From contig NZ_CP113088.1 of assembly GCF_026625145.1 (NCBI RefSeq), forward strand, positions 248,001 through 312,000: a stretch of 64,000 nt of DNA. The letters are read 5' to 3'. The notes under the pieces are model-generated. The model did no database searches and had not been told where the DNA came from. It saw only the letters and a list, made by a program, of their open reading frames with translations. This document shows positions 1 to 64,000 of the stretch, piece by piece (position 1 is the first letter of the stretch; each line of letters opens with the position of its first letter). The position numbers and the translations under genes are program-made. This stretch comes from Lacinutrix neustonica. GTDB taxonomy: Bacteria; Bacteroidota; Bacteroidia; Flavobacteriales; Flavobacteriaceae.

Positions 1-172
1 TCAAAAAGTAGGAGAAGAGGCCGTAGAGGTGATTATAGAAGCCATGGATAATGATGATCATCTTTTTTTAAATGAAAGTGCAGATTTGTTGTTTCATTAT
101 TTAATGTTATTACAAGCCAAAGGCTTTAAGCTCAATGATGTTGTAAACGTCTTGAAAGGACGGGAAAAATAA
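1..172 (+). CDS. hisIE: HisIE C-terminal part (phosphoribosyl-ATP pyrophosphatase), 5'-truncated by window edge
   Basis: Only the last 56 codons are visible, read from base 2 to a TAA at 170-172. They contain the HisE-type helical signature KVGEEAVEV followed by NESADLLFHYLMLL, the metal-binding and catalytic helices of the MazG-like phosphoribosyl-ATP pyrophosphohydrolase, which removes pyrophosphate from PR-ATP in histidine biosynthesis (cytoplasm). In Bacteroidota this domain is normally the C-terminal half of bifunctional HisIE, with the cyclohydrolase half upstream; that half lies outside the window, so the fusion is assumed. A hairpin terminator follows directly. Confidence 0.8.
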   Translation, partial: QKVGEEAVEVIIEAMDNDDHLFLNESADLLFHYLMLLQAKGFKLNDVVNVLKGREK

Positions 173-201
173 AAAAGCACCAGTGAATTTCTGATGCTTT
201 T
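173..201. terminator. Bidirectional Rho-independent terminator
   Basis: The arms AAAAGCA..CAG and CTG.TGCTTTT face each other around a 7-base loop, flanked by A and T runs on both sides. It lies between the converging ends of hisIE (+) and the 210-626 gene (-) and can serve both. Confidence 0.75.
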
Positions 202-209
202 AAAGGATT

Positions 210-626
210 TTAATTTAACCAGCCTTTTTTTGTGGCATATTTTGAAAAATATACTAGAGCAAAAGCGACGATAATTATTATAGGGGTCATAACATCAGCC
301 TTATTGAGACCAAAAACGATATAACTCATTTGTATTACTACGGCTATAGCTCCAATAAGTAATATGAGGTAAGCCCATTTTTTTTTCAGCAGTAACGCCA
401 TGCTGCCTAATGTTCCAGCGAATACAGCGATGGCAAATACAAAGGTGTACCAAGATGGTAAATTGGCATATATGTCTTGTTGCTCTTGTGGTAAATTCGC
501 CATTATTTCTGACGTCATGCTTATTTGAGCAAAAAAAGCACCTATACCTAAAATGTTCCAAACAAGAGCAACAACACTTACAATCCAAAACCACATTGGT
601 GGTTTAATTTTTGATAATTCTGTCAT
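210..626 (-). CDS. Small four-helix membrane protein, function unknown
   Basis: 138 residues with four predicted membrane helices at roughly residues 12-34, 59-80, 84-105 and 111-130. A polar loop of about 25 residues containing NLPQEQQ lies between helices 1 and 2. The C-terminus is basic (KYATKKGWLN). I do not recognise a catalytic motif. The protein resembles small conserved inner-membrane proteins that are common in flavobacteria, but I cannot name a family. It is transcribed alone, convergent with hisIE and divergent from truA. Confidence 0.7.
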   Translation of the reverse strand: MTELSKIKPPMWFWIVSVVALVWNILGIGAFFAQISMTSEIMANLPQEQQDIYANLPSWYTFVFAIAVFAGTLGSMALLLKKKWAYLILLIGAIAVVIQMSYIVFGLNKADVMTPIIIIVAFALVYFSKYATKKGWLN

Positions 627-720
627 AATTGAGTTTATAATTGGTTAATAAGAATACAATGTATAAAAATTTTGGCATATGTGGCTGAATAGATTATTTT
701 CGAAAATCCATTTTTAAACT

Positions 721-1500
721 ATGCAAAAAAAGTATTTTTACCTCATTACTATTCAATATCTAGGCTATCGTTTTCACGGCTGGCAAAAGCAACCGAGATG
801 TAAAAACCTTACATCTTATGGTAGATCGTACGTTTAATTTTATCTTAGAGGGCAAACGTTTTAAAAGTTTAGCCTCCGGCAGAACGGATGCTATGGTCTC
901 TGCTGAAGAAACCGCTATAGAGCTTTTTCTTTATGAACCGCTAGAAGATTTAGAGGCGTTTTTAAGTCTGTTTAATACCAATCTGCCTCAGGATATTCGT
1001 GCTTTGACAATAAAAGAAGTGGATGCCGATTTTAATATTATAAACAATCCAAAAGTAAAAGAGTATTTATATTTATTTGCTTTCGGGGAAAAATTTCATC
1101 CGTTTTGTGCACCTATATTGACAACTATCCTTGATGATTTGGATATTGACATGATGAAACAGGGGGCGAAACTATTTGAAGGGCAGCACTATTTAAAAAC
1201 ATATTGTTATAAACCATCAAATAATGGAATTTACAATCGCGAAATTTTAACCTGTGAAATTATAGAAAACACCATTTATACGGCAAATTTCTTTCCGAAG
1301 TGAGTTATCTTTTAAAAATTAGAGGTAAAGGTTTTATGAGAAATCAAATCCGTTTAATGATGGGGACATTAATAGATTTGGGTAAAGGGAAACTTACTTT
1401 AGCCCATATAAAACAATCCTTAGAACCTAACAATACGATTAGAATGGACTATATCGCTCCAGCTTCGGGTTTAATTTTAAAATCTGTAGACTTTGAGTAA
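721..1500 (+). CDS. truA: TruA-type tRNA pseudouridine synthase, interrupted by two motif-linked indels
   Basis: After removing one extra base in CCGAGA (793-798) and restoring one in CCGA (1295-1298), this reads as a 259-residue protein from ATG 721, the usual TruA length. Visible landmarks are the N-terminal RFHGWQKQP segment, the catalytic loop SGRTDAMVSA with its nucleophilic Asp (family consensus GRTDAGVHA, so two positions differ here), and the C-terminal GKGFMRNQIRLMMG motif. TruA isomerises uridines 38-40 of the tRNA anticodon stem. The substitutions in the active-site loop make it a slightly divergent TruA-like enzyme. The frame breaks are probably sequence errors, because everything on both sides is conserved. 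Confidence 0.85.
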
Positions 1501-1654
1501 TGCCTGTTAATTTATTTAACATAGACTTAAATTCGTTAACATAATTTAAGTTAATACGTTTAGGTATTTGTTAAAGGTGGTTAAACTATTTCTCGACAGT
1601 TCTGTTTAGTAGTAGTTTCGTAGTAGTTAAACAAAACCACTAAAGCAAACGACC

Positions 1655-2158
1655 ATGAGTTACTTAAATATACCGGACGAAAAACTAATTCCAGTTGTAG
1701 TTGAATTAAATGCACTACTGTCAAATTATAATGTTTACTATCAGAAATTGAGAAGTTTTCATTGGAACATTCTAGGAAAAAATTTTTTCGATCTACATGT
1801 TCAATTCGAAACCATGTATAATGATGCAAAGTTAAAAATCGACGAAATTGCAGAACGTATTTTAACCTTGAGACACCATCCCGTGAGTAATTTTAGTGAT
1901 TATTTAAAAATTTCTTCAATAAAAGAGGTGTCAGGCTTGATTACGGATCAGGAAATGATATTAGAGTTACTTAGTGATCATAAAAAAATACTTAAACAAA
2001 TGAGTAAAATCATAGAGAAAGCAAATGCCGCAGGAGATGAAGGCACCATAGATTTAATTGGGGCATATATTAGAGAGCTGGAAAAAACAAGCTGGATGCT
2101 TAACGCCTGGTCAAAAAACACCAATGATCAACTTAAAAGGGATGAAGTTAAAAGTTAA
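1655..2158 (+). CDS. dps: Dps family DNA-protecting ferritin-like protein
   Basis: 167 residues, the usual length for Dps. The ferroxidase-site pattern is present: SFHWNILGKNFFDLH in the first helix, then QFETMYNDAKLKIDEIAERI in the second, which supply the His, Asp and Glu ligands shared between subunits. Dps dodecamers oxidise and store iron with peroxide and protect DNA under oxidative or starvation stress. The 150-base upstream region carries a short direct repeat (GTAGTAG, around 1610-1626) but no convincing operator. Its neighbour downstream is a mechanosensitive channel, 57 bases away, so they may be co-transcribed as a stress pair (inference). Confidence 0.93.
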   Translation: MSYLNIPDEKLIPVVVELNALLSNYNVYYQKLRSFHWNILGKNFFDLHVQFETMYNDAKLKIDEIAERILTLRHHPVSNFSDYLKISSIKEVSGLITDQEMILELLSDHKKILKQMSKIIEKANAAGDEGTIDLIGAYIRELEKTSWMLNAWSKNTNDQLKRDEVKS

Positions 2159-2215
2159 TGCTTTTGAAGCAAAACAGATTTTTTAATAAAACTAAATTTA
2201 ATCTTCAAAATTATT

Positions 2216-3102
2216 ATGTCAGACGAATTCAGCAAAGCACTAGAGCTTTTATCAGAAAAATTAATAGGATGGCTTAATGCTTTTATAAAGAGCATACCCA
2301 ATCTTGTAATAGCAATGCTTGTATTAGTAGTGTTCTATTACATTTCAAGATATATTTCTCGTTTTGTTGGCAAATTGGTGTCAAAAAAAGTAAATCAAGA
2401 TTCTCTTGTAAACATCATTACAAAGATTTCTGCTGTTTTGGTAATAGCAGTTGGTTTATTTTTGGCTTTGGGTGTTTTAAACTTAAGCAAAACACTTGAA
2501 ACTTTAATAGGGGCTGCTGGAGTTTCACGGCTTGGTTATCGGTCTTGCTTTGCAAGGGACACTGAGTAACACGTTTGCAGGAGTCGTTTTAAGCTTTAGA
2601 AAAAGCATTGAGTTGGGACACTGGGTTGAAACGAACGGGTTTTACGGTGAAGTAGTAGAAATTAGTTTAAAAAATTTTGTGGTTAAAGAGGCCGATAATA
2701 ATATGGTTATGATTCCTAACAAATCAATACTTGAGAGCCCATTAAAAAATTATTCTTTAACTACAAGAATGAGAGTTATGCTAAGATGTGGTGTAGGCTA
2801 TGAATCAGATTTAGAACGTGTTAGGACTTTGTCTAAAGAAACCATATCACAAACATTTAATCATATTGAATCTCCGAGATGAAGTAGAATTTTATTACGA
2901 AGAGTTTGGCGGAAGTTCAATAAATTTTTTATGTAGATTTTGGATTGAGGGTAAAAGTGTCTTAGAACAAATTAAAGCCAAAAGCACCGCTATTATAGAG
3001 ATTAAAAAAGCTTTTGATAAAGAAAATATCAATATCCCATTCCCAATTAGGACCTTACAATTTGACAACCATTTAAGTTTATCTAAAACTATGGATGACT
3101 AA
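2216..3102 (+). CDS. mscS: Small-conductance mechanosensitive channel (MscS family), two motif-linked frame breaks
   Basis: Joined across TCACGG (2525-2530) and CCGAGA (2874-2879) this gives 294 residues, typical of a minimal MscS. Two N-terminal membrane helices (about 20-48 and 64-90) precede the pore helix TM3, whose Ala/Gly pattern GAAGV..GLVIGLALQGTL is diagnostic. The beta domain follows (IELGHWVETNGFYGEVVEI, then NNMVMIPNKSIL). MscS channels open on membrane tension and release solutes during hypo-osmotic shock. The extra base at 2527 lies inside the most conserved pore-lining helix, which argues strongly for a sequence error and not for true inactivation. Confidence 0.88.
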
Positions 3103-3160
3103 TACTAAGGTCTAATCCAGATTTTTAAATACAATTATTAACCATTAAAAAACTAAAACT

Positions 3161-3322
3161 ATGTTACGTTGGACTATTACATTTATTATTATTGCAATCA
3201 TTGCAGGAATTCTAGGATTTGGAGGAATTGCTGGTGGAGCAGCAAGCATTGCTAAAATCCTTTTCTTTATTTTTATTGTTCTTTTTATTCTATCTCTATT
3301 AAGAGGTGGGCTAAAGAAATAA
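3161..3322 (+). CDS. DUF1328-family small membrane protein
   Basis: A 53-residue protein with two hydrophobic helices separated by a Gly/Ala-rich turn ([20 protein letters not shown]). This is the signature of the DUF1328 (YtjA-like) family, which is almost always 50-60 residues long. The role is unknown; members are often found near stress genes, which fits the Dps, MscS and lipoprotein neighbours here. It starts at ATG 3161 in an A-rich leader. Confidence 0.8.
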
Positions 3323-3438
3323 TAAATTAACATCTACTATAGTGATATATGAAACAAGGTTTATTTAGTTTAGAAGCAAAAATAATGCTCATATATTACT
3401 ATATTTAATGAATAATCAACCTTTAAAATTAAATTATT

Positions 3439-3570
3439 ATGAAAAAATTATCTTATTTATTTTTAGTACTATTTTCTCTTTCAACAGTGTTAACATCGTG
3501 TAGAGAGGAAAGCAAAGCAGAAGATGCTGTAGAAGACATGGCAGATGATATTGAAGATGCAGTAGATTAA
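3439..3570 (+). CDS. Very small acidic lipoprotein
   Basis: 43 residues: a Lys-containing signal peptide (MKKLSYLFLVLF), a lipobox-like LTSC with Cys near residue 21, then an acidic tail (AEDAVEDMADDIEDAVD) that could form a short amphipathic helix. Its clear signal peptide, good ATG and dedicated terminator make it likely to be real. Function unknown. Confidence 0.7.
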   Translation: MKKLSYLFLVLFSLSTVLTSCREESKAEDAVEDMADDIEDAVD

Positions 3571-3591
3571 AGAACCGTTTTTATTTATAAT

Positions 3592-3617
3592 AAAGTCTCG
3601 ATACCAATCGAGACTTT
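3592..3617 (+). terminator. Rho-independent terminator
   Basis: A perfect 11-bp stem (AAAGTCTCGAT / ATCGAGACTTT) with an ACCA loop and trailing T residues, 21 bases after the small lipoprotein stop. Confidence 0.85.
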
Positions 3618-3647
3618 TATATTTTCAGACTTCAAATAAAGTATATA

Positions 3648-4320
3648 ATGGGTGTAAAAACAGTTTTAAATTTTCTAGAAAAATTAAAAAATAATAATAA
3701 TCGTGAATGGTTTGCAGATAATAAGTCTGAATATGAAAGGGTCATGAAAGAAGTAAAGATCATAACTACCGATATTTACAAGCACCTACAACGTCATGAT
3801 GATTTGGAGAAAATGAAGCTGTTTAGAATTTATAGAGATGTTCGCTTTTCTAAAAACAAACAACCTTATAAAAATAATTTTGGCGTAGCCTTTCATAGAA
3901 CAAAACCCAGATTTAGAGGGGGGTATTATTTGCAAATTGAGCCGAGATAATAATTTTATGGCAGTTGGTTTTTGGAATCCGGAAAAAGAAGATTTATTGA
4001 GAATTAGAAAAGAGTTTGAAGTGGATGATAGTGAGATTCGAGATATCATAAATGATAACACATTACAATCGATTTGGGGGGATTTAGTTGGAGAAGAATT
4101 AAAAACGGCTCCAAAAGGTTTTGATAAAGCGCATAGTGCCATAGATTTAATACGACGAAAACAGTTTATTTTCGTTAAAAAACTCAGTAATAAAGACGTT
4201 ATAGCTCCTGGTTTTGCCGAAACCGTTAGTAATAATTTTAAAACCATACGTCCGTTTTTTAACTACATGAGTGCTGTTTTAACGACAGATCTTAATGGGG
4301 TTTCAACAATTAAAGATTAA
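3648..4320 (+). CDS. DUF2461 family protein (TIGR02453), one motif-linked frame break
   Basis: Removing one base from CCGAGA at 3942-3947 joins the two halves into 223 residues, the normal family size. Landmarks are NREWFADNKSEYE near the N-terminus, FRIYRDVRFSKNKQPYKNNF, and after the break FMAVGFWNPEKEDLLRIR and IDLIRRKQFIF. The family is widespread in Bacteroidota and has no established biochemical role. It starts 31 bases after the preceding terminator, so it has its own promoter. Confidence 0.85.
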
Positions 4321-4414
4321 AAGAGGTTGAGATATGCGCTGTTAATGATTGATAAAAGCGTTTTAATCTTTGTAAAATTAAAGTTTTGAGTCGTATTTGG
4401 ATCAGTCTCAAAAA

Positions 4415-4858
4415 TTAAATCACCTCAATAACAGTGTATTTATTGTCTTTAAATTCAAAGTTGTCTCCTTTAGTTTTTTGTTTCAAAAGTTGACCAATGG
4501 GAGATTGCAATGAAATCGCGTAATAACTTTCATCATCTAAATCTATTCTTCCTAAGCTTATAGAAATAAAAAAATGTAAGGTGTTAGTTTTCACTAAACT
4601 ACCCAACGCAACATGAGGAGATAGTAAATTAATTTTCACTTGCTTGAGATATTCATGAGTTTTTCTAGCTTCATTAAGATACCCTGTGTTTTTCTCTAAA
4701 TCATTCAGCAATTTACCGTTGCCACTGTCTTCATCATCGGCACTGCCTTGGTTACTCTCGATAGCGTCCTTGATTAATTCTATTTCATTTTTATAATCAG
4801 TAATGCGTAGTTCTACATGCGCATAACAGTATTGCAAAAGTTTTTGTTTAGTTGTCAT
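4415..4858 (-). CDS. GreA/GreB-like transcript cleavage factor family protein
   Basis: 147 residues: an N-terminal helical hairpin (about 1-75, with an acidic DDEDSGNGK turn) and a C-terminal FKBP-like domain ending in AISLQSPIGQLLKQKTKGD. That ending is the GreA/B C-terminal pattern (SPIGxALLGKxxGD) with the Gly-Lys region changed to LKQKTKG. Proteins of this kind in flavobacteria are often mislabelled as oxoacyl-ACP synthases. Whether it rescues backtracked RNA polymerase is inferred from the fold. It is downstream of the 4871-5290 gene in the same direction, 12 bases apart. Confidence 0.75.
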   Translation of the reverse strand: MTTKQKLLQYCYAHVELRITDYKNEIELIKDAIESNQGSADDEDSGNGKLLNDLEKNTGYLNEARKTHEYLKQVKINLLSPHVALGSLVKTNTLHFFISISLGRIDLDDESYYAISLQSPIGQLLKQKTKGDNFEFKDNKYTVIEVI

Positions 4859-4870
4859 TGATGCGTTTAA

Positions 4871-5290
4871 TTATACAGCCTTTAAAATGTCTGACGTTTC
4901 AAACAATTGTATATTGTTTTGTAGTCGTTGTTTAACAATAGTCATCATTCGCTTATTTAAAGCAGAAGAATTTTCAATATAGGTGAGGTATTCAACCGTG
5001 GTGAACTGACCAATCACCATACCTTTTAATGCGTTTCTAAATTTAATGTCTTTTTGTATGGCGTTTTCAATATAGTGGAGGCGTCTTTCTAAAGTGAGTT
5101 GATAAAATACATTTTTATGTTTCGCAATGTAGTTTTTAAAGACTTCAATTAACAAATCATTTTGTAATTTAATAATGGGTCTCAATGTCGTGTTTTGAAA
5201 ACGTTCTTCATGACTCATGTTATCCGTAATCCGTAGTGATGAAATTACAGGTCTTAAGGCTAATAATTGGTGATCTCTAGAGGTTATCAT
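4871..5290 (-). CDS. Conserved flavobacterial protein of unknown function
   Basis: 139 residues, soluble and mostly helical, containing FQNTTLRPIIKLQNDLLIEVF and ALKGMVIGQFT segments that I recognise as conserved in flavobacteria, where it is sometimes loosely called a glyoxalase although no glyoxalase fold motif is visible. It is the first gene of a two-gene operon with the GreA/B-like factor. Confidence 0.7.
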   Translation of the reverse strand: MITSRDHQLLALRPVISSLRITDNMSHEERFQNTTLRPIIKLQNDLLIEVFKNYIAKHKNVFYQLTLERRLHYIENAIQKDIKFRNALKGMVIGQFTTVEYLTYIENSSALNKRMMTIVKQRLQNNIQLFETSDILKAV

Positions 5291-5401
5291 AATTATAAGT
5301 TTATATAAAAATATTAATTAAGGACACACTGAATTTTGATTCGTATTTTTCTTGTTAACCGTGTTATGAACAATTATCTTTAACACTAAAATGATACCAA
5401 A

Positions 5402-6298
5402 ATGAAATTTGGAAGTGTTGAACATCCGAATTGGTAGATTTCACTCTACCACCGGACCATAAGGACACGCAGCGCGTATTAGGTTTAACAAAAGCAGTGG
5501 GTTTGCCGAGATATTTATGTGGGTTGCGCTAAATGGAATAGGGCAGATCTAAAAGGGTTTTATCCTAGAGGCACTAAAGACGAATTAGCGTATTATTCTA
5601 CGCAATTTAATGCGATAGAATTTAATGCTACATTTTACAGGATTTTTCCAGCAGAGCAGTTCGCGACATGGTACAATAAAACACCTCCAAATTTTAAGTT
5701 TTTCCCTAAATTAAATCAAGAAATTAGTCATTGGAAACGCTTGCAAGATACAGAAGTTATCGTGCAGAATTATTTGTATAACGCTTCTAATCTGAAAGAA
5801 AAATTAGGAACAGTATTCCTACAAATGCACAATAATTTTTCACCAAAAGATTTTGATAGAGTAGTTCATTTTGTTGAAAATTGGCCAAAAACCATTCCGT
5901 TGGCAGTAGAATTTAGACACACTAATTGGTATAATGATGAAAAAATTGCAGCAGATTTATATCAGCTGTTAGAAACAAATAATGTTTCGAATATCATTGT
6001 AGATTCAGCTGGAAGAAGAGATGTTATGCATATGCGTTTAACCAATAGCACGGCTTTTGTTAGGTATGTTGGTGCGAATCATGACAGCGATTATTCACGT
6101 CTTGATGATTGGGTGCTAAGGCTGAAACAATGGAAAACTCAAGGCATTAAAGAAATTGATTTTTTTATTCATCAAAATAAAGAGGTGGAGTCCCCATTAC
6201 TTTCTGCTTATTTTATAAAAAGACTTAATGCAGCATTGGGGTCTGAATTAACAATTCCCAATGATCATTTAAATAATACACAAAAAAACTTATTTTAA
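5402..6298 (+). CDS. DUF72 family protein, two motif-linked indels
   Basis: The correct start is ATG 5402 (MKFGSVEHP). Restoring a base at CCGA 5426-5429 and removing one from CCGAGA 5506-5511 gives 298 residues. Landmarks are VDFTLPPDHKDTQRVL, IYVGCAKWNRADLKGFYP, EFNATFYRIFPAEQF, FFPKLNQEISHWKRL and AVEFRHTNWY, all typical of the TIM-barrel-like DUF72 (YecE) family of unknown function. An intact CCGGAC lies between the two breaks, so not every copy of the motif is affected. The thioesterase gene follows three bases after the stop, suggesting an operon. Confidence 0.87.
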
Positions 6299-6301
6299 CA
6301 T

Positions 6302-6688
6302 ATGAGATTTCACACTAGAAAATGGGTAAAACCAGAAGATTTAAATCCAAACGGAACCTTGTTTGGTGGTAGACTATTAGCATGGATTGATGAGGAAGCA
6401 GCGCTGTATGCTGTTGTTCAACTTGAAAATGCACATGTAGTTACAAAATATATTGCAGAAATAGATTTTAAAAGTTCAGCCAAAACCGGAGACATTATAG
6501 AAATAGGTATCGAAGTGGTTAAATTTGGAACTGCCTCATTAACCTTACGTTGCGAAGTACGCAACATGATGACGCGGGAAGCCATTATTACCTTAGAGAA
6601 AATTGTGATGGTAAATTTAGATGCTAAAGGTAACGTCAAACCGCATGGCAAAACAGAAATAGAATACATTAAAAATAGGTTAAAATAA
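6302..6688 (+). CDS. Acyl-CoA thioesterase, hotdog fold (YciA/BFIT type)
   Basis: 128 residues with the hotdog-thioesterase signature NPNGTLFGGRLLAWIDEEAA, whose Asp is the catalytic acid, followed by VTKYIAEIDFKSSAKTGD. Enzymes of this group hydrolyse acyl-CoA thioesters in the cytoplasm. Chain-length preference cannot be read from sequence. It is translationally close to DUF72 (3-base gap). Confidence 0.88.
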   Translation: MRFHTRKWVKPEDLNPNGTLFGGRLLAWIDEEAALYAVVQLENAHVVTKYIAEIDFKSSAKTGDIIEIGIEVVKFGTASLTLRCEVRNMMTREAIITLEKIVMVNLDAKGNVKPHGKTEIEYIKNRLK

Positions 6689-6700
6689 TGGACTCGTTTT

Positions 6701-6997
6701 CTATAAACCTTTTTTCTCTGCCAGTGGTTTTAAATAGTTATGGTCCACATAGAAGGTTCCAAAAGGAATTAAAGATCCTAACAAGATGATGACAAATGTT
6801 TTAGCATTCCATTGATACGTTGCTCTTAAAAAAACAGCTAAAGCAATGTAGGCCACAAACAACAAGCCGTGAGGCATACCTAATAGTTTAACGAATGCAT
6901 CATCTCCGGAAGGCATGCGTTTGTAAAGTGCGGCTAACATTAATAAAAGATATGAAATACCTTCTAAAAAGGCGATAATTCTAAAAATTTTGAGCAT
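6701..6997 (-). CDS. DUF3817 family integral membrane protein
   Basis: 98 residues with three membrane helices and the DUF3817 pattern: an N-terminal FRIIAFLEGISYLLLML helix, a conserved KLLGMPHGLLFVAYIAL segment and FIPFGTFYVDH-like loop (here LIPFGTFYVDHNYL). The function is unknown; some members are labelled as YdzA. Convergent with the thioesterase gene, with only 12 bases between stops. Confidence 0.85.
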   Translation of the reverse strand: MLKIFRIIAFLEGISYLLLMLAALYKRMPSGDDAFVKLLGMPHGLLFVAYIALAVFLRATYQWNAKTFVIILLGSLIPFGTFYVDHNYLKPLAEKKGL

Positions 6998-7117
6998 GGT
7001 CTTTTCTTTATTACACTTTTCTGTAGATGCTGTAAACTTAATAAAAACTGTTAAGAAATAGAAAACAATTTCATTTTAATAATTACCTTTAAAGTTCAAT
7101 TTTAAGCAATATACCTT

Positions 7118-9940
7118 ATGCGTTTGTTAAAATCATCGATGATAATTTGTCTTTTACTTATAGCTTCATGTGCTTCTAAGTCTCATGAAACAACAGAAAA
7201 TGACTTCAAAATAAACTATACGAAATTCACCTTAGAAAACGGACTAGAGGTTATACTGCATGAAGATCATAGTGACCCTATTGTAGCAGTTGCCACGATG
7301 ATGCATGTGGGCTCAAATAGAGAAACCCTAGGGAAGACAGGTTTTGCTCATTTTTTTGAGCACATGAGTTTTAACGATAGTGAAAATGTTCCTGTAGGCG
7401 CGAATAGAAAGATGATTCCAGAATGGGGAGGCAGCCGTAATGGAGGCACATCTAATGACTATACCGTATATTATGAAGTGGTGCCTAAAGATGCTTTCGA
7501 AAAAATACTTTGGATAGATTCAGATCGTTTTGGATATATGATTAATACAGTTACAAAAGCCGCTTTAGAGCGTGAAAAGCAGGTGGTTAAAAACGAAAAA
7601 CGACAACGTGTCGATAATGCAGCTTACGGGTATACAGAAGAAATTAAGAGACAATACCTATATCGAGAAGGACATCCCTATAATTGGACGGTTATTGGTG
7701 CGTTGCCGGACTTACAGGCAGCAACGGTTGAAGATGTCAAGTCTTTTTATGCTAAATATTATGGTGCTAGTAATGCATCATTGGTGATAGCTGGCGATAT
7801 AGACATTGAAGAAACAAAAAAATTAGTCAAGAAATGGTTTGGTGAAATTCCTCGCGGACCACAAGTAGAAGAAATGCCGCCAATGCCAGTGGCTTTAAGC
7901 GAAACAAAATCGTTATACTTTGAAGATGGCTTTGCAAAACTCCCGGAGTTACGGATGACTTACCCAACCGTTGAAAACTATAATAAAGACAAATATGCCC
8001 TTCAAATACTAGGACAGTTGTTAAGCGAAAGTAAAAACGCCCCATTGTATAAAGTTATTGTTGAAGAAGAAAAATTAGCACCAAATGTAAGTTCCTATCA
8101 ATATAGTAGTGAGCTGGCTGGCGAATTTGTTTTTGTGGTACGAGCCAATGATAGCATAGATCTTGATACCGTAAAAGCGGCTATAGATAAGGGGTTAAAT
8201 CGTTTTGAATCAGAGGGTGTTAATGAAAAAGATTTAAAACGAATTAAAGCAGAATTGGAGACCAATTTATATCGTGATATGAGTACGGTTTTAAATAAAG
8301 CCTTTCAACTAGTAGAGGATAATGAGTTTAAAGGCGATCCAAGCTATATTACCCAAACCGCTAAACTCATGGAGGCTGTCACCACTCAAGATATCATGAT
8401 AGTCTACAACAAATATATTAAAGATAAAAATTATGTCATGACCAGCGTGGTCCCTCAAGGCCAACTAAATTTGGCCGTAGCCGAAGCGAATGAAGCTAAG
8501 GTATGGCTTGAAGAAGTAAAACAAGAGGTTGCCAATGAAGAGGTAAGTCAAGGCGCGGAGGCCGTATACAAAAAAACACCTTCCAAATATGATAGAAGCG
8601 AGCCTGAATTTGGTCAATTACCACTATTTAAATCTCCAATAGTTTGGACCAGTTCATTAAACAATGGATTGGAAATATATGGTATTGAAAATAACGAGGT
8701 GCCTTTAATACAATTCGATCTAACCATTCCAGGGGGACATTTACTCGATCCTAAAGATAAATCTGGTGTGGCTAATCTACTTAGTGATATGATGATGGAA
8801 GGGACTGCTAATAAAACACCGGCTGGATTAGAAGAGGCTATTGGTTTGTTAGGAGCAAATATATATACATACTCTACAAACGAAGATTTTCATATTACAG
8901 GGTCTTGTTTAGCTAAGAATTTTAAAGAAACCATGACCTTGGTAAACGAAATTATTTTGGAACCTCGTTGGGATGAGAAGGAGTTTGATAGACTTAAACA
9001 AGCACAAGCCACAAATATCAAAGGAAGAGAAGCGAATCCTAATGTTATAGCTTCTATGGTATATAACAAGTTGTTATATGGTGAGGAACATATTTTATCT
9101 ATTCCCAGCTCAGGAACACAGGAGACTACAAAAGATATCACACTGAAAGACCTCCGGAAATACTACCAAAACTTATCGCCTCAACAGGCAAAATTTCATA
9201 TTGCGGGAGCCATTTCGAAAAATAAGGCAAAAGAGGTTTTAGGGTCTCTAGAGAATTGGTCCGCGGAAGCCGCTACCATTCCTGAATTTCAAGTTCCGGA
9301 AAACCCAAAAGCAAATCTGCTATATTTTATTGATTTCCCTGGGGCGAAACAATCGGTTATTCAAATAGGAAAATTAGCATTAAACAGAACTCATGATTTT
9401 GCCAATAAGTTAAACTTTGCCAATGAGATTTTAGGCGGTGGCTCTAGTGGGAAACTCTTTCAAACGTTAAGAATAGAGAAAGGGTATACTTATGGAGCGT
9501 ATTCTGAGATTAGTGAGAGTAAGACAATAGCACCTTTTACAATTCGAACCAGCGTGAGAGCCAATGCCACTTTAAAATCCTTGGAAATCATTCAAAATAT
9601 GGTTACTAATTATGCTGAAGCGTTTTCAGATAAGGACGTTGAATTAACAAAAAATAAAATTTTAAAAGGGAATACTAGAGCCTATGAAAGTTTAGGGGCA
9701 CAATTACGGATGCTTCAGAATATCAGCAAATACAATTTGCCTACATCGTTTATGGAGGACAACCAAAAAGAGTTAATAGCCATGTCTTTAGACGATTATA
9801 AGAATGCGATAAATATGTTTTTAGATGAAAAGGGTATGATTTATGTAGTAGTGGGTGATAAAGACACTCAATTTGAAGAAATAAAGAAATTCGGAAAAGA
9901 AATTGTAGAGTTGGATATTTATGGAAATACAATAAATTAA
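7118..9940 (+). CDS. M16 family zinc peptidase lipoprotein, two-domain (pitrilysin/insulinase-like)
   Basis: 940 residues. A lipobox at the end of the signal peptide (LIASCASK, Cys at about residue 18) predicts a periplasmic-facing lipoprotein. The first half carries the inverted zinc motif HFFEH (about residue 83) and the downstream Glu segment EREKQVVKNEKRQR that supplies the third ligand. The second half repeats the M16 fold (VPLIQFDLTIPGGHLLDP, then GGGSSGKLFQTLRIEKGYTYGAYS) but has no HxxEH, so it is the non-catalytic half that closes the chamber. Such enzymes degrade peptides in the periplasm. This gene is intact although it contains several CCGGA copies, a useful contrast with its neighbours. 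Confidence 0.93.
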   Translation: MRLLKSSMIICLLLIASCASKSHETTENDFKINYTKFTLENGLEVILHEDHSDPIVAVATMMHVGSNRETLGKTGFAHFFEHMSFNDSENVPVGANRKMIPEWGGSRNGGTSNDYTVYYEVVPKDAFEKILWIDSDRFGYMINTVTKAALEREKQVVKNEKRQRVDNAAYGYTEEIKRQYLYREGHPYNWTVIGALPDLQAATVEDVKSFYAKYYGASNASLVIAGDIDIEETKKLVKKWFGEIPRGPQVEEMPPMPVALSETKSLYFEDGFAKLPELRMTYPTVENYNKDKYALQILGQLLSESKNAPLYKVIVEEEKLAPNVSSYQYSSELAGEFVFVVRANDSIDLDTVKAAIDKGLNRFESEGVNEKDLKRIKAELETNLYRDMSTVLNKAFQLVEDNEFKGDPSYITQTAKLMEAVTTQDIMIVYNKYIKDKNYVMTSVVPQGQLNLAVAEANEAKVWLEEVKQEVANEEVSQGAEAVYKKTPSKYDRSEPEFGQLPLFKSPIVWTSSLNNGLEIYGIENNEVPLIQFDLTIPGGHLLDPKDKSGVANLLSDMMMEGTANKTPAGLEEAIGLLGANIYTYSTNEDFHITGSCLAKNFKETMTLVNEIILEPRWDEKEFDRLKQAQATNIKGREANPNVIASMVYNKLLYGEEHILSIPSSGTQETTKDITLKDLRKYYQNLSPQQAKFHIAGAISKNKAKEVLGSLENWSAEAATIPEFQVPENPKANLLYFIDFPGAKQSVIQIGKLALNRTHDFANKLNFANEILGGGSSGKLFQTLRIEKGYTYGAYSEISESKTIAPFTIRTSVRANATLKSLEIIQNMVTNYAEAFSDKDVELTKNKILKGNTRAYESLGAQLRMLQNISKYNLPTSFMEDNQKELIAMSLDDYKNAINMFLDEKGMIYVVVGDKDTQFEEIKKFGKEIVELDIYGNTIN

Positions 9941-10020
9941 ATGGATTTGACTTTTGAAAATCAATGACTTAAGTGTATTTAAATTTACTATAAATTAACA
10001 TTAATTTATAGATATTGATT

Positions 10021-10028
10021 TACATTTG
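10021..10028 (+). promoter_or_regulatory. Bacteroidota-type -7 element (TACATTTG)
   Basis: Matches TAnnTTTG, with an expected start of transcription near 10035 and the chosen ATG at 10077. It decides the start of the serine hydrolase: an in-frame TTG at 10026 would lie inside this element. Confidence 0.6.
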
Positions 10029-10076
10029 CGGAAAATTAATGATATATTAAGTCAAATCAGTAAAACAAATAATTAT

Positions 10077-10988
10077 ATGAACAACACACCCAAATTAAAA
10101 TTAACAGTTGTATTATTGCTTTTGGTTTTCATCGGTTTTGGACAACAAAGCCTGCCGATTGCGACGAAAATGGAAATCGATCCTTTGGCGGAACTGCAAA
10201 ACAAAGGATTGCAAACACTCCTCGAGAATCAGATAAATTCTAACTCACAGTTTAGAAAATTGATTGCGAACAAAAAAATGTCTATTGGAATTGTAGATTT
10301 AAGTAACTTGCAAGATGTTAAATACGCAGGGCTTAACGACGAACATATGATGTATGCTGCTAGCTTACCTAAAATAGCCATATTACTTGCAGCAATGGAC
10401 GCCATAGATAAAGGAGAGCTAAAGGATACTAAAGAAGTGAGACAAGACATGCGCTTAATGATAAGTAAATCTAATAATGCAGCGTCTACTAGAATGATTG
10501 ATCGTGTTGGTTACGAGAAGATAGAAGAAGTGCTAAGAGCCCCAGCAAATAAATTGTACGATGAAGAAGTTGGCGGTGGCTTATGGGTTGGAAAACGATA
10601 TGCGGCTGGAGGAAGAAGATATCCTGAACCTATGAAAGGTTTAAGTCATGCGGCTACCACAAAGCAAGTGTGTAGTTTTTACTACCAATTGGCTTTGGGG
10701 AATTTAATTAGCGATGAAAGATCTAAAGAAATGTTAGAAATAATGAAAGATCCTGCATTACATCATAAATTTGTAAATACGCTAGACAAAGTAGCTCCAA
10801 AAGCTACTATTTATAGAAAGTCAGGATCTTGGAAAAATTTTCATGCAGACTCTGCCTTAGTATGGGGGCTTGAAAGGCGCTACATTATTGTCGCTTTAAT
10901 AGATGATAATTTAGGAGAGCAAATTACTAGAAATTTAATAGTACCTATAGAAAAAGTATTAAAAAAATCGAGAGCATTAAAAAAATAG
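10077..10988 (+). CDS. Class A beta-lactamase-like serine hydrolase
   Basis: From ATG 10077 the protein has 303 residues and begins with a signal peptide (LTVVLLLLVFIGFGQQS). The penicillin-recognising triad is complete: SLPK (SxxK nucleophile), SNN (in place of SDN) and KSG (in place of KTG). A Glu equivalent to the Omega-loop Glu166 is not obvious, so it is probably a related periplasmic hydrolase and not a classical beta-lactamase. The transporter-HEAT gene begins 14 bases after the stop, so the two are likely co-transcribed, and a second serine hydrolase with the same triad lies convergently at 13833-15153. Confidence 0.85.
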   Translation: MNNTPKLKLTVVLLLLVFIGFGQQSLPIATKMEIDPLAELQNKGLQTLLENQINSNSQFRKLIANKKMSIGIVDLSNLQDVKYAGLNDEHMMYAASLPKIAILLAAMDAIDKGELKDTKEVRQDMRLMISKSNNAASTRMIDRVGYEKIEEVLRAPANKLYDEEVGGGLWVGKRYAAGGRRYPEPMKGLSHAATTKQVCSFYYQLALGNLISDERSKEMLEIMKDPALHHKFVNTLDKVAPKATIYRKSGSWKNFHADSALVWGLERRYIIVALIDDNLGEQITRNLIVPIEKVLKKSRALKK

Positions 10989-11002
10989 CAGAACATTAAA
11001 AC

Positions 11003-13836
11003 TTGTTAAAAAACATTATAAATAAAACATTTGGACTAAGAGATGGTGAAATATACATCTCTTTTTTAATGCAGTTATATATTTTTATAATTATATCTGT
11101 ATTACTTATTGTCAAACCCATAGTTAACGCTTTGTTTCTAAATAGACTAGGAGCAGAGCAGCTACCTTACGGCTATTTACTAGTTGCTTTAGTGGCTGTG
11201 TTAACGGCCTTTCTTTATAATAAAGCGATTAGGGAGTTTTCACTCCTCAAGGTAACCAACACCTCCTTAGTTTTTTTTAGTTTAGGCTTTTTAGCTTTAA
11301 GTGCCGTGCTTTATTTTAATGTCTTAAGTAATTGGGTACTTTATCTGTATTATTTGGGAGTGTCTTTGTTTGCTGTTATAGCGACGTCGCAGTTTTGGAT
11401 TTTGGCTAATATGGTGTTTAATGCCCGTGAAGCCAAAAGGTTATTTGGCTTTATAGGTGCAGGAGCGATAGCAGGAGGTATATTTGGTGGGTATCTTACC
11501 AGTATTGTAGTGTCATCTTACGGGAATAAAGCAGCGATGTTTATCGCGGCAGTACTTATCCTTTCTTGTATTCCAATACTTAGAAAAATATGGAAATTAC
11601 GTATTCGTAAAATGAATGTTTTTATAAGAAAACAACGAAAATATAATGATTCCAATGCTCAAGTTTCTTCATTACAATTAATTTCTAAGTCTAAACATTT
11701 AACGTATTTAGCGCTTATAACAGGAATAAGTGTGATTGTCGCTAAATTAGTAGATTTTCAATTTAGTGATTTTGCAAACAAAGCCATTCAAGACACCAAT
11801 GAATTGGCCTCCTTTTTTGGTTTTTGGTTTTCCACATTTAATGTTATTGCTTTAGCCTTACAGCTTTTTATGACCAATAGATTTTTAAGTCGTTTTGGGG
11901 TATCTACAACATTACTGGTATTGCCATTGGGTATTGCCTTGGGGTGCTTGTTATTTTTAACGTTCCCGAATTATGGGTTTTGGTGATTATAAAAGGGATC
12001 GATGGTAGTTTTAAGCAATCTCTAAATAAAGCGGCTGTAGAATTGTCTATCATGCCCATCCCATACAATATAAAAAATCAGGCAAAATCCTTTATTGATG
12101 TTGCCGTAGATAGTGTCGCCACCGGGATTGCTGGTTTTATGTTGATATTTTTAATTAAAAAATTAAATTTAAGCACCTCCTATATTACCGTAATTGTCAT
12201 TCTTTTCGTATTTATATGGATTGTTTTAATCTACAGGTTGAGAGAGGCATATTTTAATTCCTTTAGGACCAATATTCAGCGTACCCTACTTTCAAATGAT
12301 GAAGGCACAAATGACAAAAAACGCTATGAAACCACAATTGTTGCCGCGAGACGCATATTAAATGCTGAAAAGCCTGAAGACATTTTAAGCTTGTTAGAAC
12401 AATTAAGCGATTATAAAATTTTAGCTTTACAGTCGAGTATTATTAATTTACTGGAACATCCTTCACACCAGGTGAAAGCTGAGGCGATTAAGCAATTGTT
12501 TAAATACGATAAGGGTACTGCCATTGAAAAAGTAGAAGCTTTAGTTCATGAAAAGGATGATGGGTTAGTGTACACGGCATTAGACTATATTATTCACCAT
12601 TCGAACAATAATGCGAATCATTTTTTCGATAAATATTTAAATCATGAAAACGATTATATTTCCAATGCCGCACTATTGTGTTTAGCTAAAGAAGCAGAAC
12701 AGAACACAAAGCTGAGTGAAAAATATAGCCTTAATAAAAGAATTGATGAGCGGGTACGTGCCTTAAATACGCCCGAAGGGTTTAGTAGAAAAGAGGCCGT
12801 GGCAGAGTTGTTAATTACTATTGCTTATTCACGTATTCAAAAGCATTATACATTTATAACAGTTCACTTAAATAATAGAGATCCTTACATTGCAAAGCAT
12901 GCAATTAAAGCAGCAGGTATCACAGCTAGCGAACGTTTTATTGAAGATTTGTTAGAATATTTAGCTGAAAAGGAGTTTAGAAAAACGACGATTAAAGCCC
13001 TTAAAAATTATGGCTCAAGTATAACAAAAACCATTTTAGCTTATGATAAATCAGAAATACTTCGAGACAATGTAAAGGAACACCTGCCTAAAGTCATACA
13101 GTCCTTTGGCACTCAAAATGCCGTTCAAGTCTTACTGAGACTATTGCGGAGTAATGATGTGATTATTAGGTTACAAGTTTCGCGGTCGCTGTTAAGGCTA
13201 AAAGCAAGAAATGAGAATTTGTTTTTTAATAAACGTGTATTAAAACGTGAAATTATAAAAGAGAGTGAATATTACAAGGACACTATTGATGCTATATTTT
13301 CTATACAGAACGATATAAAAAACACCTCTCTTGAGCCTAAAAACGACAATGATATAGAATTACTCATAGCAAGAGAAAGCTTAATTGATGTCCTGGAAGA
13401 ACAATTAGAAACAAGCCTAAAAATTATTTTTAAATTATTGAGTCTAATTTACGATGAAGCAGATATTAAGGTGAGTTATTCCGGTTTATTAAGTGACATC
13501 AAAGAGGCTAAAGTGAATGCCTTAGAATTTTTAGATAACTTACTAAAAAGTCAACTCAAAACAAAAGTATTACCATTAGTTGAATATGCAATCATGGAAG
13601 AAGACGATTTGCATTCAGATATATTGAAAATAAAAACGCTTCCTGAGAAAGTCTATATCTCAAGACTACTTAGAAAGCGTGGTAAGCGTATTAAATTAGA
13701 GCTTTTACATTTAATAAAAGTATTGGACGATAAGAGTTTTTTAACCTTAATTACGCCTTTAAAAAAGCACATGAACAAAGAAGTTAAGTTCTTTGCTCAT
13801 GATACTATTGAAAGTTTAACAGATGTTAGGCGTTAA
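11003..13836 (+). CDS. ATP/ADP translocase-like (Npt/Tlc) transporter fused to HEAT repeats, one motif-linked frame break
   Basis: Restoring one base in CCGA at 11966-11969 gives 944 residues from a TTG start. Residues 1 to about 420 hold some 11-12 membrane helices with segments typical of NTP/NDP exchange transporters (SQFWILANMVFNAREAKRLF, GFIGAGAIAGGIFGGYL, and after the break IIKGIDGSFKQSLNKAAVEL and PYNIKNQAKSFIDV). The rest is a cytosolic solenoid of about 500 residues with repeating helical pairs (HPSHQVKAEAIKQLF, RDPYIAKHAIKAAG, SNDVIIRLQVSRSLLRLKA). Nucleotide exchange is known for obligate intracellular relatives; in free-living Bacteroidota the substrate is unknown. Its stop codon overlaps that of the convergent hydrolase gene by two bases. 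Confidence 0.82.
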
Positions 13837-15153
13837 TTATCACCACCGTCTTGGTCTTCTGTGTCTTTATAATTCTCATCTAATTTTTCTTCTCGGCTTT
13901 TCATGGTCATCAGTAATGAGATCGTCTATTTTACTGGCTAAATACATATGCGCACCAGCTGAATTTTTATTTAATACATTGGTCATCAGACAAACAATAT
14001 ATTTTGTACCATTAGGGTGCTCTACAATAATTACTGAGTTCATATAATTAAACACGTTTCCAGCATAATCTCTACAACCTGGATTCTTAACACGATCACA
14101 TTTGTAGTAACTTCCCGATTTGAAATATACGGCAGCACTGTCTAAGCGGCGTGATCTCGCATAACGAATTCGTCGGTCTGTAGAATACATCAAACGCTTC
14201 ATTTCCAAGCTTGAATTTTCATCAATCACTTTACCTTGCTCCAACTTTACTAGCCATTTCATCAATCCTTTTGGAGTACCAATACTACCGCCTTTTCTTC
14301 CAACATATTTCCCAGCTGGGCGCGTAAAGAATCCGCCAAGTCTCCAATCGTCTTCAGAAATACCCAAATCTCTTAGGGGTTGGTTAACCACCGTATTAGC
14401 TAAATTAGTTAGTGAGTCTCTAGGGGTTTCTTTAAAATAGTTTTCTCCTTGTTCTTCTGTTAAGTTCACATAGTCTGAACCAAATGCAGCCATTAACATG
14501 GCTTCGCGATACATCACACTCGCAGCACCATTATTACTCACTGAAACCATATGATCCAACCATTCAAATAATGAAAATTTATCACTGGCAACCACTTGTC
14601 TTTTTATCAACTTGTCTTTTTCAATATCGTAAATTGGAATCGTATGGTGATCTCCAGTGCCCCAATAACGGGCAGATACTTTAATGTCCTTCAAATACAT
14701 AATGCGGTCCTCCCAAGAATCCGGACAAACCTTTGCCATTTGTGTAAATACCGCATTTAAAACGGCGAGTTTACCAACACTTCCCGGTTGGTAACCCACA
14801 TTCTCTCGATGTCCTGCGTATTTTAGGGCGTTCGGGTTTGTCATGTCTAAAACAGACACTGAATAAGCACCACTGGGGATTAAGCGGTTTATACGTTTTT
14901 GAAAATCCGGATCTGAAATTAATAAGTCGTTAATACTATCTTCATCTCTAGACGTTAAATTTAACTTGAGATCTGCAAGTTTTTTATAGGCCCCAAATGG
15001 GATACGTGTGTAGGGTACACTGTCTATTTGCATTTTTTGTAATTGATACAAACGTTTAATTCCGGTACGCTCGTAACCATCTATAGGGTAAGAAATAAAA
15101 CCAAAAGAGAGTGCAATACACAATCCCATGGTTATATAGAATGCTTTTTTCAT
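13833..15153 (-). CDS. Second beta-lactamase-like serine hydrolase, frame break near C-terminus
   Basis: Joined over TCTCGG 13891-13896 the protein has 439 residues. The N-terminal signal sequence is MKKAFYITMGLCIALSFGF. The triad is GSVGK (SxxK), VSNNG (SNN) and FKSGS (KSG), the same variants as the 10077 protein, but this one is longer, with an extra N-terminal region of about 90 residues and Cys pairs (YKCDRVKNPGCRDY). After the break the tail is acidic (KPEEKLDENYKDTEDQDGGDN). It begins two bases after the stop of the dikinase, so the two form one operon. Role unknown; the fold suggests acting on peptidoglycan or another ester/amide in the periplasm. Confidence 0.8.
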
Positions 15154-15155
15154 AA

Positions 15156-18056
15156 TTATATTTTTTCTGAAAGGTTAATCATTTTTTCGGTTTCAATTTT
15201 TGGAGAAATCGAGGCTAAATACTCTGAACTTTTTGCTTGCTTGTTCTCTACAAACGGTCGAATTTGAAACAACCACAGCTTATTATCTTTAAAACCAAAC
15301 TCTACATCATAGGCTTGATTTTCATTCTCAGAATCTTTAGAGATGGTCGTTCTTATTTTTGCCGCCAATGTTCTAATGTCTGCGATATTTTGCTCATTTA
15401 AGATGGGGCTGTCAAAAGTGGTGATGTACTTTTTGGTACCACCCGTTTCCGGTAATCTGATATAATCTGACTGTCCGGCTGGGGCTAACAACACACTTGA
15501 TTGAGGTGTAATTAATCCGGTTTCTGCACTTTGACCATCTACAGCACCACCAGCGCCACGGCTAAACGCAACAGTTAAATCATCGTCATTTCCGAATTAA
15601 TGCCTTTTGTGATCATGACACCAGAGTAATCTACATCCACACTTGGAATGATTAAAATAGAAGGAAACACGTTTTCCGGATTGCTTAAGTATTTTTGGCG
15701 CCATTTAAAACTACGTTCCGTATACGCCGAAGCCCAAACCCGTTTAATGCCCCTAATAATTTCATCTTCATCTTTAATGTTGAAGAGAGTAAGATTAAGA
15801 CCTGCACCTGTAAACTCTTTTAAATCCTCCATATTGGTATCACTACGTAAAAACACAGGGACCTCACCAATAGCACGCCCAAAGACGGTCTTAAATTGTT
15901 GCCTTAAATCAATATGAAATGCCGTAGACAGAGGCATCTCGATTATGGCCTTATGTAACTTATCAAGAGCTTCTAATTGAAAGGCTTCAACTTCCGCTTC
16001 ACTTTCACCACGATCGGCTAATATTTTAGCTTTGTCAAACGTATCATTTAAGTATTCCCAATAGGTTTTTCCTGTATTTGGCATGTTTTGACTCATGTGT
16101 GATCTGAAAATTCCAAACGGAATGATTAAACCTTCTACCACTTGATCCGGGAATAATTTTTTCAACTCACCAAGATTCGCTGCTTTTGGGCCACATAATT
16201 TACCGGAATCTGTCGCATCGACAGCTCTCATGTTAATCACATCACAGAGATCTAACCTGATTTGATTTACCGGCACCGCAATAACATTTTTACTGCGTTC
16301 CTTTTTGCTGAATAATTCTTTTTCTTCAGAAGACATGTCATCTTCAGCTTTTAAAATCACATTCCCTTTATTAGAGACCGCATAAAATACATTTTTGCCG
16401 AATGTTTCTTCAATGCTTTTAAATTGTCATAAGACAAAGCGGCATTAGGAATGCCTAAATTTCTTGCCAATAACTGAACATGAGAGACTAAATTGCCCTC
16501 AGAGACCGTCATAATACCAGCAACTGGTTTTAAGTCTGAAGGTGGTTTTTCAAAAATATAAATCTTATTAGTATTAACTTCAACCGCATCCGGATTTCCG
16601 TCAACCACAACCAATTCACCATAAGCGTATCCAGGATTTAATCCGCGAATAGCACTTTGGCTTTCAATAGTCATGACTGCGTTATTAATATTTGATGTTT
16701 TAGCAACAAATGCACCCAGTGTGCTAACCGTCTCTCCCAAACTCAAAGCAATGCTGCTGCGAACGCGATCGTCAATAAAGCCATAGGCTAAGGGTTCAAA
16801 AGTGGTATAATTATCTACAGCTTCCTGATAATTTGCTTTTACCATAGAAGCACTCCATTCTACGACGCTTCTGCTAATGGTCAGTAATTCATTTAATTGC
16901 GCAATGCTTAATTGTTCTTCAGCAATTTTATTAGAAATGTCACTTTCAATGGCATGGTATTCCCAAGGTTCAATTAAACCAGTACCCATGGCCGCGCACG
17001 TTAGACTATTAATTTTGTCTAAGTTTTGAGCTAGGGTCGTCGTTTCCCACTTTTGAGTCTCTGTTAACAACGTATGTTCCAGTTGATTTGAAAGATCAAG
17101 GAGTAACAGCCTATGTTTGCTGCTGGTATAAGTGTTTATATTCTGACGTATTTCAACCAAAATATTCGCAATATTAGAGACAAATGCAGAGGCCGATGGC
17201 TTCATTTTATTATCTTTAATAAAGGTTTGAATTTTTTTGTTGTCGTATTGGACGCCGGTAAGCGTTGCATTTCTTTTTCTAAAATAACAAAATCAATAGG
17301 CGCGTAGTACTTCCTCATGGTCTCAATTAAATCATCGAAGTCATCCTTTAAATCAGTAGGGATTTTGTTTTCAACTATAAAATCTTTTACCGGATTGATA
17401 TCTGTTATTTCAGGTTGACCATGGATTTTAATACGAATATCCATGAATTTACTCATATCTTCAGAAATAGTCTTACTTTGACTACGCATCAACTGCGCAA
17501 TATTATCATCACCATTGTGAGGAATATCTTTTAGGGCCTGGCGAATAAAATAGTAGTTAGCATAGATAAATTGCTCGTCTTTAAGTAACCATTCAAAAAA
17601 GTCTTTTCCCCAAGCTTCTTCATCTTCACTTTGTAAGGCGCCTCTATAAAATTGTGCCTTCCTTAAAACCCAACCATCATCAACACTGGCAAGATACTTG
17701 CCTAATTGGTATTGCTTTAATCGGCTGTAGTTTTCGTTTTTATTTAAAAAATCAGATTTATTAGCATCGGCAAGAATTTCACCAAAAAACAAATGATTGG
17801 TTCTCCTTAAATCAAGAGCAGATGTTTTAAAACTGGCATGCTGAATACCACCCCCTATATTATCAGGACAGGGATCTTTTGGTTCCCGTTCTGTTCCGTC
17901 TTTACAAAACCACTTAATACGGTGGTAAGGCCCTCCGGGGTCTTTTTTGTAAGTCTCTATGAGTTGTTGGATTTGATTAATTGATTTTTCCTGTGCCTGT
18001 CCAGTAAAGCTGCAGGTAAAAAACACCATTAAAATTAAAAGTATCGTTTTGTACAT
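15156..18056 (-). CDS. Signal-peptide-bearing dikinase: phosphohistidine domain then PPDK_N ATP-grasp domain, with frame breaks
   Basis: Three breaks: CCGA at 15592-15595 and at 16398-16401, and a run of seven A (17232-17238) that would need to be eight. Joined, it is 967 residues. Residues 1-22 are a signal peptide (ILLILMVFFTCSFTGQAQ). The middle, about 480-560, is a PEP-utiliser-type swivel domain with a probable phospho-His in NLVSHVQLLARNLGIPNA. The C-terminal part is a PPDK_N ATP-binding domain: LCGPKAANLGELK, FLRSDTNMEDLKEF.GAGL and AYDVEFGF...FQIRP. This order (His domain before ATP domain, no PEP/pyruvate barrel) is that of glucan water dikinase, not PEP synthase. If the A-run is correct, this is instead two genes overlapping at ATGA. 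Substrate unknown; an ATP-dependent enzyme behind a signal peptide is unusual. Confidence 0.75.
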
Positions 18057-18076
18057 ATGTGTTCTATTAATTGATG

Positions 18077-18084
18077 CAAAATTA
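18077..18084 (-). promoter_or_regulatory. Candidate -7 element for the dikinase operon (TAATTTTG)
   Basis: Reads TAATTTTG on the minus strand, matching TAnnTTTG, 21 bases upstream of the ATG at 18056. No clear -33 TTTG was found, so this is tentative. Confidence 0.4.
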
Positions 18085-18235
18085 TCTTAAATATTCCATT
18101 TTTACAGTGTGTTTTATGATAACATTAGCTATTAAATTGCCGCAAACACTATATAATATTAACTCAAATGCGTTTTATGCGGTATTTCGATTCCCATTTT
18201 AAGATAACTTTGTTAAAAGTTTAGTTTTCAGTTTT

Positions 18236-18243
18236 TAACTTTG
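18236..18243 (+). promoter_or_regulatory. Bacteroidota-type promoter (TAACTTTG)
   Basis: TAnnTTTG match with a TTTG at 18209-18212 in roughly the -33 position, 37 bases upstream of the ATG at 18280. A second TAACTTTG copy sits at 18204-18211. Confidence 0.55.
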
Positions 18244-18279
18244 TAATGAACACACAATAGTAAATTAAAAATCAGTATC

Positions 18280-18711
18280 ATGAAAAAGAATCATATCCTA
18301 GCGTTAATGACTTTTATAATGGCTTTTTTGGGCTGTCAAAACACCGTTAAAAGTCAAACACCAAAGGAGGTTCAAGAAGCCTTTCAAGCGAAATATCCAG
18401 GAGAAAATGATCCAGATTGGGAGATAGACTCAAATGGAAATTACGAGTCTCATTTTAAGATTGATGGCGTAAAATATCGTGCAGATTTCTCTCCGGAGGG
18501 AGAATGGATAGAAACTGAAACAAATATTGATAAAAAGGATTTACCGGAGCCTATTCGAACGGCCATTAAATCTAATTATGGTAACGAAAAGATTACAGAG
18601 ATTGAAAAAGTGGATTCGGCGAGTAAAGGACTGTTCTACGATGTAGAGTTTAAACGAAAGGGTAAAAATATGGATGTAGAGTACAGAGCTTCAGGTGAAG
18701 TTGTAAAATAA
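18280..18711 (+). CDS. PepSY-like (BLIP-fold) secreted protein
   Basis: 143 residues. A signal peptide ends in a lipobox-like FLGCQN (Cys near 19). Two similar modules follow, each with a helix and strands: TPKEVQEAFQAKYPG...VKYRADFSPEGEW and LPEPIRTAIKSNYGN...NMDVEYRASGEV. This is the PepSY-like / beta-lactamase-inhibitor-like family (PF11396 type) common in Bacteroidota, of unknown function. It has its own promoter and is divergent from the dikinase operon, which ends in a serine hydrolase of the beta-lactamase fold; a link is only speculative. Confidence 0.78.
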   Translation: MKKNHILALMTFIMAFLGCQNTVKSQTPKEVQEAFQAKYPGENDPDWEIDSNGNYESHFKIDGVKYRADFSPEGEWIETETNIDKKDLPEPIRTAIKSNYGNEKITEIEKVDSASKGLFYDVEFKRKGKNMDVEYRASGEVVK

Positions 18712-18760
18712 TTGGTTTACATTATTAAAGTATATACGCTATGACAAATACGATAATCAA

Positions 18761-19637
18761 GTGTTGAAAGTAAAAAATGCCTTGGCACTTATATCAGAAG
18801 CAGCGAAATCATGGTATAGCAGCAATCCCTTTCAATTCAGTGCCATTATTGCTTATTATGCGATATTATCGCTACCGGCTTTAATGATTATCATTTTCAA
18901 TATTGTTGGAGCTATATGGGGTCGAGATATCGTACAAGGGGAAATATTAGGCGAGATTTCTAGGGCGATAGGGAGAGAAACTGCCGAGTCGATAAGGATG
19001 ATGTTAGTAGACCAAGGCAATGAAAAAACATCAGTTTTTGCCACTGTAGTAGGTATAGGAACGCTTATTTATGGTTCTACAGGTGTTTTCTTTCAATTGC
19101 AGACGGCGTTTGATCGTATTTGGGAGTCTAAGCAAACGCAAACCAATGAAATTCTTGTTGTAATCTATAGTAGATTGAAAAGTTTCGGATTTATCTTAAT
19201 CATTGGTTTTTTATTATTGATTAGTTTTGTATTAACCTCATTATTAAACACATTCAGCAAAAGACTGCACCGCTTCCTTCCGAGATAATTTAATCGATTT
19301 CATCTATATCTTTGATATTATTATTTCCTTGGGCTTTATTTATTTATTATTTGCTGCAATGTTTAAATACCTTCCAACCAAAACGCTTTCATGGAAATCC
19401 GTTCGAGCAGGTGCTGCCTTAACTTCTGTATTGTTTGTTATAGGAAAATATTTATTAGGTATTTATTTTAACACCATGCAGCCAGGGTCAACTTATGGCG
19501 CAGCTGGTTCCATCATTCTTATCATGCTTTGGGTGTCTTATTCTAGTCTCATTCTTTATTTTGGAGCCCATTTCACAAAAGTGTATTCAGATAAATATGT
19601 ATTAAACAAAGCGCTTAAAAAGTCAGTTGAAACTTAA
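18761..19637 (+). CDS. YihY/BrkB family membrane protein, one motif-linked frame break
   Basis: Removing a base from CCGAGA at 19280-19285 joins the halves into 291 residues with about six membrane helices. Conserved features are the amphipathic N-terminus with AYYAILSLPALMIIIF, VGIGTLIYGSTGVFFQLQ, and in the second half MFKYLPTKTLSWKSVRAGA and YGAAGSIILIMLWVSYSSLILYFGA, quoted in part. Family function is uncertain. The start is GTG 18761 (or TTG 18764); no in-frame ATG is available nearby. Confidence 0.83.
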
Positions 19638-19772
19638 ACCTCAAAATGAGCATCTACCGTTTTTGATTCTTAAAAACCGTCACAGTTATCATTTTAGTAA
19701 ACATTTAACGAAAACTATTTAATAAGGCTAATATATCAGGTATTTGAGATAAGGCTAACTCACAGTGATTCA

Positions 19773-19780
19773 TAACTTTG
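19773..19780 (+). promoter_or_regulatory. Bacteroidota-type -7 element (TAACTTTG)
   Basis: TAnnTTTG 16 bases before the ATG at 19796. It overlaps an alternative TTG start at 19778, which can therefore be excluded. Confidence 0.6.
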
Positions 19781-19795
19781 ATAAAATTCAAAAAT

Positions 19796-20296
19796 ATGAG
19801 CACAAATAATTTATACCACAAGGAAGCAAAAGAAAAAATAAAAGCATTAGCAGAAGCCATTGATTTTACAATGATGGCTACTAATTTAGGGCATAAACCA
19901 TTTTCAGCTATTCCAATGAGTACGAAAAAAGTCGATCAAAATGGAACCATTTGGTTTTTAAGTGGAAAAGATAGCCAACACAATAAGGATATTTTAAAAG
20001 ACCACAACATTCAGCTCATGTATTCAAAGCCAAGTACTATGAGTTTTATGATATTATATGGAGAAGCGAAGATAACAAAAGATCACGCGATACTAAAAGA
20101 ACTTTATGGAAAGAGTGACGATCTTTGGTTTGAAGGCATAGAAGATCCTAATCTTACCGCCATTCAATTCGAACCTAAGGAAGCACATTATTGGGAACCT
20201 AAACATAATAAACTCGTCACTTTATTCAAAATGGGAGTTGGCGCACTTACAGGTAAGCAAGCAGAAATAGGAGAAGAAGGACAGTTAACTATTTAA
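19796..20296 (+). CDS. Pyridoxamine 5'-phosphate oxidase-like (general stress protein 26 type) flavin-binding protein
   Basis: 166 residues from ATG 19796. It shows the split-barrel FMN-binding pattern: an N-terminal helix, FTMMATNLG, FSAIPMSTKKVDQNGTIWFL with SGKDSQHNKDI, then a C-terminal TAIQFEPKEAHYWEP. This is the pyridoxamine-phosphate-oxidase-like stress protein group; cofactor (FMN or F420-like) and substrate are not established. It opens a tightly spaced set of five oxidative-stress genes on this strand (19796-22323). Confidence 0.82.
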   Translation: MSTNNLYHKEAKEKIKALAEAIDFTMMATNLGHKPFSAIPMSTKKVDQNGTIWFLSGKDSQHNKDILKDHNIQLMYSKPSTMSFMILYGEAKITKDHAILKELYGKSDDLWFEGIEDPNLTAIQFEPKEAHYWEPKHNKLVTLFKMGVGALTGKQAEIGEEGQLTI

Positions 20297-20305
20297 ATCG
20301 AAAAA

Positions 20306-20812
20306 ATGATTAAACCAAGAGAAAAAATGCCGGAACTCACCATCGATTTGGTGAATGACACACAATGGAGTCTCAGTGAACAAAAGCCTAAACAATTTAC
20401 TATGCTAGTGGTATATAGAGGTAATCACTGCCCGGTTTGCAAAAAATATTTAGAGGAACTACAACGTAAATTGACTAAATTTATAGATAAAGGAATACAT
20501 GTCATTGCAGTTAGTAGCGATACCGAAGCCATCGCAAAACAAACTTATGAAGAGTGGGCTATTGCAGACCTTCCTGTTGGTCATAATTTCTCTATAGAAC
20601 AAGCAAGGGCTTTAGGGCTATACATTTCAAAAGGCATTAAAAAAGAACCTGATGTTTTTATAGAGCCTGGTTTATTTTTAATTAATCCAGATCAGACCTT
20701 GTATGCAGTATCAATACAATCCATGCCTTTTGCTAGACCCGAATTTGACGCCCTTTTGAAAGCTATTGATTTTGTTATTGAAGAAGACTATCCAGCAAGA
20801 GGGGAAGCATAA
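20306..20812 (+). CDS. Peroxiredoxin-like thioredoxin-fold protein (AhpC/TSA, PRX-like2)
   Basis: 168 residues of thioredoxin fold. The redox motif is NHCPVCKKYLEEL, a CxxC where classical peroxiredoxins have a single peroxidatic Cys in PxxxTxxC. The order of strands, VIAVSSDTEA and the ADLPVGHNFSIEQARALGLY region resemble AhpC/TSA family members. Probably reduces peroxides or protein disulfides in the cytoplasm (no signal peptide). It starts nine bases after the flavin protein stop, so the two are in one operon. Confidence 0.8.
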   Translation: MIKPREKMPELTIDLVNDTQWSLSEQKPKQFTMLVVYRGNHCPVCKKYLEELQRKLTKFIDKGIHVIAVSSDTEAIAKQTYEEWAIADLPVGHNFSIEQARALGLYISKGIKKEPDVFIEPGLFLINPDQTLYAVSIQSMPFARPEFDALLKAIDFVIEEDYPARGEA

Positions 20813-20834
20813 TATTAAATAAAAAAAACAAACA

Positions 20835-21885
20835 ATGAAAGAAGTTAAAGCATACGGAACAGAGAGTAATAACGCAGATTTAGGGCAGATGACGATTGAG
20901 CGTCGTGACATTAAAGACAATGATGTAGAAATAGATATTTTATATTGTGGTGTGTGTCACAGTGACATCCACGCAGCTAAAAATGACTGGGGCAATTCTA
21001 AATACCCCTTAGTTCCAGGACATGAAATTATAGGTAAAGTCATACAAGTAGGAGATAGTGTTAAGCATTATAAGTCTCGGTGATTTGGTAGGAGTAGGTT
21101 GTATGGTGGATTCCTGCTTAGAATGCAGTGCCTGTAAGGAGGATTTGGAACAATTTTGCGAGAAAGGCATGGTCGGGACCTACAATGGTAAAAACAAACA
21201 TACGGGCAAGCAAACATTTGGTGGATATTCTACAAGTATTGTTGTAAGAGAAGAATTTGTACTTAGCATTCCGGAAAATCCGGATATTAAAGGCGTTGCT
21301 CCATTATTATGTGCTGGAATAACTACCTTTTCCCCTTTAAACCATTGGAAAATTAAAAAAGGAGATAAGGTAGGCGTTATTGGTCTTGGTGGTTTAGGAC
21401 ATATGGGAATTAAATTTGCGCATGCCATGGGAGCAGAAACATACATGATAACGACCTCTCCGGAAAAAGCGGAGGATGCAAAAAAACTAGGAGCAGATGC
21501 CGTTTTAATTTCCAAAAATGAGGAAGACATGAAAAAACATAAAAACAGTTTCGATTTTCTTTTAAATACGGTGCCTGTAAAGCATGATATCAATCCGTAC
21601 CTTAATCTTTTAAAACGTGATTCCACAATGGTCATGGTTGGAGCGATAGAACCTTTAGAGCCTATGCATGGTGGGAGCCTGATTATGGGTAGAAAACGAG
21701 TGGCTGGTTCGCTAATTGGAGGTATTAAGGAAACTCAAGAGATGTTAGATTTCTGTGGCGAACATAATATTGTGTCTGATGTCGAAATGATCGATATGAA
21801 AGCGATTAATAAGGCCTTTAAAAGAGTGCAGGATAGTGATGTAAAATACCGCTTTGTTATTGATATGAAAAGTTTAAAAAATTAA
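20835..21885 (+). CDS. Zinc-dependent NAD(P) alcohol/aldehyde reductase (CAD/YahK type), one motif-linked frame break
   Basis: Joined over TCTCGG 21075-21080 it has 349 residues. Catalytic zinc ligands are in CGVCHSDIH and PGHEIIGKV; the structural-zinc cysteines lie in VDSCLECSACKEDLEQFC. The nucleotide-binding motif is VIGLGGLGHMGIKFAHAMG. Members reduce a broad range of aldehydes with NADPH, in keeping with an electrophile-detoxifying neighbourhood. At the break the family usually has KVGDLVGVG; the restored codon here would be Ser or Val. Confidence 0.88.
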
Positions 21886-21903
21886 TCAAAAAAACCAGAT
21901 ACT

Positions 21904-22323
21904 ATGAAATTTACTAGAGAAGCGTCAGCAAGCTGGCAAGGGTCAGGAAAAGAGGGAAAAGGCCGGATAAATACGGGAAGTGGCGTTTTAGATGAGGCAA
22001 AATATGCCTTTGGAACTCGTTTTGAAAATGGAGTGGGCACCAATCCTGAAGAGCTTATTGGCGCAGCTCACGCAGGATGTTACACCATGCAATTGAGTTT
22101 TTTACTAAATGAAAATAACTATACAGCGGAGCATTTGCATACAGACGCCAAAGTGACCTTTAGAGATGGAGAAATTACAACTATAGATTTAAGCCTTAAG
22201 GGAAAAGTCCCCGGTATTAGTGAAAAAGAATTTGAAGCGATTAGTAATAAAGCCAAAGAGGTTTGTCCTGTATCCAAATTATTAAAGGCTGACATCACAC
22301 TACAAGTAACTTTAGAAGATTAA
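21904..22323 (+). CDS. osmC: OsmC family organic hydroperoxide reductase
   Basis: 139 residues with both redox cysteines: the peroxidatic one in AAHAGCYTMQLS and the resolving one in CPVSKLLKAD, plus the N-terminal TREASASWQGSGKEG region and GTNPEELIGAAH. It detoxifies organic hydroperoxides in the cytoplasm. It is the last gene of the 19796-22323 run and is followed by a strong terminator. Confidence 0.92.
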   Translation: MKFTREASASWQGSGKEGKGRINTGSGVLDEAKYAFGTRFENGVGTNPEELIGAAHAGCYTMQLSFLLNENNYTAEHLHTDAKVTFRDGEITTIDLSLKGKVPGISEKEFEAISNKAKEVCPVSKLLKADITLQVTLED

Positions 22324-22347
22324 AAGTTTGCTAAAATAGATATAAAT

Positions 22348-22375
22348 AAAAAACGCCACAATCGTGGCGTTTTTT
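22348..22375 (+). terminator. Rho-independent terminator
   Basis: An AAAAAACGCCAC / GTGGCGTTTTTT stem with a short loop, just downstream of osmC. Symmetrical enough to act in both directions for the convergent gene at 22409. Confidence 0.88.
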
Positions 22376-22408
22376 AATGGACTAATTTTAAATAATGTAG
22401 TTAAGAAT

Positions 22409-22681
22409 TTAACTACTTTTTCTTAGGCGATCCATTACCGTTTCTTTTATATGTAATAGACTATTAACAATAGCCACCAATTCAAATTGTAAAAAACGTT
22501 TGTTTTTCGAGCTGAAATGGCTAATGTGGTGTGAATATAGCGGTTGGCCGTTTTTCTTAATACTAACGTAATAGGTGTCCTTTTCTGCATCAAAAACAAT
22601 AGAACTCTTATAATTGCTTTCTAGTAAGAACCAATAGGACAGACTATTAATTTGATTGAATAAAGATAAGTTAGCTTCCAT
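22409..22681 (-). CDS. Small soluble protein, function unknown
   Basis: 90 residues, no signal peptide. It contains a beta-rich centre (SSIVFDAEKDTYYVSIKKNG) and a basic C-terminal helix (VMDRLRKSS). I do not recognise the family. Its good ATG and facing terminator support it being real. Confidence 0.55.
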   Translation of the reverse strand: MEANLSLFNQINSLSYWFLLESNYKSSIVFDAEKDTYYVSIKKNGQPLYSHHISHFSSKNKRFLQFELVAIVNSLLHIKETVMDRLRKSS

Positions 22682-22830
22682 AGGTGTTTAATATTAATTA
22701 TTTGGGTTTTATTAACGGGGTAAAATTCGGGATTTAAATGGTTATGTCCAAAACTATTGGGTATAGGTTTTGCTTTTTTCGATTAAAAGACGAACGGTCT
22801 CTATTTAAGGTTAAGTAGAATAGTAACAAA

Positions 22831-22866
22831 AAATCCTATAACATTGAACTCAATGTTATAGGATTT
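22831..22866 (-). terminator. Long perfect inverted repeat, terminator for the 22890 gene
   Basis: Two 17-base arms (AAATCCTATAACATTGA and its exact complement) with a 2-base gap, just past the end of the minus-strand gene at 22890. Longer and AT-richer than usual terminators here. Confidence 0.65.
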
Positions 22867-22889
22867 AATGGTATAGACACTGTCATTTA

Positions 22890-23174
22890 CTATTTCAGAT
22901 GGTTTGTATCTCGTTCTAAATTCTCATTGCCGTCCCCACCTTGGCTATATAATTGGTTTTCCTCATCTTTAAGGGCCCCTGGTTTTTTAGCCTTCGGTAA
23001 ATCACGACCAGGAATGTCTAAATCTTTACCCGTAAAATCAACAGGTTTTTCTCTTTCTTCTAGTTGCTGGTCGTCACCTTCATCAGATCGTATATGTTCT
23101 TTGCGAGCTCCTAAAGCGTCTAGGTCGTCTTTGGTAATATCTGAATTGTAGTTGTTTTTATTTTTTGTTTTCAT
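22890..23174 (-). CDS. Charged, probably disordered conserved protein
   Basis: 94 residues with almost no hydrophobic core, rich in Asp, Glu, Lys and Gly, and with segments DLDALGARKEHIRSDEGDD and DIPGRDLPKAKKPG. Small charged proteins like this are recurrent in flavobacteria and are often near stress genes; the function is not known. Expressed alone, with its own strong terminator. Confidence 0.65.
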   Translation of the reverse strand: MKTKNKNNYNSDITKDDLDALGARKEHIRSDEGDDQQLEEREKPVDFTGKDLDIPGRDLPKAKKPGALKDEENQLYSQGGDGNENLERDTNHLK

Positions 23175-23458
23175 AGTAAGATGTATTTAGTTAATATTTT
23201 TTTTATGCTTAGAACCCCTTAAATTATTATAAAAAACAAAGATGTCTTGCTTTAAACACATTAATTATTAATGCATTAACTAAATTCAATGGTCTCATAG
23301 CCAATGACCCAACGACTCTAGTTGGAAAATAAAACCATAACGAGCACATTTCAAATTATTTATAACCCAATGCCTTTGCTTTTCTTAAGATAATCTTAAA
23401 TGAATTGGCATTAGCCCCTGTGAATGTTAACTTTAGGAAAGAACCAAAACAAAAACAA

Positions 23459-24525
23459 ATGAAACTATTTGAACCTTTCAAATTAAAGAATAAAACATTG
23501 AAAAATAGAATCGTTATGGCTCCCATGACACGTTCCGAGCGATTGAGAATATCCCTAATGAACTTATGGCAACCTATTATGGTCAAAGAGCAGGAGCGGG
23601 TCTCATTATTTCTGAAGGAACCTCACCATCCGTTAATGGTTTGGGTTATCCAAGAATTCCTGGTGCGTATTCCCCTGCCCAAATAGAAGGATGGAAAGCT
23701 ATCGCAGAAGCAATCCATGAAAAAGGGAGTATACTTTTTGTACAATTAATGCACTGCGGGCGTATAACTTCTGCAGAAAATTTACCAAAAATGGGAGAAA
23801 CGTTGGCTCCAAGTGCGGTAAAAGCTGATGGAAAAATGATGACAGATACGAAAGGCTTATTAGAGCATGAAACACCTAAAAAAATGACGCTTGAGGATAT
23901 TGAAACCGCACAGATGGAGTATGTCAACTGTGCTAAAAACCTTATTAGAGTAGGGGTGGATGGCGTTGAGTTGCATTCAGCAAATGGCTATTTAATGGAG
24001 CAATTTTTAAATCCCAAATCTAATTTAAGAGCAGATGAATATGGAGGAAATTTTAAAAACAGGGCACGATTTGTTATAGAAACAACAAAGAAAGTAGTGG
24101 CTGCCATAGGCGCAGAAAATGTAGGCATACGTTTCTCTCCCTATGGGGAGATGAATGATGTTAAATCAGATTATGATGATTTGGTCGAGCTGTATGTATA
24201 TCTCGCTACAGAGCTTAAAACCCTGGGTATCGCTTACATCCATATTGTAGATCATAGAGGAGAAATGGGCGCTCCTGAATTTAAAACCGAAATTAAGAAG
24301 ACGATTAAAGGCGCTTTTGCTGGTACTGTTATCACGGGGGGAGAAATCCACTCTAAAGAGAAAGCGCAAGATGTTTTAGACCAAGGTTTTGATATGGCTT
24401 ATATAGGCCGGTCGTTTATCAGCAACCCCGACTTGGTAGAGAAATTAAAAAACGATAAAGCATTAACCCAGCCCAAGGAAGCCTTGTTTTATACTCCGGG
24501 TGCCGAGGGATATACCGATTATTAA
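23459..24525 (+). CDS. Old yellow enzyme (NADH:flavin oxidoreductase / alkene reductase), one motif-linked frame break
   Basis: Restoring one base at CCGA 23535-23538 gives 355 residues from ATG 23459. FMN-binding and catalytic landmarks are IVMAPMTRS, YYGQRAGAGLIISEGT, FVQLMHCGR, VDGVELHSANGYLMEQFL and GRSFISNPDLV. OYEs reduce activated double bonds of enones and quinones with NAD(P)H. At the break relatives have MTRSRA, so the lost base may have come from CCCGAG and not CCGGAG. The aldehyde dehydrogenase gene begins 17 bases downstream. Confidence 0.88.
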
Positions 24526-24542
24526 TCCATTAAAATAAAAGT

Positions 24543-25939
24543 ATGAGTACAGATAAAAAGAACAAAGGATTTGAAACCATAAATCCAACGACTGAGAAAC
24601 CAATAGAACACTATGAGTTTATGACTGAAGAACAAGCATTTTCTGCCGTAAAATTATGTCATGAAGCTTTCCTGAAGTGGAAAATGAAGTCGCTAGACGA
24701 ACGTGCCAAGATTATCAAAGGGATTGGTACCGCTCTAAAGGACAATAAAGAGGTTTTATCAAAAATAATGACAGATGAAATGGGTAAACTGCTTAAACAC
24801 AGCTATCAGGAAATTGATCTGTGTATAGGTATTTGTGAGTACACGGCAACAGAAGGGGTTAAACAATTACAGGACGAAGAGCACACACTGGCCGATGGAG
24901 GTAAAGGAATCATTCAGCAAGCACCTCTTGGGGTGATTTATGGCATTCAACCTTGGAATTTCCCAACATATCAAGTGGTGCGTTATGCCATAGTTAATTT
25001 AATGGCAGGCAATGGAGTCCTTTTAAAACATGCACAAAACGTTACTGGTTCTGCATTACAGTTAAAAACTATTTTTGAAAAAGCAGGCGTACCAAAAGAC
25101 CTCTTTACGGTCTTAATTTTAGATCATGATTTGTCAGATAAAATCATTGCCCATGATTTAGTGCGTGGTGTAACACTCACAGGAAGTTCGGAGCAGGTAA
25201 ACACATTGCTAAAATAGCGGGTGAAGCTTTGAAAAAAACGGTTTTAGAACTAGGCAGTAATGATGCCTATCTCGTTTTAGATGATGCAGACATAGAACTG
25301 GCGGTAAAAACCTGTATTCAAGGACGTGTCTATAATAATGGCGAAACCTGTGTCGCTGCAAAACGATTTATTGTTGTAGACAAAGTTTATGATGAATTCA
25401 AAAAGGGCTTTGTGAAGGGGATGCAAAAAATAAATTATGGAAATCCTATGGATTCTGATGCTAAAATGGGCCCTATGGCAAGAGAAGACTTAAGAGAGAC
25501 CATTCATCAACAAGTTTTAGATAGTGTTAAACAAGGTGCCGAGATTTTATGTGGTGGAGAAATACCTGAAGGCACAGGTTATTTTTATCCAGCCTCTATA
25601 TTAGGAAACGTAAAGCCAGGGCAACCAGCCTATGACGAAGAGCTTTTCGGACCTGTGGCCTCTTTAATTAAAGCCAAAGATAATAAGGATGCCATGCGCA
25701 TTGCAAACGACAGTCGTTTTGGATTAGGAGGCGGCATTTTTAGTAAAGATGAAGATAAAGCCATAGCCTTAGCTAAAATGCATTTCGATACTGGGATGAT
25801 TAATATTAATTCTTACGGATTAGCACATCCTAATATGCCTTTTGGCGGTGTAAAAGATTCTGGTTATGGTAGAGAGCATGGCGGGTTTGGCATTCGAGAG
25901 TTTGTGAATTCCAAATCGATTTTAATGAATAAGAATTAA
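24543..25939 (+). CDS. NAD(P)-dependent aldehyde dehydrogenase, succinate-semialdehyde-type, one motif-linked deletion
   Basis: Restoring one base at TCGGA 25189-25193 gives 465 residues. Active-site features are GIQPWNFPTYQ, the cofactor-binding TGSS region, the general base Glu in VLELGSNDAY and the catalytic Cys in NNGETCVAAKRF; near the C-terminus PFGGVKDSGYGREHG. It oxidises aldehydes to acids, and the closest pattern is the succinate-semialdehyde group. The break falls in the NAD-binding loop. Paired with the OYE upstream, suggesting two-step handling of unsaturated aldehydes. Confidence 0.87.
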
Positions 25940-25966
25940 TGCAATCCCTATTATAGGTTTAATTAG

Positions 25967-26006
25967 TAAAAAAGCCTGTAAACTTTAAGTTTACAGGCTT
26001 TTTTTT
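25967..26006. terminator. Strong bidirectional terminator
   Basis: A near-perfect palindrome, AAAAAAGCCTGTAAACTT / AAGTTTACAGGCTTTTTT with a very short loop, between the convergent aldehyde dehydrogenase and DJ-1 genes. Confidence 0.9.
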
Positions 26007-26022
26007 GATTGTGTTTCTTAGC

Positions 26023-26829
26023 TTATTTAATGGCTTCTAGTAATTTTTCGGCCACCAACTCTGACGAGGCAGGATTTTGTCCTGTAATTAAATTGCCGTC
26101 CTTTAAAACGTGCACACTCCAATCGTCACCTTTAGAATAGATGCCACCATTTTCTTTCAGCATATCTTCAACTAAAAACGGTACCACATCTGTTAAACCT
26201 ACTGCTTTCTCTTCAGAATTAGTAAATCCAGTCACCTTTTTACCTTTAACTAAAGGAGAGCCATCCTCATTTTTAACGCCTTTTAGCGCCGCAGGTGCAT
26301 GACATACAAAAGCAATTGGCTTGTCTTGTTTATTAAAGGTTTCTATTAAAGTAATAGAGTGCTCATCCGTTGCCAAATCCCATAAAGGTCCATGACCCCC
26401 TGGATAAAATACCGCATCATATTCTTTTGGGTTAACGTCAGCTAAAACGAGTGTATTGTTAATCTTTGCTTGTGCCGCGGCATCGTTATTATAACGTTCC
26501 GTTGCTTCTGTGCTGGCATCTTCTGTGGTACTGCTCGGGTCAATGGGTGCTTTCCCACCGTTTGGAGTTGCCAGTGTTACGTTAACCCCTTGGTCTGTTA
26601 ATGTGTAATATGGGTTTGCAAATTCTTCTACCCAAAACCCTGTTTTTTTTCCTGTGTCTCCCAATTTATCATGAGAGGTTAATACGAATAATACGTTCAT
26701 TTGTTTTTCTTTTTTCATGTTAGTTGTTTCTTCTGAAACCTTTTCAGAGGATTGTTCTGTTTTTTCCTGTTTACAACTCGTAGCTGTAATGATGGTTAGC
26801 ACTAAGGCTAGTGTTTGTATTCTTTTCAT
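26023..26829 (-). CDS. DJ-1/PfpI superfamily (Hsp31-like) lipoprotein
   Basis: 268 residues. A signal peptide ends in a lipobox (ATSCKQ), predicting a lipoprotein, unusual for this mostly cytosolic group. The catalytic nucleophile elbow is AFVCHAPAAL with Cys and His; HGPLWDLATDEH and the acidic segment KTGFWVEEFANPYY complete the Hsp31-type pattern. Known relatives are glutathione-independent glyoxalases (methylglyoxal to lactate) or holdases. It is the last gene of the TetR-led operon, 10 bases after the Fe-ADH. Confidence 0.87.
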   Translation of the reverse strand: MKRIQTLALVLTIITATSCKQEKTEQSSEKVSEETTNMKKEKQMNVLFVLTSHDKLGDTGKKTGFWVEEFANPYYTLTDQGVNVTLATPNGGKAPIDPSSTTEDASTEATERYNNDAAAQAKINNTLVLADVNPKEYDAVFYPGGHGPLWDLATDEHSITLIETFNKQDKPIAFVCHAPAALKGVKNEDGSPLVKGKKVTGFTNSEEKAVGLTDVVPFLVEDMLKENGGIYSKGDDWSVHVLKDGNLITGQNPASSELVAEKLLEAIK

Positions 26830-26838
26830 ATGTTATAA

Positions 26839-27999
26839 TTAATAAGCCATTTTTACAATTTTTTCTACTTTATCTCGGCGATAGCGACTGATGTTCTCCT
26901 AATCCTAACCAGCCTCTATCTATAAAACGGTCTGCTATTTTTTTGGCAGTGCCTTCATAATCCTTCGTATAGTCAGACAACTTAGTGTCAATGCCTAAGT
27001 CATGAAAAAACGCCTCTGTTTTTTCAATGGCAGCATACGCTTTGTCGTCTATGCTTCCATCAGTTATATTCCAAACACGTGTGGCATATTGTGCCAATTT
27101 TTCTTTTTTGGCTTCAAAATTAAATTTGTAATGACTTGGCGTAATGACTGCTAAAGTGCGTGCATGATCTATCCCAAACAAAGCCGTTAACTCGTGCCCC
27201 ATGGCATGAACGGCCCAATCGGTTGGCACCCCTTTTTGAATTAATCCGTTTAAAGCCATGGTGCAACTCCACATAAAATTAGAGGCCGCTTTATAGTCTG
27301 TGGGATCTTTTAACACCTTTGGAGCGACTTCAATTAAAGTTTGTAAGATGCTTTCAGCAAAGCGATCTTGCAATAAGGCACCTGTTGGATACGTCATATA
27401 CTGTTCTAAAACATGCGTAAAAGCATCTGCTAAGCCATTGGCTATTTGACGTTTTGGAATAGACCTAATCACTTGAGGGTCTAATATTGAGAATTCCGGG
27501 AATAAACCGGGGCCTCCCATTGCGAGTTTTTCTTGTGTTTCTTTTCTTGTAATGACTGCACCGTAATTCATTTCAGATCCTGTGGCTGGTAAGGTTAATA
27601 CTGTTCCAAACGGCATACCTTTTTCGGTTCTAATATTTTTGGTTAAAATATCCCATGGGGTTTCACCTTCATAAACCGCAGCTGAAGATAAAAATTTAGT
27701 GCCATCAATTACAGAGCCACCACCAACAGCTAATAAATAAGTAATATTTTCTGTTTTAATCACTTGTAAAGCATCCATTAATACAGCGTACTCGGATTCG
27801 CAGGAATACCTCCAAACTCAACAACCTCAACTTTAGCTAAAGCCGTTTTTACTTGGTCGTAAATGCCGTTTTGCTTAATGCTTCCGCCTCCATAAAGTAA
27901 TAATACTTTAGTGTCAGCCGGAATTTCCTTTCCTAAGGTTTTTATAGTGTCCTTACCAAAAATAATTTTGGTGGGGTTTTTAAATTCAAAATTGTTCAT
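26839..27999 (-). CDS. Iron-dependent alcohol dehydrogenase (YqhD/BDH type), two motif-linked indels
   Basis: Joined over TCGGA 27792-27796 and TCTCGG 26873-26878 this gives 386 residues, exactly the YqhD length, with the C-terminus SPDKVEKIVKMAY. Landmarks are FGKDTIKTLGKEI, LLYGGGSIKQNGIYDQV, AVGGGSVIDGTKF, LPATGSEMN and the metal-binding His residues in HAMGHELTALFGIDHARTLA. YqhD-type enzymes use NADPH to reduce toxic short-chain aldehydes, including lipid-peroxidation products. In the TetR operon. Confidence 0.88.
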
Positions 28000-28031
28000 T
28001 ATTAGTTTTCTTTTTGTTAGTTCATAAAAAT

Positions 28032-29030
28032 TTATAGTTTCACAATCATTTTTCCTTTATTTTTTCCTTCAAATAAAGCAATGAATGCCTCAGGAATTTT
28101 TTCAAAACCATGAACAACAGTTTCAGAGTAGGTAAGCTTTTCTTGAGCTAACCACTGCGATAAGTGTGACATGGCCTCCGGGAATTTTTCAGAATAATTA
28201 GAGACAATAAAGCCTTGCATTAAAGCGCTATTTTTTACAAGAAAAGGTTGTACACAAAGACTTTTTGGGGTTTCTGTAGCGTTATATACAGAAATGGCAC
28301 CACAAATGACAAGCCTTGCAAATCGATTAATGTTGAATAATATAGCATCTGAAATTGGGCCACCCACATTGTCAAAATATATATCTACCCCATTTGGAGC
28401 TGCTTTCGCAATATCTTCACTAATGTCCTTACTCGTATTGTAATTGATACCTGCATCAAAACCAAATTTGGTTTTTAACAGGTTTACTTTTTCATCTGTT
28501 CCTGCTATTCCTATAACCGTAAGTCCAAGGATTTTACCTATTTGTCCAACAACACTTCCTACAGCCCCTGCAGCTCCCGATACAACGAGGGTTTCTCCGG
28601 CTTTCGGCTTCCCAATTTCGTTCAAACCTAAATACGCTGTTAGTCCAGTCATTCCTAAAACACCCAAATAAGCACTTAAAGGTGCTTTAGAGTCATCTAC
28701 TTTTAAAAGGCCTTCACCAGTAGACACTTGTTTTGTTTGCCATAAGAGCATACCTGTTACAAAATCTCCGGACGAAAAATTTTTATTTTTCGAGGCGATG
28801 ACCTTTGCGACAATCCCGCATTGTATGGGTTTATTGAGTTCAAAGGACGGAATGTATGATTTAGCGTCACTCATTCTTCCTCTTAAATAAGGGTCTACAG
28901 AGACATAAGCGGTTTCTAACAGAAGTTCACCATCTTGAATCGTGAGATCCTTATCTGTTTCTTTAAATTCAAAATCTGATAATTTGGGCGTTCCAATAGG
29001 TCTGTTTTTTAATAAGATGGTTTGTATCAT
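28032..29030 (-). CDS. CurA/PTGR-type NADPH-dependent enone reductase
   Basis: 332 residues, zinc-free MDR family. Landmarks: SVDPYLRGRMSDAKSY near residue 48, the nucleotide-binding loop SGAAGAVGSVVGQIGKILG, and YFDNVGGPISDAIL followed by ARLVICGAISVYN. These enzymes reduce carbon-carbon double bonds in enals and enones. It lies between the nitroreductase and the Fe-ADH with short gaps (11 and 32 bases), fitting one electrophile-induced operon. Confidence 0.9.
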   Translation of the reverse strand: MIQTILLKNRPIGTPKLSDFEFKETDKDLTIQDGELLLETAYVSVDPYLRGRMSDAKSYIPSFELNKPIQCGIVAKVIASKNKNFSSGDFVTGMLLWQTKQVSTGEGLLKVDDSKAPLSAYLGVLGMTGLTAYLGLNEIGKPKAGETLVVSGAAGAVGSVVGQIGKILGLTVIGIAGTDEKVNLLKTKFGFDAGINYNTSKDISEDIAKAAPNGVDIYFDNVGGPISDAILFNINRFARLVICGAISVYNATETPKSLCVQPFLVKNSALMQGFIVSNYSEKFPEAMSHLSQWLAQEKLTYSETVVHGFEKIPEAFIALFEGKNKGKMIVKL

Positions 29031-29041
29031 AAGAATTATTT

Positions 29042-29675
29042 TTAGTCGATTAGTGTCACTAAATCTTCGGTGGGCTTTCTCACTTTTTCTAAGTCATCCA
29101 ACCAGTCTTCTTTTGGAGCGCGATAACCCAATGTGAGTATAACAGTGCTACGTAACCCTTTTTCTTTTAACCCTAATATTTTATCTACTGCTTCTGCATC
29201 AAAACCTTCCATAGGGGTGGTATCTACTTTTTCGTATGCTGCGGCTACCATAGCTATGCCTAAAGCAATGTAAGCTTGCTTTGCAGCGTGATTATAGTTT
29301 TCTTCGGCATCTTTTTGTGGATACGAATTTAGAAGTTGCTGTCTGTAATTTTCCCAGCCTTCATTTTTAAAGCCACGGATGTCGTTTGTTAAATCGAACA
29401 TGTAATTAATTCGTTCTTTCGTGTAGGTATCCCAAGCCGCAAATACCAAGAGGTGAGAACATTCTGTAATCACCGATTGGTCCCAAGCAACCGGCCTGAT
29501 TTTCTTTTTTACCTGCTCGGTTGGTAATCACCATTATTTCAAAGGGTTGTAAACCACTAGAAGTTGGTGCCAATCGCGCTGCTTCAATAATTTTATCTAC
29601 TTTTTCTTGAGGCACTAAGGCACCACTCATAGCCTTTGTAGCGTATCTCCAATTTAATTTATCTAATAATTCCAT
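29042..29675 (-). CDS. NAD(P)H nitroreductase family protein, one frame break
   Basis: About 210 residues once the break at 29516-29524 is bridged. FMN-binding signs are WRYATKAMSG, IIEAARLAPTSSGLQPFEI, ECSHLLVFAAWD, and ARIALGIAMVAAAYEKVDTTPMEGFD in abbreviated form near the C-terminus with GYRAPKEDW. The break can be mended either by removing one base or by restoring two (an ACCCGGAG original); the second would give NPEQV as in relatives. Such enzymes reduce quinones and nitro groups. First structural gene after the TetR regulator. Confidence 0.83.
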
Positions 29676-29693
29676 AGTTATATTCTTTTTTAC

Positions 29694-30272
29694 TTAATGT
29701 TTAATACTGTCCCAGGCCGCTTGATAGGCGTCTTCTATTGTATTTTTATCTATTTTGAACGCACCACGGTCTTGCATGACCATTAAAAAGGATAGCGGAT
29801 TAATAGTATAGGCATATAAGAGGTAATCTGAGAGCGGTTTTATAATACGTTCTTGTCTACCGCGTTCCCATAAGTCGAGTAGGGGTTTTAGGTGTTTTAT
29901 GCCAGCCTGTCTACTGTCTTCGTCAATTACAGGTGTGTTATCACATTGTGCTAAAAATAGCGCCTCTTCACCTTCATTAAGTTTAAAGTCTGCAATTCGT
30001 TTCCATATGAGTTCAAAACCTTGGGCTACTGGCATATGGTCTTGGTACGTGGCAAAAGCGTAAGCGGTAAACGCCGCTTTAACGCCTATATAAACTTTGT
30101 TTACCAAATCTTGTTTATTTTCAAAATACAAATAAATAGTAGCTGGCGACACATTGGCCATTTTTGCAATCTTAGACATTGGTGTGGCATGAAATCCATT
30201 GTTATTTACTAGAGTGATCGTGGCTTTAACCAATGCGTTCCGTTTAATTTCGCTTTTTTTTAGTACAGTCAT
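29694..30272 (-). CDS. TetR/AcrR family transcriptional regulator
   Basis: 192 residues. The N-terminal helix-turn-helix is typical (ATITLVNNNGFHATPMSKIA, then VSPATIYLYFENKQDLVNKV); the C-terminal ligand domain is diverse. It heads the nitroreductase / CurA / Fe-ADH / DJ-1 operon with an 18-base gap to the next gene. A perfect palindrome sits 33 bases upstream, so autorepression with release by a reactive electrophile is likely (inference). Confidence 0.9.
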   Translation of the reverse strand: MTVLKKSEIKRNALVKATITLVNNNGFHATPMSKIAKMANVSPATIYLYFENKQDLVNKVYIGVKAAFTAYAFATYQDHMPVAQGFELIWKRIADFKLNEGEEALFLAQCDNTPVIDEDSRQAGIKHLKPLLDLWERGRQERIIKPLSDYLLYAYTINPLSFLMVMQDRGAFKIDKNTIEDAYQAAWDSIKH

Positions 30273-30304
30273 GAGGTGTATTTATTTTGTAAAGGTAAAT
30301 TAAA

Positions 30305-30318
30305 AATGAACGTTCATT
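30305..30318. promoter_or_regulatory. Palindromic TetR-type operator
   Basis: AATGAACGTTCATT is a perfect 14-base palindrome between the tetR start (30272) and the unrelated Pmp3 gene. Its TGAACGTTCA core is like many TetR/AcrR operators. It was not noticed elsewhere in the window, including in front of the plus-strand stress genes. Confidence 0.7.
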
Positions 30319-30410
30319 CTTTTTTTAACAATACTTTATAAAAGATATTATACCACATAATATATTTGATAGGGGAAGAAGTAGAGAGGGGAACTAGTGA
30401 TCAATTAAAA

Positions 30411-30439
30411 AAAGGAAGGGCATATGATACGCTTCCTTT
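30411..30439 (-). terminator. Terminator of the Pmp3-type gene
   Basis: AAAGGAAG and CTTCCTTT arms around an inner ATATGAT loop, preceded on the plus strand by A residues that give the U-tract for minus-strand transcription. Confidence 0.7.
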
Positions 30440-30470
30440 ATAATTAAGAGATTAAATTACTACAATATTT

Positions 30471-30626
30471 TTAATCATTATTTACAATAAATGCATGGAT
30501 AACACCTGGTAACCATCCTAAAATCGTTAGTAGAAGATTAATTAGAAAAGCAGTACCTAGTCCATGTTTTAAAAATACGGCTAATGGTGGTAATAAAAGG
30601 TTTAAAATAATAGTTAGTAAAGACAT
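30471..30626 (-). CDS. Pmp3/YqaE (UPF0057) small membrane protein
   Basis: 51 residues from the ATG at 30626, MSLLTIILNLLLPPLAVFL, with two membrane helices and the family pattern LPPLAVFLKHGLG and LTILGWLPGVIHAFIV. Members modulate membrane potential or salt/cold stress in yeast and plants; the bacterial role is unclear. An upstream in-frame ATG at 30653 would only add a charged extension not found in the family. Confidence 0.85.
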   Translation of the reverse strand: MSLLTIILNLLLPPLAVFLKHGLGTAFLINLLLTILGWLPGVIHAFIVNND

Positions 30627-30810
30627 GTTTTTTTGTTTTAAGTTGTCATGCAAATTAATAGTAAAGTCCTAAAAGAATTTGCTTAAACACGTTTAGTTTT
30701 AGTTCATTTGCGAAATTGCAACGGAGGCTTTTAGCTTCCGTTTATTAATCGGAGGGTAGTTGTCAATTGTAAGACTATCAGATGTTTCATATGAATAAGA
30801 TATAAAAACG

Positions 30811-30825
30811 TGGCACGCTAATTGC
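30811..30825 (+). promoter_or_regulatory. Sigma-54-type promoter of csp copy 1
   Basis: TGGCAC-GCTAA-TTGC is an exact match to the -24/-12 consensus TGGCAC-N5-TTGC. Transcription would begin near 30837, about 29 bases before the ATG at 30866. The same element recurs before csp copy 2 and in weaker form before copy 3. Confidence 0.7.
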
Positions 30826-30865
30826 CTTATATAAAGTAATTATTAAAATTAAATATATTATTATT

Positions 30866-31057
30866 ATGAGTAAAGGAACAGTAAAATTTTTCAACGATGC
30901 GAAAGGCTTTGGATTTATTACAGAAGAAGGCGTTGAAAAAGACCACTTTGTACACATTTCAGGATTAATCGACGAGATTCGCGAAGGCGATCAGGTTGAA
31001 TTTGATCTACAAGAAGGTAACAAAGGCTTAAATGCAGTAAACGTAAAAGTATTATAA
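30866..31057 (+). CDS. cspA: CspA family cold-shock protein, copy 1
   Basis: 63 residues, single cold-shock domain. RNP1 is KGFGFIT and RNP2 is HFVHIS; the N-terminus MSKGTVKFFNDA is typical. These proteins bind single-stranded RNA/DNA and melt structure at low temperature. It differs from copy 3 at only a few residues. The 5' leader also holds a hairpin (AACGGAGGC...GCTTCCGTT at about 30719-30740). Ends before a strong terminator that is duplicated with the gene. Confidence 0.95.
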   Translation: MSKGTVKFFNDAKGFGFITEEGVEKDHFVHISGLIDEIREGDQVEFDLQEGNKGLNAVNVKVL

Positions 31058-31077
31058 CATATAAGTTACTTTTTAGC

Positions 31078-31114
31078 AAAAGCCCATCAATTTAAATTGA
31101 TGGGCTTTTTTTTT
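31078..31114 (+). terminator. Terminator of csp copy 1
   Basis: A perfect stem AAGCCCATCAATTT / AAATTGATGGGCTT with a run of nine T. The identical stem follows copy 2; copy 3 has a shortened version. Confidence 0.92.
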
Positions 31115-31187
31115 GGTTTTTGAATATTATTTAAAGCGGGATGCTAAGAATTTATCATGCTTGTAATGTGTTAGTGTTTTAAGACAA

Positions 31188-31343
31188 CTAAAAATCTAAA
31201 ACATACCCTATTTCAAAAAAAATACCAGTCAATAGTAGCACTAGCACAGGTGTATAAAACTCCTTGTCATTAAAAAAGTCGCGTTCTCCCAATTTCCCCA
31301 CATCTTTCCCATATTCTTTTTTGAATTGACCATTAGTGAATCT
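31188..31343 (-). pseudogene. Remnant C-terminal fragment of an unidentified membrane protein
   Basis: An open minus-strand stretch of 51 codons without a start reads RFTNGQFKKEYGKDVGKLGE, then a hydrophobic segment TPVLVLLLTGIFFEIGYVL and a stop. The composition is protein-like (charged loop, one membrane helix), but a stop codon lies directly upstream. It sits between the two csp copies and may be left over from the event that duplicated them. Confidence 0.4.
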
Positions 31344-31387
31344 TCAAAAAATAAAAGTGAATATTAAAAAGAGAGGATTACAAAACA

Positions 31388-31402
31388 TGGCACACTAATT
31401 GC
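31388..31402 (+). promoter_or_regulatory. Sigma-54-type promoter of csp copy 2
   Basis: TGGCAC-ACTAA-TTGC, exact match to TGGCAC-N5-TTGC, embedded in a leader nearly identical to that of copy 1. Confidence 0.7.
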
Positions 31403-31440
31403 CTTCTATATAGTAATTATTAAAATTAAATTATATTACA

Positions 31441-31633
31441 ATGAGTAAAGGAACAGTAAAGTTTTTCAATGATGCCAAAGGTTTTGGATTCATAACTGAA
31501 GAAGGTTCAAACGAAGAACATTTTGTACACATTTACTGGATTAGTAGACGAGATTCGCGAAGGCGATGACGTTGAATTTGATCTACAGGAAGGTAAAAAA
31601 GGATTAAATGCAGTAAACGTAAAAGTTTTATAA
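31441..31633 (+). CDS. CspA family cold-shock protein, copy 2, interrupted by one extra base
   Basis: Frame is lost at 31534-31540, where HIS-GL is encoded in the sister copies: here ATTTACTGGATTA replaces ATTTCAGGATTA or ATTTCCGGATTA. Removing one base restores 63 residues with RNP1 KGFGFIT intact and SNEEH in place of VEKDH. Promoter and terminator are complete, so the gene probably works and the break is another event at the CCGG-like site, though a real null allele of a redundant copy is possible. Confidence 0.7.
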
Positions 31634-31653
31634 CACATAAGTTACTTTTTAGT

Positions 31654-31687
31654 AAAAGCCCATCAATTTAAATTGATGGGCTTTTTT
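31654..31687 (+). terminator. Terminator of csp copy 2
   Basis: Same AAGCCCATCAATTT / AAATTGATGGGCTT stem as copy 1, with six T. Confidence 0.92.
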
Positions 31688-31793
31688 ATTTCTATATCTG
31701 TTTTAAAGCTAAGGATCACCTCGTTTTCCACGAATAAAGAGTAAGTGTTCATATTATAACTGTGATCTCTTGAAAATCACGACGTATTTTTGA

Positions 31794-32165
31794 TTAAAAC
31801 AGCGTGTTCATTTGAAACGTTGCTATAAAAAGGAGCATTCCTATTGCTATCAATACGTGAAGACCGAAGCCAATATAGTTTAAAACTTGAACATAAGAGT
31901 TGTGGTGATAGCCTACTATGGAATAAAGCGCAACTATTAAAATACAGACTTCAAAACCTAATGCGAACGCTTCTCTAATGTCGAAGTGATGTTGCTTGAT
32001 GCTCAAATTTTTGTTAATCCAAAAAATAAACACACTTATCGCCACAACAGCATTGACATAAGACATTAATACTGTTGCTTTCAATATTTTGTACCCCACG
32101 ACAACGGCTACTAAATGGCCAATCAAAATACCTACTATTACTAAACTTAGAAACGTATTACTCAT
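31794..32165 (-). CDS. Four-helix membrane protein, function unknown
   Basis: 123 residues with four evenly spaced membrane helices (about 6-26, 32-50, 67-87 and 97-117). A short His-rich loop (KQHHFDIREAF) lies between helices 2 and 3 and GYHHNSY between 3 and 4; histidines could bind metal or haem but no family is recognised. Confidence 0.65.
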   Translation of the reverse strand: MSNTFLSLVIVGILIGHLVAVVVGYKILKATVLMSYVNAVVAISVFIFWINKNLSIKQHHFDIREAFALGFEVCILIVALYSIVGYHHNSYVQVLNYIGFGLHVLIAIGMLLFIATFQMNTLF

Positions 32166-32581
32166 AAAAATAATCGATATTTTTTTGCTTTTAACAGAAG
32201 ATATGGTTCCTAGCCAATCGCGATTTTTTATCCAATGATTCTCCGCAGAAAATTAGATACTATAAAGAGAAACGGTCTTAGGTTAATTAGCAAAATAGTC
32301 ATTTTTTTTCTGAAGAAACGTATTCCAAACCGCTTTTTCAGCAGACCGCCCATAACGGCGCTGCCTTTGATATAATAATAGACTATATTTCTTAATAAGC
32401 ACGTCGGCCTTGTGATCCTAAGTTTTATATTTTTATAAAACAGAAAAGGCGTAACCCAACGCCATTAGTTTTATTCTAAAGGAGATTTTCAATAGCCCAG
32501 CAATTTATTTTTTAAGCCTTTTTTATACCTGGTCGATAACTATATCTTTTAAAAACTATCAAAAACCAATAAAACTGTACT
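32166..32581. other. Intergenic region without a supported gene
   Basis: About 415 bases. A short minus-strand open stretch near 32220-32365 contains a basic sequence (GGLLKKRFGIRFFRKK) but no credible start context or family. No repeat or hairpin stands out. The distal end is the promoter region of the DEAD-box gene. Confidence 0.4.
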
Positions 32582-32589
32582 TATCTTTG
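32582..32589 (+). promoter_or_regulatory. Bacteroidota-type -7 element (TATCTTTG)
   Basis: TAnnTTTG, 16 bases upstream of the ATG at 32606, implying a very short leader for the helicase operon. Confidence 0.6.
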
Positions 32590-32605
32590 CCGCAAATAAA
32601 TTTTC

Positions 32606-33946
32606 ATGTCAAAACAATTTTCCAGCTTAGGGATTAATACTGCATTACAACAAAGTTTAGCCGCATTGAATATTACAGAACCTACGGCTATCCAAGCGAA
32701 AGTGATTCCTGTGATCTTAAATAAAGAAGACGATGTGGTTGCTTTAGCAAAAACGGGAACTGGTAAAACGGCAGCGTTTGGCCTGCCATTACTTCAGTTA
32801 ATTGATGTAGAGAACACAGAGGTTCAAGCCGTTATATTAGCTCCAACCGGAGAATTAGGACAACAAATTTATAATAACCTTGTAAGTTATGCCACTAATA
32901 GTTCGGAAATTTCTATTGCTAGCCTTTGTGGTGGCACGCCTGTAAAACCACAAATAGAACGTCTTAAAAAGGAGACACACATCGTTGTGGCGACCCCAGG
33001 ACGTTTAGTCGATTTAATAGAGCGTCAGGCCATTAACATTAAAAATTGCTCCTATTTAGTGCTGGATGAGGCAGATGAAATGGTGAGTGCTTTAAAAGAA
33101 AGTTTGGAACTCATTGTTAAAGTCCTTCCGAAATCGCGAAGAACCCTACTTTTTACAGCGACGTTGCCAGGCACTGTTAAGCAATTAATTCAAAACAACC
33201 TTTCCAATAAGGTGATACAGATTGAAGCTGAGATGGCTACTGTTGGTCATCAAGGGATTGACCACCAATATGTCGTCGTAGAGCCCATAGAAAAGTTACA
33301 TGTTTTAATGCATTTTCTTAATGCGAGAGTGGGAGCGCGCGGTATTATTTTTTGCAAAACGAAAGCAGCAGTTAACAAGCTTGCTAAAAATTTAGCGATT
33401 AATAAATTCTCATCCGGGGCCATTCATGGGAGTTTAATTCAAGGCATTCGCGATCGTATTATGGGACAATTTAGAGAAGGTCATATTGATATCTTAGTAG
33501 CTACAGATTTGGCCGCTCGGGGTATTGATGTTAAAGATTTGTCTTATGTCGTTAATTACCACTTACCAGATACTTATGATGCGTATGTGCATCGCAGTGG
33601 ACGTACAGCAAGGGCAGGAGCCTCCGGTTTAGCGTTAAGTGTGATTCAAGAAGACGAAGTAAAGGATATACCGGAATTTGAAGCAGAATTAGGGATCATT
33701 TTTAAGCCATTCAAAAAAGCAGATGCACAAAGCATTGAAGAGAATAACGGATTGTTGTGGGCTAAAAAGATTTTTAAAATAAAACCCAATCGCGAAGTTT
33801 CAGAAGATTTTAAAGGGAAGATAAAAACTATATTTCATCATTTAACGAAAGAAGAGTTAGTGGACAAAATTTCGGCAAATTATATTGCTGAAACCAAAAC
33901 GATTATTGAAAAACCAGCCATAACTAAAAAGAAAAAGAAACACTAA
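32606..33946 (+). CDS. DEAD-box ATP-dependent RNA helicase
   Basis: 446 residues. Q motif region ITEPTAIQ, Walker A AKTGTGKTA, motif II VLDEADEM, motif III FTATL, motif VI HRSGRTARAG, and a basic C-terminal tail (KPAITKKKKKH). Helicases of this type unwind structured RNA and help growth in the cold. Motif Ia reads PTGELG where the family has PTRELA; the affected codon lies in ACCGGAG (32846-32851), so Arg to Gly may reflect the same sequence problem as the indels. The next helicase starts five bases downstream. Confidence 0.9.
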   Translation: MSKQFSSLGINTALQQSLAALNITEPTAIQAKVIPVILNKEDDVVALAKTGTGKTAAFGLPLLQLIDVENTEVQAVILAPTGELGQQIYNNLVSYATNSSEISIASLCGGTPVKPQIERLKKETHIVVATPGRLVDLIERQAINIKNCSYLVLDEADEMVSALKESLELIVKVLPKSRRTLLFTATLPGTVKQLIQNNLSNKVIQIEAEMATVGHQGIDHQYVVVEPIEKLHVLMHFLNARVGARGIIFCKTKAAVNKLAKNLAINKFSSGAIHGSLIQGIRDRIMGQFREGHIDILVATDLAARGIDVKDLSYVVNYHLPDTYDAYVHRSGRTARAGASGLALSVIQEDEVKDIPEFEAELGIIFKPFKKADAQSIEENNGLLWAKKIFKIKPNREVSEDFKGKIKTIFHHLTKEELVDKISANYIAETKTIIEKPAITKKKKKH

Positions 33947-33950
33947 TCCT

Positions 33951-35262
33951 ATGGCAAATATTATAAAAGCACAGAAAGATATTTTAGCGAAACTAAATAT
34001 TGAAGCGCTAAACCCCATGCAGGAAGAAGCTCTTTTATCTATTGGTGCAGTAGAAAACACCGTGTTGTTATCGCCTACAGGTTCAGGGAAAACCGTTGCT
34101 TTTTTGTTACCCACTATGGAAGGCTTAGATAAAAATAGCGAACTCGTACAGCTTCTTATTTTGGTCCCCTCTCGTGAATTGGCGATTCAAATAGAGCAGG
34201 TAATTCGTGAAATGGGCTCGGCTATAAAGCAAATGCTGTTTACGGTGGTCGGCCCTTTACTAAAGATAAAATAGAATTAGCCCACCCACCAGCCATACTT
34301 ATTGGAACCCCAGGGCGTGTTGCCGATCATTTGCGTCGTGAAACCTTTAGTGTTGAAGCTATCAAAACCTTAGTTTTAGATGAATTTGATAAATCTCTAG
34401 AAGTCGGCTTTGAAAAGGAAATGAGTGAGATTTTATCACGATTACCGCATATTAAAAAACGGGTGTTAACCTCTGCCACTCAAGATATGGTTATCCCACG
34501 TTTTGTAGGATTAAAAGACGAAATAATTATTGATTATTTAGACTCAAAAACATCCCAGTTAGCCCTCAAAAAAGTAGTCTCTCCGAGATAAAAATAAGTT
34601 GCAAATTTTAGTGGATTTACTCCATCACATTGGTAACAAACCAGGGATTATCTTCTGTAACTTTAAAGATACTATTCAGTATGTGAGTGATTTTTTAAAC
34701 GAGAATGCGATTCCGCATGGCTGTTTTCATGGAGGCATGGAGCAAATAGATAGAGAACGGGCACTTATTAAATTTAGAAATGGAACACATCAAATCATCA
34801 TTGCTACAGATTTAGCGGCGCGAGGTTTAGATATTCCTGAATTAAACTATATCATTCACTATCAATTGCCACTAAAAGAGCAGGAATTCACACATAGAAA
34901 TGGTAGAACGGCAAGAATGAATTCGCAAGGAACAGCCTATGTATTACAATGGGAAGGGGAGTATTTACGAGACTTTATTAAAATACCCAACATTGAAAAA
35001 CTAGAATCGAAACCGGCAGAAATAATTTCAAAGTGGTCTACCTTGTTTATTTCTCGGCGGACGAAAAGATAAGATTTCAAAAGGTGATGTTGCAGGTTTA
35101 TTTTTTAAACAAGGGGGATTACAGAAAAATGAATTAGGGGTTATTGAATTAAAACAAGATTGTGCATTTGTTTCTGTGCCGCAAGATAAAGCAGAGGCGC
35201 TCGTACTCAAAACAAACAATACCGGACTAAAAAAGAAAAAAGTGAGAATTTATATCATATAA
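33951..35262 (+). CDS. Second DEAD/DEAH-type RNA helicase, three motif-linked indels
   Basis: Breaks at TCGGC 34218-34222, CCGAGA 34583-34588 and TCTCGG 35052-35057. Joined, 436 residues ending at the TAA 35260-35262. Motifs: SPTGSGKTVAF (Walker A), LVPSRELAIQ (Ia), GTPGRV (Ib), LDEFDK (motif II, a DEFD variant), TSAT (III), ATDLAARGLDI (V) and HRNGRTAR (VI). The C-terminus, ISGGRKDKISKGDVAGLFF, is the start of the DbpA-type RNA-binding domain. This makes it DbpA-like, probably in ribosome assembly. Operon with the preceding helicase. Confidence 0.87.
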
Positions 35263-35277
35263 ATTCTCACTTTTTTC
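35240..35277 (+). terminator. Terminator overlapping the helicase stop codon
   Basis: AGTGAGAATTTAT / ATAAATTCTCACT arms around ATCAT, followed by TTTTTT. The stem begins inside the last codons of the helicase gene, so the stop is in the loop region. Confidence 0.85.
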
Positions 35278-35317
35278 TTAATAAGCTTCTCACATGCTCT
35301 GTCTTATAAACCCATAA

Positions 35318-36622
35318 TTAATCTTCAGTAGAGGCTACTATTTTATTGATGCGTAATCTAAAATCTGGGTACCTCTTGTTTTTTGAATCAATAAAGGTTT
35401 CTGAATCTGAAGTTTTAGAGTACACATTAAAAAAGGCGCTATTGCCATACCAGTTTTCTAAATCTTCGTTGTTAGAGTTGTTTTCGATAAAAATATTGCC
35501 ATTGCAATTATTAAAATACATGTTAGTGAATTTTATTTTTTCCAAAGTGTCATTATCTAGAACAAAACTTTTTTCAAATACAGCGGCTGGATTAAAACCC
35601 GAAATTACACTTTTACTCATAGCCAATGACGTATGGTTAGAGACGTAGATGGCCTCGTTTACTAACCCAACATTAATGTCTGCTTGTAAATCTTTACTAA
35701 GATTTAATAAGGTTAGGTTTTGTGCCGTAACGGCGGTCTGTTTTTTAGTGAAATCGACTTCTTCTTTTGTGATATATGAAGAAACAGACAGACACCTTGA
35801 GCCATTAACACCGGACACGTAAGGGGATCGAATAGCCAAAGAATTACTAAGCGTACTTTGTGTTCCATAATTGAACGTATAATCGGTACCCTTTGATTTA
35901 TAAGAAATCATTTTGTTTAAATTCACTGCGCCACCTAATATATTGAAAGCGTTCCCGCCACAGTAACTAATCATTACGTTTTCTAAAACGGTGGCATTCC
36001 CTACACCAGCTAATGTAAGACCATTATAATATCCATGGTTTTTAGTTCTTTTTCCTGCGTATTCAATTCTTACATATTTTAAAATACCGTAATTACTTTC
36101 AGCATTATCACCGCCATAGCTGGTGTACGCAAACGATGATGGTTTTAAACCAAAATCTACGGCAGAGGCATTACCAAATTTATTGGTTGGCGCATCTCCA
36201 AGAATAAACAAGCCACCCCAATCACCTTCTTTTTTAACACCTCTATTAGAGGTGAAAATAATAGGGTCTGTTTCCGAACCCTCTGCTATTAAAGTAGCCC
36301 CTTTACTGATGGTTAGAGAACCATTGGTTGCGAAATCACCTAAAATAACCGTACCAGGTTCTATGGTGAGGGTTGTGCTATCGGTAACAAACACACTTCC
36401 TGACAATAAGTAAGTTTCTCTCTTTGTTAATTTAGTGTCTTGGGTAATATTACCGGTTAAGATTTGGGTTGGGGAACCATAATCCTCCGCTTTAGGTTGA
36501 AACTCTGTCCAAGAATTTAACCAGTTTTCTTCACCAGTTATCCCTTTTTCTTGTTGCGCATAAAGTGTCCCCATAAATAAAAGGGTGGCACCAATTGCTA
36601 TTTGTTTTGTGAGGCTTTTCAT
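35318..36622 (-). CDS. Secreted right-handed beta-helix protein
   Basis: 434 residues from the ATG at 36622, chosen because it starts a good signal peptide (MKSLTKQIAIGATLLFMGTL, cleaved after YAQ). Repeating TLTIEPGTVILG, SLTISKGATLIAEGS and DPIIFTSNRG rungs show a parallel beta-helix of the kind seen in Bacteroidota surface or outer-membrane-associated proteins. A longer reading upstream would add another hydrophobic segment before the signal peptide. Function unknown; related proteins occur with TonB-dependent receptors or phosphate-starvation loci, none of which is seen here. Confidence 0.8.
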   Translation of the reverse strand: MKSLTKQIAIGATLLFMGTLYAQQEKGITGEENWLNSWTEFQPKAEDYGSPTQILTGNITQDTKLTKRETYLLSGSVFVTDSTTLTIEPGTVILGDFATNGSLTISKGATLIAEGSETDPIIFTSNRGVKKEGDWGGLFILGDAPTNKFGNASAVDFGLKPSSFAYTSYGGDNAESNYGILKYVRIEYAGKRTKNHGYYNGLTLAGVGNATVLENVMISYCGGNAFNILGGAVNLNKMISYKSKGTDYTFNYGTQSTLSNSLAIRSPYVSGVNGSRCLSVSSYITKEEVDFTKKQTAVTAQNLTLLNLSKDLQADINVGLVNEAIYVSNHTSLAMSKSVISGFNPAAVFEKSFVLDNDTLEKIKFTNMYFNNCNGNIFIENNSNNEDLENWYGNSAFFNVYSKTSDSETFIDSKNKRYPDFRLRINKIVASTED

Positions 36623-36725
36623 AATTAGTAAATTTAGTTTAACAAATTTCTTACTTAAAATTATTAAGAGTGTTGCCAATACCATTAGGGTAAGTAGATT
36701 CATCTGTTTCATTTTAATTTAATTA

Positions 36726-36880
36726 CTATAATATAATCAAGAGTGATGCCAAAAAATTATAACCTGTTAAAGCGGCACTTATATAGAGATTAAAAAGTAA
36801 GGGCAGGGAATGAAAATAATTGATAAAGAACGCGGTGATATTGTTTGATAATAGTAATATTGCAAGATTGTTTTTAGTCA
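36726..36880 (-). CDS. Short hydrophobic protein (51 residues)
   Basis: Starting at the ATG at 36880 it is a single-pass or hairpin membrane peptide: MTKNNLAILLLSNNITAFFI followed by NYFHSLPLLFNLYISAALTG. The composition is that of a real small membrane protein, but no family is recognised and it lies directly upstream of the beta-helix gene in the same direction. Confidence 0.4.
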
Positions 36881-36926
36881 TTTTTTTTAAGACAAACTTT
36901 GGTGTTTCTTTATAATAAAATAATTT

Positions 36927-38463
36927 ATGAGTCAAAATATCTCAGATCAAGACATCACTTCTTGTATCGCTACACTTCAGAAGTTATTAGAGGATACCAA
37001 TCAGCTTTTTGATTTACCAGAAACACAACGCGTTGCACTATTTAAGGTAGCTGGCGAATTATCACGACCAAATCGTGATGAATTTCAACGCAGAAGAAAA
37101 GATGCCAAAAAGGCAGCAAAACGCAAAATGATTGCCCGAGATGTGCATGCCCGAAAAGAAACTGGTATTCGTTCAGCAAGAGAAGCCGCTGTTTTTGTAG
37201 CACCAAAACTATTAACCGCAGCTGTGCAAAAAGAAAAGCCAAAGCAATTAGAGTCACCAAGAAACTGCTATGTTTGTAAAACGGTTTATACACAATTACA
37301 TCATTTTTATGATACGATGTGTACCAGTTGTGGCGATTTAAATTATGCCAAACGTTTTCAAACGGCAGATTTAACAGATCAAGTAGCCGTAATTACGGGG
37401 TCACGATTAAAAATCGGGTACCACATTACCTTAATGTTATTACGTTACGGTGCAACAGTGGTTGCTACAACACGTTTTCCAGCAGATTCAGCCATACGTT
37501 TTGCCAAAGAAGAGGACTATCACGATTGGGCACATAGATTACATATTCACGGATTGGATTTACGTCATATCCCAAGTGTAGAAATTTTTTGTAATTATAT
37601 CGAACAGAAATACGACCGTTTAGATATTCTCATTAATAATGCAGCACAAACCGTAAGACGTCCTTCGGGTTTTTATAAACATATGATGGAAAACGAAGGC
37701 CTTCCTGTAGATCAATTACCTATTCTAGCTAGAGAATTATTAAAAGAACATCATTTGTGTTTGGAAGAATTATCGGCGTTAAGCGTTAGTACTTCAAAAA
37801 CCAGTAAAAATAATGTTTTACCTGTAACCTGGCATGGCCCGAGAACCAGGAATAGGCTTGAGAAACTCAGCAGAACTCTCTCAAATTCCTTACAGCTTTG
37901 ATAATTCGTTACAAACAGCAGAAGTGTTCCCTGAAGGGAAATTAGATGCCGATTTACAGCAAGTAGATTTAAGAAAAACAAATAGCTGGCGTTTAAAATT
38001 GGGAGAAATTGAAACCACAGAAATGGTGGAAGTGCAATTGGTAAATGCCGTAGCGCCTTTTGTTTTATGTAATCGATTATCAAACCTAATGATGAAAGAA
38101 AACACGGGCAAGAAACATATTATTAATGTGTCGGCAATGGAAGGGAAATTCCATAGGTTTAAAAAGGAAGACCGCCACCCACATACCAATATGGCGAAAG
38201 CGGCTTTAAACATGTTAACCCATACCTCGTCGGCTACTTTTGCAAAATCAGGTATCTATATGAATGCTGTGGATACGGGTTGGGTAACCGATGAAGATCC
38301 TGCAGAATTATCGAAAAAGAAAGTCGAAATCCATGATTTTCAACCGCCTTTAGATATTGTTGATGGTGCCGCACGCGTCATGGATCCTTTAATTGATGGG
38401 ATTAATACGGGGAAACATTGGAGCGGAAAATTTTTAAAAGATTATTTTCCTATTGATTGGTAA
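36927..38463 (+). CDS. Zinc-ribbon SDR-family oxidoreductase, one motif-linked frame break
   Basis: Joined over CCGAGA 37839-37844 it has 511 residues. N-terminal 110 residues are helical and basic ([17 protein letters not shown]), followed by a four-Cys zinc ribbon (CYVCKTVY...CTSCGDLNY). Then comes a Rossmann domain with [19 protein letters not shown] and [17 protein letters not shown], and a C-terminal part with [10 protein letters not shown]. The YxxxK catalytic Tyr is replaced: [12 protein letters not shown] has Thr at that place, with Lys kept. Cofactor binding looks intact, while classical catalysis does not. Confidence 0.82.
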
Positions 38464-38524
38464 GATTTAGAGTGTCAACAAAGCAAAAAATAAATACAGT
38501 TTTACTTTAATTGAATTAATAAGG

Positions 38525-39421
38525 ATGCCAAAACTCAGTTCAAAAGCTTTAATTATAGTTGCCTTTTTCGCCATTTATGTCATTTGGGGATCCACCTATT
38601 TGCTCAATAAAATAGCTGTGACCGCGTTACCGCCATTTTTCTTGGCTGCTATTCGCTTTTTCTGTGCGAGTCTCTTGATTTTCGGTATTTCGAAAATCAT
38701 GAAACTCGATTTATCGATTACCAAACGACAGTTTATTAATTCGGTTATTGTTGCTTTTTTATTCTTAGTGTATGGCAATGGGGTTTTTGTGTGGGCCTTA
38801 AAATATATTGACAGTGGTTTTGGCGCTTTATTAGCGTCTACGCAACCCTTATTCGTGTTGTTACTAATGCGATTGATGGACAATAAAAGAATGCAAACCA
38901 AATCGTTAGTCGGAGTTTCTCTTGGCATCATTGGGATGTATTTATTGGTGAGTCAGCGTGAATTAGTCACTAATGAATACACCTTGCTTGGGATTTTTAT
39001 GATTTTCACCTGCGTTTTTGGCTGGAGTTACGGCAGTGTCTTTGTTTCAAAAGCCAACTTACCAAAAAGCTACTTTGTGAGCACGGGCTATCAAATGGTA
39101 CTGGCTAGTGTGATGTTAACGGTGGCTAGCTTGTCTTTTGGTGAAGTTTGGATTTCACCTTTAGAATGGAGTACGGAGGTGAGCTGGTCCATGATTTTAC
39201 TTATTACTTTTGGTAGTGTGATTGCCTTTACGGCATTTAATTATTTACTTAAGGAGGTTTCTACAGAAAAAGTAGCGACTTCAGCCTATGTTAATCCCGT
39301 AATCGCTCTGTTTTTAGGCTGGTATATTTTAGATGAAACCTTAAGTGTGCAATCTATAATAGCCGCCGCGGTATTGTTAACGGGTGTCTATTTTATTACC
39401 AGCCGAAAGCGACTGGCCTGA
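38525..39421 (+). CDS. EamA family (drug/metabolite) transporter
   Basis: 298 residues with ten membrane helices in two five-helix repeats. Signatures are IYVIWGSTYLLNKIA in helix 1, FLAAIRFFCASLL, GALLASTQPLFVLLL in the first repeat and SAYVNPVIALFLGWYILDE in the second. Members export amino acids, metabolites or drugs. Isolated; 62 bases after the SDR gene. Confidence 0.92.
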   Translation: MPKLSSKALIIVAFFAIYVIWGSTYLLNKIAVTALPPFFLAAIRFFCASLLIFGISKIMKLDLSITKRQFINSVIVAFLFLVYGNGVFVWALKYIDSGFGALLASTQPLFVLLLMRLMDNKRMQTKSLVGVSLGIIGMYLLVSQRELVTNEYTLLGIFMIFTCVFGWSYGSVFVSKANLPKSYFVSTGYQMVLASVMLTVASLSFGEVWISPLEWSTEVSWSMILLITFGSVIAFTAFNYLLKEVSTEKVATSAYVNPVIALFLGWYILDETLSVQSIIAAAVLLTGVYFITSRKRLA

Positions 39422-39603
39422 TACCATTAGAGCTCGAAATAAACTTAGAACGAACTGTCATTTGATAATTAGGCTTATCTAATTATTTTCTTTAGTTTAG
39501 TATACGTAAGGGTGTCGTAGTTTTGAAATGATTTTCGATTGCCTTCAACTTTAGACTTTTTAATAGCATTATTAATACTTTAAAAAATCAGGAATTAACA
39601 ATC

Positions 39604-40669
39604 ATGGCAAGGTTTACTACAAAACACAAACAAGAGATTGGATTATCTCCCGATGAATTTATATTTAGAGGCGAGCAAAAAATAGCGACCGTATTGCTTC
39701 GTATTATAGATTTTGATTCCGAAAACCAAAAGGAAGACAGTGTCAAAACCGTTAAAGATGTAATTGATTATCAATATAAGGATACGGTTACTTGGTTTAA
39801 CATAGATGGATTGCATAATAAATCTATCATGGAAGAGGTTTCTAAAGGCTTTAATTTAGATACACTAATTTTAGCCGATGTTATGGATACTCATGCCGAG
39901 ACCCAAGGTTCATGAATATGTTAACTGTATTTTTTTATCTATTAAAATGCTTCAGCAAGATGAACATACTGGTGTGATTTCTGTTGAGAATCTTAGTATT
40001 ATTCTAACCAAGTCCATTTTAATCTCGTTTCAAGAAAAAAAAGGCGATGTTTTTGAGCCTGTTAGAGAACGTATTAGAAATCAGAAAAAAAGAATTCGGA
40101 ATTACGGGACCGATTATTTACTATATGCTTTGCTTGATATTGTAGTAGACAATTACATTTATATTATTAGCACCCTTGGTGAACGCATAGAAAATCTTGA
40201 GGAGTCCCTGCTTCTCGATCCAAAACAAGGGGTTCTTGAAAAAATTAATGGTTATAAACGTGAATTGAACTTTTTAAGAAAAAACATAAACCCTGCCAAG
40301 GAAATGATTCTAAACCTATCAAAAATGGAATCAGAATTTATTGAAGATCGCAATCATGTACATTATAAAGAACTTCAGGACAATATTAATCAAGCGATAG
40401 AAACCTCAGAAAGTTATAGAGAAATCTTGTCAGATCAACTCAATATTTATCATACCACGATAAGCACCAAATTAAATGACATCATGAAGTTTTTAACGGT
40501 ATTTTCTGTAATATTTATACCGCTCACCTTTATCGCAGGCATTTACGGTACCAATTTTGAAGTGGTGCCGTAACTTAAATATGAATACAGTTACTTTATT
40601 ATGTGGGGCGTTATGGCTGTTGTTGCTATAGGCATGTTGTATTATTTTAAGAAAAAGAAATGGTTGTAA
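39604..40669 (+). CDS. corA: CorA-type divalent cation transporter with GTN in place of GMN; two motif-linked errors
   Basis: A base extra in CCGAGA (39896-39901) and a G to T substitution making CCGTAA (40568-40573) from an expected CCG GAA. Reading through both gives 354 residues. N-terminal cytosolic domain, long stalk helix, then TM1 (FLTVFSVIFIPLTFIAGIYG), the signature loop GTNFEVVPEL, TM2 (YFIMWGVMAVVAIGMLYYF) and a basic tail KKKKWL. CorA channels take up Mg2+ and, in variants, other ions; Met of GMN is normally invariant in Mg2+ transporters. At the first break relatives have RPK, which removing a C would restore. Confidence 0.85.
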
Positions 40670-40804
40670 TTGGCAATAACTTAATGAATCGCAAATAGAG
40701 CATTGCCTGACATCTATTTATATGAGGCTTATCAAGAATACCTCATAAAAAAATACTCCCAAGAATTCTAATCATGAGAGTATTACATACATGCTTAAAA
40801 AATT

Positions 40805-41627
40805 CTATTTTTTTGAAGGATCTACAGCATCCGATTGTATGCTATATTGGTTGTCTTGATACTTTTTACATAGGTCTACAAAATTATCGGGTAATATCGT
40901 TCTGAAATCGTGAGATTCTTGAGGAATGAGGTCTATCATCTTGTCAATCATGGCCTGAGGATCAAATTGATTTTCTGCCATGACTTTCGCGGCGGCTTCA
41001 ATCTTTTTTATTGGTGTGAAATGGGTATCTTCATTAAACCACTGTGCGTAGTTGTCATACATTCTATCGTTAAAACCAGTGTCATATGGTCCTGGATTAA
41101 TAGTCGCAACGGTAAGACCCATTGGTGTTAATTCATCTCGTAACGATTGTACTATAGCCTCAAGTGCATGTTTAGAAGCATTGTAAGCGCCTAAATAGGG
41201 GGTGGTAGACAGTCCGGCAACTGAAGAAACGAAGACTAATTTTCCGCTACCTTTTGCTACCATTTTTCTTATAAAAGGTTGAGCAAACTCCAAATTTGAA
41301 AACACATTGGTTTCCATAACTTCACGTATTAATCCTACTGGCATCTCAGAAACTGGTCCGAGAATGACCTATTCCGGCATTACTTACTAGGATGTCTATG
41401 TCGTATTGCCAAGCCTTCCGGCAGTCCATTAAGTCTAAAATATTTAATTTTATAATTTCAAGAGTATCCGTAACACCCGCTTTTTGTGCATCTTCAATTA
41501 ATCTTGATTTTTGTTCCCATTTATGAACACCAGCAATAACGTTATGACCTTTAGCCGCAAGACCTAATGCGGTGCCTTTTCCTAACCCTGATCCCGCACC
41601 TGTAATTAAAATTGTTTTTTTATTCAT
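40805..41627 (-). CDS. Classical short-chain dehydrogenase/reductase, one motif-linked frame break
   Basis: Removing one base from CCGAGA 41358-41363 gives 273 residues. All SDR motifs are present: TGAGSGLGKG cofactor loop, LVSNAGIG, VFVSSVAG with the catalytic Ser, and YNASK. Substrate unknown. It is convergent with corA, and the first ATG is at 41627. Confidence 0.88.
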
Positions 41628-41825
41628 GGTTTATCGTTTTCTTACAAGATAGAACTAAACCGAATGATTTTATTTTTTTTAGCATAATTTTAGGATTAAC
41701 GTCAGCTATAAAGGACGTTAGCAGATCTAAAAGTTCTTTTTTATTGCTTTTAAATAGCAGGTTTACACAAAAAAATAATTATTTAGTTGAAAATTAATGA
41801 ATTAAATTGTTGTTAATTAAATTAT

Positions 41826-41840
41826 TGGTGCCATCTTTGC
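41826..41840 (+). promoter_or_regulatory. Degenerate sigma-54-type promoter of csp copy 3
   Basis: TGGTGC-CATCT-TTGC retains the essential GG and GC with 10-base spacing but differs at two positions from the copies before csp 1 and 2. Start of transcription would be near 41852, 20 bases before the ATG at 41872. Confidence 0.5.
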
Positions 41841-41871
41841 ATTATAAATAATATATTAAAATTACATTACA

Positions 41872-42063
41872 ATGAGTAAAGGAACAGTAAAATTTTTCAA
41901 CGACGCAAAAGGTTTCGGTTTTATCACTGAAGAAGGAGTTGACAAGGATCATTTTGTACACATTTCCGGATTAGTTGACGAAATTCGCGAAGGCGACCAA
42001 GTTGAATTTGATTTACAAGAAGGTAACAAAGGATTAAACGCAGTAAACGTAAAAGTTATCTAA
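41872..42063 (+). CDS. CspA family cold-shock protein, copy 3
   Basis: 63 residues, differing from copy 1 at only three positions (for example VDKDH for VEKDH, and LVDE for LIDE). RNP motifs KGFGFIT and HFVHIS are intact. It lies about 11 kb from the tandem pair with its own promoter and terminator. The intact ATTTCCGGATTA here is the segment corrupted in copy 2. Confidence 0.94.
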   Translation: MSKGTVKFFNDAKGFGFITEEGVDKDHFVHISGLVDEIREGDQVEFDLQEGNKGLNAVNVKVI

Positions 42064-42085
42064 TACATATACTTCCAAGTTTTAC

Positions 42086-42116
42086 AAAAAGCCCATCAGT
42101 AATGATGGGCTTTTTT
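42086..42116 (+). terminator. Terminator of csp copy 3
   Basis: AAAAAGCCCATCA / TGATGGGCTTTTTT stem with a short loop, a shortened relative of the terminators of copies 1 and 2. Confidence 0.9.
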
Positions 42117-42459
42117 ATTTGTTATATTCTGCTAATTTTTGCTGAAATTTTATTTCCAAGTACCATCATAGGCTTAGGGCTATAATATCATTTCTATTTA
42201 TTAAAAGAGACGGCACATTTTTTTAATTGGTTAAATTTCAAAATCTAAAACCTATAAATGTGTTAGGGCAATGTTAATAGTCTAGTGTTTTTGGATACAA
42301 TTTAGTACCTTTTAGATAGGTTACAAATATCTCGTTAAAAACACGTTAAAAACTCACAAAATTAGTTAATTATTAGCGTAAATAAACAAGTAATTATTAC
42401 TTTTAAATAGTCCCCTCATGACTGTTATTTATAATCAAAATTAATTAAAACCATTAGCT
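42117..42459. other. Intergenic region, no gene seen
   Basis: AT-rich, about 340 bases. Several ACGTTAAAAAC-like repeats near 42335-42352; no coding stretch, RNA fold or strong promoter match was recognised. Confidence 0.4.
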
Positions 42460-42795
42460 ATGAAAACGATTATTTCACTCATTTTATTTGGCACAATACT
42501 TTTTCTAGGTGGTCTAAAGAATGACCCCAATAATAGTAATAGTTCTTTGGATAAGGAACGATTGACGATCAAGGTAGTATTTAATGGTTTTGAAGGCGAT
42601 TCCTATTTTTTCACAGACGAGGAAGAGAAAGCGGTTCAAATTATAAAGAAAGATAACGCGCCTTTACAAACCTATGATTTTGAAAATGGAGATTATATTG
42701 GTAAACAGTTTGCTTTGGAGGTAGATGGGGTAGATAAATTTAAACAAAAAATAATCACCACAGACAAAGTTATTGCAATTAAAGCTGAAGACTAA
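42460..42795 (+). CDS. Small secreted protein of unknown function
   Basis: 111 residues with an N-terminal membrane-anchor or signal segment (MKTIISLILFGTILFLGG) and then a short, mostly beta domain (RLTIKVVFNGFEGDSYFFTD, then NGDYIGKQFALEVDG). No lipobox Cys. No known family recognised. Stand-alone gene. Confidence 0.65.
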   Translation: MKTIISLILFGTILFLGGLKNDPNNSNSSLDKERLTIKVVFNGFEGDSYFFTDEEEKAVQIIKKDNAPLQTYDFENGDYIGKQFALEVDGVDKFKQKIITTDKVIAIKAED

Positions 42796-42986
42796 TACGT
42801 CCTCTTTTTATTATTTTCTATATCTACAATGAAGATTAATGTTAGCCCTAAGTTTTCATTGTCTCACATCTACGTAACACATGCATTTACTCGCATTTTT
42901 GTAATAAAGTAAAGGTGTATTGGTTCACTTGTACAAACAAACCGAGATAAATAAATCACAACGTCATTTTACGACAGAAATGTCTT

Positions 42987-43568
42987 CTATAAGAACTCTA
43001 AAACGATGATAAAAGAAATAGAACTCACGATTAAACCTATAATAAAGAGATTATAGGTGATATTCAATAGTTTGAATTTTTTGTTCAATACAATACCTAA
43101 GAAATATAAATCCTTCGTGAGGTTGGTATATATGGTGGAGTTGTCTTTAAATGTTTCTTTTACAGCCCATTCATAATTTTCTATAGGCATATGATAAAAA
43201 TTCCCAAAGAACGCTAAATTTATTTTTTTATCGACGATTTCCTCTTTATTCAACCCATTTTTTGTAACCGAGGGTATCGTGGTAATAATAGACAAAATGA
43301 TGGTCGCCAACATAAAGACTATAAATATGGCTGTAGGTATCCGGAGCACACTATTGCTATTGCCATCGTCTTGAACAATATAGCGATAGGAGTTCGTTAG
43401 TATAATAGATAATAATAAAGAGCAAATGACCATAATTAAATTAGCTTTTTTATCTGCAATCTTACTTAAGTGAATATGATTTCTTATCACCACAGTAAAC
43501 AGAGATTGTATCGCTCTCTCCGGACTTTCTTTTACTTCTAGTGTTTTTTGTTTCTTATTTTCCTTCAT
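42987..43568 (-). CDS. PycTM-like (DUF5706 / Pycsar effector type) membrane protein
   Basis: 193 residues. The layout matches the Pycsar transmembrane effector family: a membrane-proximal helix with HIHLSKIADKKANLIMVIC, two membrane helices (about 45-63 and 78-98), a conserved cytosolic FFGNFYHMPIENYEWAVKE and DLYFLGIVLNKKFKLL segment, and a third C-terminal membrane helix (about 170-190). Known relatives open membrane pores on cCMP or cUMP produced by a PycC cyclase. No cyclase is within the 20 kb on either side. Relatives in flavobacteria are often fused to an HD domain; this one is not. Confidence 0.75.
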   Translation of the reverse strand: MKENKKQKTLEVKESPERAIQSLFTVVIRNHIHLSKIADKKANLIMVICSLLLSIILTNSYRYIVQDDGNSNSVLRIPTAIFIVFMLATIILSIITTIPSVTKNGLNKEEIVDKKINLAFFGNFYHMPIENYEWAVKETFKDNSTIYTNLTKDLYFLGIVLNKKFKLLNITYNLFIIGLIVSSISFIIVLEFL

Positions 43569-43735
43569 GACTTCTTAGCCGTATTCTTTTCTGTCTTTTA
43601 ATAGCTGTTAAAAGATTAAAGGTGGTAAAAATATTTCTATTATACTTTATTAATTAACTTTTAAATTCAGGCGGTAAATTAACACATTCATAGACTAAAG
43701 CGTTTTAGTTCAGAGTTTTTTTAATAGTAATACGA

Positions 43736-44509
43736 CTATTTTAGTATTTTTTCTAAAGCTTTTAACTCCACACCAAGCTCGTTAAACATATTCATAATAC
43801 TACTTAATTTCAGTTCCTCTTCGCTGTATTCCTGTGTATTTATACTGCAAGTGAATTCCCATAGCTCTAATACTTCGTTAATAGAAACCTTAAAAGCATC
43901 ATAAGCCTTGTTGTCTGACACCAAGGTGAGAGAATTATCAACAGCAATATTATTTAGGACCCTTTTATAAACCATCCCATCATTAAGCGTCAATAAAACA
44001 TAAGTTCTGCCTGTTTTTATTTCACTTCTATCTTCAACGAAACGGCCAATAACAAAAGCCCCATCTTTCATGGGTAGCATAGAATCACCTTTAATGGGAA
44101 AGGCTCTGTGTTTTCCTGTAGGTAAAAAGGGTAATTTTATTTTTTGAAGTTGTTCTATGTATTCGGGATCATCATATCCGGACAAATAGCCTGCTGTGGC
44201 TTTGATAGGAACCACCTCTATTAGGTTTTCATTATCGCTATCTACGGTGATAGGAAATAACACACGTTGGTTGCCTAGCTCTATAAAAGACTTGCCATTG
44301 GATTTACTTAAATCGTTTCTTAAAATAGCATCTATAGGCACTTTAAAGTAATTAGAAAGCGCTAATAACATGTCTATATTAGGTTCTGTTCTATTAGATT
44401 CGTGTGCTGCTATTCGTGATCTGTTAACGCCCAATTCTTCAGCCAGCGTTTCCTGAGAAAGCTGTTTTAAATCTCTTAGGTATTTAATATTTTTTGAGAA
44501 ATTATTCAT
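43736..44509 (-). CDS. LexA-like repressor: XRE helix-turn-helix plus S24 peptidase domain
   Basis: 257 residues. The N-terminus (about 5-60) is an XRE HTH (LSQETLAEELGVNRSRIAAH). The C-terminus is an S24 domain with the catalytic Ser in IKGDSMLPMKDG and Lys in VYKRVLN; a likely self-cleavage Ala-Gly is in KATAGYLSG. Such regulators cleave themselves after RecA activation and derepress damage genes. It is divergent from, and shares a 52-base promoter region with, the polymerase operon, with a palindrome between. Confidence 0.9.
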   Translation of the reverse strand: MNNFSKNIKYLRDLKQLSQETLAEELGVNRSRIAAHESNRTEPNIDMLLALSNYFKVPIDAILRNDLSKSNGKSFIELGNQRVLFPITVDSDNENLIEVVPIKATAGYLSGYDDPEYIEQLQKIKLPFLPTGKHRAFPIKGDSMLPMKDGAFVIGRFVEDRSEIKTGRTYVLLTLNDGMVYKRVLNNIAVDNSLTLVSDNKAYDAFKVSINEVLELWEFTCSINTQEYSEEELKLSSIMNMFNELGVELKALEKILK

Positions 44510-44523
44510 AATGTTTCAAAATT

Positions 44524-44538
44524 AAACAATCATTGTTT
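44524..44538. promoter_or_regulatory. Palindromic operator for the S24 repressor
   Basis: AAACAATCATTGTTT: two perfect 7-base arms around one base, centred between the divergent repressor and polymerase genes. It would block both promoters. Confidence 0.72.
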
Positions 44539-44561
44539 GATTTCCAAACTATATTTGTAGT

Positions 44562-45776
44562 GTGCTAAATACTATATTACATCTAGACTTGGATACCTTC
44601 TTTGTCTCTTGCGAAAGATTAATCGATAGTCGTCTACAAAACAGACCGCTACTGGTTGGTGGAACAGGAGATCGAGGCGTGGTAGCCGCATGCAGTTACG
44701 AAACGAGAACCTTTGGTGTCCATTCAGGAATGTCAATGAAAGTGGCTAGGCGTTTGTGTCCCGAAGCCGTTGTGATTAAGGGTAACTCCGGAATATACAC
44801 TAAGTATTCTCATTTAGTTACAGAAATAATTAAAGAGAACGTTCCGGTATTTGAGAAAGCCAGTGTCGATGAATTTTATGCAGATTTAACGGGCATGGAT
44901 AAATTTTATGGCAGCTATAAATATGCTTCCGAATTGAGACAAAAAATAATAAAAAATTCAGGCCTTCCCATTTCCTTTGGCTTGTCAGGTAATAAAATTG
45001 TTTCTAAAGTAGCTACAGGAGAAGCAAAACCCAACAATCAGTTAAAAATTGATACGGGTTTTGAACGCGATTTTTTGGCGCCATTATCTATTCGTAAAAT
45101 ACCATCGGTGGGAGAAAAGACCTATCAAATTCTTAGAAATTTAGGTGTCGATACGGTGCGTGTGGTGCAGCAGATGCCGGTGGAGATGATGGCGAGTGCG
45201 TTAGGGGTTAACGGCATCACCATTTGGAAAAGAGCCCACGGCATAGATAATCCCCCTTTAATCCCTTTTCATGAAAGAAAATCGATTTCTACCGAGCGTA
45301 CTTTTAATAAAGACACCATAGATGTGGCACAATTAAGAACGACCATCTTTGCTATGGCCGAAAATTTGGCATTTCAATTAAGAAGGGCAGATAAATTAGC
45401 GGGAACATTAAGTATAAAAATTAGATATTCAGATTTTAATACCTACAGCAAACAAGTAAAAATAACCTATTCAAGTGCTGACCATGTTATTATTCCAATA
45501 GCTTTAGAGTTGTTTGAAAAACTTTACAATCGAAGATTATTAGTACGCTTAGTAGGGGTGAAAATGACGGATATTGTTAGTGGTAACTACCAAATAAATC
45601 TATTTGATGATACAGAAGAACTACTCAATTTATACAAAGCCATGGATGGCGTAAGAGAGAAATATGGTGAATTGAGTATCATGCGAGCCTCTTCTATAGG
45701 CGCAAAAACAATAGGAAGATTCCAAAATCCTTTTAATGGTGAACCTCCCATTTTATTAGCACATAGAAAACAATAA
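44562..45776 (+). CDS. dinB: Y-family DNA polymerase (DinB/ImuB-like translesion polymerase)
   Basis: 404 residues from a GTG start. Catalytic carboxylates are in LHLDLDTFFVSCER and KASVDEFYADLTG; helix-hairpin-helix in RKIPSVGEKTYQILRNLGV; a beta-clamp motif QINLF in the C-terminal part. Both acidic motifs are intact, so it should be an active translesion polymerase, unlike ImuB, which is catalytically dead. Its TAA overlaps the ATG of the next gene (ATAATG), indicating coupled translation. Confidence 0.92.
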   Translation: MLNTILHLDLDTFFVSCERLIDSRLQNRPLLVGGTGDRGVVAACSYETRTFGVHSGMSMKVARRLCPEAVVIKGNSGIYTKYSHLVTEIIKENVPVFEKASVDEFYADLTGMDKFYGSYKYASELRQKIIKNSGLPISFGLSGNKIVSKVATGEAKPNNQLKIDTGFERDFLAPLSIRKIPSVGEKTYQILRNLGVDTVRVVQQMPVEMMASALGVNGITIWKRAHGIDNPPLIPFHERKSISTERTFNKDTIDVAQLRTTIFAMAENLAFQLRRADKLAGTLSIKIRYSDFNTYSKQVKITYSSADHVIIPIALELFEKLYNRRLLVRLVGVKMTDIVSGNYQINLFDDTEELLNLYKAMDGVREKYGELSIMRASSIGAKTIGRFQNPFNGEPPILLAHRKQ

Positions 45777-48739
45777 TGTATTTAAATTGTCATACCTATT
45801 ATTCGCTTCGCTATGGGGCCTTTTCTGAAATTGAATTACTACAATTGGCCAAAGAAAATGATATCTCCTGTTTGGCGTTAACAGATATTAATAATACATC
45901 TGCCTGCTTAAACTTTATTAGACAATCTAAAAAACAAGACATCAAACCCATAGTAGGGATTGATTTTAGAAATGGGGCAAAACAACAATTTGTTGGTATT
46001 GCTAAAAATAATCAAGGCTTTTTTGAATTAAACCGCTTTTTATCACAGCATTTAGAAAATAAAATAAAGATTCCTGATAAAGCACCAAAACTCTCAAACG
46101 TCTATATTATTTATCCTTTTGAGACTGTTTTAGAGCAGGACATGTTATCCTTTGAAGCTCATGAGTTTATAGGAATTTCTATTGCTGAAATTAGCAAACT
46201 TCGTTTTTCAAAGCTTAAAGCGCTTGAAAATAAACTCGTTATACAACAGCCCGTAACGCTACGAAATAAAAGAGATTTCAACGCCCATAGATTATTGAGG
46301 GCGATTGATAATAATTGTTTATTAAGCAAGCTTCCGCAAGCTGAAGAATGCAAACCGCATGAAAAAATGGTGTCTCAAGAAGCGTTAGCCATGGCTTTTT
46401 CAGATTTCCCTCACATTATAGAAAACACGCGCAAACTAATGAACCAATGCGAGATTCATTTTGGGTTTGGTAATGCGCGGCACTCTCAAAACCTAAGTGT
46501 CTATACCAACACCTTTGAAGACGATGTTACGCTCTTGCATAAACTTTGCGACGATGGGTTGCCCGGACGCTATGAAAACCCAACAGATAAGGTCTATGAA
46601 CGCTTAAACAGAGAATTAGAAACGATTAAATCCCTAAATTTCGTGAGTTTCTTTTTAATCAATCACGATATCATTTCTTACGCGAAACGTAAAGGTTATT
46701 TTCATGTGGGGCGGGGTAGTGGTGCGAATAGTATAGTAGCCTATATTCTTGGAATAACAGATGTAGACCCTATAGAATTGGATTTATATTTTGAACGCTT
46801 TATAAATCCCTTTAGAGCATCACCACCTGATTTTGACATCGATTTCTCATGGAAAGACAGAGAAGATGTAACACAATATATTTTTAATAGGTTTGAAAAC
46901 ACGGCACTTTTGGCAACCTATAACACCTTTAAATATAAGGCTGTTTTTAGAGAATTGGGTAAGGTTTTTGGATTGCCAAAAGAAGAGATTGATAAATTAA
47001 GTAACGGGCGTTTACCGCAAAATCAACAGGACGAAGTTGGGCAATTGGTTTTAAAATATGGAAAATTGATTGACGGTTTTCCTAACTATGTAAGCGTGCA
47101 TTCTGCAGGAATTCTAATTCTTGACAAACCGGTTCATCAATATTCGGCAACCTTCTTACCTCCAAAAGGTTTTGCAACGGTTCAATTTGACATGCTCATT
47201 GCAGAAGATGTTGGTGTTTTTAAGTTTGACATTTTAGGGCAAAGGGGTTTAGCTAAAATTAAGGATGCCTTAGAAATCATAGCAGAAAACAGACCGGAAG
47301 TACCACCCATAGATATTCATGATTTAGAGCGTTTTAAAAAGGATAAAAAGATTAATGATTTGCTCAGAAGTGGAGGAGCAATAGGCGCGTACTATGTTGA
47401 GTCTCCAGCGATGCGTGGTTTAATGACCAAGTTACAAACTCAGGATTATTTAGGCTTGGTTGCCGCGAGCTCCATAATACGACCCGGGGTTTACGGGTCG
47501 GGAATGAAAGAGGAGTTTATAAAAAGACACCGTTTTCCGAACACAGAAAACAGGCGCACCCCATTCTTATGCAAATCATGCCGAGATACGTATGGTGTTA
47601 TGGTGTATCAAGAAGATGTATTAAAAGTGGCACATCAATTTGCCGATTTAACACTGGGAGAAGCCGATATTTTAAGACGTGGTATGAGCGGGAAATTTCG
47701 ATCCGGAGAAGAATTCCTTGGCGTTGAGAAAAAATTCATTTCAAATTGTAAAAATAAAGGGTACTCAGACGCATTGATCTTTGAAGTGTGGAATCAAATT
47801 AAAAGCTTTGCAGGGTACGCCTTTGCCAAAGGGCATTCGGCTTCCTATGCGGTAGAAAGTTATCAAAGTTTATTTTTAAAATGTTACTTCCCCATTGAGT
47901 TTATGGTCGCCGTTTTAAATAATGGCGGTGGGTTTTACAGTGCAGAACATTATTTGCATGAAGCTAAAATGCAAGGTGCCACCATTAAATTGCCCTGTAT
48001 TAATACGAGTGATCATCCCAATAAAGTAATTGGTAAAGCTATTTTTCTTGGTTTTGGCTATTTAAAAAATTTAGAGAAATTAGTAATTCAACGCGTGTTG
48101 AGCGAACGTCAATTGCACGGTCGCTATACCTCTTTAGAAGATTTTATAGATCGCATCACCATTAGTATTGAGCAATTAACAATTTTAATACGCATTGGGT
48201 GTTTTAGGTTTACTAAAACATCGAAAACAGAATTATTATGGCAAGCTATTTTTAAGTTAAACGCTACTAAAACGACTACTAAGCAGCCCAAATTATTTAA
48301 AGCCACTCATAAACATTTCAAATTACCCTTATTAAAAACCAGCACAACCGAAAATGCGTACGATGAAATGGCGTTATTAGGCTTTCCATTATGTGGTTAT
48401 TTTGAATTAATCGATGAAGTCATGGAGAACGATATCTTATCAGAACACATGTGTCATTATGTAAATAAACAAGTCATTATTTATGGCAATTTGGTTAATA
48501 CAAGGCACAATACAACAGCGCAAGGTAAACTGATGCGGTTAAGCACCTTCGTTGATAAAAACGGAAAATACTTTGATGCAGTGCATTTTACAGAAGTCGT
48601 TTATAACTATCCAATACATGGTCTTGGGGTTTATAAATGCATGGGAGTCATCACGGAGAAATTTGGTTTTTGTAGCATGATTATTTCTAAAAGTAGAAAG
48701 ATTAAAATGAAAGCAAATCCTAGAATGGGGAACTCATAG
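45776..48739 (+). CDS. dnaE2: DnaE2-type error-prone DNA polymerase III alpha subunit
   Basis: 987 residues, about 150 shorter than replicative DnaE, as typical of error-prone copies. Polymerase motif PDFDIDFSWKDR contains the catalytic Asp pair; further VGRGSGANSIVAYILG, VHSAGILIL, YQEDVLKVAH and FAKGHSASYAVESYQ. The N-terminal PHP domain is degenerate: the first metal motif, normally HxHxxxS, reads NCHTYYS. Overlaps the Y-family gene by one base. With the S24 repressor and DinB it forms a compact mutagenesis cassette. Confidence 0.92.
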   Translation: MYLNCHTYYSLRYGAFSEIELLQLAKENDISCLALTDINNTSACLNFIRQSKKQDIKPIVGIDFRNGAKQQFVGIAKNNQGFFELNRFLSQHLENKIKIPDKAPKLSNVYIIYPFETVLEQDMLSFEAHEFIGISIAEISKLRFSKLKALENKLVIQQPVTLRNKRDFNAHRLLRAIDNNCLLSKLPQAEECKPHEKMVSQEALAMAFSDFPHIIENTRKLMNQCEIHFGFGNARHSQNLSVYTNTFEDDVTLLHKLCDDGLPGRYENPTDKVYERLNRELETIKSLNFVSFFLINHDIISYAKRKGYFHVGRGSGANSIVAYILGITDVDPIELDLYFERFINPFRASPPDFDIDFSWKDREDVTQYIFNRFENTALLATYNTFKYKAVFRELGKVFGLPKEEIDKLSNGRLPQNQQDEVGQLVLKYGKLIDGFPNYVSVHSAGILILDKPVHQYSATFLPPKGFATVQFDMLIAEDVGVFKFDILGQRGLAKIKDALEIIAENRPEVPPIDIHDLERFKKDKKINDLLRSGGAIGAYYVESPAMRGLMTKLQTQDYLGLVAASSIIRPGVYGSGMKEEFIKRHRFPNTENRRTPFLCKSCRDTYGVMVYQEDVLKVAHQFADLTLGEADILRRGMSGKFRSGEEFLGVEKKFISNCKNKGYSDALIFEVWNQIKSFAGYAFAKGHSASYAVESYQSLFLKCYFPIEFMVAVLNNGGGFYSAEHYLHEAKMQGATIKLPCINTSDHPNKVIGKAIFLGFGYLKNLEKLVIQRVLSERQLHGRYTSLEDFIDRITISIEQLTILIRIGCFRFTKTSKTELLWQAIFKLNATKTTTKQPKLFKATHKHFKLPLLKTSTTENAYDEMALLGFPLCGYFELIDEVMENDILSEHMCHYVNKQVIIYGNLVNTRHNTTAQGKLMRLSTFVDKNGKYFDAVHFTEVVYNYPIHGLGVYKCMGVITEKFGFCSMIISKSRKIKMKANPRMGNS

Positions 48740-48762
48740 ATAGGCCTATTTTTTTACTTTGG

Positions 48763-49674
48763 TTACTTTTCAATAAATAATTTTTGACCAATTTTAATTA
48801 TAGCATTGCTTTTTAAAGCATTGGCTTGACAAAGCGAAGCGATAGAGATATTGTTTTGTTTCGATATCATAGACAAGGTGTCTCCGGATTTAACAATATA
48901 TATAGACCGTTGTTTTGTTACACTGGCAAGCGCTTCTTCTTCTGTTAATAAAAGTTTTATCTCACTTTGACGCTTTGAATTGTGTTCAATAGGCCGTGTC
49001 CAATTGCTGGTGACCCAAAACGCTTTAGCCCTTATGTTGTTATTTTCAAACTCAAACACATATTCCGGATTGATAGAAACACCCTTATAATTGACCTCTA
49101 AATGTAAATGACTCCCTCGTGCGTTTCCTGAAACCCCTCCTTTGCCTAAATAATCGCCTTTAGCTAAGGTATCATTCGCTTTTACTCCAAATTCAGACAA
49201 ATGTGCATAAACCGTTTCCAATCCGTTATAATGTCTTACAATCACTGTTTTTCCATAGCCTTTACTAGCTCTAGACAATCTAACAATGCCATCTAGCATG
49301 GCTAATATACTATCACCTGTCACTAGATCGATATCAATCCCTCTATGCGGTCTTCCATTTCTCCAACCATAACGCGAGGTAACTATTTTGTCTTTAAAAA
49401 TAGGAGAGTGGTAAGTAGAATCTCTAAATTGAAGTTGCACGGGAAATGTAACAGCAGTATCCCTATAAGGGTTACAAACGGTAGGGTCCCAATATTCGGC
49501 TTTAAGATCTACAGGGAACAGCGTGTCTTTTAAGGCTGTAATTGCCGGTTTTTCAGCGTCTAAAATTGATTTAAAACTAAAGTCTGGTGCCATAGCTGCT
49601 GGTTCCTGCTCATTTTGAGCGCCTACACTTAAAGAAATTCCAATTAAGAGAAGGACAGTTATCACTAATTTCAT
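48763..49674 (-). CDS. M23 metallopeptidase with C-terminal LysM domain (murein hydrolase or activator)
   Basis: 303 residues, signal peptide ending in SVGAQ. The M23 zinc motifs are present (HRGIDIDL and HLHLEVNY), with the TSRYGWRNGRPH entry. LysM at about 255-302: YIVKSGDTLSMISKQNNIS. It would cut or bind peptidoglycan cross-links in the periplasm. Convergent with dnaE2. Confidence 0.9.
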   Translation of the reverse strand: MKLVITVLLLIGISLSVGAQNEQEPAAMAPDFSFKSILDAEKPAITALKDTLFPVDLKAEYWDPTVCNPYRDTAVTFPVQLQFRDSTYHSPIFKDKIVTSRYGWRNGRPHRGIDIDLVTGDSILAMLDGIVRLSRASKGYGKTVIVRHYNGLETVYAHLSEFGVKANDTLAKGDYLGKGGVSGNARGSHLHLEVNYKGVSINPEYVFEFENNNIRAKAFWVTSNWTRPIEHNSKRQSEIKLLLTEEEALASVTKQRSIYIVKSGDTLSMISKQNNISIASLCQANALKSNAIIKIGQKLFIEK

Positions 49675-49891
49675 AAAAACATAAGAAGTATATTCATTTT
49701 TTAATGGTCGAAATTTAAATATATAAACGTGCTTTTATGTTAATGTATTGTTAGAGTCACCGTTAATATTTAAAAGTTTTTAGAGGCAAGAAAAACAGGG
49801 CAAAAAATAAACTATCCACCCTTGCGAATACCATTAATCAACACTTTAATATAAACTATATATAGTACTAGCATGTATTATCAAATTTTTT

Positions 49892-50812
49892 CTAAAATAT
49901 GCTTAATTCAGAATGTGTGGTAACATTTTCAAGCAGTTTCATGCCTTTAAAAGAGTTCCCATTTGGGTTTAACCTTGGACTCCAAACCGCTATAGCATAG
50001 TTGCCTGGATATAAGGCAACAATGCCCCCTCCAACACCACTTTTTCCAGGCAAACCCACTTTAAATGCAAATTCACCGGATTCATCATAAAACCCACAGG
50101 TAAGCATGAGTGCATTAATTCGTTTAGACTTACTTTTTGATATAATTTTTTTGTTATCTAATAACTTATGTCCACCATTAGCTAAAAAAGTAAATGTTTT
50201 AGAGAGCTGTTGGCAATTCATTTCAAGAGAGCACATATCAAAATAAAAGTCAAGGACTGCTGCGGGTTCATTCTCTATATTTCCAAACGATTTTATAAAA
50301 TTACAGAGTGCTGTATTTCTATAACCATGTGCTTTTTCAGAATCTGCAATTTTATCTGAATAATTAAGATCTGGAATATCACTTAAATCCCTTACAAACT
50401 CGCGAAATTCTTCACGAGCATCATCCAAAAGAGAGAGTAATATATCACAAATAACAATAGCACCGTAGTTTATAAACGGATTGCGCGGAATGCCATGATA
50501 GGTTTCTAATAATAGGAGGGAGTCAAACTTGGTTCCTGAAGGCTCTACATCTATTCGCGTCCAGATTTTCTCACCAAGAATTTTGTAAGCTAACGTCAAT
50601 GATAACACTTTGGCAATACTCTGAATTGAAAATTTCTGTAAATTATTCCCCATCCCAAAACCTGTTCCATCTAAGGTCGTTATGTGCACACCAAACATGC
50701 TGTCATCTACATTAGCAAGTTCCGGGATATACGTCGCTACCTTGCCTTTATTCTCAAGTAAATTGGTTTGTTTGTAGGCGGTTTCTATGATGCTTTTATA
50801 GGTGGAATCCAT
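49892..50812 (-). CDS. glsA: Glutaminase A
   Basis: 306 residues from ATG 50812, the typical GlsA length; an upstream in-frame ATG at 50902 would add 30 residues not found in the family. Signatures: IPELANVDDSMFGV, the SIQSIAK motif carrying the nucleophilic Ser and Lys, NPFINYGAI, FYFDMCSLEMNCQQL and GLPGKSGVGGGI. It hydrolyses glutamine to glutamate and ammonia. Mono-cistronic. Confidence 0.93.
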   Translation of the reverse strand: MDSTYKSIIETAYKQTNLLENKGKVATYIPELANVDDSMFGVHITTLDGTGFGMGNNLQKFSIQSIAKVLSLTLAYKILGEKIWTRIDVEPSGTKFDSLLLLETYHGIPRNPFINYGAIVICDILLSLLDDAREEFREFVRDLSDIPDLNYSDKIADSEKAHGYRNTALCNFIKSFGNIENEPAAVLDFYFDMCSLEMNCQQLSKTFTFLANGGHKLLDNKKIISKSKSKRINALMLTCGFYDESGEFAFKVGLPGKSGVGGGIVALYPGNYAIAVWSPRLNPNGNSFKGMKLLENVTTHSELSIF

Positions 50813-51060
50813 GGTAATTGAATAAATATGAGATTTTCTCGCCAAGGTACTTTTTAATTTGGAATTTCCCCAGCCAAAACACCATACTTTTGATGACGTC
50901 ATGGATCGCTTGTTCCAAGAAAGCTAAAGTAATTACTCCTTAAAATAGTGTTAGCTTATAATTAAAAATATATTGTTTTCACGGGACATATATTCTTGAT
51001 TTTTTTATAAATATTAGATTTTAATTTGTTCATTTACTAACTATTTATAAGGTTAAAAAA

Positions 51061-52300
51061 ATGAATAAATTCAAGAGTTCTATTATAATATTTGTGCTGA
51101 CTCCAATCCTTTTTTTTGCTCAGAATAAAGAGGTGGATGTAGACTCCCTCTATAATGAAGCGAGACAGTTATATAGTGCCAAACAGTATGATTCGGCCTT
51201 ATCACTAACCCGTGACGCTTTATTTTTAACGCCCGAGTACCATGAGATACGCGTATTTCAAATTCAATTAGAACAGGACAACGAACAATTGGAGAACGCT
51301 GAAAAGGACATCAACTATTTACTTTCCAAATCAAACACTTTAGAGGTAAAGCCTTCCGTTTTAAAGCAAATAGTGCGCTATACAGCAAAAGAGAAACTAC
51401 TCGCGTTTCATAATCAAGTAGGCACATATTATACTGCGGATGTAGATTATAATTTATCATTAGCGGAAGCATTATTATCTTTTCAAGAGTCTCACGAAGC
51501 GAAACGCATCCTAGATACCATACAGACGGCAGCATTAACCCATACTCAAAATTATAGATTGCAGGACCTTTTAAAGCGCATGAAAGCCAATCAAATAGGT
51601 GTGAATTATGAATTTATCTCTTTTTTAAAAGCGTATCCAATAAACAAATCATGGAACGGTGTAAGTCTAGATTACACGAGGTTTATTGGAAAGCATGCTA
51701 TAACGGCAAGAGCTGTTTACAGTGATAGATTTAACAAGGATGGCATACTCTATGAGTTAGAGGGCTACCCCGTGTTCTCTAAAAAACTTTATTCTTATGT
51801 AAGTATAAATGCATCGGGATCCGATTTTTTCCAAAACTTTGGCGGGAGTCTTTCCTTATATTATTCTATTAAAAACATCATAGAAATGGAGGCTGGATTT
51901 AGGTATTTGGAATTCGATTCAGGGTCTTTTTTTACACCTGTTATTGGTGCTACCAAATATATGGGTCGTTTTTATGTCAATGGAAGAGCTTATATTGGTC
52001 CGAGAGAAAAACGGAAAATTAATACAGAACTATCAGCTCAACACGCGATATTATTTAAAAGACGCTGGAGATTATGTTTTTATACGATTGGGTACTGGTA
52101 TTTCACCAGATGATGCGTCGAGGTTTACTCAAGTCGCCAATAATCCAGATTTAATTGCAAAATATGTCAATGTGGGCGTAAATAAATGGTTTAAAGACTA
52201 TTGTTTCACAATTAATTTTGGCTATTTGCAAGAAGACTTAAACAATGAATTAAAGGGTAATCAAATTATTGGAACGGTTGGCATAAAGCACAGATTTTAA
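51061..52300 (+). CDS. YaiO-family outer-membrane barrel with N-terminal TPR region, one motif-linked frame break
   Basis: Removing a base from CCGAGA 52000-52005 gives 412 residues. A signal peptide ends in LFFAQ. Residues 25-180 are TPR-like (YNEARQLYSAKQYDSALSL), then amphipathic beta-strands (GKHAITARAVYSDRF, YSYVSINASGSDFF, FYVNGRAYIGP) ending with aromatic F. YaiO-type proteins are linked to polysaccharide secretion. Convergent with GT2. Confidence 0.83.
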
Positions 52301-52317
52301 ACCACTGCAGTATAGAT

Positions 52318-53739
52318 TTATTTAATTGTGGTAAACCCTTTTCTACTCATGGTGCCCCAAGTTGATTTTATACCAAATATTTTTTTAAAATAACCTTTCA
52401 TCTCAGCGAACACCATTACGGGATGGGTAACAAAAGATTCTAAATAAGCCGCCAGCAAAAGCTTAATAACCATTGACGGTTTGGCATAATGCTTAAAATT
52501 AACAGTGTATAACAGTATTGAAACCGTTGAAAAAATGCAACCTATAAGATATACTGCGGCGAATAAAGCGATAGCAAAAGGCCAGTTAATGATACCGAGA
52601 CTAGCACATACAATAAGATAAATGAGACCCAAAAACTCTACAATAGGGGCGCCCAACTCAAAATAGACCCAATAGGGGAAGAACAACATGCCAGTAGCTC
52701 TATATTTTCTATTATAGAATAAGTATTTGTGTTTTTTAATCGTTTCCCACAGCCCCCTTGCCCAACGATCACGTTGCGTAATGTATACTTTAAAAGAAGC
52801 AGGAGCTTCTGTCCAGCAAAGGGTTTCAGGAATATACACCACGTCATAAGGTTTTTTTAAACGTTCCATATGTGCTCTTAATCGAATGCATAATTCAAGA
52901 TCTTCACCTACAGTCGCATGATCAAACCCGCCAACTTCAAGCACCCGCTGTCTTGGGTATAATCCAAAAGCACCTGACACTAATAATAAGCCATTCATTT
53001 GAGTCCAAGCCATTCGACCTAATAAAAACGCCCTGATGTATTCTACGACTTGAATTCTAGCCACTATATTTTTAGGTAACCGTAGTTCTTTTAGCGTACC
53101 ATTTTTTATAATGGAATCATTGGCGATGCCTATAGCACCACCACAAGCAATGACTTCTCGGTCTATTTCTTCTAAATAGGGACGCACCATTTTTAGCAAC
53201 GCATCCTGTTCAATAATACAATCGGCATCTGTGCAAAGGACTAAATTTGTATTGGCATAAGTAATCCCACAATTTAAAGCATCTGCGCGGCCCCCATTAT
53301 CCTTATCAATAACGGTTAAATGTTTGTATTTTAAATCTTTACTTTGGTATACGTCACGTACTTTGGCATGTGATATTAAATTTGAAACTTGAGGAACTAT
53401 GGCTTTTTCTAAACTAAATTCTTTGATGAGTTGTTCTAATGAGTCGTCTTTACTTCCGTCATTTACAATAATCAATTCGTAATAGGGGTATTGTATAGAG
53501 AGTAATGATTTTACATTTATGATTATTGATTTCCCTTCGTTATACGCAGGAGCGATCAAACTTACACTAGGTAAATCATTGGCGCCTTTAATGTCGTTTA
53601 CATTTAGGAATTCCGCACGTTTTGCATTGGATTTAATGGCCGCTATAGCAAGCAAAACGAAACCAAAGTAGCATAAAAATAAGGCGATGCCATATCCAAA
53701 AAAGAAATAATCTAATCCGTATCGTATAAATTCAATCAT
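52318..53739 (-). CDS. Family 2 membrane glycosyltransferase (BcsA/NodC/poly-GlcNAc synthase-like)
   Basis: 473 residues. One N-terminal membrane helix, then a GT-A domain with ISLIAPAYNEGKS, VNDGSKDDS, CTDADCI (DxD) and the processive-enzyme motif QRDRWARGLWE (QxxRW). Three or four C-terminal membrane helices follow. The QxxRW motif indicates synthesis and secretion of a beta-linked polysaccharide. It follows the HEAT gene with three bases between. Confidence 0.92.
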   Translation of the reverse strand: MIEFIRYGLDYFFFGYGIALFLCYFGFVLLAIAAIKSNAKRAEFLNVNDIKGANDLPSVSLIAPAYNEGKSIIINVKSLLSIQYPYYELIIVNDGSKDDSLEQLIKEFSLEKAIVPQVSNLISHAKVRDVYQSKDLKYKHLTVIDKDNGGRADALNCGITYANTNLVLCTDADCIIEQDALLKMVRPYLEEIDREVIACGGAIGIANDSIIKNGTLKELRLPKNIVARIQVVEYIRAFLLGRMAWTQMNGLLLVSGAFGLYPRQRVLEVGGFDHATVGEDLELCIRLRAHMERLKKPYDVVYIPETLCWTEAPASFKVYITQRDRWARGLWETIKKHKYLFYNRKYRATGMLFFPYWVYFELGAPIVEFLGLIYLIVCASLGIINWPFAIALFAAVYLIGCIFSTVSILLYTVNFKHYAKPSMVIKLLLAAYLESFVTHPVMVFAEMKGYFKKIFGIKSTWGTMSRKGFTTIK

Positions 53740-53742
53740 GTA

Positions 53743-54651
53743 TTATAGTTGTTGTGAAAGACGGTTTCCGTGTTGAGATATAAAAGCATCGACTTTTAGC
53801 TTAAAGGGAGACTGGCCCATGCGTTGGAGTGATAAATTAATTTGGTTAACATCTAATGTATTTAATTCAAACGATTGCAGTGTTTCTAAAGCAGTTTCGG
53901 CTAAAAACAGTTCCGGAGATTCAATTTGAGCAATACTGTAACCTTTAAAATGTTCTAAATCAAAGCTACGAATGATACGTACTAGGAGCTCCATAACGTA
54001 AGGATTTTCGGTCTGACAAGCTAGTATTACAAATTTCTCAATGGGTTCGGGATGGTATATTTTTAGTTTTTCAATGATTCTAATTTGCTGCCATAGTGAA
54101 ATCGGGTAGGTGATGTACGGAAATAATTTTAAACTTTTCCACCCTAACAGGACTACCAATGCAATTTGAGCTTCTCTTCGAATCAAAATATGACTATGAT
54201 TTCTATAAGATGTAATTGTTTTAAGGTGCTCTGTGAGTCCGAGCTCATAGCAAAACAGAAGCGCTTTTGCTTTTTTTTGCCATACCAAACTTTTTAAATC
54301 CTGAGACAGCACCTTGGTTAAACCTATATCTGCAGCCATTGTTTTTAAGCTGGTGTCATCTAGAGTCGTTATGACATTATTGACCTTTAAAAATATGCCA
54401 GCAATAAACCATCGTTGTCTTTTAGATTGCACATACCTTCGTAACCAATGCATTTTATAAGTCGCTCTTTTATGATCTAAAAACCGTAGCGCGATGGCAT
54501 CTATAACTTTCATTTTAATTTTAATCCGTTCTTTCGTTCTAAAATATCTATAAATAAGACTATAGGCAAGAGCCGCCCATAGTAATACCATTATAAATAG
54601 TAGGAAATAAATAAAAACAATGAGGTCTTGTAGTCCCATTAGAAAAAGCAA
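53743..54651 (-). CDS. Membrane-anchored HEAT-like repeat protein
   Basis: 302 residues with one N-terminal membrane helix (about 12-34) and then an alpha-helical solenoid (RNHSHILIRREAQIALVVLL, TENPYVMELLVRIIRSF, SPELFLAETALETLQSF). No enzymatic motif. It lies between the receiver gene (13-base overlap) and the synthase, so it probably links regulation to polysaccharide synthesis as a scaffold (inference). Confidence 0.75.
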   Translation of the reverse strand: MLFLMGLQDLIVFIYFLLFIMVLLWAALAYSLIYRYFRTKERIKIKMKVIDAIALRFLDHKRATYKMHWLRRYVQSKRQRWFIAGIFLKVNNVITTLDDTSLKTMAADIGLTKVLSQDLKSLVWQKKAKALLFCYELGLTEHLKTITSYRNHSHILIRREAQIALVVLLGWKSLKLFPYITYPISLWQQIRIIEKLKIYHPEPIEKFVILACQTENPYVMELLVRIIRSFDLEHFKGYSIAQIESPELFLAETALETLQSFELNTLDVNQINLSLQRMGQSPFKLKVDAFISQHGNRLSQQL

Positions 54652-54998
54652 TTAATCTTATTATTCAAATCAGTAACGGTCGTAGGCAAGCTTATAAAAT
54701 CATGAATACCCAGTGACTTGACTTCTTTCTTGATGTCATTTTGATTCATTTCAGACAGAATAACAATAGATGTCCCTGGAAGTTTGGTTTTAAGATAATA
54801 AAGATATTCATTAGTAAAAGCACCTTCTATGGTAACATCTGTTATTATAAGATCAAAAGAGCTCTCTAATAGTATTTGTTCCACTTCAGTAAAGGAATTT
54901 GCTGTGACGTATGTAACATTTGGTTTATCTAAAATTTTTTTAAATAAATAAGAAATGCCATAATCATTATAAACAATCAATACCTTTTTATGTTCCAT
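54639..54998 (-). CDS. Stand-alone CheY-like receiver domain protein
   Basis: 119 residues from ATG 54998. The phospho-acceptor Asp is in FDLIITDVTIEG; the acidic pair is reduced (VLIVYNDYG with Asp-Tyr), and the conserved Lys-Pro near the end reads SLPTT. Lack of Lys suggests weakened or no phosphorylation. Probably the regulatory subunit for the downstream synthase cluster. Confidence 0.78.
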   Translation of the reverse strand: MEHKKVLIVYNDYGISYLFKKILDKPNVTYVTANSFTEVEQILLESSFDLIITDVTIEGAFTNEYLYYLKTKLPGTSIVILSEMNQNDIKKEVKSLGIHDFISLPTTVTDLNNKINCFF

Positions 54999-55247
54999 TA
55001 AGTAGATTAAAAAATGAAGCGAATGTATCATTTCTTTTGATATAAACATAAATATGTACTTAAATTTTAAATTGGTATAAACGCTTCGGTTTTAGACCGT
55101 ATTAGAGGATTTATAATACAAAAAAGGATGTTTTGCAGTGACTCCGTCCTGCTTTTGGTGATCTATTTTTAAATGCATTGCGGATGTCAGTGAATTAATG
55201 CATTTAAGGAGCATCTCATGACTGTAAGAAAGGAGTTTTAGGGTAAG

Positions 55248-55523
55248 CTAAATTACTCTGAATATTAAGTTGAAAATTGGGTTATGATTATACCTATTTA
55301 GCCAACACCTTTTCAGAAATTAAAGGCATTACGATTCAGCAATTTATAATTATACATAAAATTGAACGGGTAAAAGAATTGCTTTTTTATGATGCATTGA
55401 ATCTTGCAGAGGTATCCTATATACTACATTATAGTAATGCGGCTCATTGGTCTAACCAACTCAAAAATAATAACAGGTCTAACACCATCGTTCTACAAAC
55501 AACTCAAATTAAACGCAAACTAA
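55248..55523 (+). pseudogene. Degraded AraC-family regulator fragment
   Basis: A fragment of an AraC-type DNA-binding domain with FSEIKGITIQQFIIIHKIER, RVKELLFYDALNLAEVSYIL and, after a one-base shift near 55465-55475, TGLTPSFYKQLKLNAN with the stop at 55521. Upstream, LNYSEYLS is visible but out of frame around 55262-55275. There is no start codon or N-terminal half. The shifts are not at CCGGA, so in contrast to the other interrupted genes, this looks like true decay of the regulator next to the polysaccharide cluster. Confidence 0.65.
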
Positions 55524-55537
55524 ATTTAGAAGATATT

Positions 55538-55573
55538 AAAAAGGCCACCCTGCGAATGCAGGATGGCCTTTTT
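55538..55573. terminator. Bidirectional terminator
   Basis: AAAAAGGCCA.CCTGC / GCAGG.TGGCCTTTTT around a GAAT loop between the AraC fragment and the ice-binding gene. Confidence 0.88.
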
Positions 55574-55598
55574 AATATATGAATTACACGTTTTGTAA

Positions 55599-56997
55599 TT
55601 ATGGTTTTGTAACCGTGTTAGAATCTAGAATTACAGCAGTCTGTGCTAATAATCGGCCATTCATTGAAGCTCCCGTTTGCATGGTAATACCAGTCATACT
55701 TAAAACAACACCCTCAAAATGAGCCGTTGTTCCTAAAACAACCTCACCCGCTACTTGCCGGAAAATATTTTCAGCTTTTGCGCCACCCGTTAGGGTAATA
55801 TTAACAGCAGAGCTCATCATCATGTCTCCGGATATTTGAAAAATCCAAACATCGTCTGCACTACCTGATAATGTCACATCAGAAGCCATAGTTACTGTAT
55901 TCGTCCACTTGTAAAGTCCGGCTTGTAAGGTCATCCCTCCAATACTACCAGTCCCTAACTCTGAATAATCAGGTGTTGGTCGGCCAGCAGCATCATTATA
56001 AGCAGTGATCATGTTTTCAACAGCTGTAGTTAGATTGGTATTTGAAGGAGAAGCCATATCAGCCGCATATACTTTACCTGTTACTTGTGGAGAGGTCGCA
56101 TAGCCTGTAGCATCTGTTAGTCCAAAACCTGTTATAAAAGTGGTGGCTGCTGGACTCAATCCCATATCACCAGTAACCCCTGATGTTGGTGAGTTATTTA
56201 TTGCAGTTTTCGCTAAAATAACGTAGTTACCCGATGCGCCTAAGTTTACTACTGACAATCCTGTAGTGGTACCCGTCAAAAAGGTCCATGACACTTCTGT
56301 TTCTAAAGCATTACCTGCCAAATCTGTCACATCATTAGTAACGGTAGCAGTGTAACTTAAGCCAGCATCTAAAATAGTATCTCGGAATAAAACGTGCTGT
56401 ATTATTTGCATATTCTATGGAGCCACTTATTGTGTTTGTGCCCTGCACTAGTGAAAATGAGGTCGCTGTAAAAGAGGCTGCACGCATGTTTTCATCAAAA
56501 GTAATCGCAATGGCTTTGTTTCTAGCCACATCAATAGCATTATCAATCGGATCTGTTAAAACAACTGTAGGTGCAATAATATCAGTCTCTATACCTGTGG
56601 TGAAGCTGAAAGAATAATTAGCGGCTAATGGGTTCCCCGATATGTCTTTAGCGCCACTCGTTATGGTTGCCGTGTATACCGTATTCCATTGCAAATTACT
56701 TGCAGGACTAAAAATAGCGGTTTCATTTAAATAAGTTACCGTACCTACTACATTTGTAGTTTCCGTTACTAGGGTATAGGTTGAAGTATTAATAGTGGAA
56801 GTTTCCATGGCCTTATTAAAACTAATCTCAATAGAGGTGTTGATAGCTACATCTATACCGTCTACATCCGGATTAGTACCTACCACTGCTGGAGATACAA
56901 CGGGTGTTGAACCATCATCATCGTTCGAGCAACCTGCTACCAATAATAAAGGGATCATTGCTAGTATTTGAAATTTCTTCAAAATTTTCGTTATCAT
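55599..56997 (-). CDS. DUF3494 ice-binding lipoprotein with two Ig-like domains, one motif-linked frame break
   Basis: Joined over TCTCGG 56380-56385 it has 465 residues. Lipoprotein signal (LLVAGCSNDDD). Two Big_5/SbsA-type Ig domains (about 33-130 and 138-240; NTSIEISFNKAMETSTIN and NKAIAITFDENMRAASFT) lead to the ice-binding domain (about 250-465) with TGDMGLSPAA, TGKVYAADMASP, ELGTGSIGGMTLQAGLYKW, SADDVWIFQISG and a C-terminal LLAQTAVILDSNTVTKP. DUF3494 proteins bind ice through a beta-solenoid and limit recrystallisation. The Ig spacer plus lipid anchor suggests a cell-surface ice adhesin or antifreeze. Typical of polar and sea-ice bacteria, often horizontally acquired. Confidence 0.92.
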
Positions 56998-57121
56998 AAT
57001 TTTATTGTTTTTGTTATTCTGTAAAGGTCATTCTATTTAAGGGTAAATCAGTTACATGATAAAAGAAAAGAGTTACACATATCACAGGTTTCTAACAATA
57101 ACAATCTATTTAAAAAAAAAC

Positions 57122-57191
57122 CCTGTTTTTTATAATTGTTTTAGACCAAACGAAAGGGTAGCAAAACAATTGTAATTATTTAAAAAACAGG
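57122..57191. repeat. Long imperfect inverted repeat
   Basis: CCTGTTTTTTATAATTGTTT at 57122-57141 faces a 29-base arm at 57163-57191 (AAAACAATTG...AAAAAACAGG) that has an extra internal AT-rich bulge. It lies in the divergent gap between the ice-binding and decarboxylase genes; it could be a terminator-like element or a relic of a mobile repeat. Confidence 0.4.
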
Positions 57192-57271
57192 TATATACAC
57201 GCTAAAATAGTTCGCTAAAAAGTACGACCTTGTTGTATCTAAAAGCAATAGATTATATAATAACTAGCAGT

Positions 57272-58640
57272 ATGAAAATGACAGAATCTAAACCCATTGA
57301 GACTTTAAACCCTGTAAAAGACGCTAAAATACAGTACAAACAGCGTTTTGGTGTCATTGCAGGTTATCTACCTAAGGACATACAGCATATTGGCAAATGG
57401 TTAAGTACGACCGCAGAAGCTGCGCAAAAAGAAAAGAAAAAACAGGGCGCCGAGTACACCATGGCTTATTCCATTTTGCAAATGAAAGCCATGCTTATAA
57501 AGAACAGGAGTTTAGAGATACAAGTCGCTGCTATGATTCATGAAGCACTTGCCATTCATAAAGCCTATGAACCCCATGTGCAATATACCATCGCATCCCT
57601 TGATGATCTTTTTGTTGCCATGAATTATATCATACAAAGGGCTCCGGAATTTGAACCCAAAGTAAGCCATACGGCGTTTCCAATGTCTCGGCCTGTTTGT
57701 TTATATGATGGCGACATCATCCGGCTGGTCAGTATTTAAGAATGTTGCCTTTAATACTGCGCTCCGCTTCATATTGCAAGCGTGGTGCGATTATTTGGAT
57801 AGCACCGCATCTCTTAGTGTGGTAACCACGTCACCGGAGGGTTGGCTGTCTCCCGAATCGGTAATTGCAAATAATTTAAACCAGTTTGTTACTAAGGAAG
57901 ACAAAACGAAAGATCCAACACATTGGGGTTTCAACTCGTTTAATGATTATTTCCACAGAAACGTAATTCCTATATGTCGACCAATAGACGGACCAAATAA
58001 TGACTTTGTCATTGGTTCGGCAAATGATGGTACTGTATATCGCTTAGCAAGAGGTGTGAAGCTTACAGACCAATTTGAAACTAAGAGTCAAAACTATTCC
58101 TTGTCGAATATGTTGGATCATTCACAGTACACCAACGCCTTTGTAGGAGGTGATGTTCTGCAAAGCTTTCTAAGTGGACACGATTATCACAGATGGCATG
58201 CTCCAATTACTGGGGAAGTAGTAGAAGCGCGTGTTATTAATGGGTATATGTTTAGTGAATTACCCAGCGAAGGTTGGGACCCCACAGGCGGTACTTATTC
58301 TCAAGGCTATGAAGCCAATGTGAACACCAGAGGACTTATTATAATAAAGCATCAAGATCCAAAAATTGGCTTAGTCGCTATAATGCCTATTGGTATTACA
58401 GAGATTTCATCAATTAAAATCGTTAAAAAAAATGGCGAGCCTATAAAAGTTGGAGACTATATTAATAAAGGCGATCAACTGGGTTGGTTTAGTTATGGAG
58501 GTTCTAGTTTATGTTTAGTTTTTCAACCAGGGGCTGTAAAGCAGTTTACTGTGGTTAATCCTATGCCAGGTGTGGATTCAGATAACGGACCCTACATACG
58601 TGTAGGCGCTCAAATTGCTATTGCAAACAACTCTCTTTAA
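57272..58640 (+). CDS. PsiD-like phosphatidylserine decarboxylase-family protein, copy 1, one motif-linked frame break
   Basis: Joined over TCTCGG 57686-57691 it has 455 residues from ATG 57272. N-terminal 190 residues match the PSDC-type helical extension found in PsiD-like enzymes. The catalytic half holds GFNSFNDYFHRNVIPICRP, the active-site His in SGHDYHRWHAPITGEV and the self-cleavage motif GGSSLCLVF, where Ser becomes the pyruvoyl group. Classical PSDs act on lipids at the membrane; PsiD-type soluble enzymes decarboxylate amino acids such as tryptophan. No membrane helix is visible here, favouring a soluble amino-acid decarboxylase. Confidence 0.82.
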
Positions 58641-58672
58641 AATAAATATTAATCCATTTAAATACCAAAATT

Positions 58673-59926
58673 ATGAAAACAACAACATTTAAAAGTACTA
58701 GTGATGCCATTGCATATATCAAAGACTGGCTAGACAATGATCCAGGGCTTTCAGAATTATTAGTAGAATCCATTAATAAAGCCGAAAGTCAAGCCAACGG
58801 GAAATTAAACACAGATTTATACAAGGTCTTAGAATGGCCTACAACGGTAGATGAGTGGATTAGTTACATCACGACCTTTAGTCGCTGGATTCCACATCAA
58901 ACAGATTTGAAAGGCTGGAGAGATGCAGATAAAGGATATGCACAAGAAGTCTACGACCATTTATGTCACTTTTACTTTCTTATTGACCAAGGGGTAGGAA
59001 AAAAGGGAGACATTATTGTACAAAATATTGATGGTTTTAAAGAATGGTTAGTGGATTATGCGAACCTTTGGGGCGATTTTTTAAACACTACAGAATCTTT
59101 TAATGACGACATATGGAAATCCTTTAAAGAGTATGCACCTTATTATAGAATTGATGATTCTTTAGTAAACGGAAAGCCTAACAGCCCAAGTGGATGGTTA
59201 ACCTTCAATCAGTTTTTTGCTCGAGAATTAAATCCTGGATTACGTCCCATTGATGCGCCAACAGATAATACAGTAATAACGGCTCCCGCAGATTGCACCT
59301 TTAGAAAAATGTATAACATTGATGAAAATTCTAATATTCTAGATGATGATTCAAAGAAAACCACGTCGGTTTTGAAAAAAACACATGTTATAGGTAATGT
59401 GGCAGATTTACTAAAAGGAAGTCCGCATGCCAGCAAATTTGCCAATGGCACTTTTGTACATTACTTTTTAGGACCCTATTCCTATCACCGTTTTCATGCA
59501 CCTGTTTCAGGAATGGTGGATGAATGTCGTGCTGTTAGCGGCTTGACGTATTTGGAAGTTAACATTGACCCCAAAACGAATCAATTTAGTGCCCCTGATG
59601 ACTCCAATTCACCTAAACCACCTAATTCAGGGTATCAATTTACTCAAGCACGTGGTATTCTTACAATTGATACTACTCAATCTAAAGAGGGTAATATGGG
59701 TATTGTAGCGGTGGTTCCTGTTGGCATGTGTCAGGTTTCAGGTGTTCATATGTCGGCCACAAAAGGTAGAAATATAGCCAAAGGGGAGGAGTTTGGGTAT
59801 TTCTTATTTGGTGGTTCAGATATTATTTTACTGTTTCAAGAAGGCAATGCTCCTGGAATAGACGGGACTAATTCTTATCGGTATTATGGGACTAGCATTA
59901 GCGGATGTCCAAATAGTCCTAAGTAG
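58673..59926 (+). CDS. PsiD-like decarboxylase-family protein, copy 2
   Basis: 417 residues, intact. Like copy 1 it has an N-terminal helical domain, then GWLTFNQFFARELNPGLRP, a catalytic His in GPYSYHRFHAPVSG and FGGSDIILLFQEG, the cleavage-site equivalent (GGSD instead of GGSS). The downstream Asp in place of Ser is unusual but the nucleophilic Ser is retained. It follows copy 1 with 32 bases between, so both are in one operon; the copies share no close similarity, suggesting an old duplication or a heteromeric pair. Confidence 0.82.
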   Translation: MKTTTFKSTSDAIAYIKDWLDNDPGLSELLVESINKAESQANGKLNTDLYKVLEWPTTVDEWISYITTFSRWIPHQTDLKGWRDADKGYAQEVYDHLCHFYFLIDQGVGKKGDIIVQNIDGFKEWLVDYANLWGDFLNTTESFNDDIWKSFKEYAPYYRIDDSLVNGKPNSPSGWLTFNQFFARELNPGLRPIDAPTDNTVITAPADCTFRKMYNIDENSNILDDDSKKTTSVLKKTHVIGNVADLLKGSPHASKFANGTFVHYFLGPYSYHRFHAPVSGMVDECRAVSGLTYLEVNIDPKTNQFSAPDDSNSPKPPNSGYQFTQARGILTIDTTQSKEGNMGIVAVVPVGMCQVSGVHMSATKGRNIAKGEEFGYFLFGGSDIILLFQEGNAPGIDGTNSYRYYGTSISGCPNSPK

Positions 59927-59951
59927 TAGCCAGATCATAAAAATCAAATAC

Positions 59952-59983
59952 AAGAGACCAAGCCATTACGCTTGGTCTCTTTT
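59952..59983. terminator. Bidirectional terminator
   Basis: AAGAGACCAAGC / GCTTGGTCTCTT, perfect 12-base stem, CATTAC loop, T run, between the convergent decarboxylase and CPBP genes. Confidence 0.9.
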
Positions 59984-59989
59984 AATATC

Positions 59990-60733
59990 TCAAACTAAAA
60001 AAAGCGCCACAATAAAACCAATACTGTTATTGAGCATATGAATGGCAAATGAATAATAAAAACCATAATGAACCCTAGTATACCCATAACACAGGCCACT
60101 AACCAGTTTGTCCATTGTAATTAAGGGCATTAGGAGCAAATGTTCTATTGTAAGTTCGTAGTTGGTTATGTGTGACCACGCAAATAGCAAACAGGAACCG
60201 TAATAGATCCATCTAAAATGGTTGGTCCAAAATAATTCAAGAACGTGTTTTATTTTAGGGATAGAAAATAAGGGATAGAATACAAGCACTACAGAAAGAG
60301 CAATGAGACATCGTTCCATAAAATGGGAATAAACATCACTTAATTTGGTGTGGTATACCCCCTTACTAAAAATGTAATAAGTGAATATACTCAACGTTAT
60401 GGCCGGAAATATTGGTTTAAATTTCAAAGATAATCGATAGGCACCTTCTTCAAGCAAAGGGAGAATAAGTAGAGAGAGCACTAACAAGACCAAAGGAGAG
60501 AATCGTGCTTTCATGTTGCTGGTGGTTAGATTTTCTGCATCGTAAAATACACCAATGGATGCGCCCACTATTACTGTCAATACAAACTTCACGACAAACA
60601 TGGTCCAAGTACCCGCTATTTTTTGAGGTTTAGTCAATACTTGGGTGGAATTGTAAATAGGGTTGACAACGAATCTAAACAATTGCTTAAATTCTATATA
60701 GTAGGTTTTGGGGTGTATTAGCTTTAGCTTCAT
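59990..60733 (-). CDS. CPBP family intramembrane protease (CAAX/Abi type)
   Basis: 247 residues with about seven membrane helices. All three CPBP motifs are visible: PLLEEGAYRL (EExxxR), FAWSHITNY (FxxxH) and HMLNNSIG (HxxxN/D). Members in bacteria act in prenyl-protein processing, bacteriocin self-immunity or leader cleavage. The gene is divergent from a 58-residue double-Gly leader peptide 560 bases away, which makes an immunity or maturation role plausible but not shown. Confidence 0.87.
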   Translation of the reverse strand: MKLKLIHPKTYYIEFKQLFRFVVNPIYNSTQVLTKPQKIAGTWTMFVVKFVLTVIVGASIGVFYDAENLTTSNMKARFSPLVLLVLSLLILPLLEEGAYRLSLKFKPIFPAITLSIFTYYIFSKGVYHTKLSDVYSHFMERCLIALSVVLVFYPLFSIPKIKHVLELFWTNHFRWIYYGSCLLFAWSHITNYELTIEHLLLMPLITMDKLVSGLCYGYTRVHYGFYYSFAIHMLNNSIGFIVALFLV

Positions 60734-61292
60734 TTTATAGAAATTTTGTGGTTCGTGATGGTTACCTTGATGACGACCTAAATTTTATATTGTAACAATA
60801 GTTTCAGGAAAAGTAATCGTATCCCAAAATTAAAAGAGGGTATGTGGAACTTACAAAATTGTACTTTGTAATCACGAAAACAAACCATTAGTCCGCTATT
60901 TAATTAGTGTTGTGAGGCATGGTGAGGTGTAGTAAATAATAGGTTACAACATTTCGTTAACTGCAGTGCTAAACCCCTTTAAAAAAGTGCATTAGACTAT
61001 AGACGGCTATAAAGGATAAAAATTTGAACAGTAATTTCTATAAGTGTTTTGAAAAATATTAACGCTAAATACTTGCTATTATTAGCAAAATAAAAAGATT
61101 TGATCTCAGATCAGAACGGAGAAAAACAATCTTCATGATGATGTTAAATTTAATAATTACCAATAAATTAATATAAATACAACAAAAGCATTTAAAATTT
61201 GATAAATAATTTGTAAAATGTAATAGTTTTTAACACATAAAATAATCACTAAATTTATTTCGATTTATTTATTAACATAAAACTTTTAAATT
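60734..61292. other. Long AT-rich intergenic region upstream of the leader peptide
   Basis: About 560 bases between the divergent CPBP and peptide genes, with no coding stretch recognised. The last 150 bases are almost pure A/T with repeated TTTAAATTAT-like tracts, as in many highly expressed flavobacterial promoters. Confidence 0.5.
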
Positions 61293-61469
61293 ATGAAAAA
61301 ATCACTATTAAATTTGGAAGGCGCTCAAAAATTAACTTCAAAGGAGCAAAAAGGTATAATTGGCGGAGGACGACCATCACGTAGATGTGGCGGAGACGGC
61401 TCGTTTATAATGGTAGATGGTGAGAAAGTTTGTTGTTATGATCCATGGAGTGGTCTTTATCAATGTTAA
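61293..61469 (+). CDS. Double-glycine-leader, cysteine-containing small peptide (bacteriocin-like / RiPP precursor)
   Basis: 58 residues. The leader MKKSLLNLEGAQKLTSKEQK followed by GIIGGG is the standard Bacteroidota bacteriocin-like leader that peptidase-C39 transporters cut after Gly-Gly. The predicted core of about 33 residues has four Cys (RRCGG, VCCYD, and the last residue), permitting two disulfides or thioether rings. Residues GSFIMVDGEKV lie between the cysteines. No C39 transporter or modification enzyme is within the window; the closest partner is the CPBP protease. Its own terminator follows. Confidence 0.8.
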   Translation: MKKSLLNLEGAQKLTSKEQKGIIGGGRPSRRCGGDGSFIMVDGEKVCCYDPWSGLYQC

Positions 61470-61491
61470 AATTTTTATTAAAATTTTAGAC

Positions 61492-61528
61492 AAAACCATT
61501 TTAAAACTATTTAAAGTGGTTTTTTTTA
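61492..61528 (+). terminator. Terminator of the leader-peptide gene
   Basis: AAAACCATTTTAAA / TTTAAAGTGGTTTT stem followed by T residues, 23 bases after the stop. Confidence 0.8.
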
Positions 61529-61958
61529 GCCTTAATCAGGAGTTAAAAACTTAAACCAAAGGGTGTCGAGATTTAGTAATGACAGACCATGTACTTACAA
61601 ACAAGAGGAGAGAAGACCATTGCAGGTTGGGACTATAATCCTACAGATAGTGGGTTTTAAATATTAAAAAAACAAAAAGAGGGCGACGGGATTTCACTAA
61701 ATATTATTCTCAATGTTGTTCATAGTTTGCCCATGAAATGGAAGTTTAAAACGCTAATTACTTCAAATATCATAAATATAAGCACGACGCATTAATCGTA
61801 TTAAAACAATAAAAAAGGCAAGATTCATTTCACCGATGGATATTTTTTTTTATATTTATTACATATTACTTCCCTAAGACAACAATATTCTCTCCCAAGA
61901 GGCTTTAATAGCAATAGAATGATTACCAACCAAGAGTTAAATATATTATTTAATTACT
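61529..61958. other. Intergenic region, possible decayed small gene
   Basis: About 430 bases. A 23-codon open stretch (61589-61660) from an ATG has no recognisable similarity. The rest is AT-rich with no clear fold. Confidence 0.35.
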
Positions 61959-63576
61959 ATGAAGCAAAAGACCATTTTCCTAATTAGTGCGACATTATTA
62001 TGTATGAGCATAGTAATGAGTCAAACCAAAAAAAACCAAAATATAAAAATTGATATTAATACTGAGGCAACCGCCACTGTATTGCCATTCGATCAAAGCT
62101 TTACATTTGAAAGCTTTAAAACGGAATACGATTCTATTTATTTCACCTATGAAATTAATCCCAATGTCAAGAAATCTTGGCATTATTTTAAAGGTGATTC
62201 ATTCCCATTAAGGATTAAAAAATCGGTAGGTGTCGCCGTATTTCCTGAAGCCATCAGGCCTCTGCATCCCAATGTGCCTTACCAATTTAATTTTAGAGCC
62301 TTTAAGAAAATTAATTTAAGTATTACCGATAAAGAAAGCTTAAAAGCTGAAACTTTCAACTTAGTGAAATTGAGGTTTTCAGACCTAGAGACTATTAGCG
62401 CGACTAGTATTGCAGATTTTAAATCTGATTTGAAACAACTTATAAAAAGGTATGCGAAAGCAGATACTTTCTATAATTCTGATGGTATCTCAATGTCTAT
62501 TAATTTACCCTTATACGAGTCTTATTTATTTCCCACAATAGACAGTTTGGGCAATAAGTCGGTTGAGATGAGTACTCTAAAGGATAACCTCTCACGGTCC
62601 ATTAATCGGATCTTTGAAACCGTTGAAGAGGATACAAGTGTTATCACTACTGTTTTCAAGATAGTCAATGGAGATGTAAAACCTTCACAGAAATTAACAA
62701 AGATACTAGCATCGCCAGTAAATGCTTCTGCTGTAGGAAACGGAACGGTGACCATAGAAAGCTTTGGCTCCTATTTCTTTGATGATTTTAAGTATAATTT
62801 AGATGCCGTACTGAATAGAAAATATAAAATAGTTGGTACAACTTTAGAACCGAGAAGGTAAATTAGATAAAAACGCCATCATACTTATACAATCCTTTTT
62901 TAATAAAATAGTCTCGAAAAACGTGACTAATGCTGAAAACAAAGCGATACTTAAAGCCTCTGAAGTCGTTCAAATTAAAAAAATAAGAGATGCCATTTCT
63001 AATGTATTAGAACAGTTAAAGAAAATTGAATTAAAAACTGCCGAAATAAATGCCTTAGCGTCTTCCATTCCAAATATATTAAATGATGCTTTTATAAGGG
63101 ATATTATTTCTATAGAAGAAGCAATTTATATGGACCTGACCGCGAAAAAAAACGCTTATATAGGTATAGATTTAGGGTTAGTATATGCCTTTTCTTTAGA
63201 AAGTGTTTTTATCTATGAAGGTACTAACTTCTATTTTAGACCCGTTAACCGAGAAGCCTTGTTTTCTGATTTAGAAGGTTGGGATGCGTTTTTTAAACGC
63301 TTTAGCATCTATTTAGGAATGGCACAACTTTTAACCGATAAGCCGGACAATTTTGAGCCTTTATTTGGTAAAAGCAGCTTACTTACTGGCGTTGGATGGC
63401 GGTTAAACAGAACGTTTAGAATTAATGCAGGCGCCTTAATGCATTATAAAACCAATCCAAACCCGTTAATAGATACTCAAACCTTTAAAGTCTCACCCAC
63501 CATATCTTTCTCTGTCGATTTAGATATAGCACAAGCGCTAGGTAGTGTAGGTAAAATATTAAACACAACACAATAA
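61959..63576 (+). CDS. Secreted or outer-membrane-associated protein of unknown function, one motif-linked frame break
   Basis: Removing a base from CCGAGA 62850-62855 gives 538 residues. The signal peptide is MKQKTIFLISATLLCMSIVM. The first half is mixed alpha/beta with ETFNLVKLRFSDLETISATS and charged helical stretches; after the break there is a helical region (VVQIKKIRDAISNVLEQLKK) and a C-terminal beta-rich part (YIGIDLGLVYAFSLESVFIY, FSIYLGMAQLL, RTFRINAGALMHY) with the alternation of a barrel. No family recognised. It may sit in the outer membrane; the following gene starts four bases downstream. Confidence 0.7.
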
Positions 63577-63579
63577 ATT

Positions 63580-64000
63580 ATGTCAGCTAACTTATCATTT
63601 AACCGCATATCATACAGTCCAGTTAACAATATTTTACTATTTAACGCTTCGGCTTCGGTGAAAAAATATCTACTGAAAGTGTGAGAATAAAAATAGTTGT
63701 GAAAATGGACCCCAATCATTCGGGTCCTGTTAATGGTTTTATTACTTGTGCATTAAGGCATCCTAACCTTTTTACCTTTCAAGATGGAAAGAGTACAATA
63801 GTAATTCCTTTCAATAGTAAAACTAATGAATTCTCTGAAGAGTTTGGGACTAAGATAAAATTTAAAAATGCAAATGCTACTCCGTAACTTCCAGTTGTTA
63901 TTGATGTCAAAGTAAACGACGATAAAAATGGAGATATATACCCCGAAGATAGTACAAAAGGGAAATACTGGTGGGAACCGGTCATTGCATTAAGACATTT
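63580..64000 (+). CDS. Unrecognised protein, 3'-truncated by the window edge, two motif-linked errors
   Basis: It begins at ATG 63580 (MSANLSFNRISYSPVNN). Two corrections are needed: a missing base in TCGGC at 63649-63653, and CCGTAA at 63882-63887 which should be CCG GAA (a stop made by G to T). The reading then continues to the end: FGEKISTESVRIKIVVKM, NGFITCALRHPNLFTF, KVNDDKNGDIYPEDSTKG and YWWEPVIALRH. Beta-rich, no signal peptide. Operon with the preceding gene. No function recognised. Confidence 0.65.

Follow-up and report, generated by a model that had tools for sequence, protein, structure and literature searches.

The periplasm is usually regarded as lacking its own supply of ATP, and an ATP-consuming enzyme bearing an export signal therefore poses a question: where would its ATP come from? 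A sequence-only reading of a 64,000-nucleotide stretch of the Lacinutrix neustonica genome (hereafter the window) had pointed to such an enzyme, a dikinase-like protein placed outside the cytoplasm. Our analysis supports the puzzle and indicates that a neighboring gene at 11003-13836, unmentioned in that reading, may answer it. The combination of the dikinase (D), a carrier-family membrane protein (T) and two exported beta-lactamase-like proteins (B1 and B2) suggests an unrecognized ATP-driven chemistry of the cell envelope.

The dikinase gene and its product

Gene D, which encodes an exported PPDK_N-type dikinase, occupies positions 15156-18056 of the minus strand, from its first ATG at 18056 to its final stop codon at 15156. 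These ends are those given by the sequence-only reading, but the single open frame assumed there did not hold. Alignment of the protein of an intact relative (L004) with the window divides D into four pieces, located in stop-to-stop frames 18086-17202, 17292-16357, 16426-15575 and 15596-15156 and separated by three frame changes. Together with one frame change in T, these could be read as the marks of a decayed pseudogene with nothing functional at this locus, a reading that we consider highly unlikely. A BrkB-family gene is also broken once, and 9 of 17 gene regions in the window, D and T counted, are split over at least two frames (tblastn with the proteins of relatives, one region retained per 1.5-kb bin). 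The assembly, a single contig of 3.9 Mb, has a completeness of 84.46%. Moreover, within the genus, genome G340 holds D as one open frame of 966 codons and has D, T, B1 and B2 all without stops, B1 and B2 are unbroken in the window itself, and intact D orthologs measure ~967 residues. Because the orthologs are intact and so many gene regions of the window are broken, we take D to be a real gene whose breaks are likely indel errors of the assembly. Chance is excluded, since relatives of its ATP-grasp piece are encoded at 194 places in the genome contigs searched. Decay was thus rejected for the D family and is unlikely for the window copy. The window genome, in its 84% complete assembly, gave no second PPDK_N match. 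One intact relative is the culture-collection strain Lacinutrix venerupis DSM 28755 (L003).

The predicted signal peptide comprises residues 1-21 (MYKTILLILMVFFTCSFTGQA; 17994-18056, minus strand), with cleavage before Q judged by eye. Its presence had been proposed before and is borne out by the orthologs: using a crude script rather than a signal-peptide predictor, and leaving out one locus cut by a contig end (L065), a strongly hydrophobic N-terminal stretch was found in 79 of 79 orthologs, 76 of which had an A-x-A-Q-like site and one a lipobox-like string. The divergent orthologs L083-L092 likewise retain the stretch (by eye), and in D of L003 it is the sole hydrophobic segment. The exported N-terminal region contains a pair of invariant cysteines (36/36) that would suit a disulfide.

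The order of signal peptide, helical region, phosphohistidine swivel and C-terminal PPDK_N ATP-grasp domain was confirmed. The ATP-grasp domain (15222-16198, minus strand; two Pfam pieces combined) was detected on one window piece with an E-value of 7.3e-19 (68.6 bits against a Pfam cut-off of 27), in D of L003 at residues 621-946 (5.2e-30) and in all 27 relatives scanned. The swivel domain PF00391 was matched by the same 27 relatives, albeit weakly (best E 0.011, below the cut-off where scores are listed), and lies N-terminal to PPDK_N in L003, at residues 509-537. Its presumed phosphohistidine, within SHVQLLARN (codon at 16480-16482, minus strand), is invariant in 27/27 rows of alignment A1 and 12/12 rows of alignment A7, which has three rows in common with A1 and nine absent from it. 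No PEP/pyruvate barrel was found among the four families of L003 or among the 25 listed of the 29 families matched by the 27 relatives. The ATP-grasp domain and the swivel proposed from sequence are upheld, as is, among the families listed, the lack of a barrel. The likeness to plant starch dikinases was sustained in its domain order; a specific tie to GWD or PWD was not, as the GWD phosphohistidine profile PF22973 matched weakly in 9 of 27 relatives (best E 0.067) and the ATP-grasp domain matched PDB chains named PEP synthase. No glucan-binding family appeared among the same 25 of 29 listed families, a comparison in which Pfam may hold no CBM45 model.

Whether D is simply a PEP synthase could be judged from the arrangement of its domains. 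In a HMMER comparison with a solved PEP synthase, query residues 695-943 aligned to chain residues 109-365 and query residues 472-551 (15.6 bits) to 385-467; the segments cross over, indicating that the domain order in D is reversed. With the barrel not seen among the families listed and the order reversed, assignment as an ordinary PEP synthase was rejected. Grouping of the C-terminal domain with ordinary PEP synthase, which would have spoken against the sequence-only reading, was not fully borne out: PEP synthase gives the best NCBIfam score for D, but that score, 91.8 bits against a cut-off of 598, comes from residues 606-944 only, the ATP-grasp part. The whole-protein equivalog profile of Rph behaves similarly, scoring 55.5 bits against a cut-off of 999 and likewise matching the ATP-grasp region alone, and PigC and RedH profiles also match. 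In an AlphaFold model of the whole L003 protein (pLDDT 78.4), residues 603-940 can be superimposed on two known structures: rifampin phosphotransferase (5hv1; Z 30.9 and rmsd 2.9 over 307 aligned residues, 20% identity) and PEP synthase (2ols; Z 29.2 and rmsd 3.0 over 299 aligned residues). The best folds for the ATP-grasp domain are these two enzymes, at about 20% identity.

The catalytic residues of Rph have counterparts in D. Arg117, Thr136 and His825, whose roles are described along with that of Lys22 in the parts of PMC4844700 used here, correspond to R738, T757 (assigned by its spacing from Arg117) and H526 of L003, and K625 is by position the probable equivalent of Lys22; all four are invariant in 27/27 rows of A1 and 12/12 of A7. 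The invariant E920 says little, because the corresponding Rph Glu297 is reported there to be dispensable. The N-terminal half of D gave no confident fold match. When the 444 residues that follow its signal were modeled separately (pLDDT 87.1), the best Foldseek hit had an E-value of 0.39, with nothing at 0.001, and the best VIA-align rows covered ~87 residues of helical bundle with Z up to 10.4; a missing match of this kind does not demonstrate a new fold, and it gives no pointer to the acceptor. D falls within the PPDK_N dikinase superfamily but was placed in none of the named families tested, and its likeness to GWD and Rph is at most one of mechanism.

The conserved four-gene unit

B1 (13876-15153, minus strand), 2 bp downstream of D, and B2 (10026-10988, plus strand), upstream of T, both encode Beta-lactamase2-family proteins with an N-terminal hydrophobic stretch (PF13354, E-values 9.9e-12 and 3.1e-20, respectively); the B2 start at 10026 is a TTG, and translation may in fact begin at an ATG further on. 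Among the best 80 of the 194 loci from genome contigs, D, B1, T and B2 occur together in 71; for the 72 loci whose flank to the right of D reaches 9 kb or more, the figure is 67. Clustering of neighbors in these 80 loci recovered the four families in 80, 79, 76 and 73 of them, the next commonest family reaching 17. The spacing between D and B1 is -4 to +4 bases in 57 of 79 loci, and B1 and T frequently overlap tail to tail. A PepSY-like gene and an M16 peptidase, each present in 6 of 80 loci, were rejected as members.

Co-occurrence was examined in a family sample of 199 genomes from 198 genera, about one per genus. D, T and B1 are found in an identical set of 39 genomes, and B2 in those 39 plus one (G391, 90% complete in 260 contigs); a Fisher test that ignores kinship gives 2.4e-42. 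In 34 of the 39, D and T are no more than 8 kb apart. Two of the other five are cut by contig ends (G435, G365), one has T about 11 kb from D (G324), and two have it at a distance of 2 Mb or on a different contig (G357, G389); in G388 it is B2 that lies 3.3 Mb from D, T and B1. Four of the related loci have D with no T in reach (L042, L055, L069, L073), and all four genomes hold a full-length T, on another contig (L042), 2 Mb off (L069) or some 11-12 kb along the contig that carries D (L055, L073). The genome of L016 also holds a full-length T. By coordinates, G324 is the genome of L073 and G357 that of L069.

The pattern extends across the phylum. In 247 genomes, the window's included, D, B1 and B2 were found at full score in the same 11, counts that leave out partial matches of 25-59 bits (nine rows for D, five for B2) and a second weak B1 row in six genomes. 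The window genome (G000), G103, G118 and G130 belong to both the family and the phylum samples. A T homolog (E 1e-5) is present in 11/11 D-bearing genomes compared with 18/236 others, and at 400 bits or more in 10/11 compared with three of those others. The exception in the D-bearing set, G183, has a remote and short homolog (70.9 bits) that would lack the HEAT part, because its open frame has only 441 codons. Linkage is looser in some of these genomes: the four genes are at four separate places in G178, and T stands apart from the other three in G199 and G183. Taken together, gene order and co-occurrence show that D, B1, T and B2 are one functional unit; the shared occurrence of D and T is no proof that ATP connects them.

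B1 and B2 belong to the class A beta-lactamase/DD-peptidase superfamily (PF13354), sharing its SxxK, SxN and KSG motifs. These are invariant in 16/16 rows for B1 and, as SLPK, S-x-N and KSG, in 15/15 rows for B2, the window included in each case. Both score far under the class A beta-lactamase cut-off of 200 bits (12.8 for B1 of the window, 25.8 for B2 of L003), and neither has a PDB sequence match at E 0.001. Unlike class A beta-lactamases, B1 occurs only together with D in the 199 family genomes, and B2 likewise except in G391.

Other guises for the locus were considered. It was rejected as a mobile plasmid cassette, as no plasmid record covered 80% of D; 25 records matched D at below 60% identity, and of the ten listed, covering 32-38% of D, seven are annotated as PEP synthase. 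An anti-phage system was also rejected: in a PADLOC scan, D, B1 and B2 of L003 had no hits and T had a single weak one, to HEAT. Searches of the open-access literature with a few sets of terms returned no description of the D-B1-T-B2 unit.

The carrier-family protein and a possible source of ATP

T (11003-13836, plus strand), convergent with B1, combines a TLC (PF03219) ATP/ADP-carrier-family membrane domain with HEAT repeats. Its frame is broken between about 11815 and 11971; PF03219 matches the first piece (3.4e-12) and HEAT_2 the second (3.6e-12). The T match to PF03219 reaches 48.7 bits against a gathering cut-off of 21, the first ~418 residues contain 12, 12 and 13 hydrophobic segments in three relatives, and the membrane region aligns with the ADP,ATP carrier structures 9j3j (a chloroplastic chain, 5.4e-15) and 9j3n (2.6e-10). 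On the NTP/NDP-exchange model TIGR00769, T scores 31.3 bits against a cut-off of 387. In the plant ATP/ADP carrier AtNTT1, K155, E245, E385 and K527 are charged residues crucial for nucleotide transport, according to the parts of PMC3306366 and PMC10654386 used here. Read by eye from a HMMER alignment, with AtNTT1 numbering inferred from the chain (offset 84), E385 corresponds to Asp251 and K527 to Thr374 of T, the position of E245 is non-acidic and K155 is not reliably aligned. The apparent absence of most of these residues is the strongest point against ATP supply by T. Because most of them are missing and TIGR00769 is far below its cut-off, T may carry another solute.

The S-adenosylmethionine carrier of Amoebophilus is an NTT relative. 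That carrier is named in a title cited by Major et al. 2017 (PMC5381601), a paper which, in the passages drawn on here, reports NTT homologs in free-living bacteria, including NTT-HEAT fusions that form one clade, and calls their functions unknown; a different nucleotide or solute is accordingly possible for T. The characterized members described in the same passages are nucleotide carriers of parasites and plastids. The T homologs found in D-less genomes of the phylum indicate that such proteins have other roles as well. Around eight T homologs outside the unit (L175-L182), no repeated ATP-using neighbor was seen, with Pfam scans covering three neighbors of L175 and one of L168.

We propose that the four proteins form one envelope system in which T brings ATP across the inner membrane to D, with B1 and B2 acting on the same substrate, an interpretation that we hold to be slightly on the probable side. 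The export-type signals, intact catalytic motifs and family assignments of the unit are features of its sequences, and from there the scheme would run as follows. D would be exported by Sec to the periplasm and act as a swivelling-histidine dikinase, converting ATP, water and an acceptor to AMP, phosphate and a phosphorylated acceptor. T, predicted to be an inner-membrane protein of the nucleotide-carrier family with roughly 12 helices and a soluble HEAT extension, would move nucleotide across the inner membrane, most likely exchanging outgoing ATP for a lower adenylate or phosphate. For their part, B1 and B2 would be exported active-serine enzymes of the class A beta-lactamase/DD-peptidase type, handling the same envelope or peptide-like substrate as D either ahead of its phosphorylation or afterwards. 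We infer the periplasmic location and dikinase activity of D, ATP as the substrate of T, the direction of transport and the B1 and B2 steps. The broader picture of a periplasmic ATP economy, in which an NTT-HEAT carrier exports cellular ATP to drive an exported dikinase that phosphorylates an envelope polymer or peptide built or remodeled by two serine acyl-enzymes, is one that we put forward tentatively, as possible but somewhat short of probable.

The four genes could also form one unit in which T does not supply ATP. T would then move a substrate, a product or another cofactor, such as the acceptor before phosphorylation, a nucleotide derivative or some other charged metabolite, and D would use ATP that reaches the periplasm otherwise. 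This fits the AtNTT1 positions, most of which T, read by eye, does not conserve, and its low score on TIGR00769, as well as the part of the review PMC7432876 used here, in which ATP is reported in the periplasm of E. coli and this bacterium is said to have no such carrier. Against it stand the presence of D and T in the same 39 of 199 genomes, the PF03219 score above its gathering cut-off and the nucleotide cargo of the characterized members (in the passages of PMC5381601 drawn on); we consider it unlikely, yet plausible enough to deserve weight.

A role in detoxification or natural-product tailoring in the envelope, with D phosphorylating a small molecule as Rph does and B1 and B2 opening amide or ester linkages of those compounds, would explain why rifampin phosphotransferase is the closest ATP-grasp fold, why PigC, RedH and Rph profiles match D and why B1 and B2 are of the beta-lactamase family. 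The matches of D are limited to the shared ATP-grasp domain, however, where PEP synthase does as well in both fold and profile, and the occurrence of the unit in several families of the phylum, always with its own two serine enzymes, would be unusual for a resistance cassette; we regard this role as improbable. More improbable still is that D runs in reverse, using AMP, phosphate and an exported phospho-compound to make ATP, with T importing this ATP to scavenge energy. PEP synthase runs forward, and there is no evident periplasmic source of a high-energy phospho-donor. Rifampin phosphotransferase also runs forward (in the parts of PMC4844700 used), against which can be set the ATP-forming pyruvate phosphate dikinase of bacteria and protozoa (as described in part of PMC5371819) and the import of ATP by NTT members of parasites (likewise from PMC5381601).

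If ATP supply by T proves correct, the unit would parallel in bacteria the delivery of ATP to the ER or Golgi lumen, and the NTT-HEAT proteins of free-living bacteria would gain their first function. A carrier-family homolog co-inherited with an ATP-grasp enzyme bearing an export signal makes two questions testable: the role of NTT-HEAT proteins in free-living bacteria and ATP chemistry in the periplasm.

Comparison with known dikinases and carriers

In GWD, the swivel precedes a C-terminal PPDK_N domain. D shares this order with GWD and PWD of plants and algae, the barrel again not being seen, and it too would be expected to use an acceptor other than pyruvate. It differs from them in carrying a bacterial export-type signal rather than the plastid transit peptide of GWD, in having no glucan-binding family among those listed, in matching PF22973 weakly and in a minority of relatives, and in its place within a four-gene bacterial unit. 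The dikinase mechanism of GWD is described in the part of PMC7569903 used here. With Rph, which also phosphorylates a non-pyruvate acceptor, D has in common the ATP-grasp fold and the equivalents of Arg117, Thr136, His825 and probably Lys22; in Rph the ATP-grasp domain is N-terminal and the swivel C-terminal (both points from parts of PMC4844700), the reverse of their order in D. PEP synthase and pyruvate phosphate dikinase share the PPDK_N and swivel domains with D, which has no barrel among the families listed, the opposite order and an export signal.

For T, the closest comparison is with the NTT-HEAT carriers, with which it shares PF03219, HEAT repeats and 12-13 hydrophobic segments. It differs from AtNTT1 in largely lacking, as judged by eye, the key charged residues. 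The passages of PMC5381601 drawn on here call no NTT-HEAT fusion functionally characterized and mention no constant partners for these proteins; T, by comparison, has a fixed set of partners.

Genes flanking the unit

The gene divergent from D, the exported PPDK_N-type dikinase gene, encodes a PepSY-like putative lipoprotein (window 18280-18711; PF11396). It was ruled out as a member of the unit, which comprises D, the NTT-HEAT gene T and the two Beta-lactamase2-family genes B1 and B2, and is placed outside it because it was matched in just 6 of the 80 loci (the best 80 of 194 D-related places). Among these 80 loci, an M16 peptidase gene (window 7118-9940) follows the unit only in L003, L004, L008, L009, L011 and L038.

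PPDK_N matches and broken frames

All PPDK_N matches in the whole genome of the window (assembly 84% complete) fall in the D gene, and thus neither a PEP synthase nor a PPDK of the ordinary kind turned up there. Reading frames are disrupted all along the window (1-64000), with 9 of the 17 gene regions matched by relatives extending over at least two frames. Frame-broken regions include a putative alcohol dehydrogenase (20835-21879) and a putative aldehyde dehydrogenase (24549-25930), both assigned by their appearance.

Unit members in other arrangements

Only one of the 199 genomes in the family sample, G391 (assembly 90% complete, 260 contigs), contained B2 but lacked D, T and B1 at an E-value of 1e-50; its lone B2 lies at G391:C123:9132-10010. 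Two full-length T genes are present in the Tenacibaculum adriaticum genome that holds L016 (G251), scoring 1384.3 and 1268.5 bits. At L017 (12711-15542) a divergent-type T (∼285 bits) adjoins a close-type D (454 bits), a pairing that may reflect partner exchange between sub-types.

Genomes G081 and G151, from which D is absent, each carry a T homologue of ∼910 codons with three similar genes downstream (L175, 4940-11830; L177, 568-7422); at L175 these encode an Omp85-domain protein, a protein without a Pfam match and a calcineurin-like phosphoesterase. This arrangement is a second setting for NTT-HEAT proteins.
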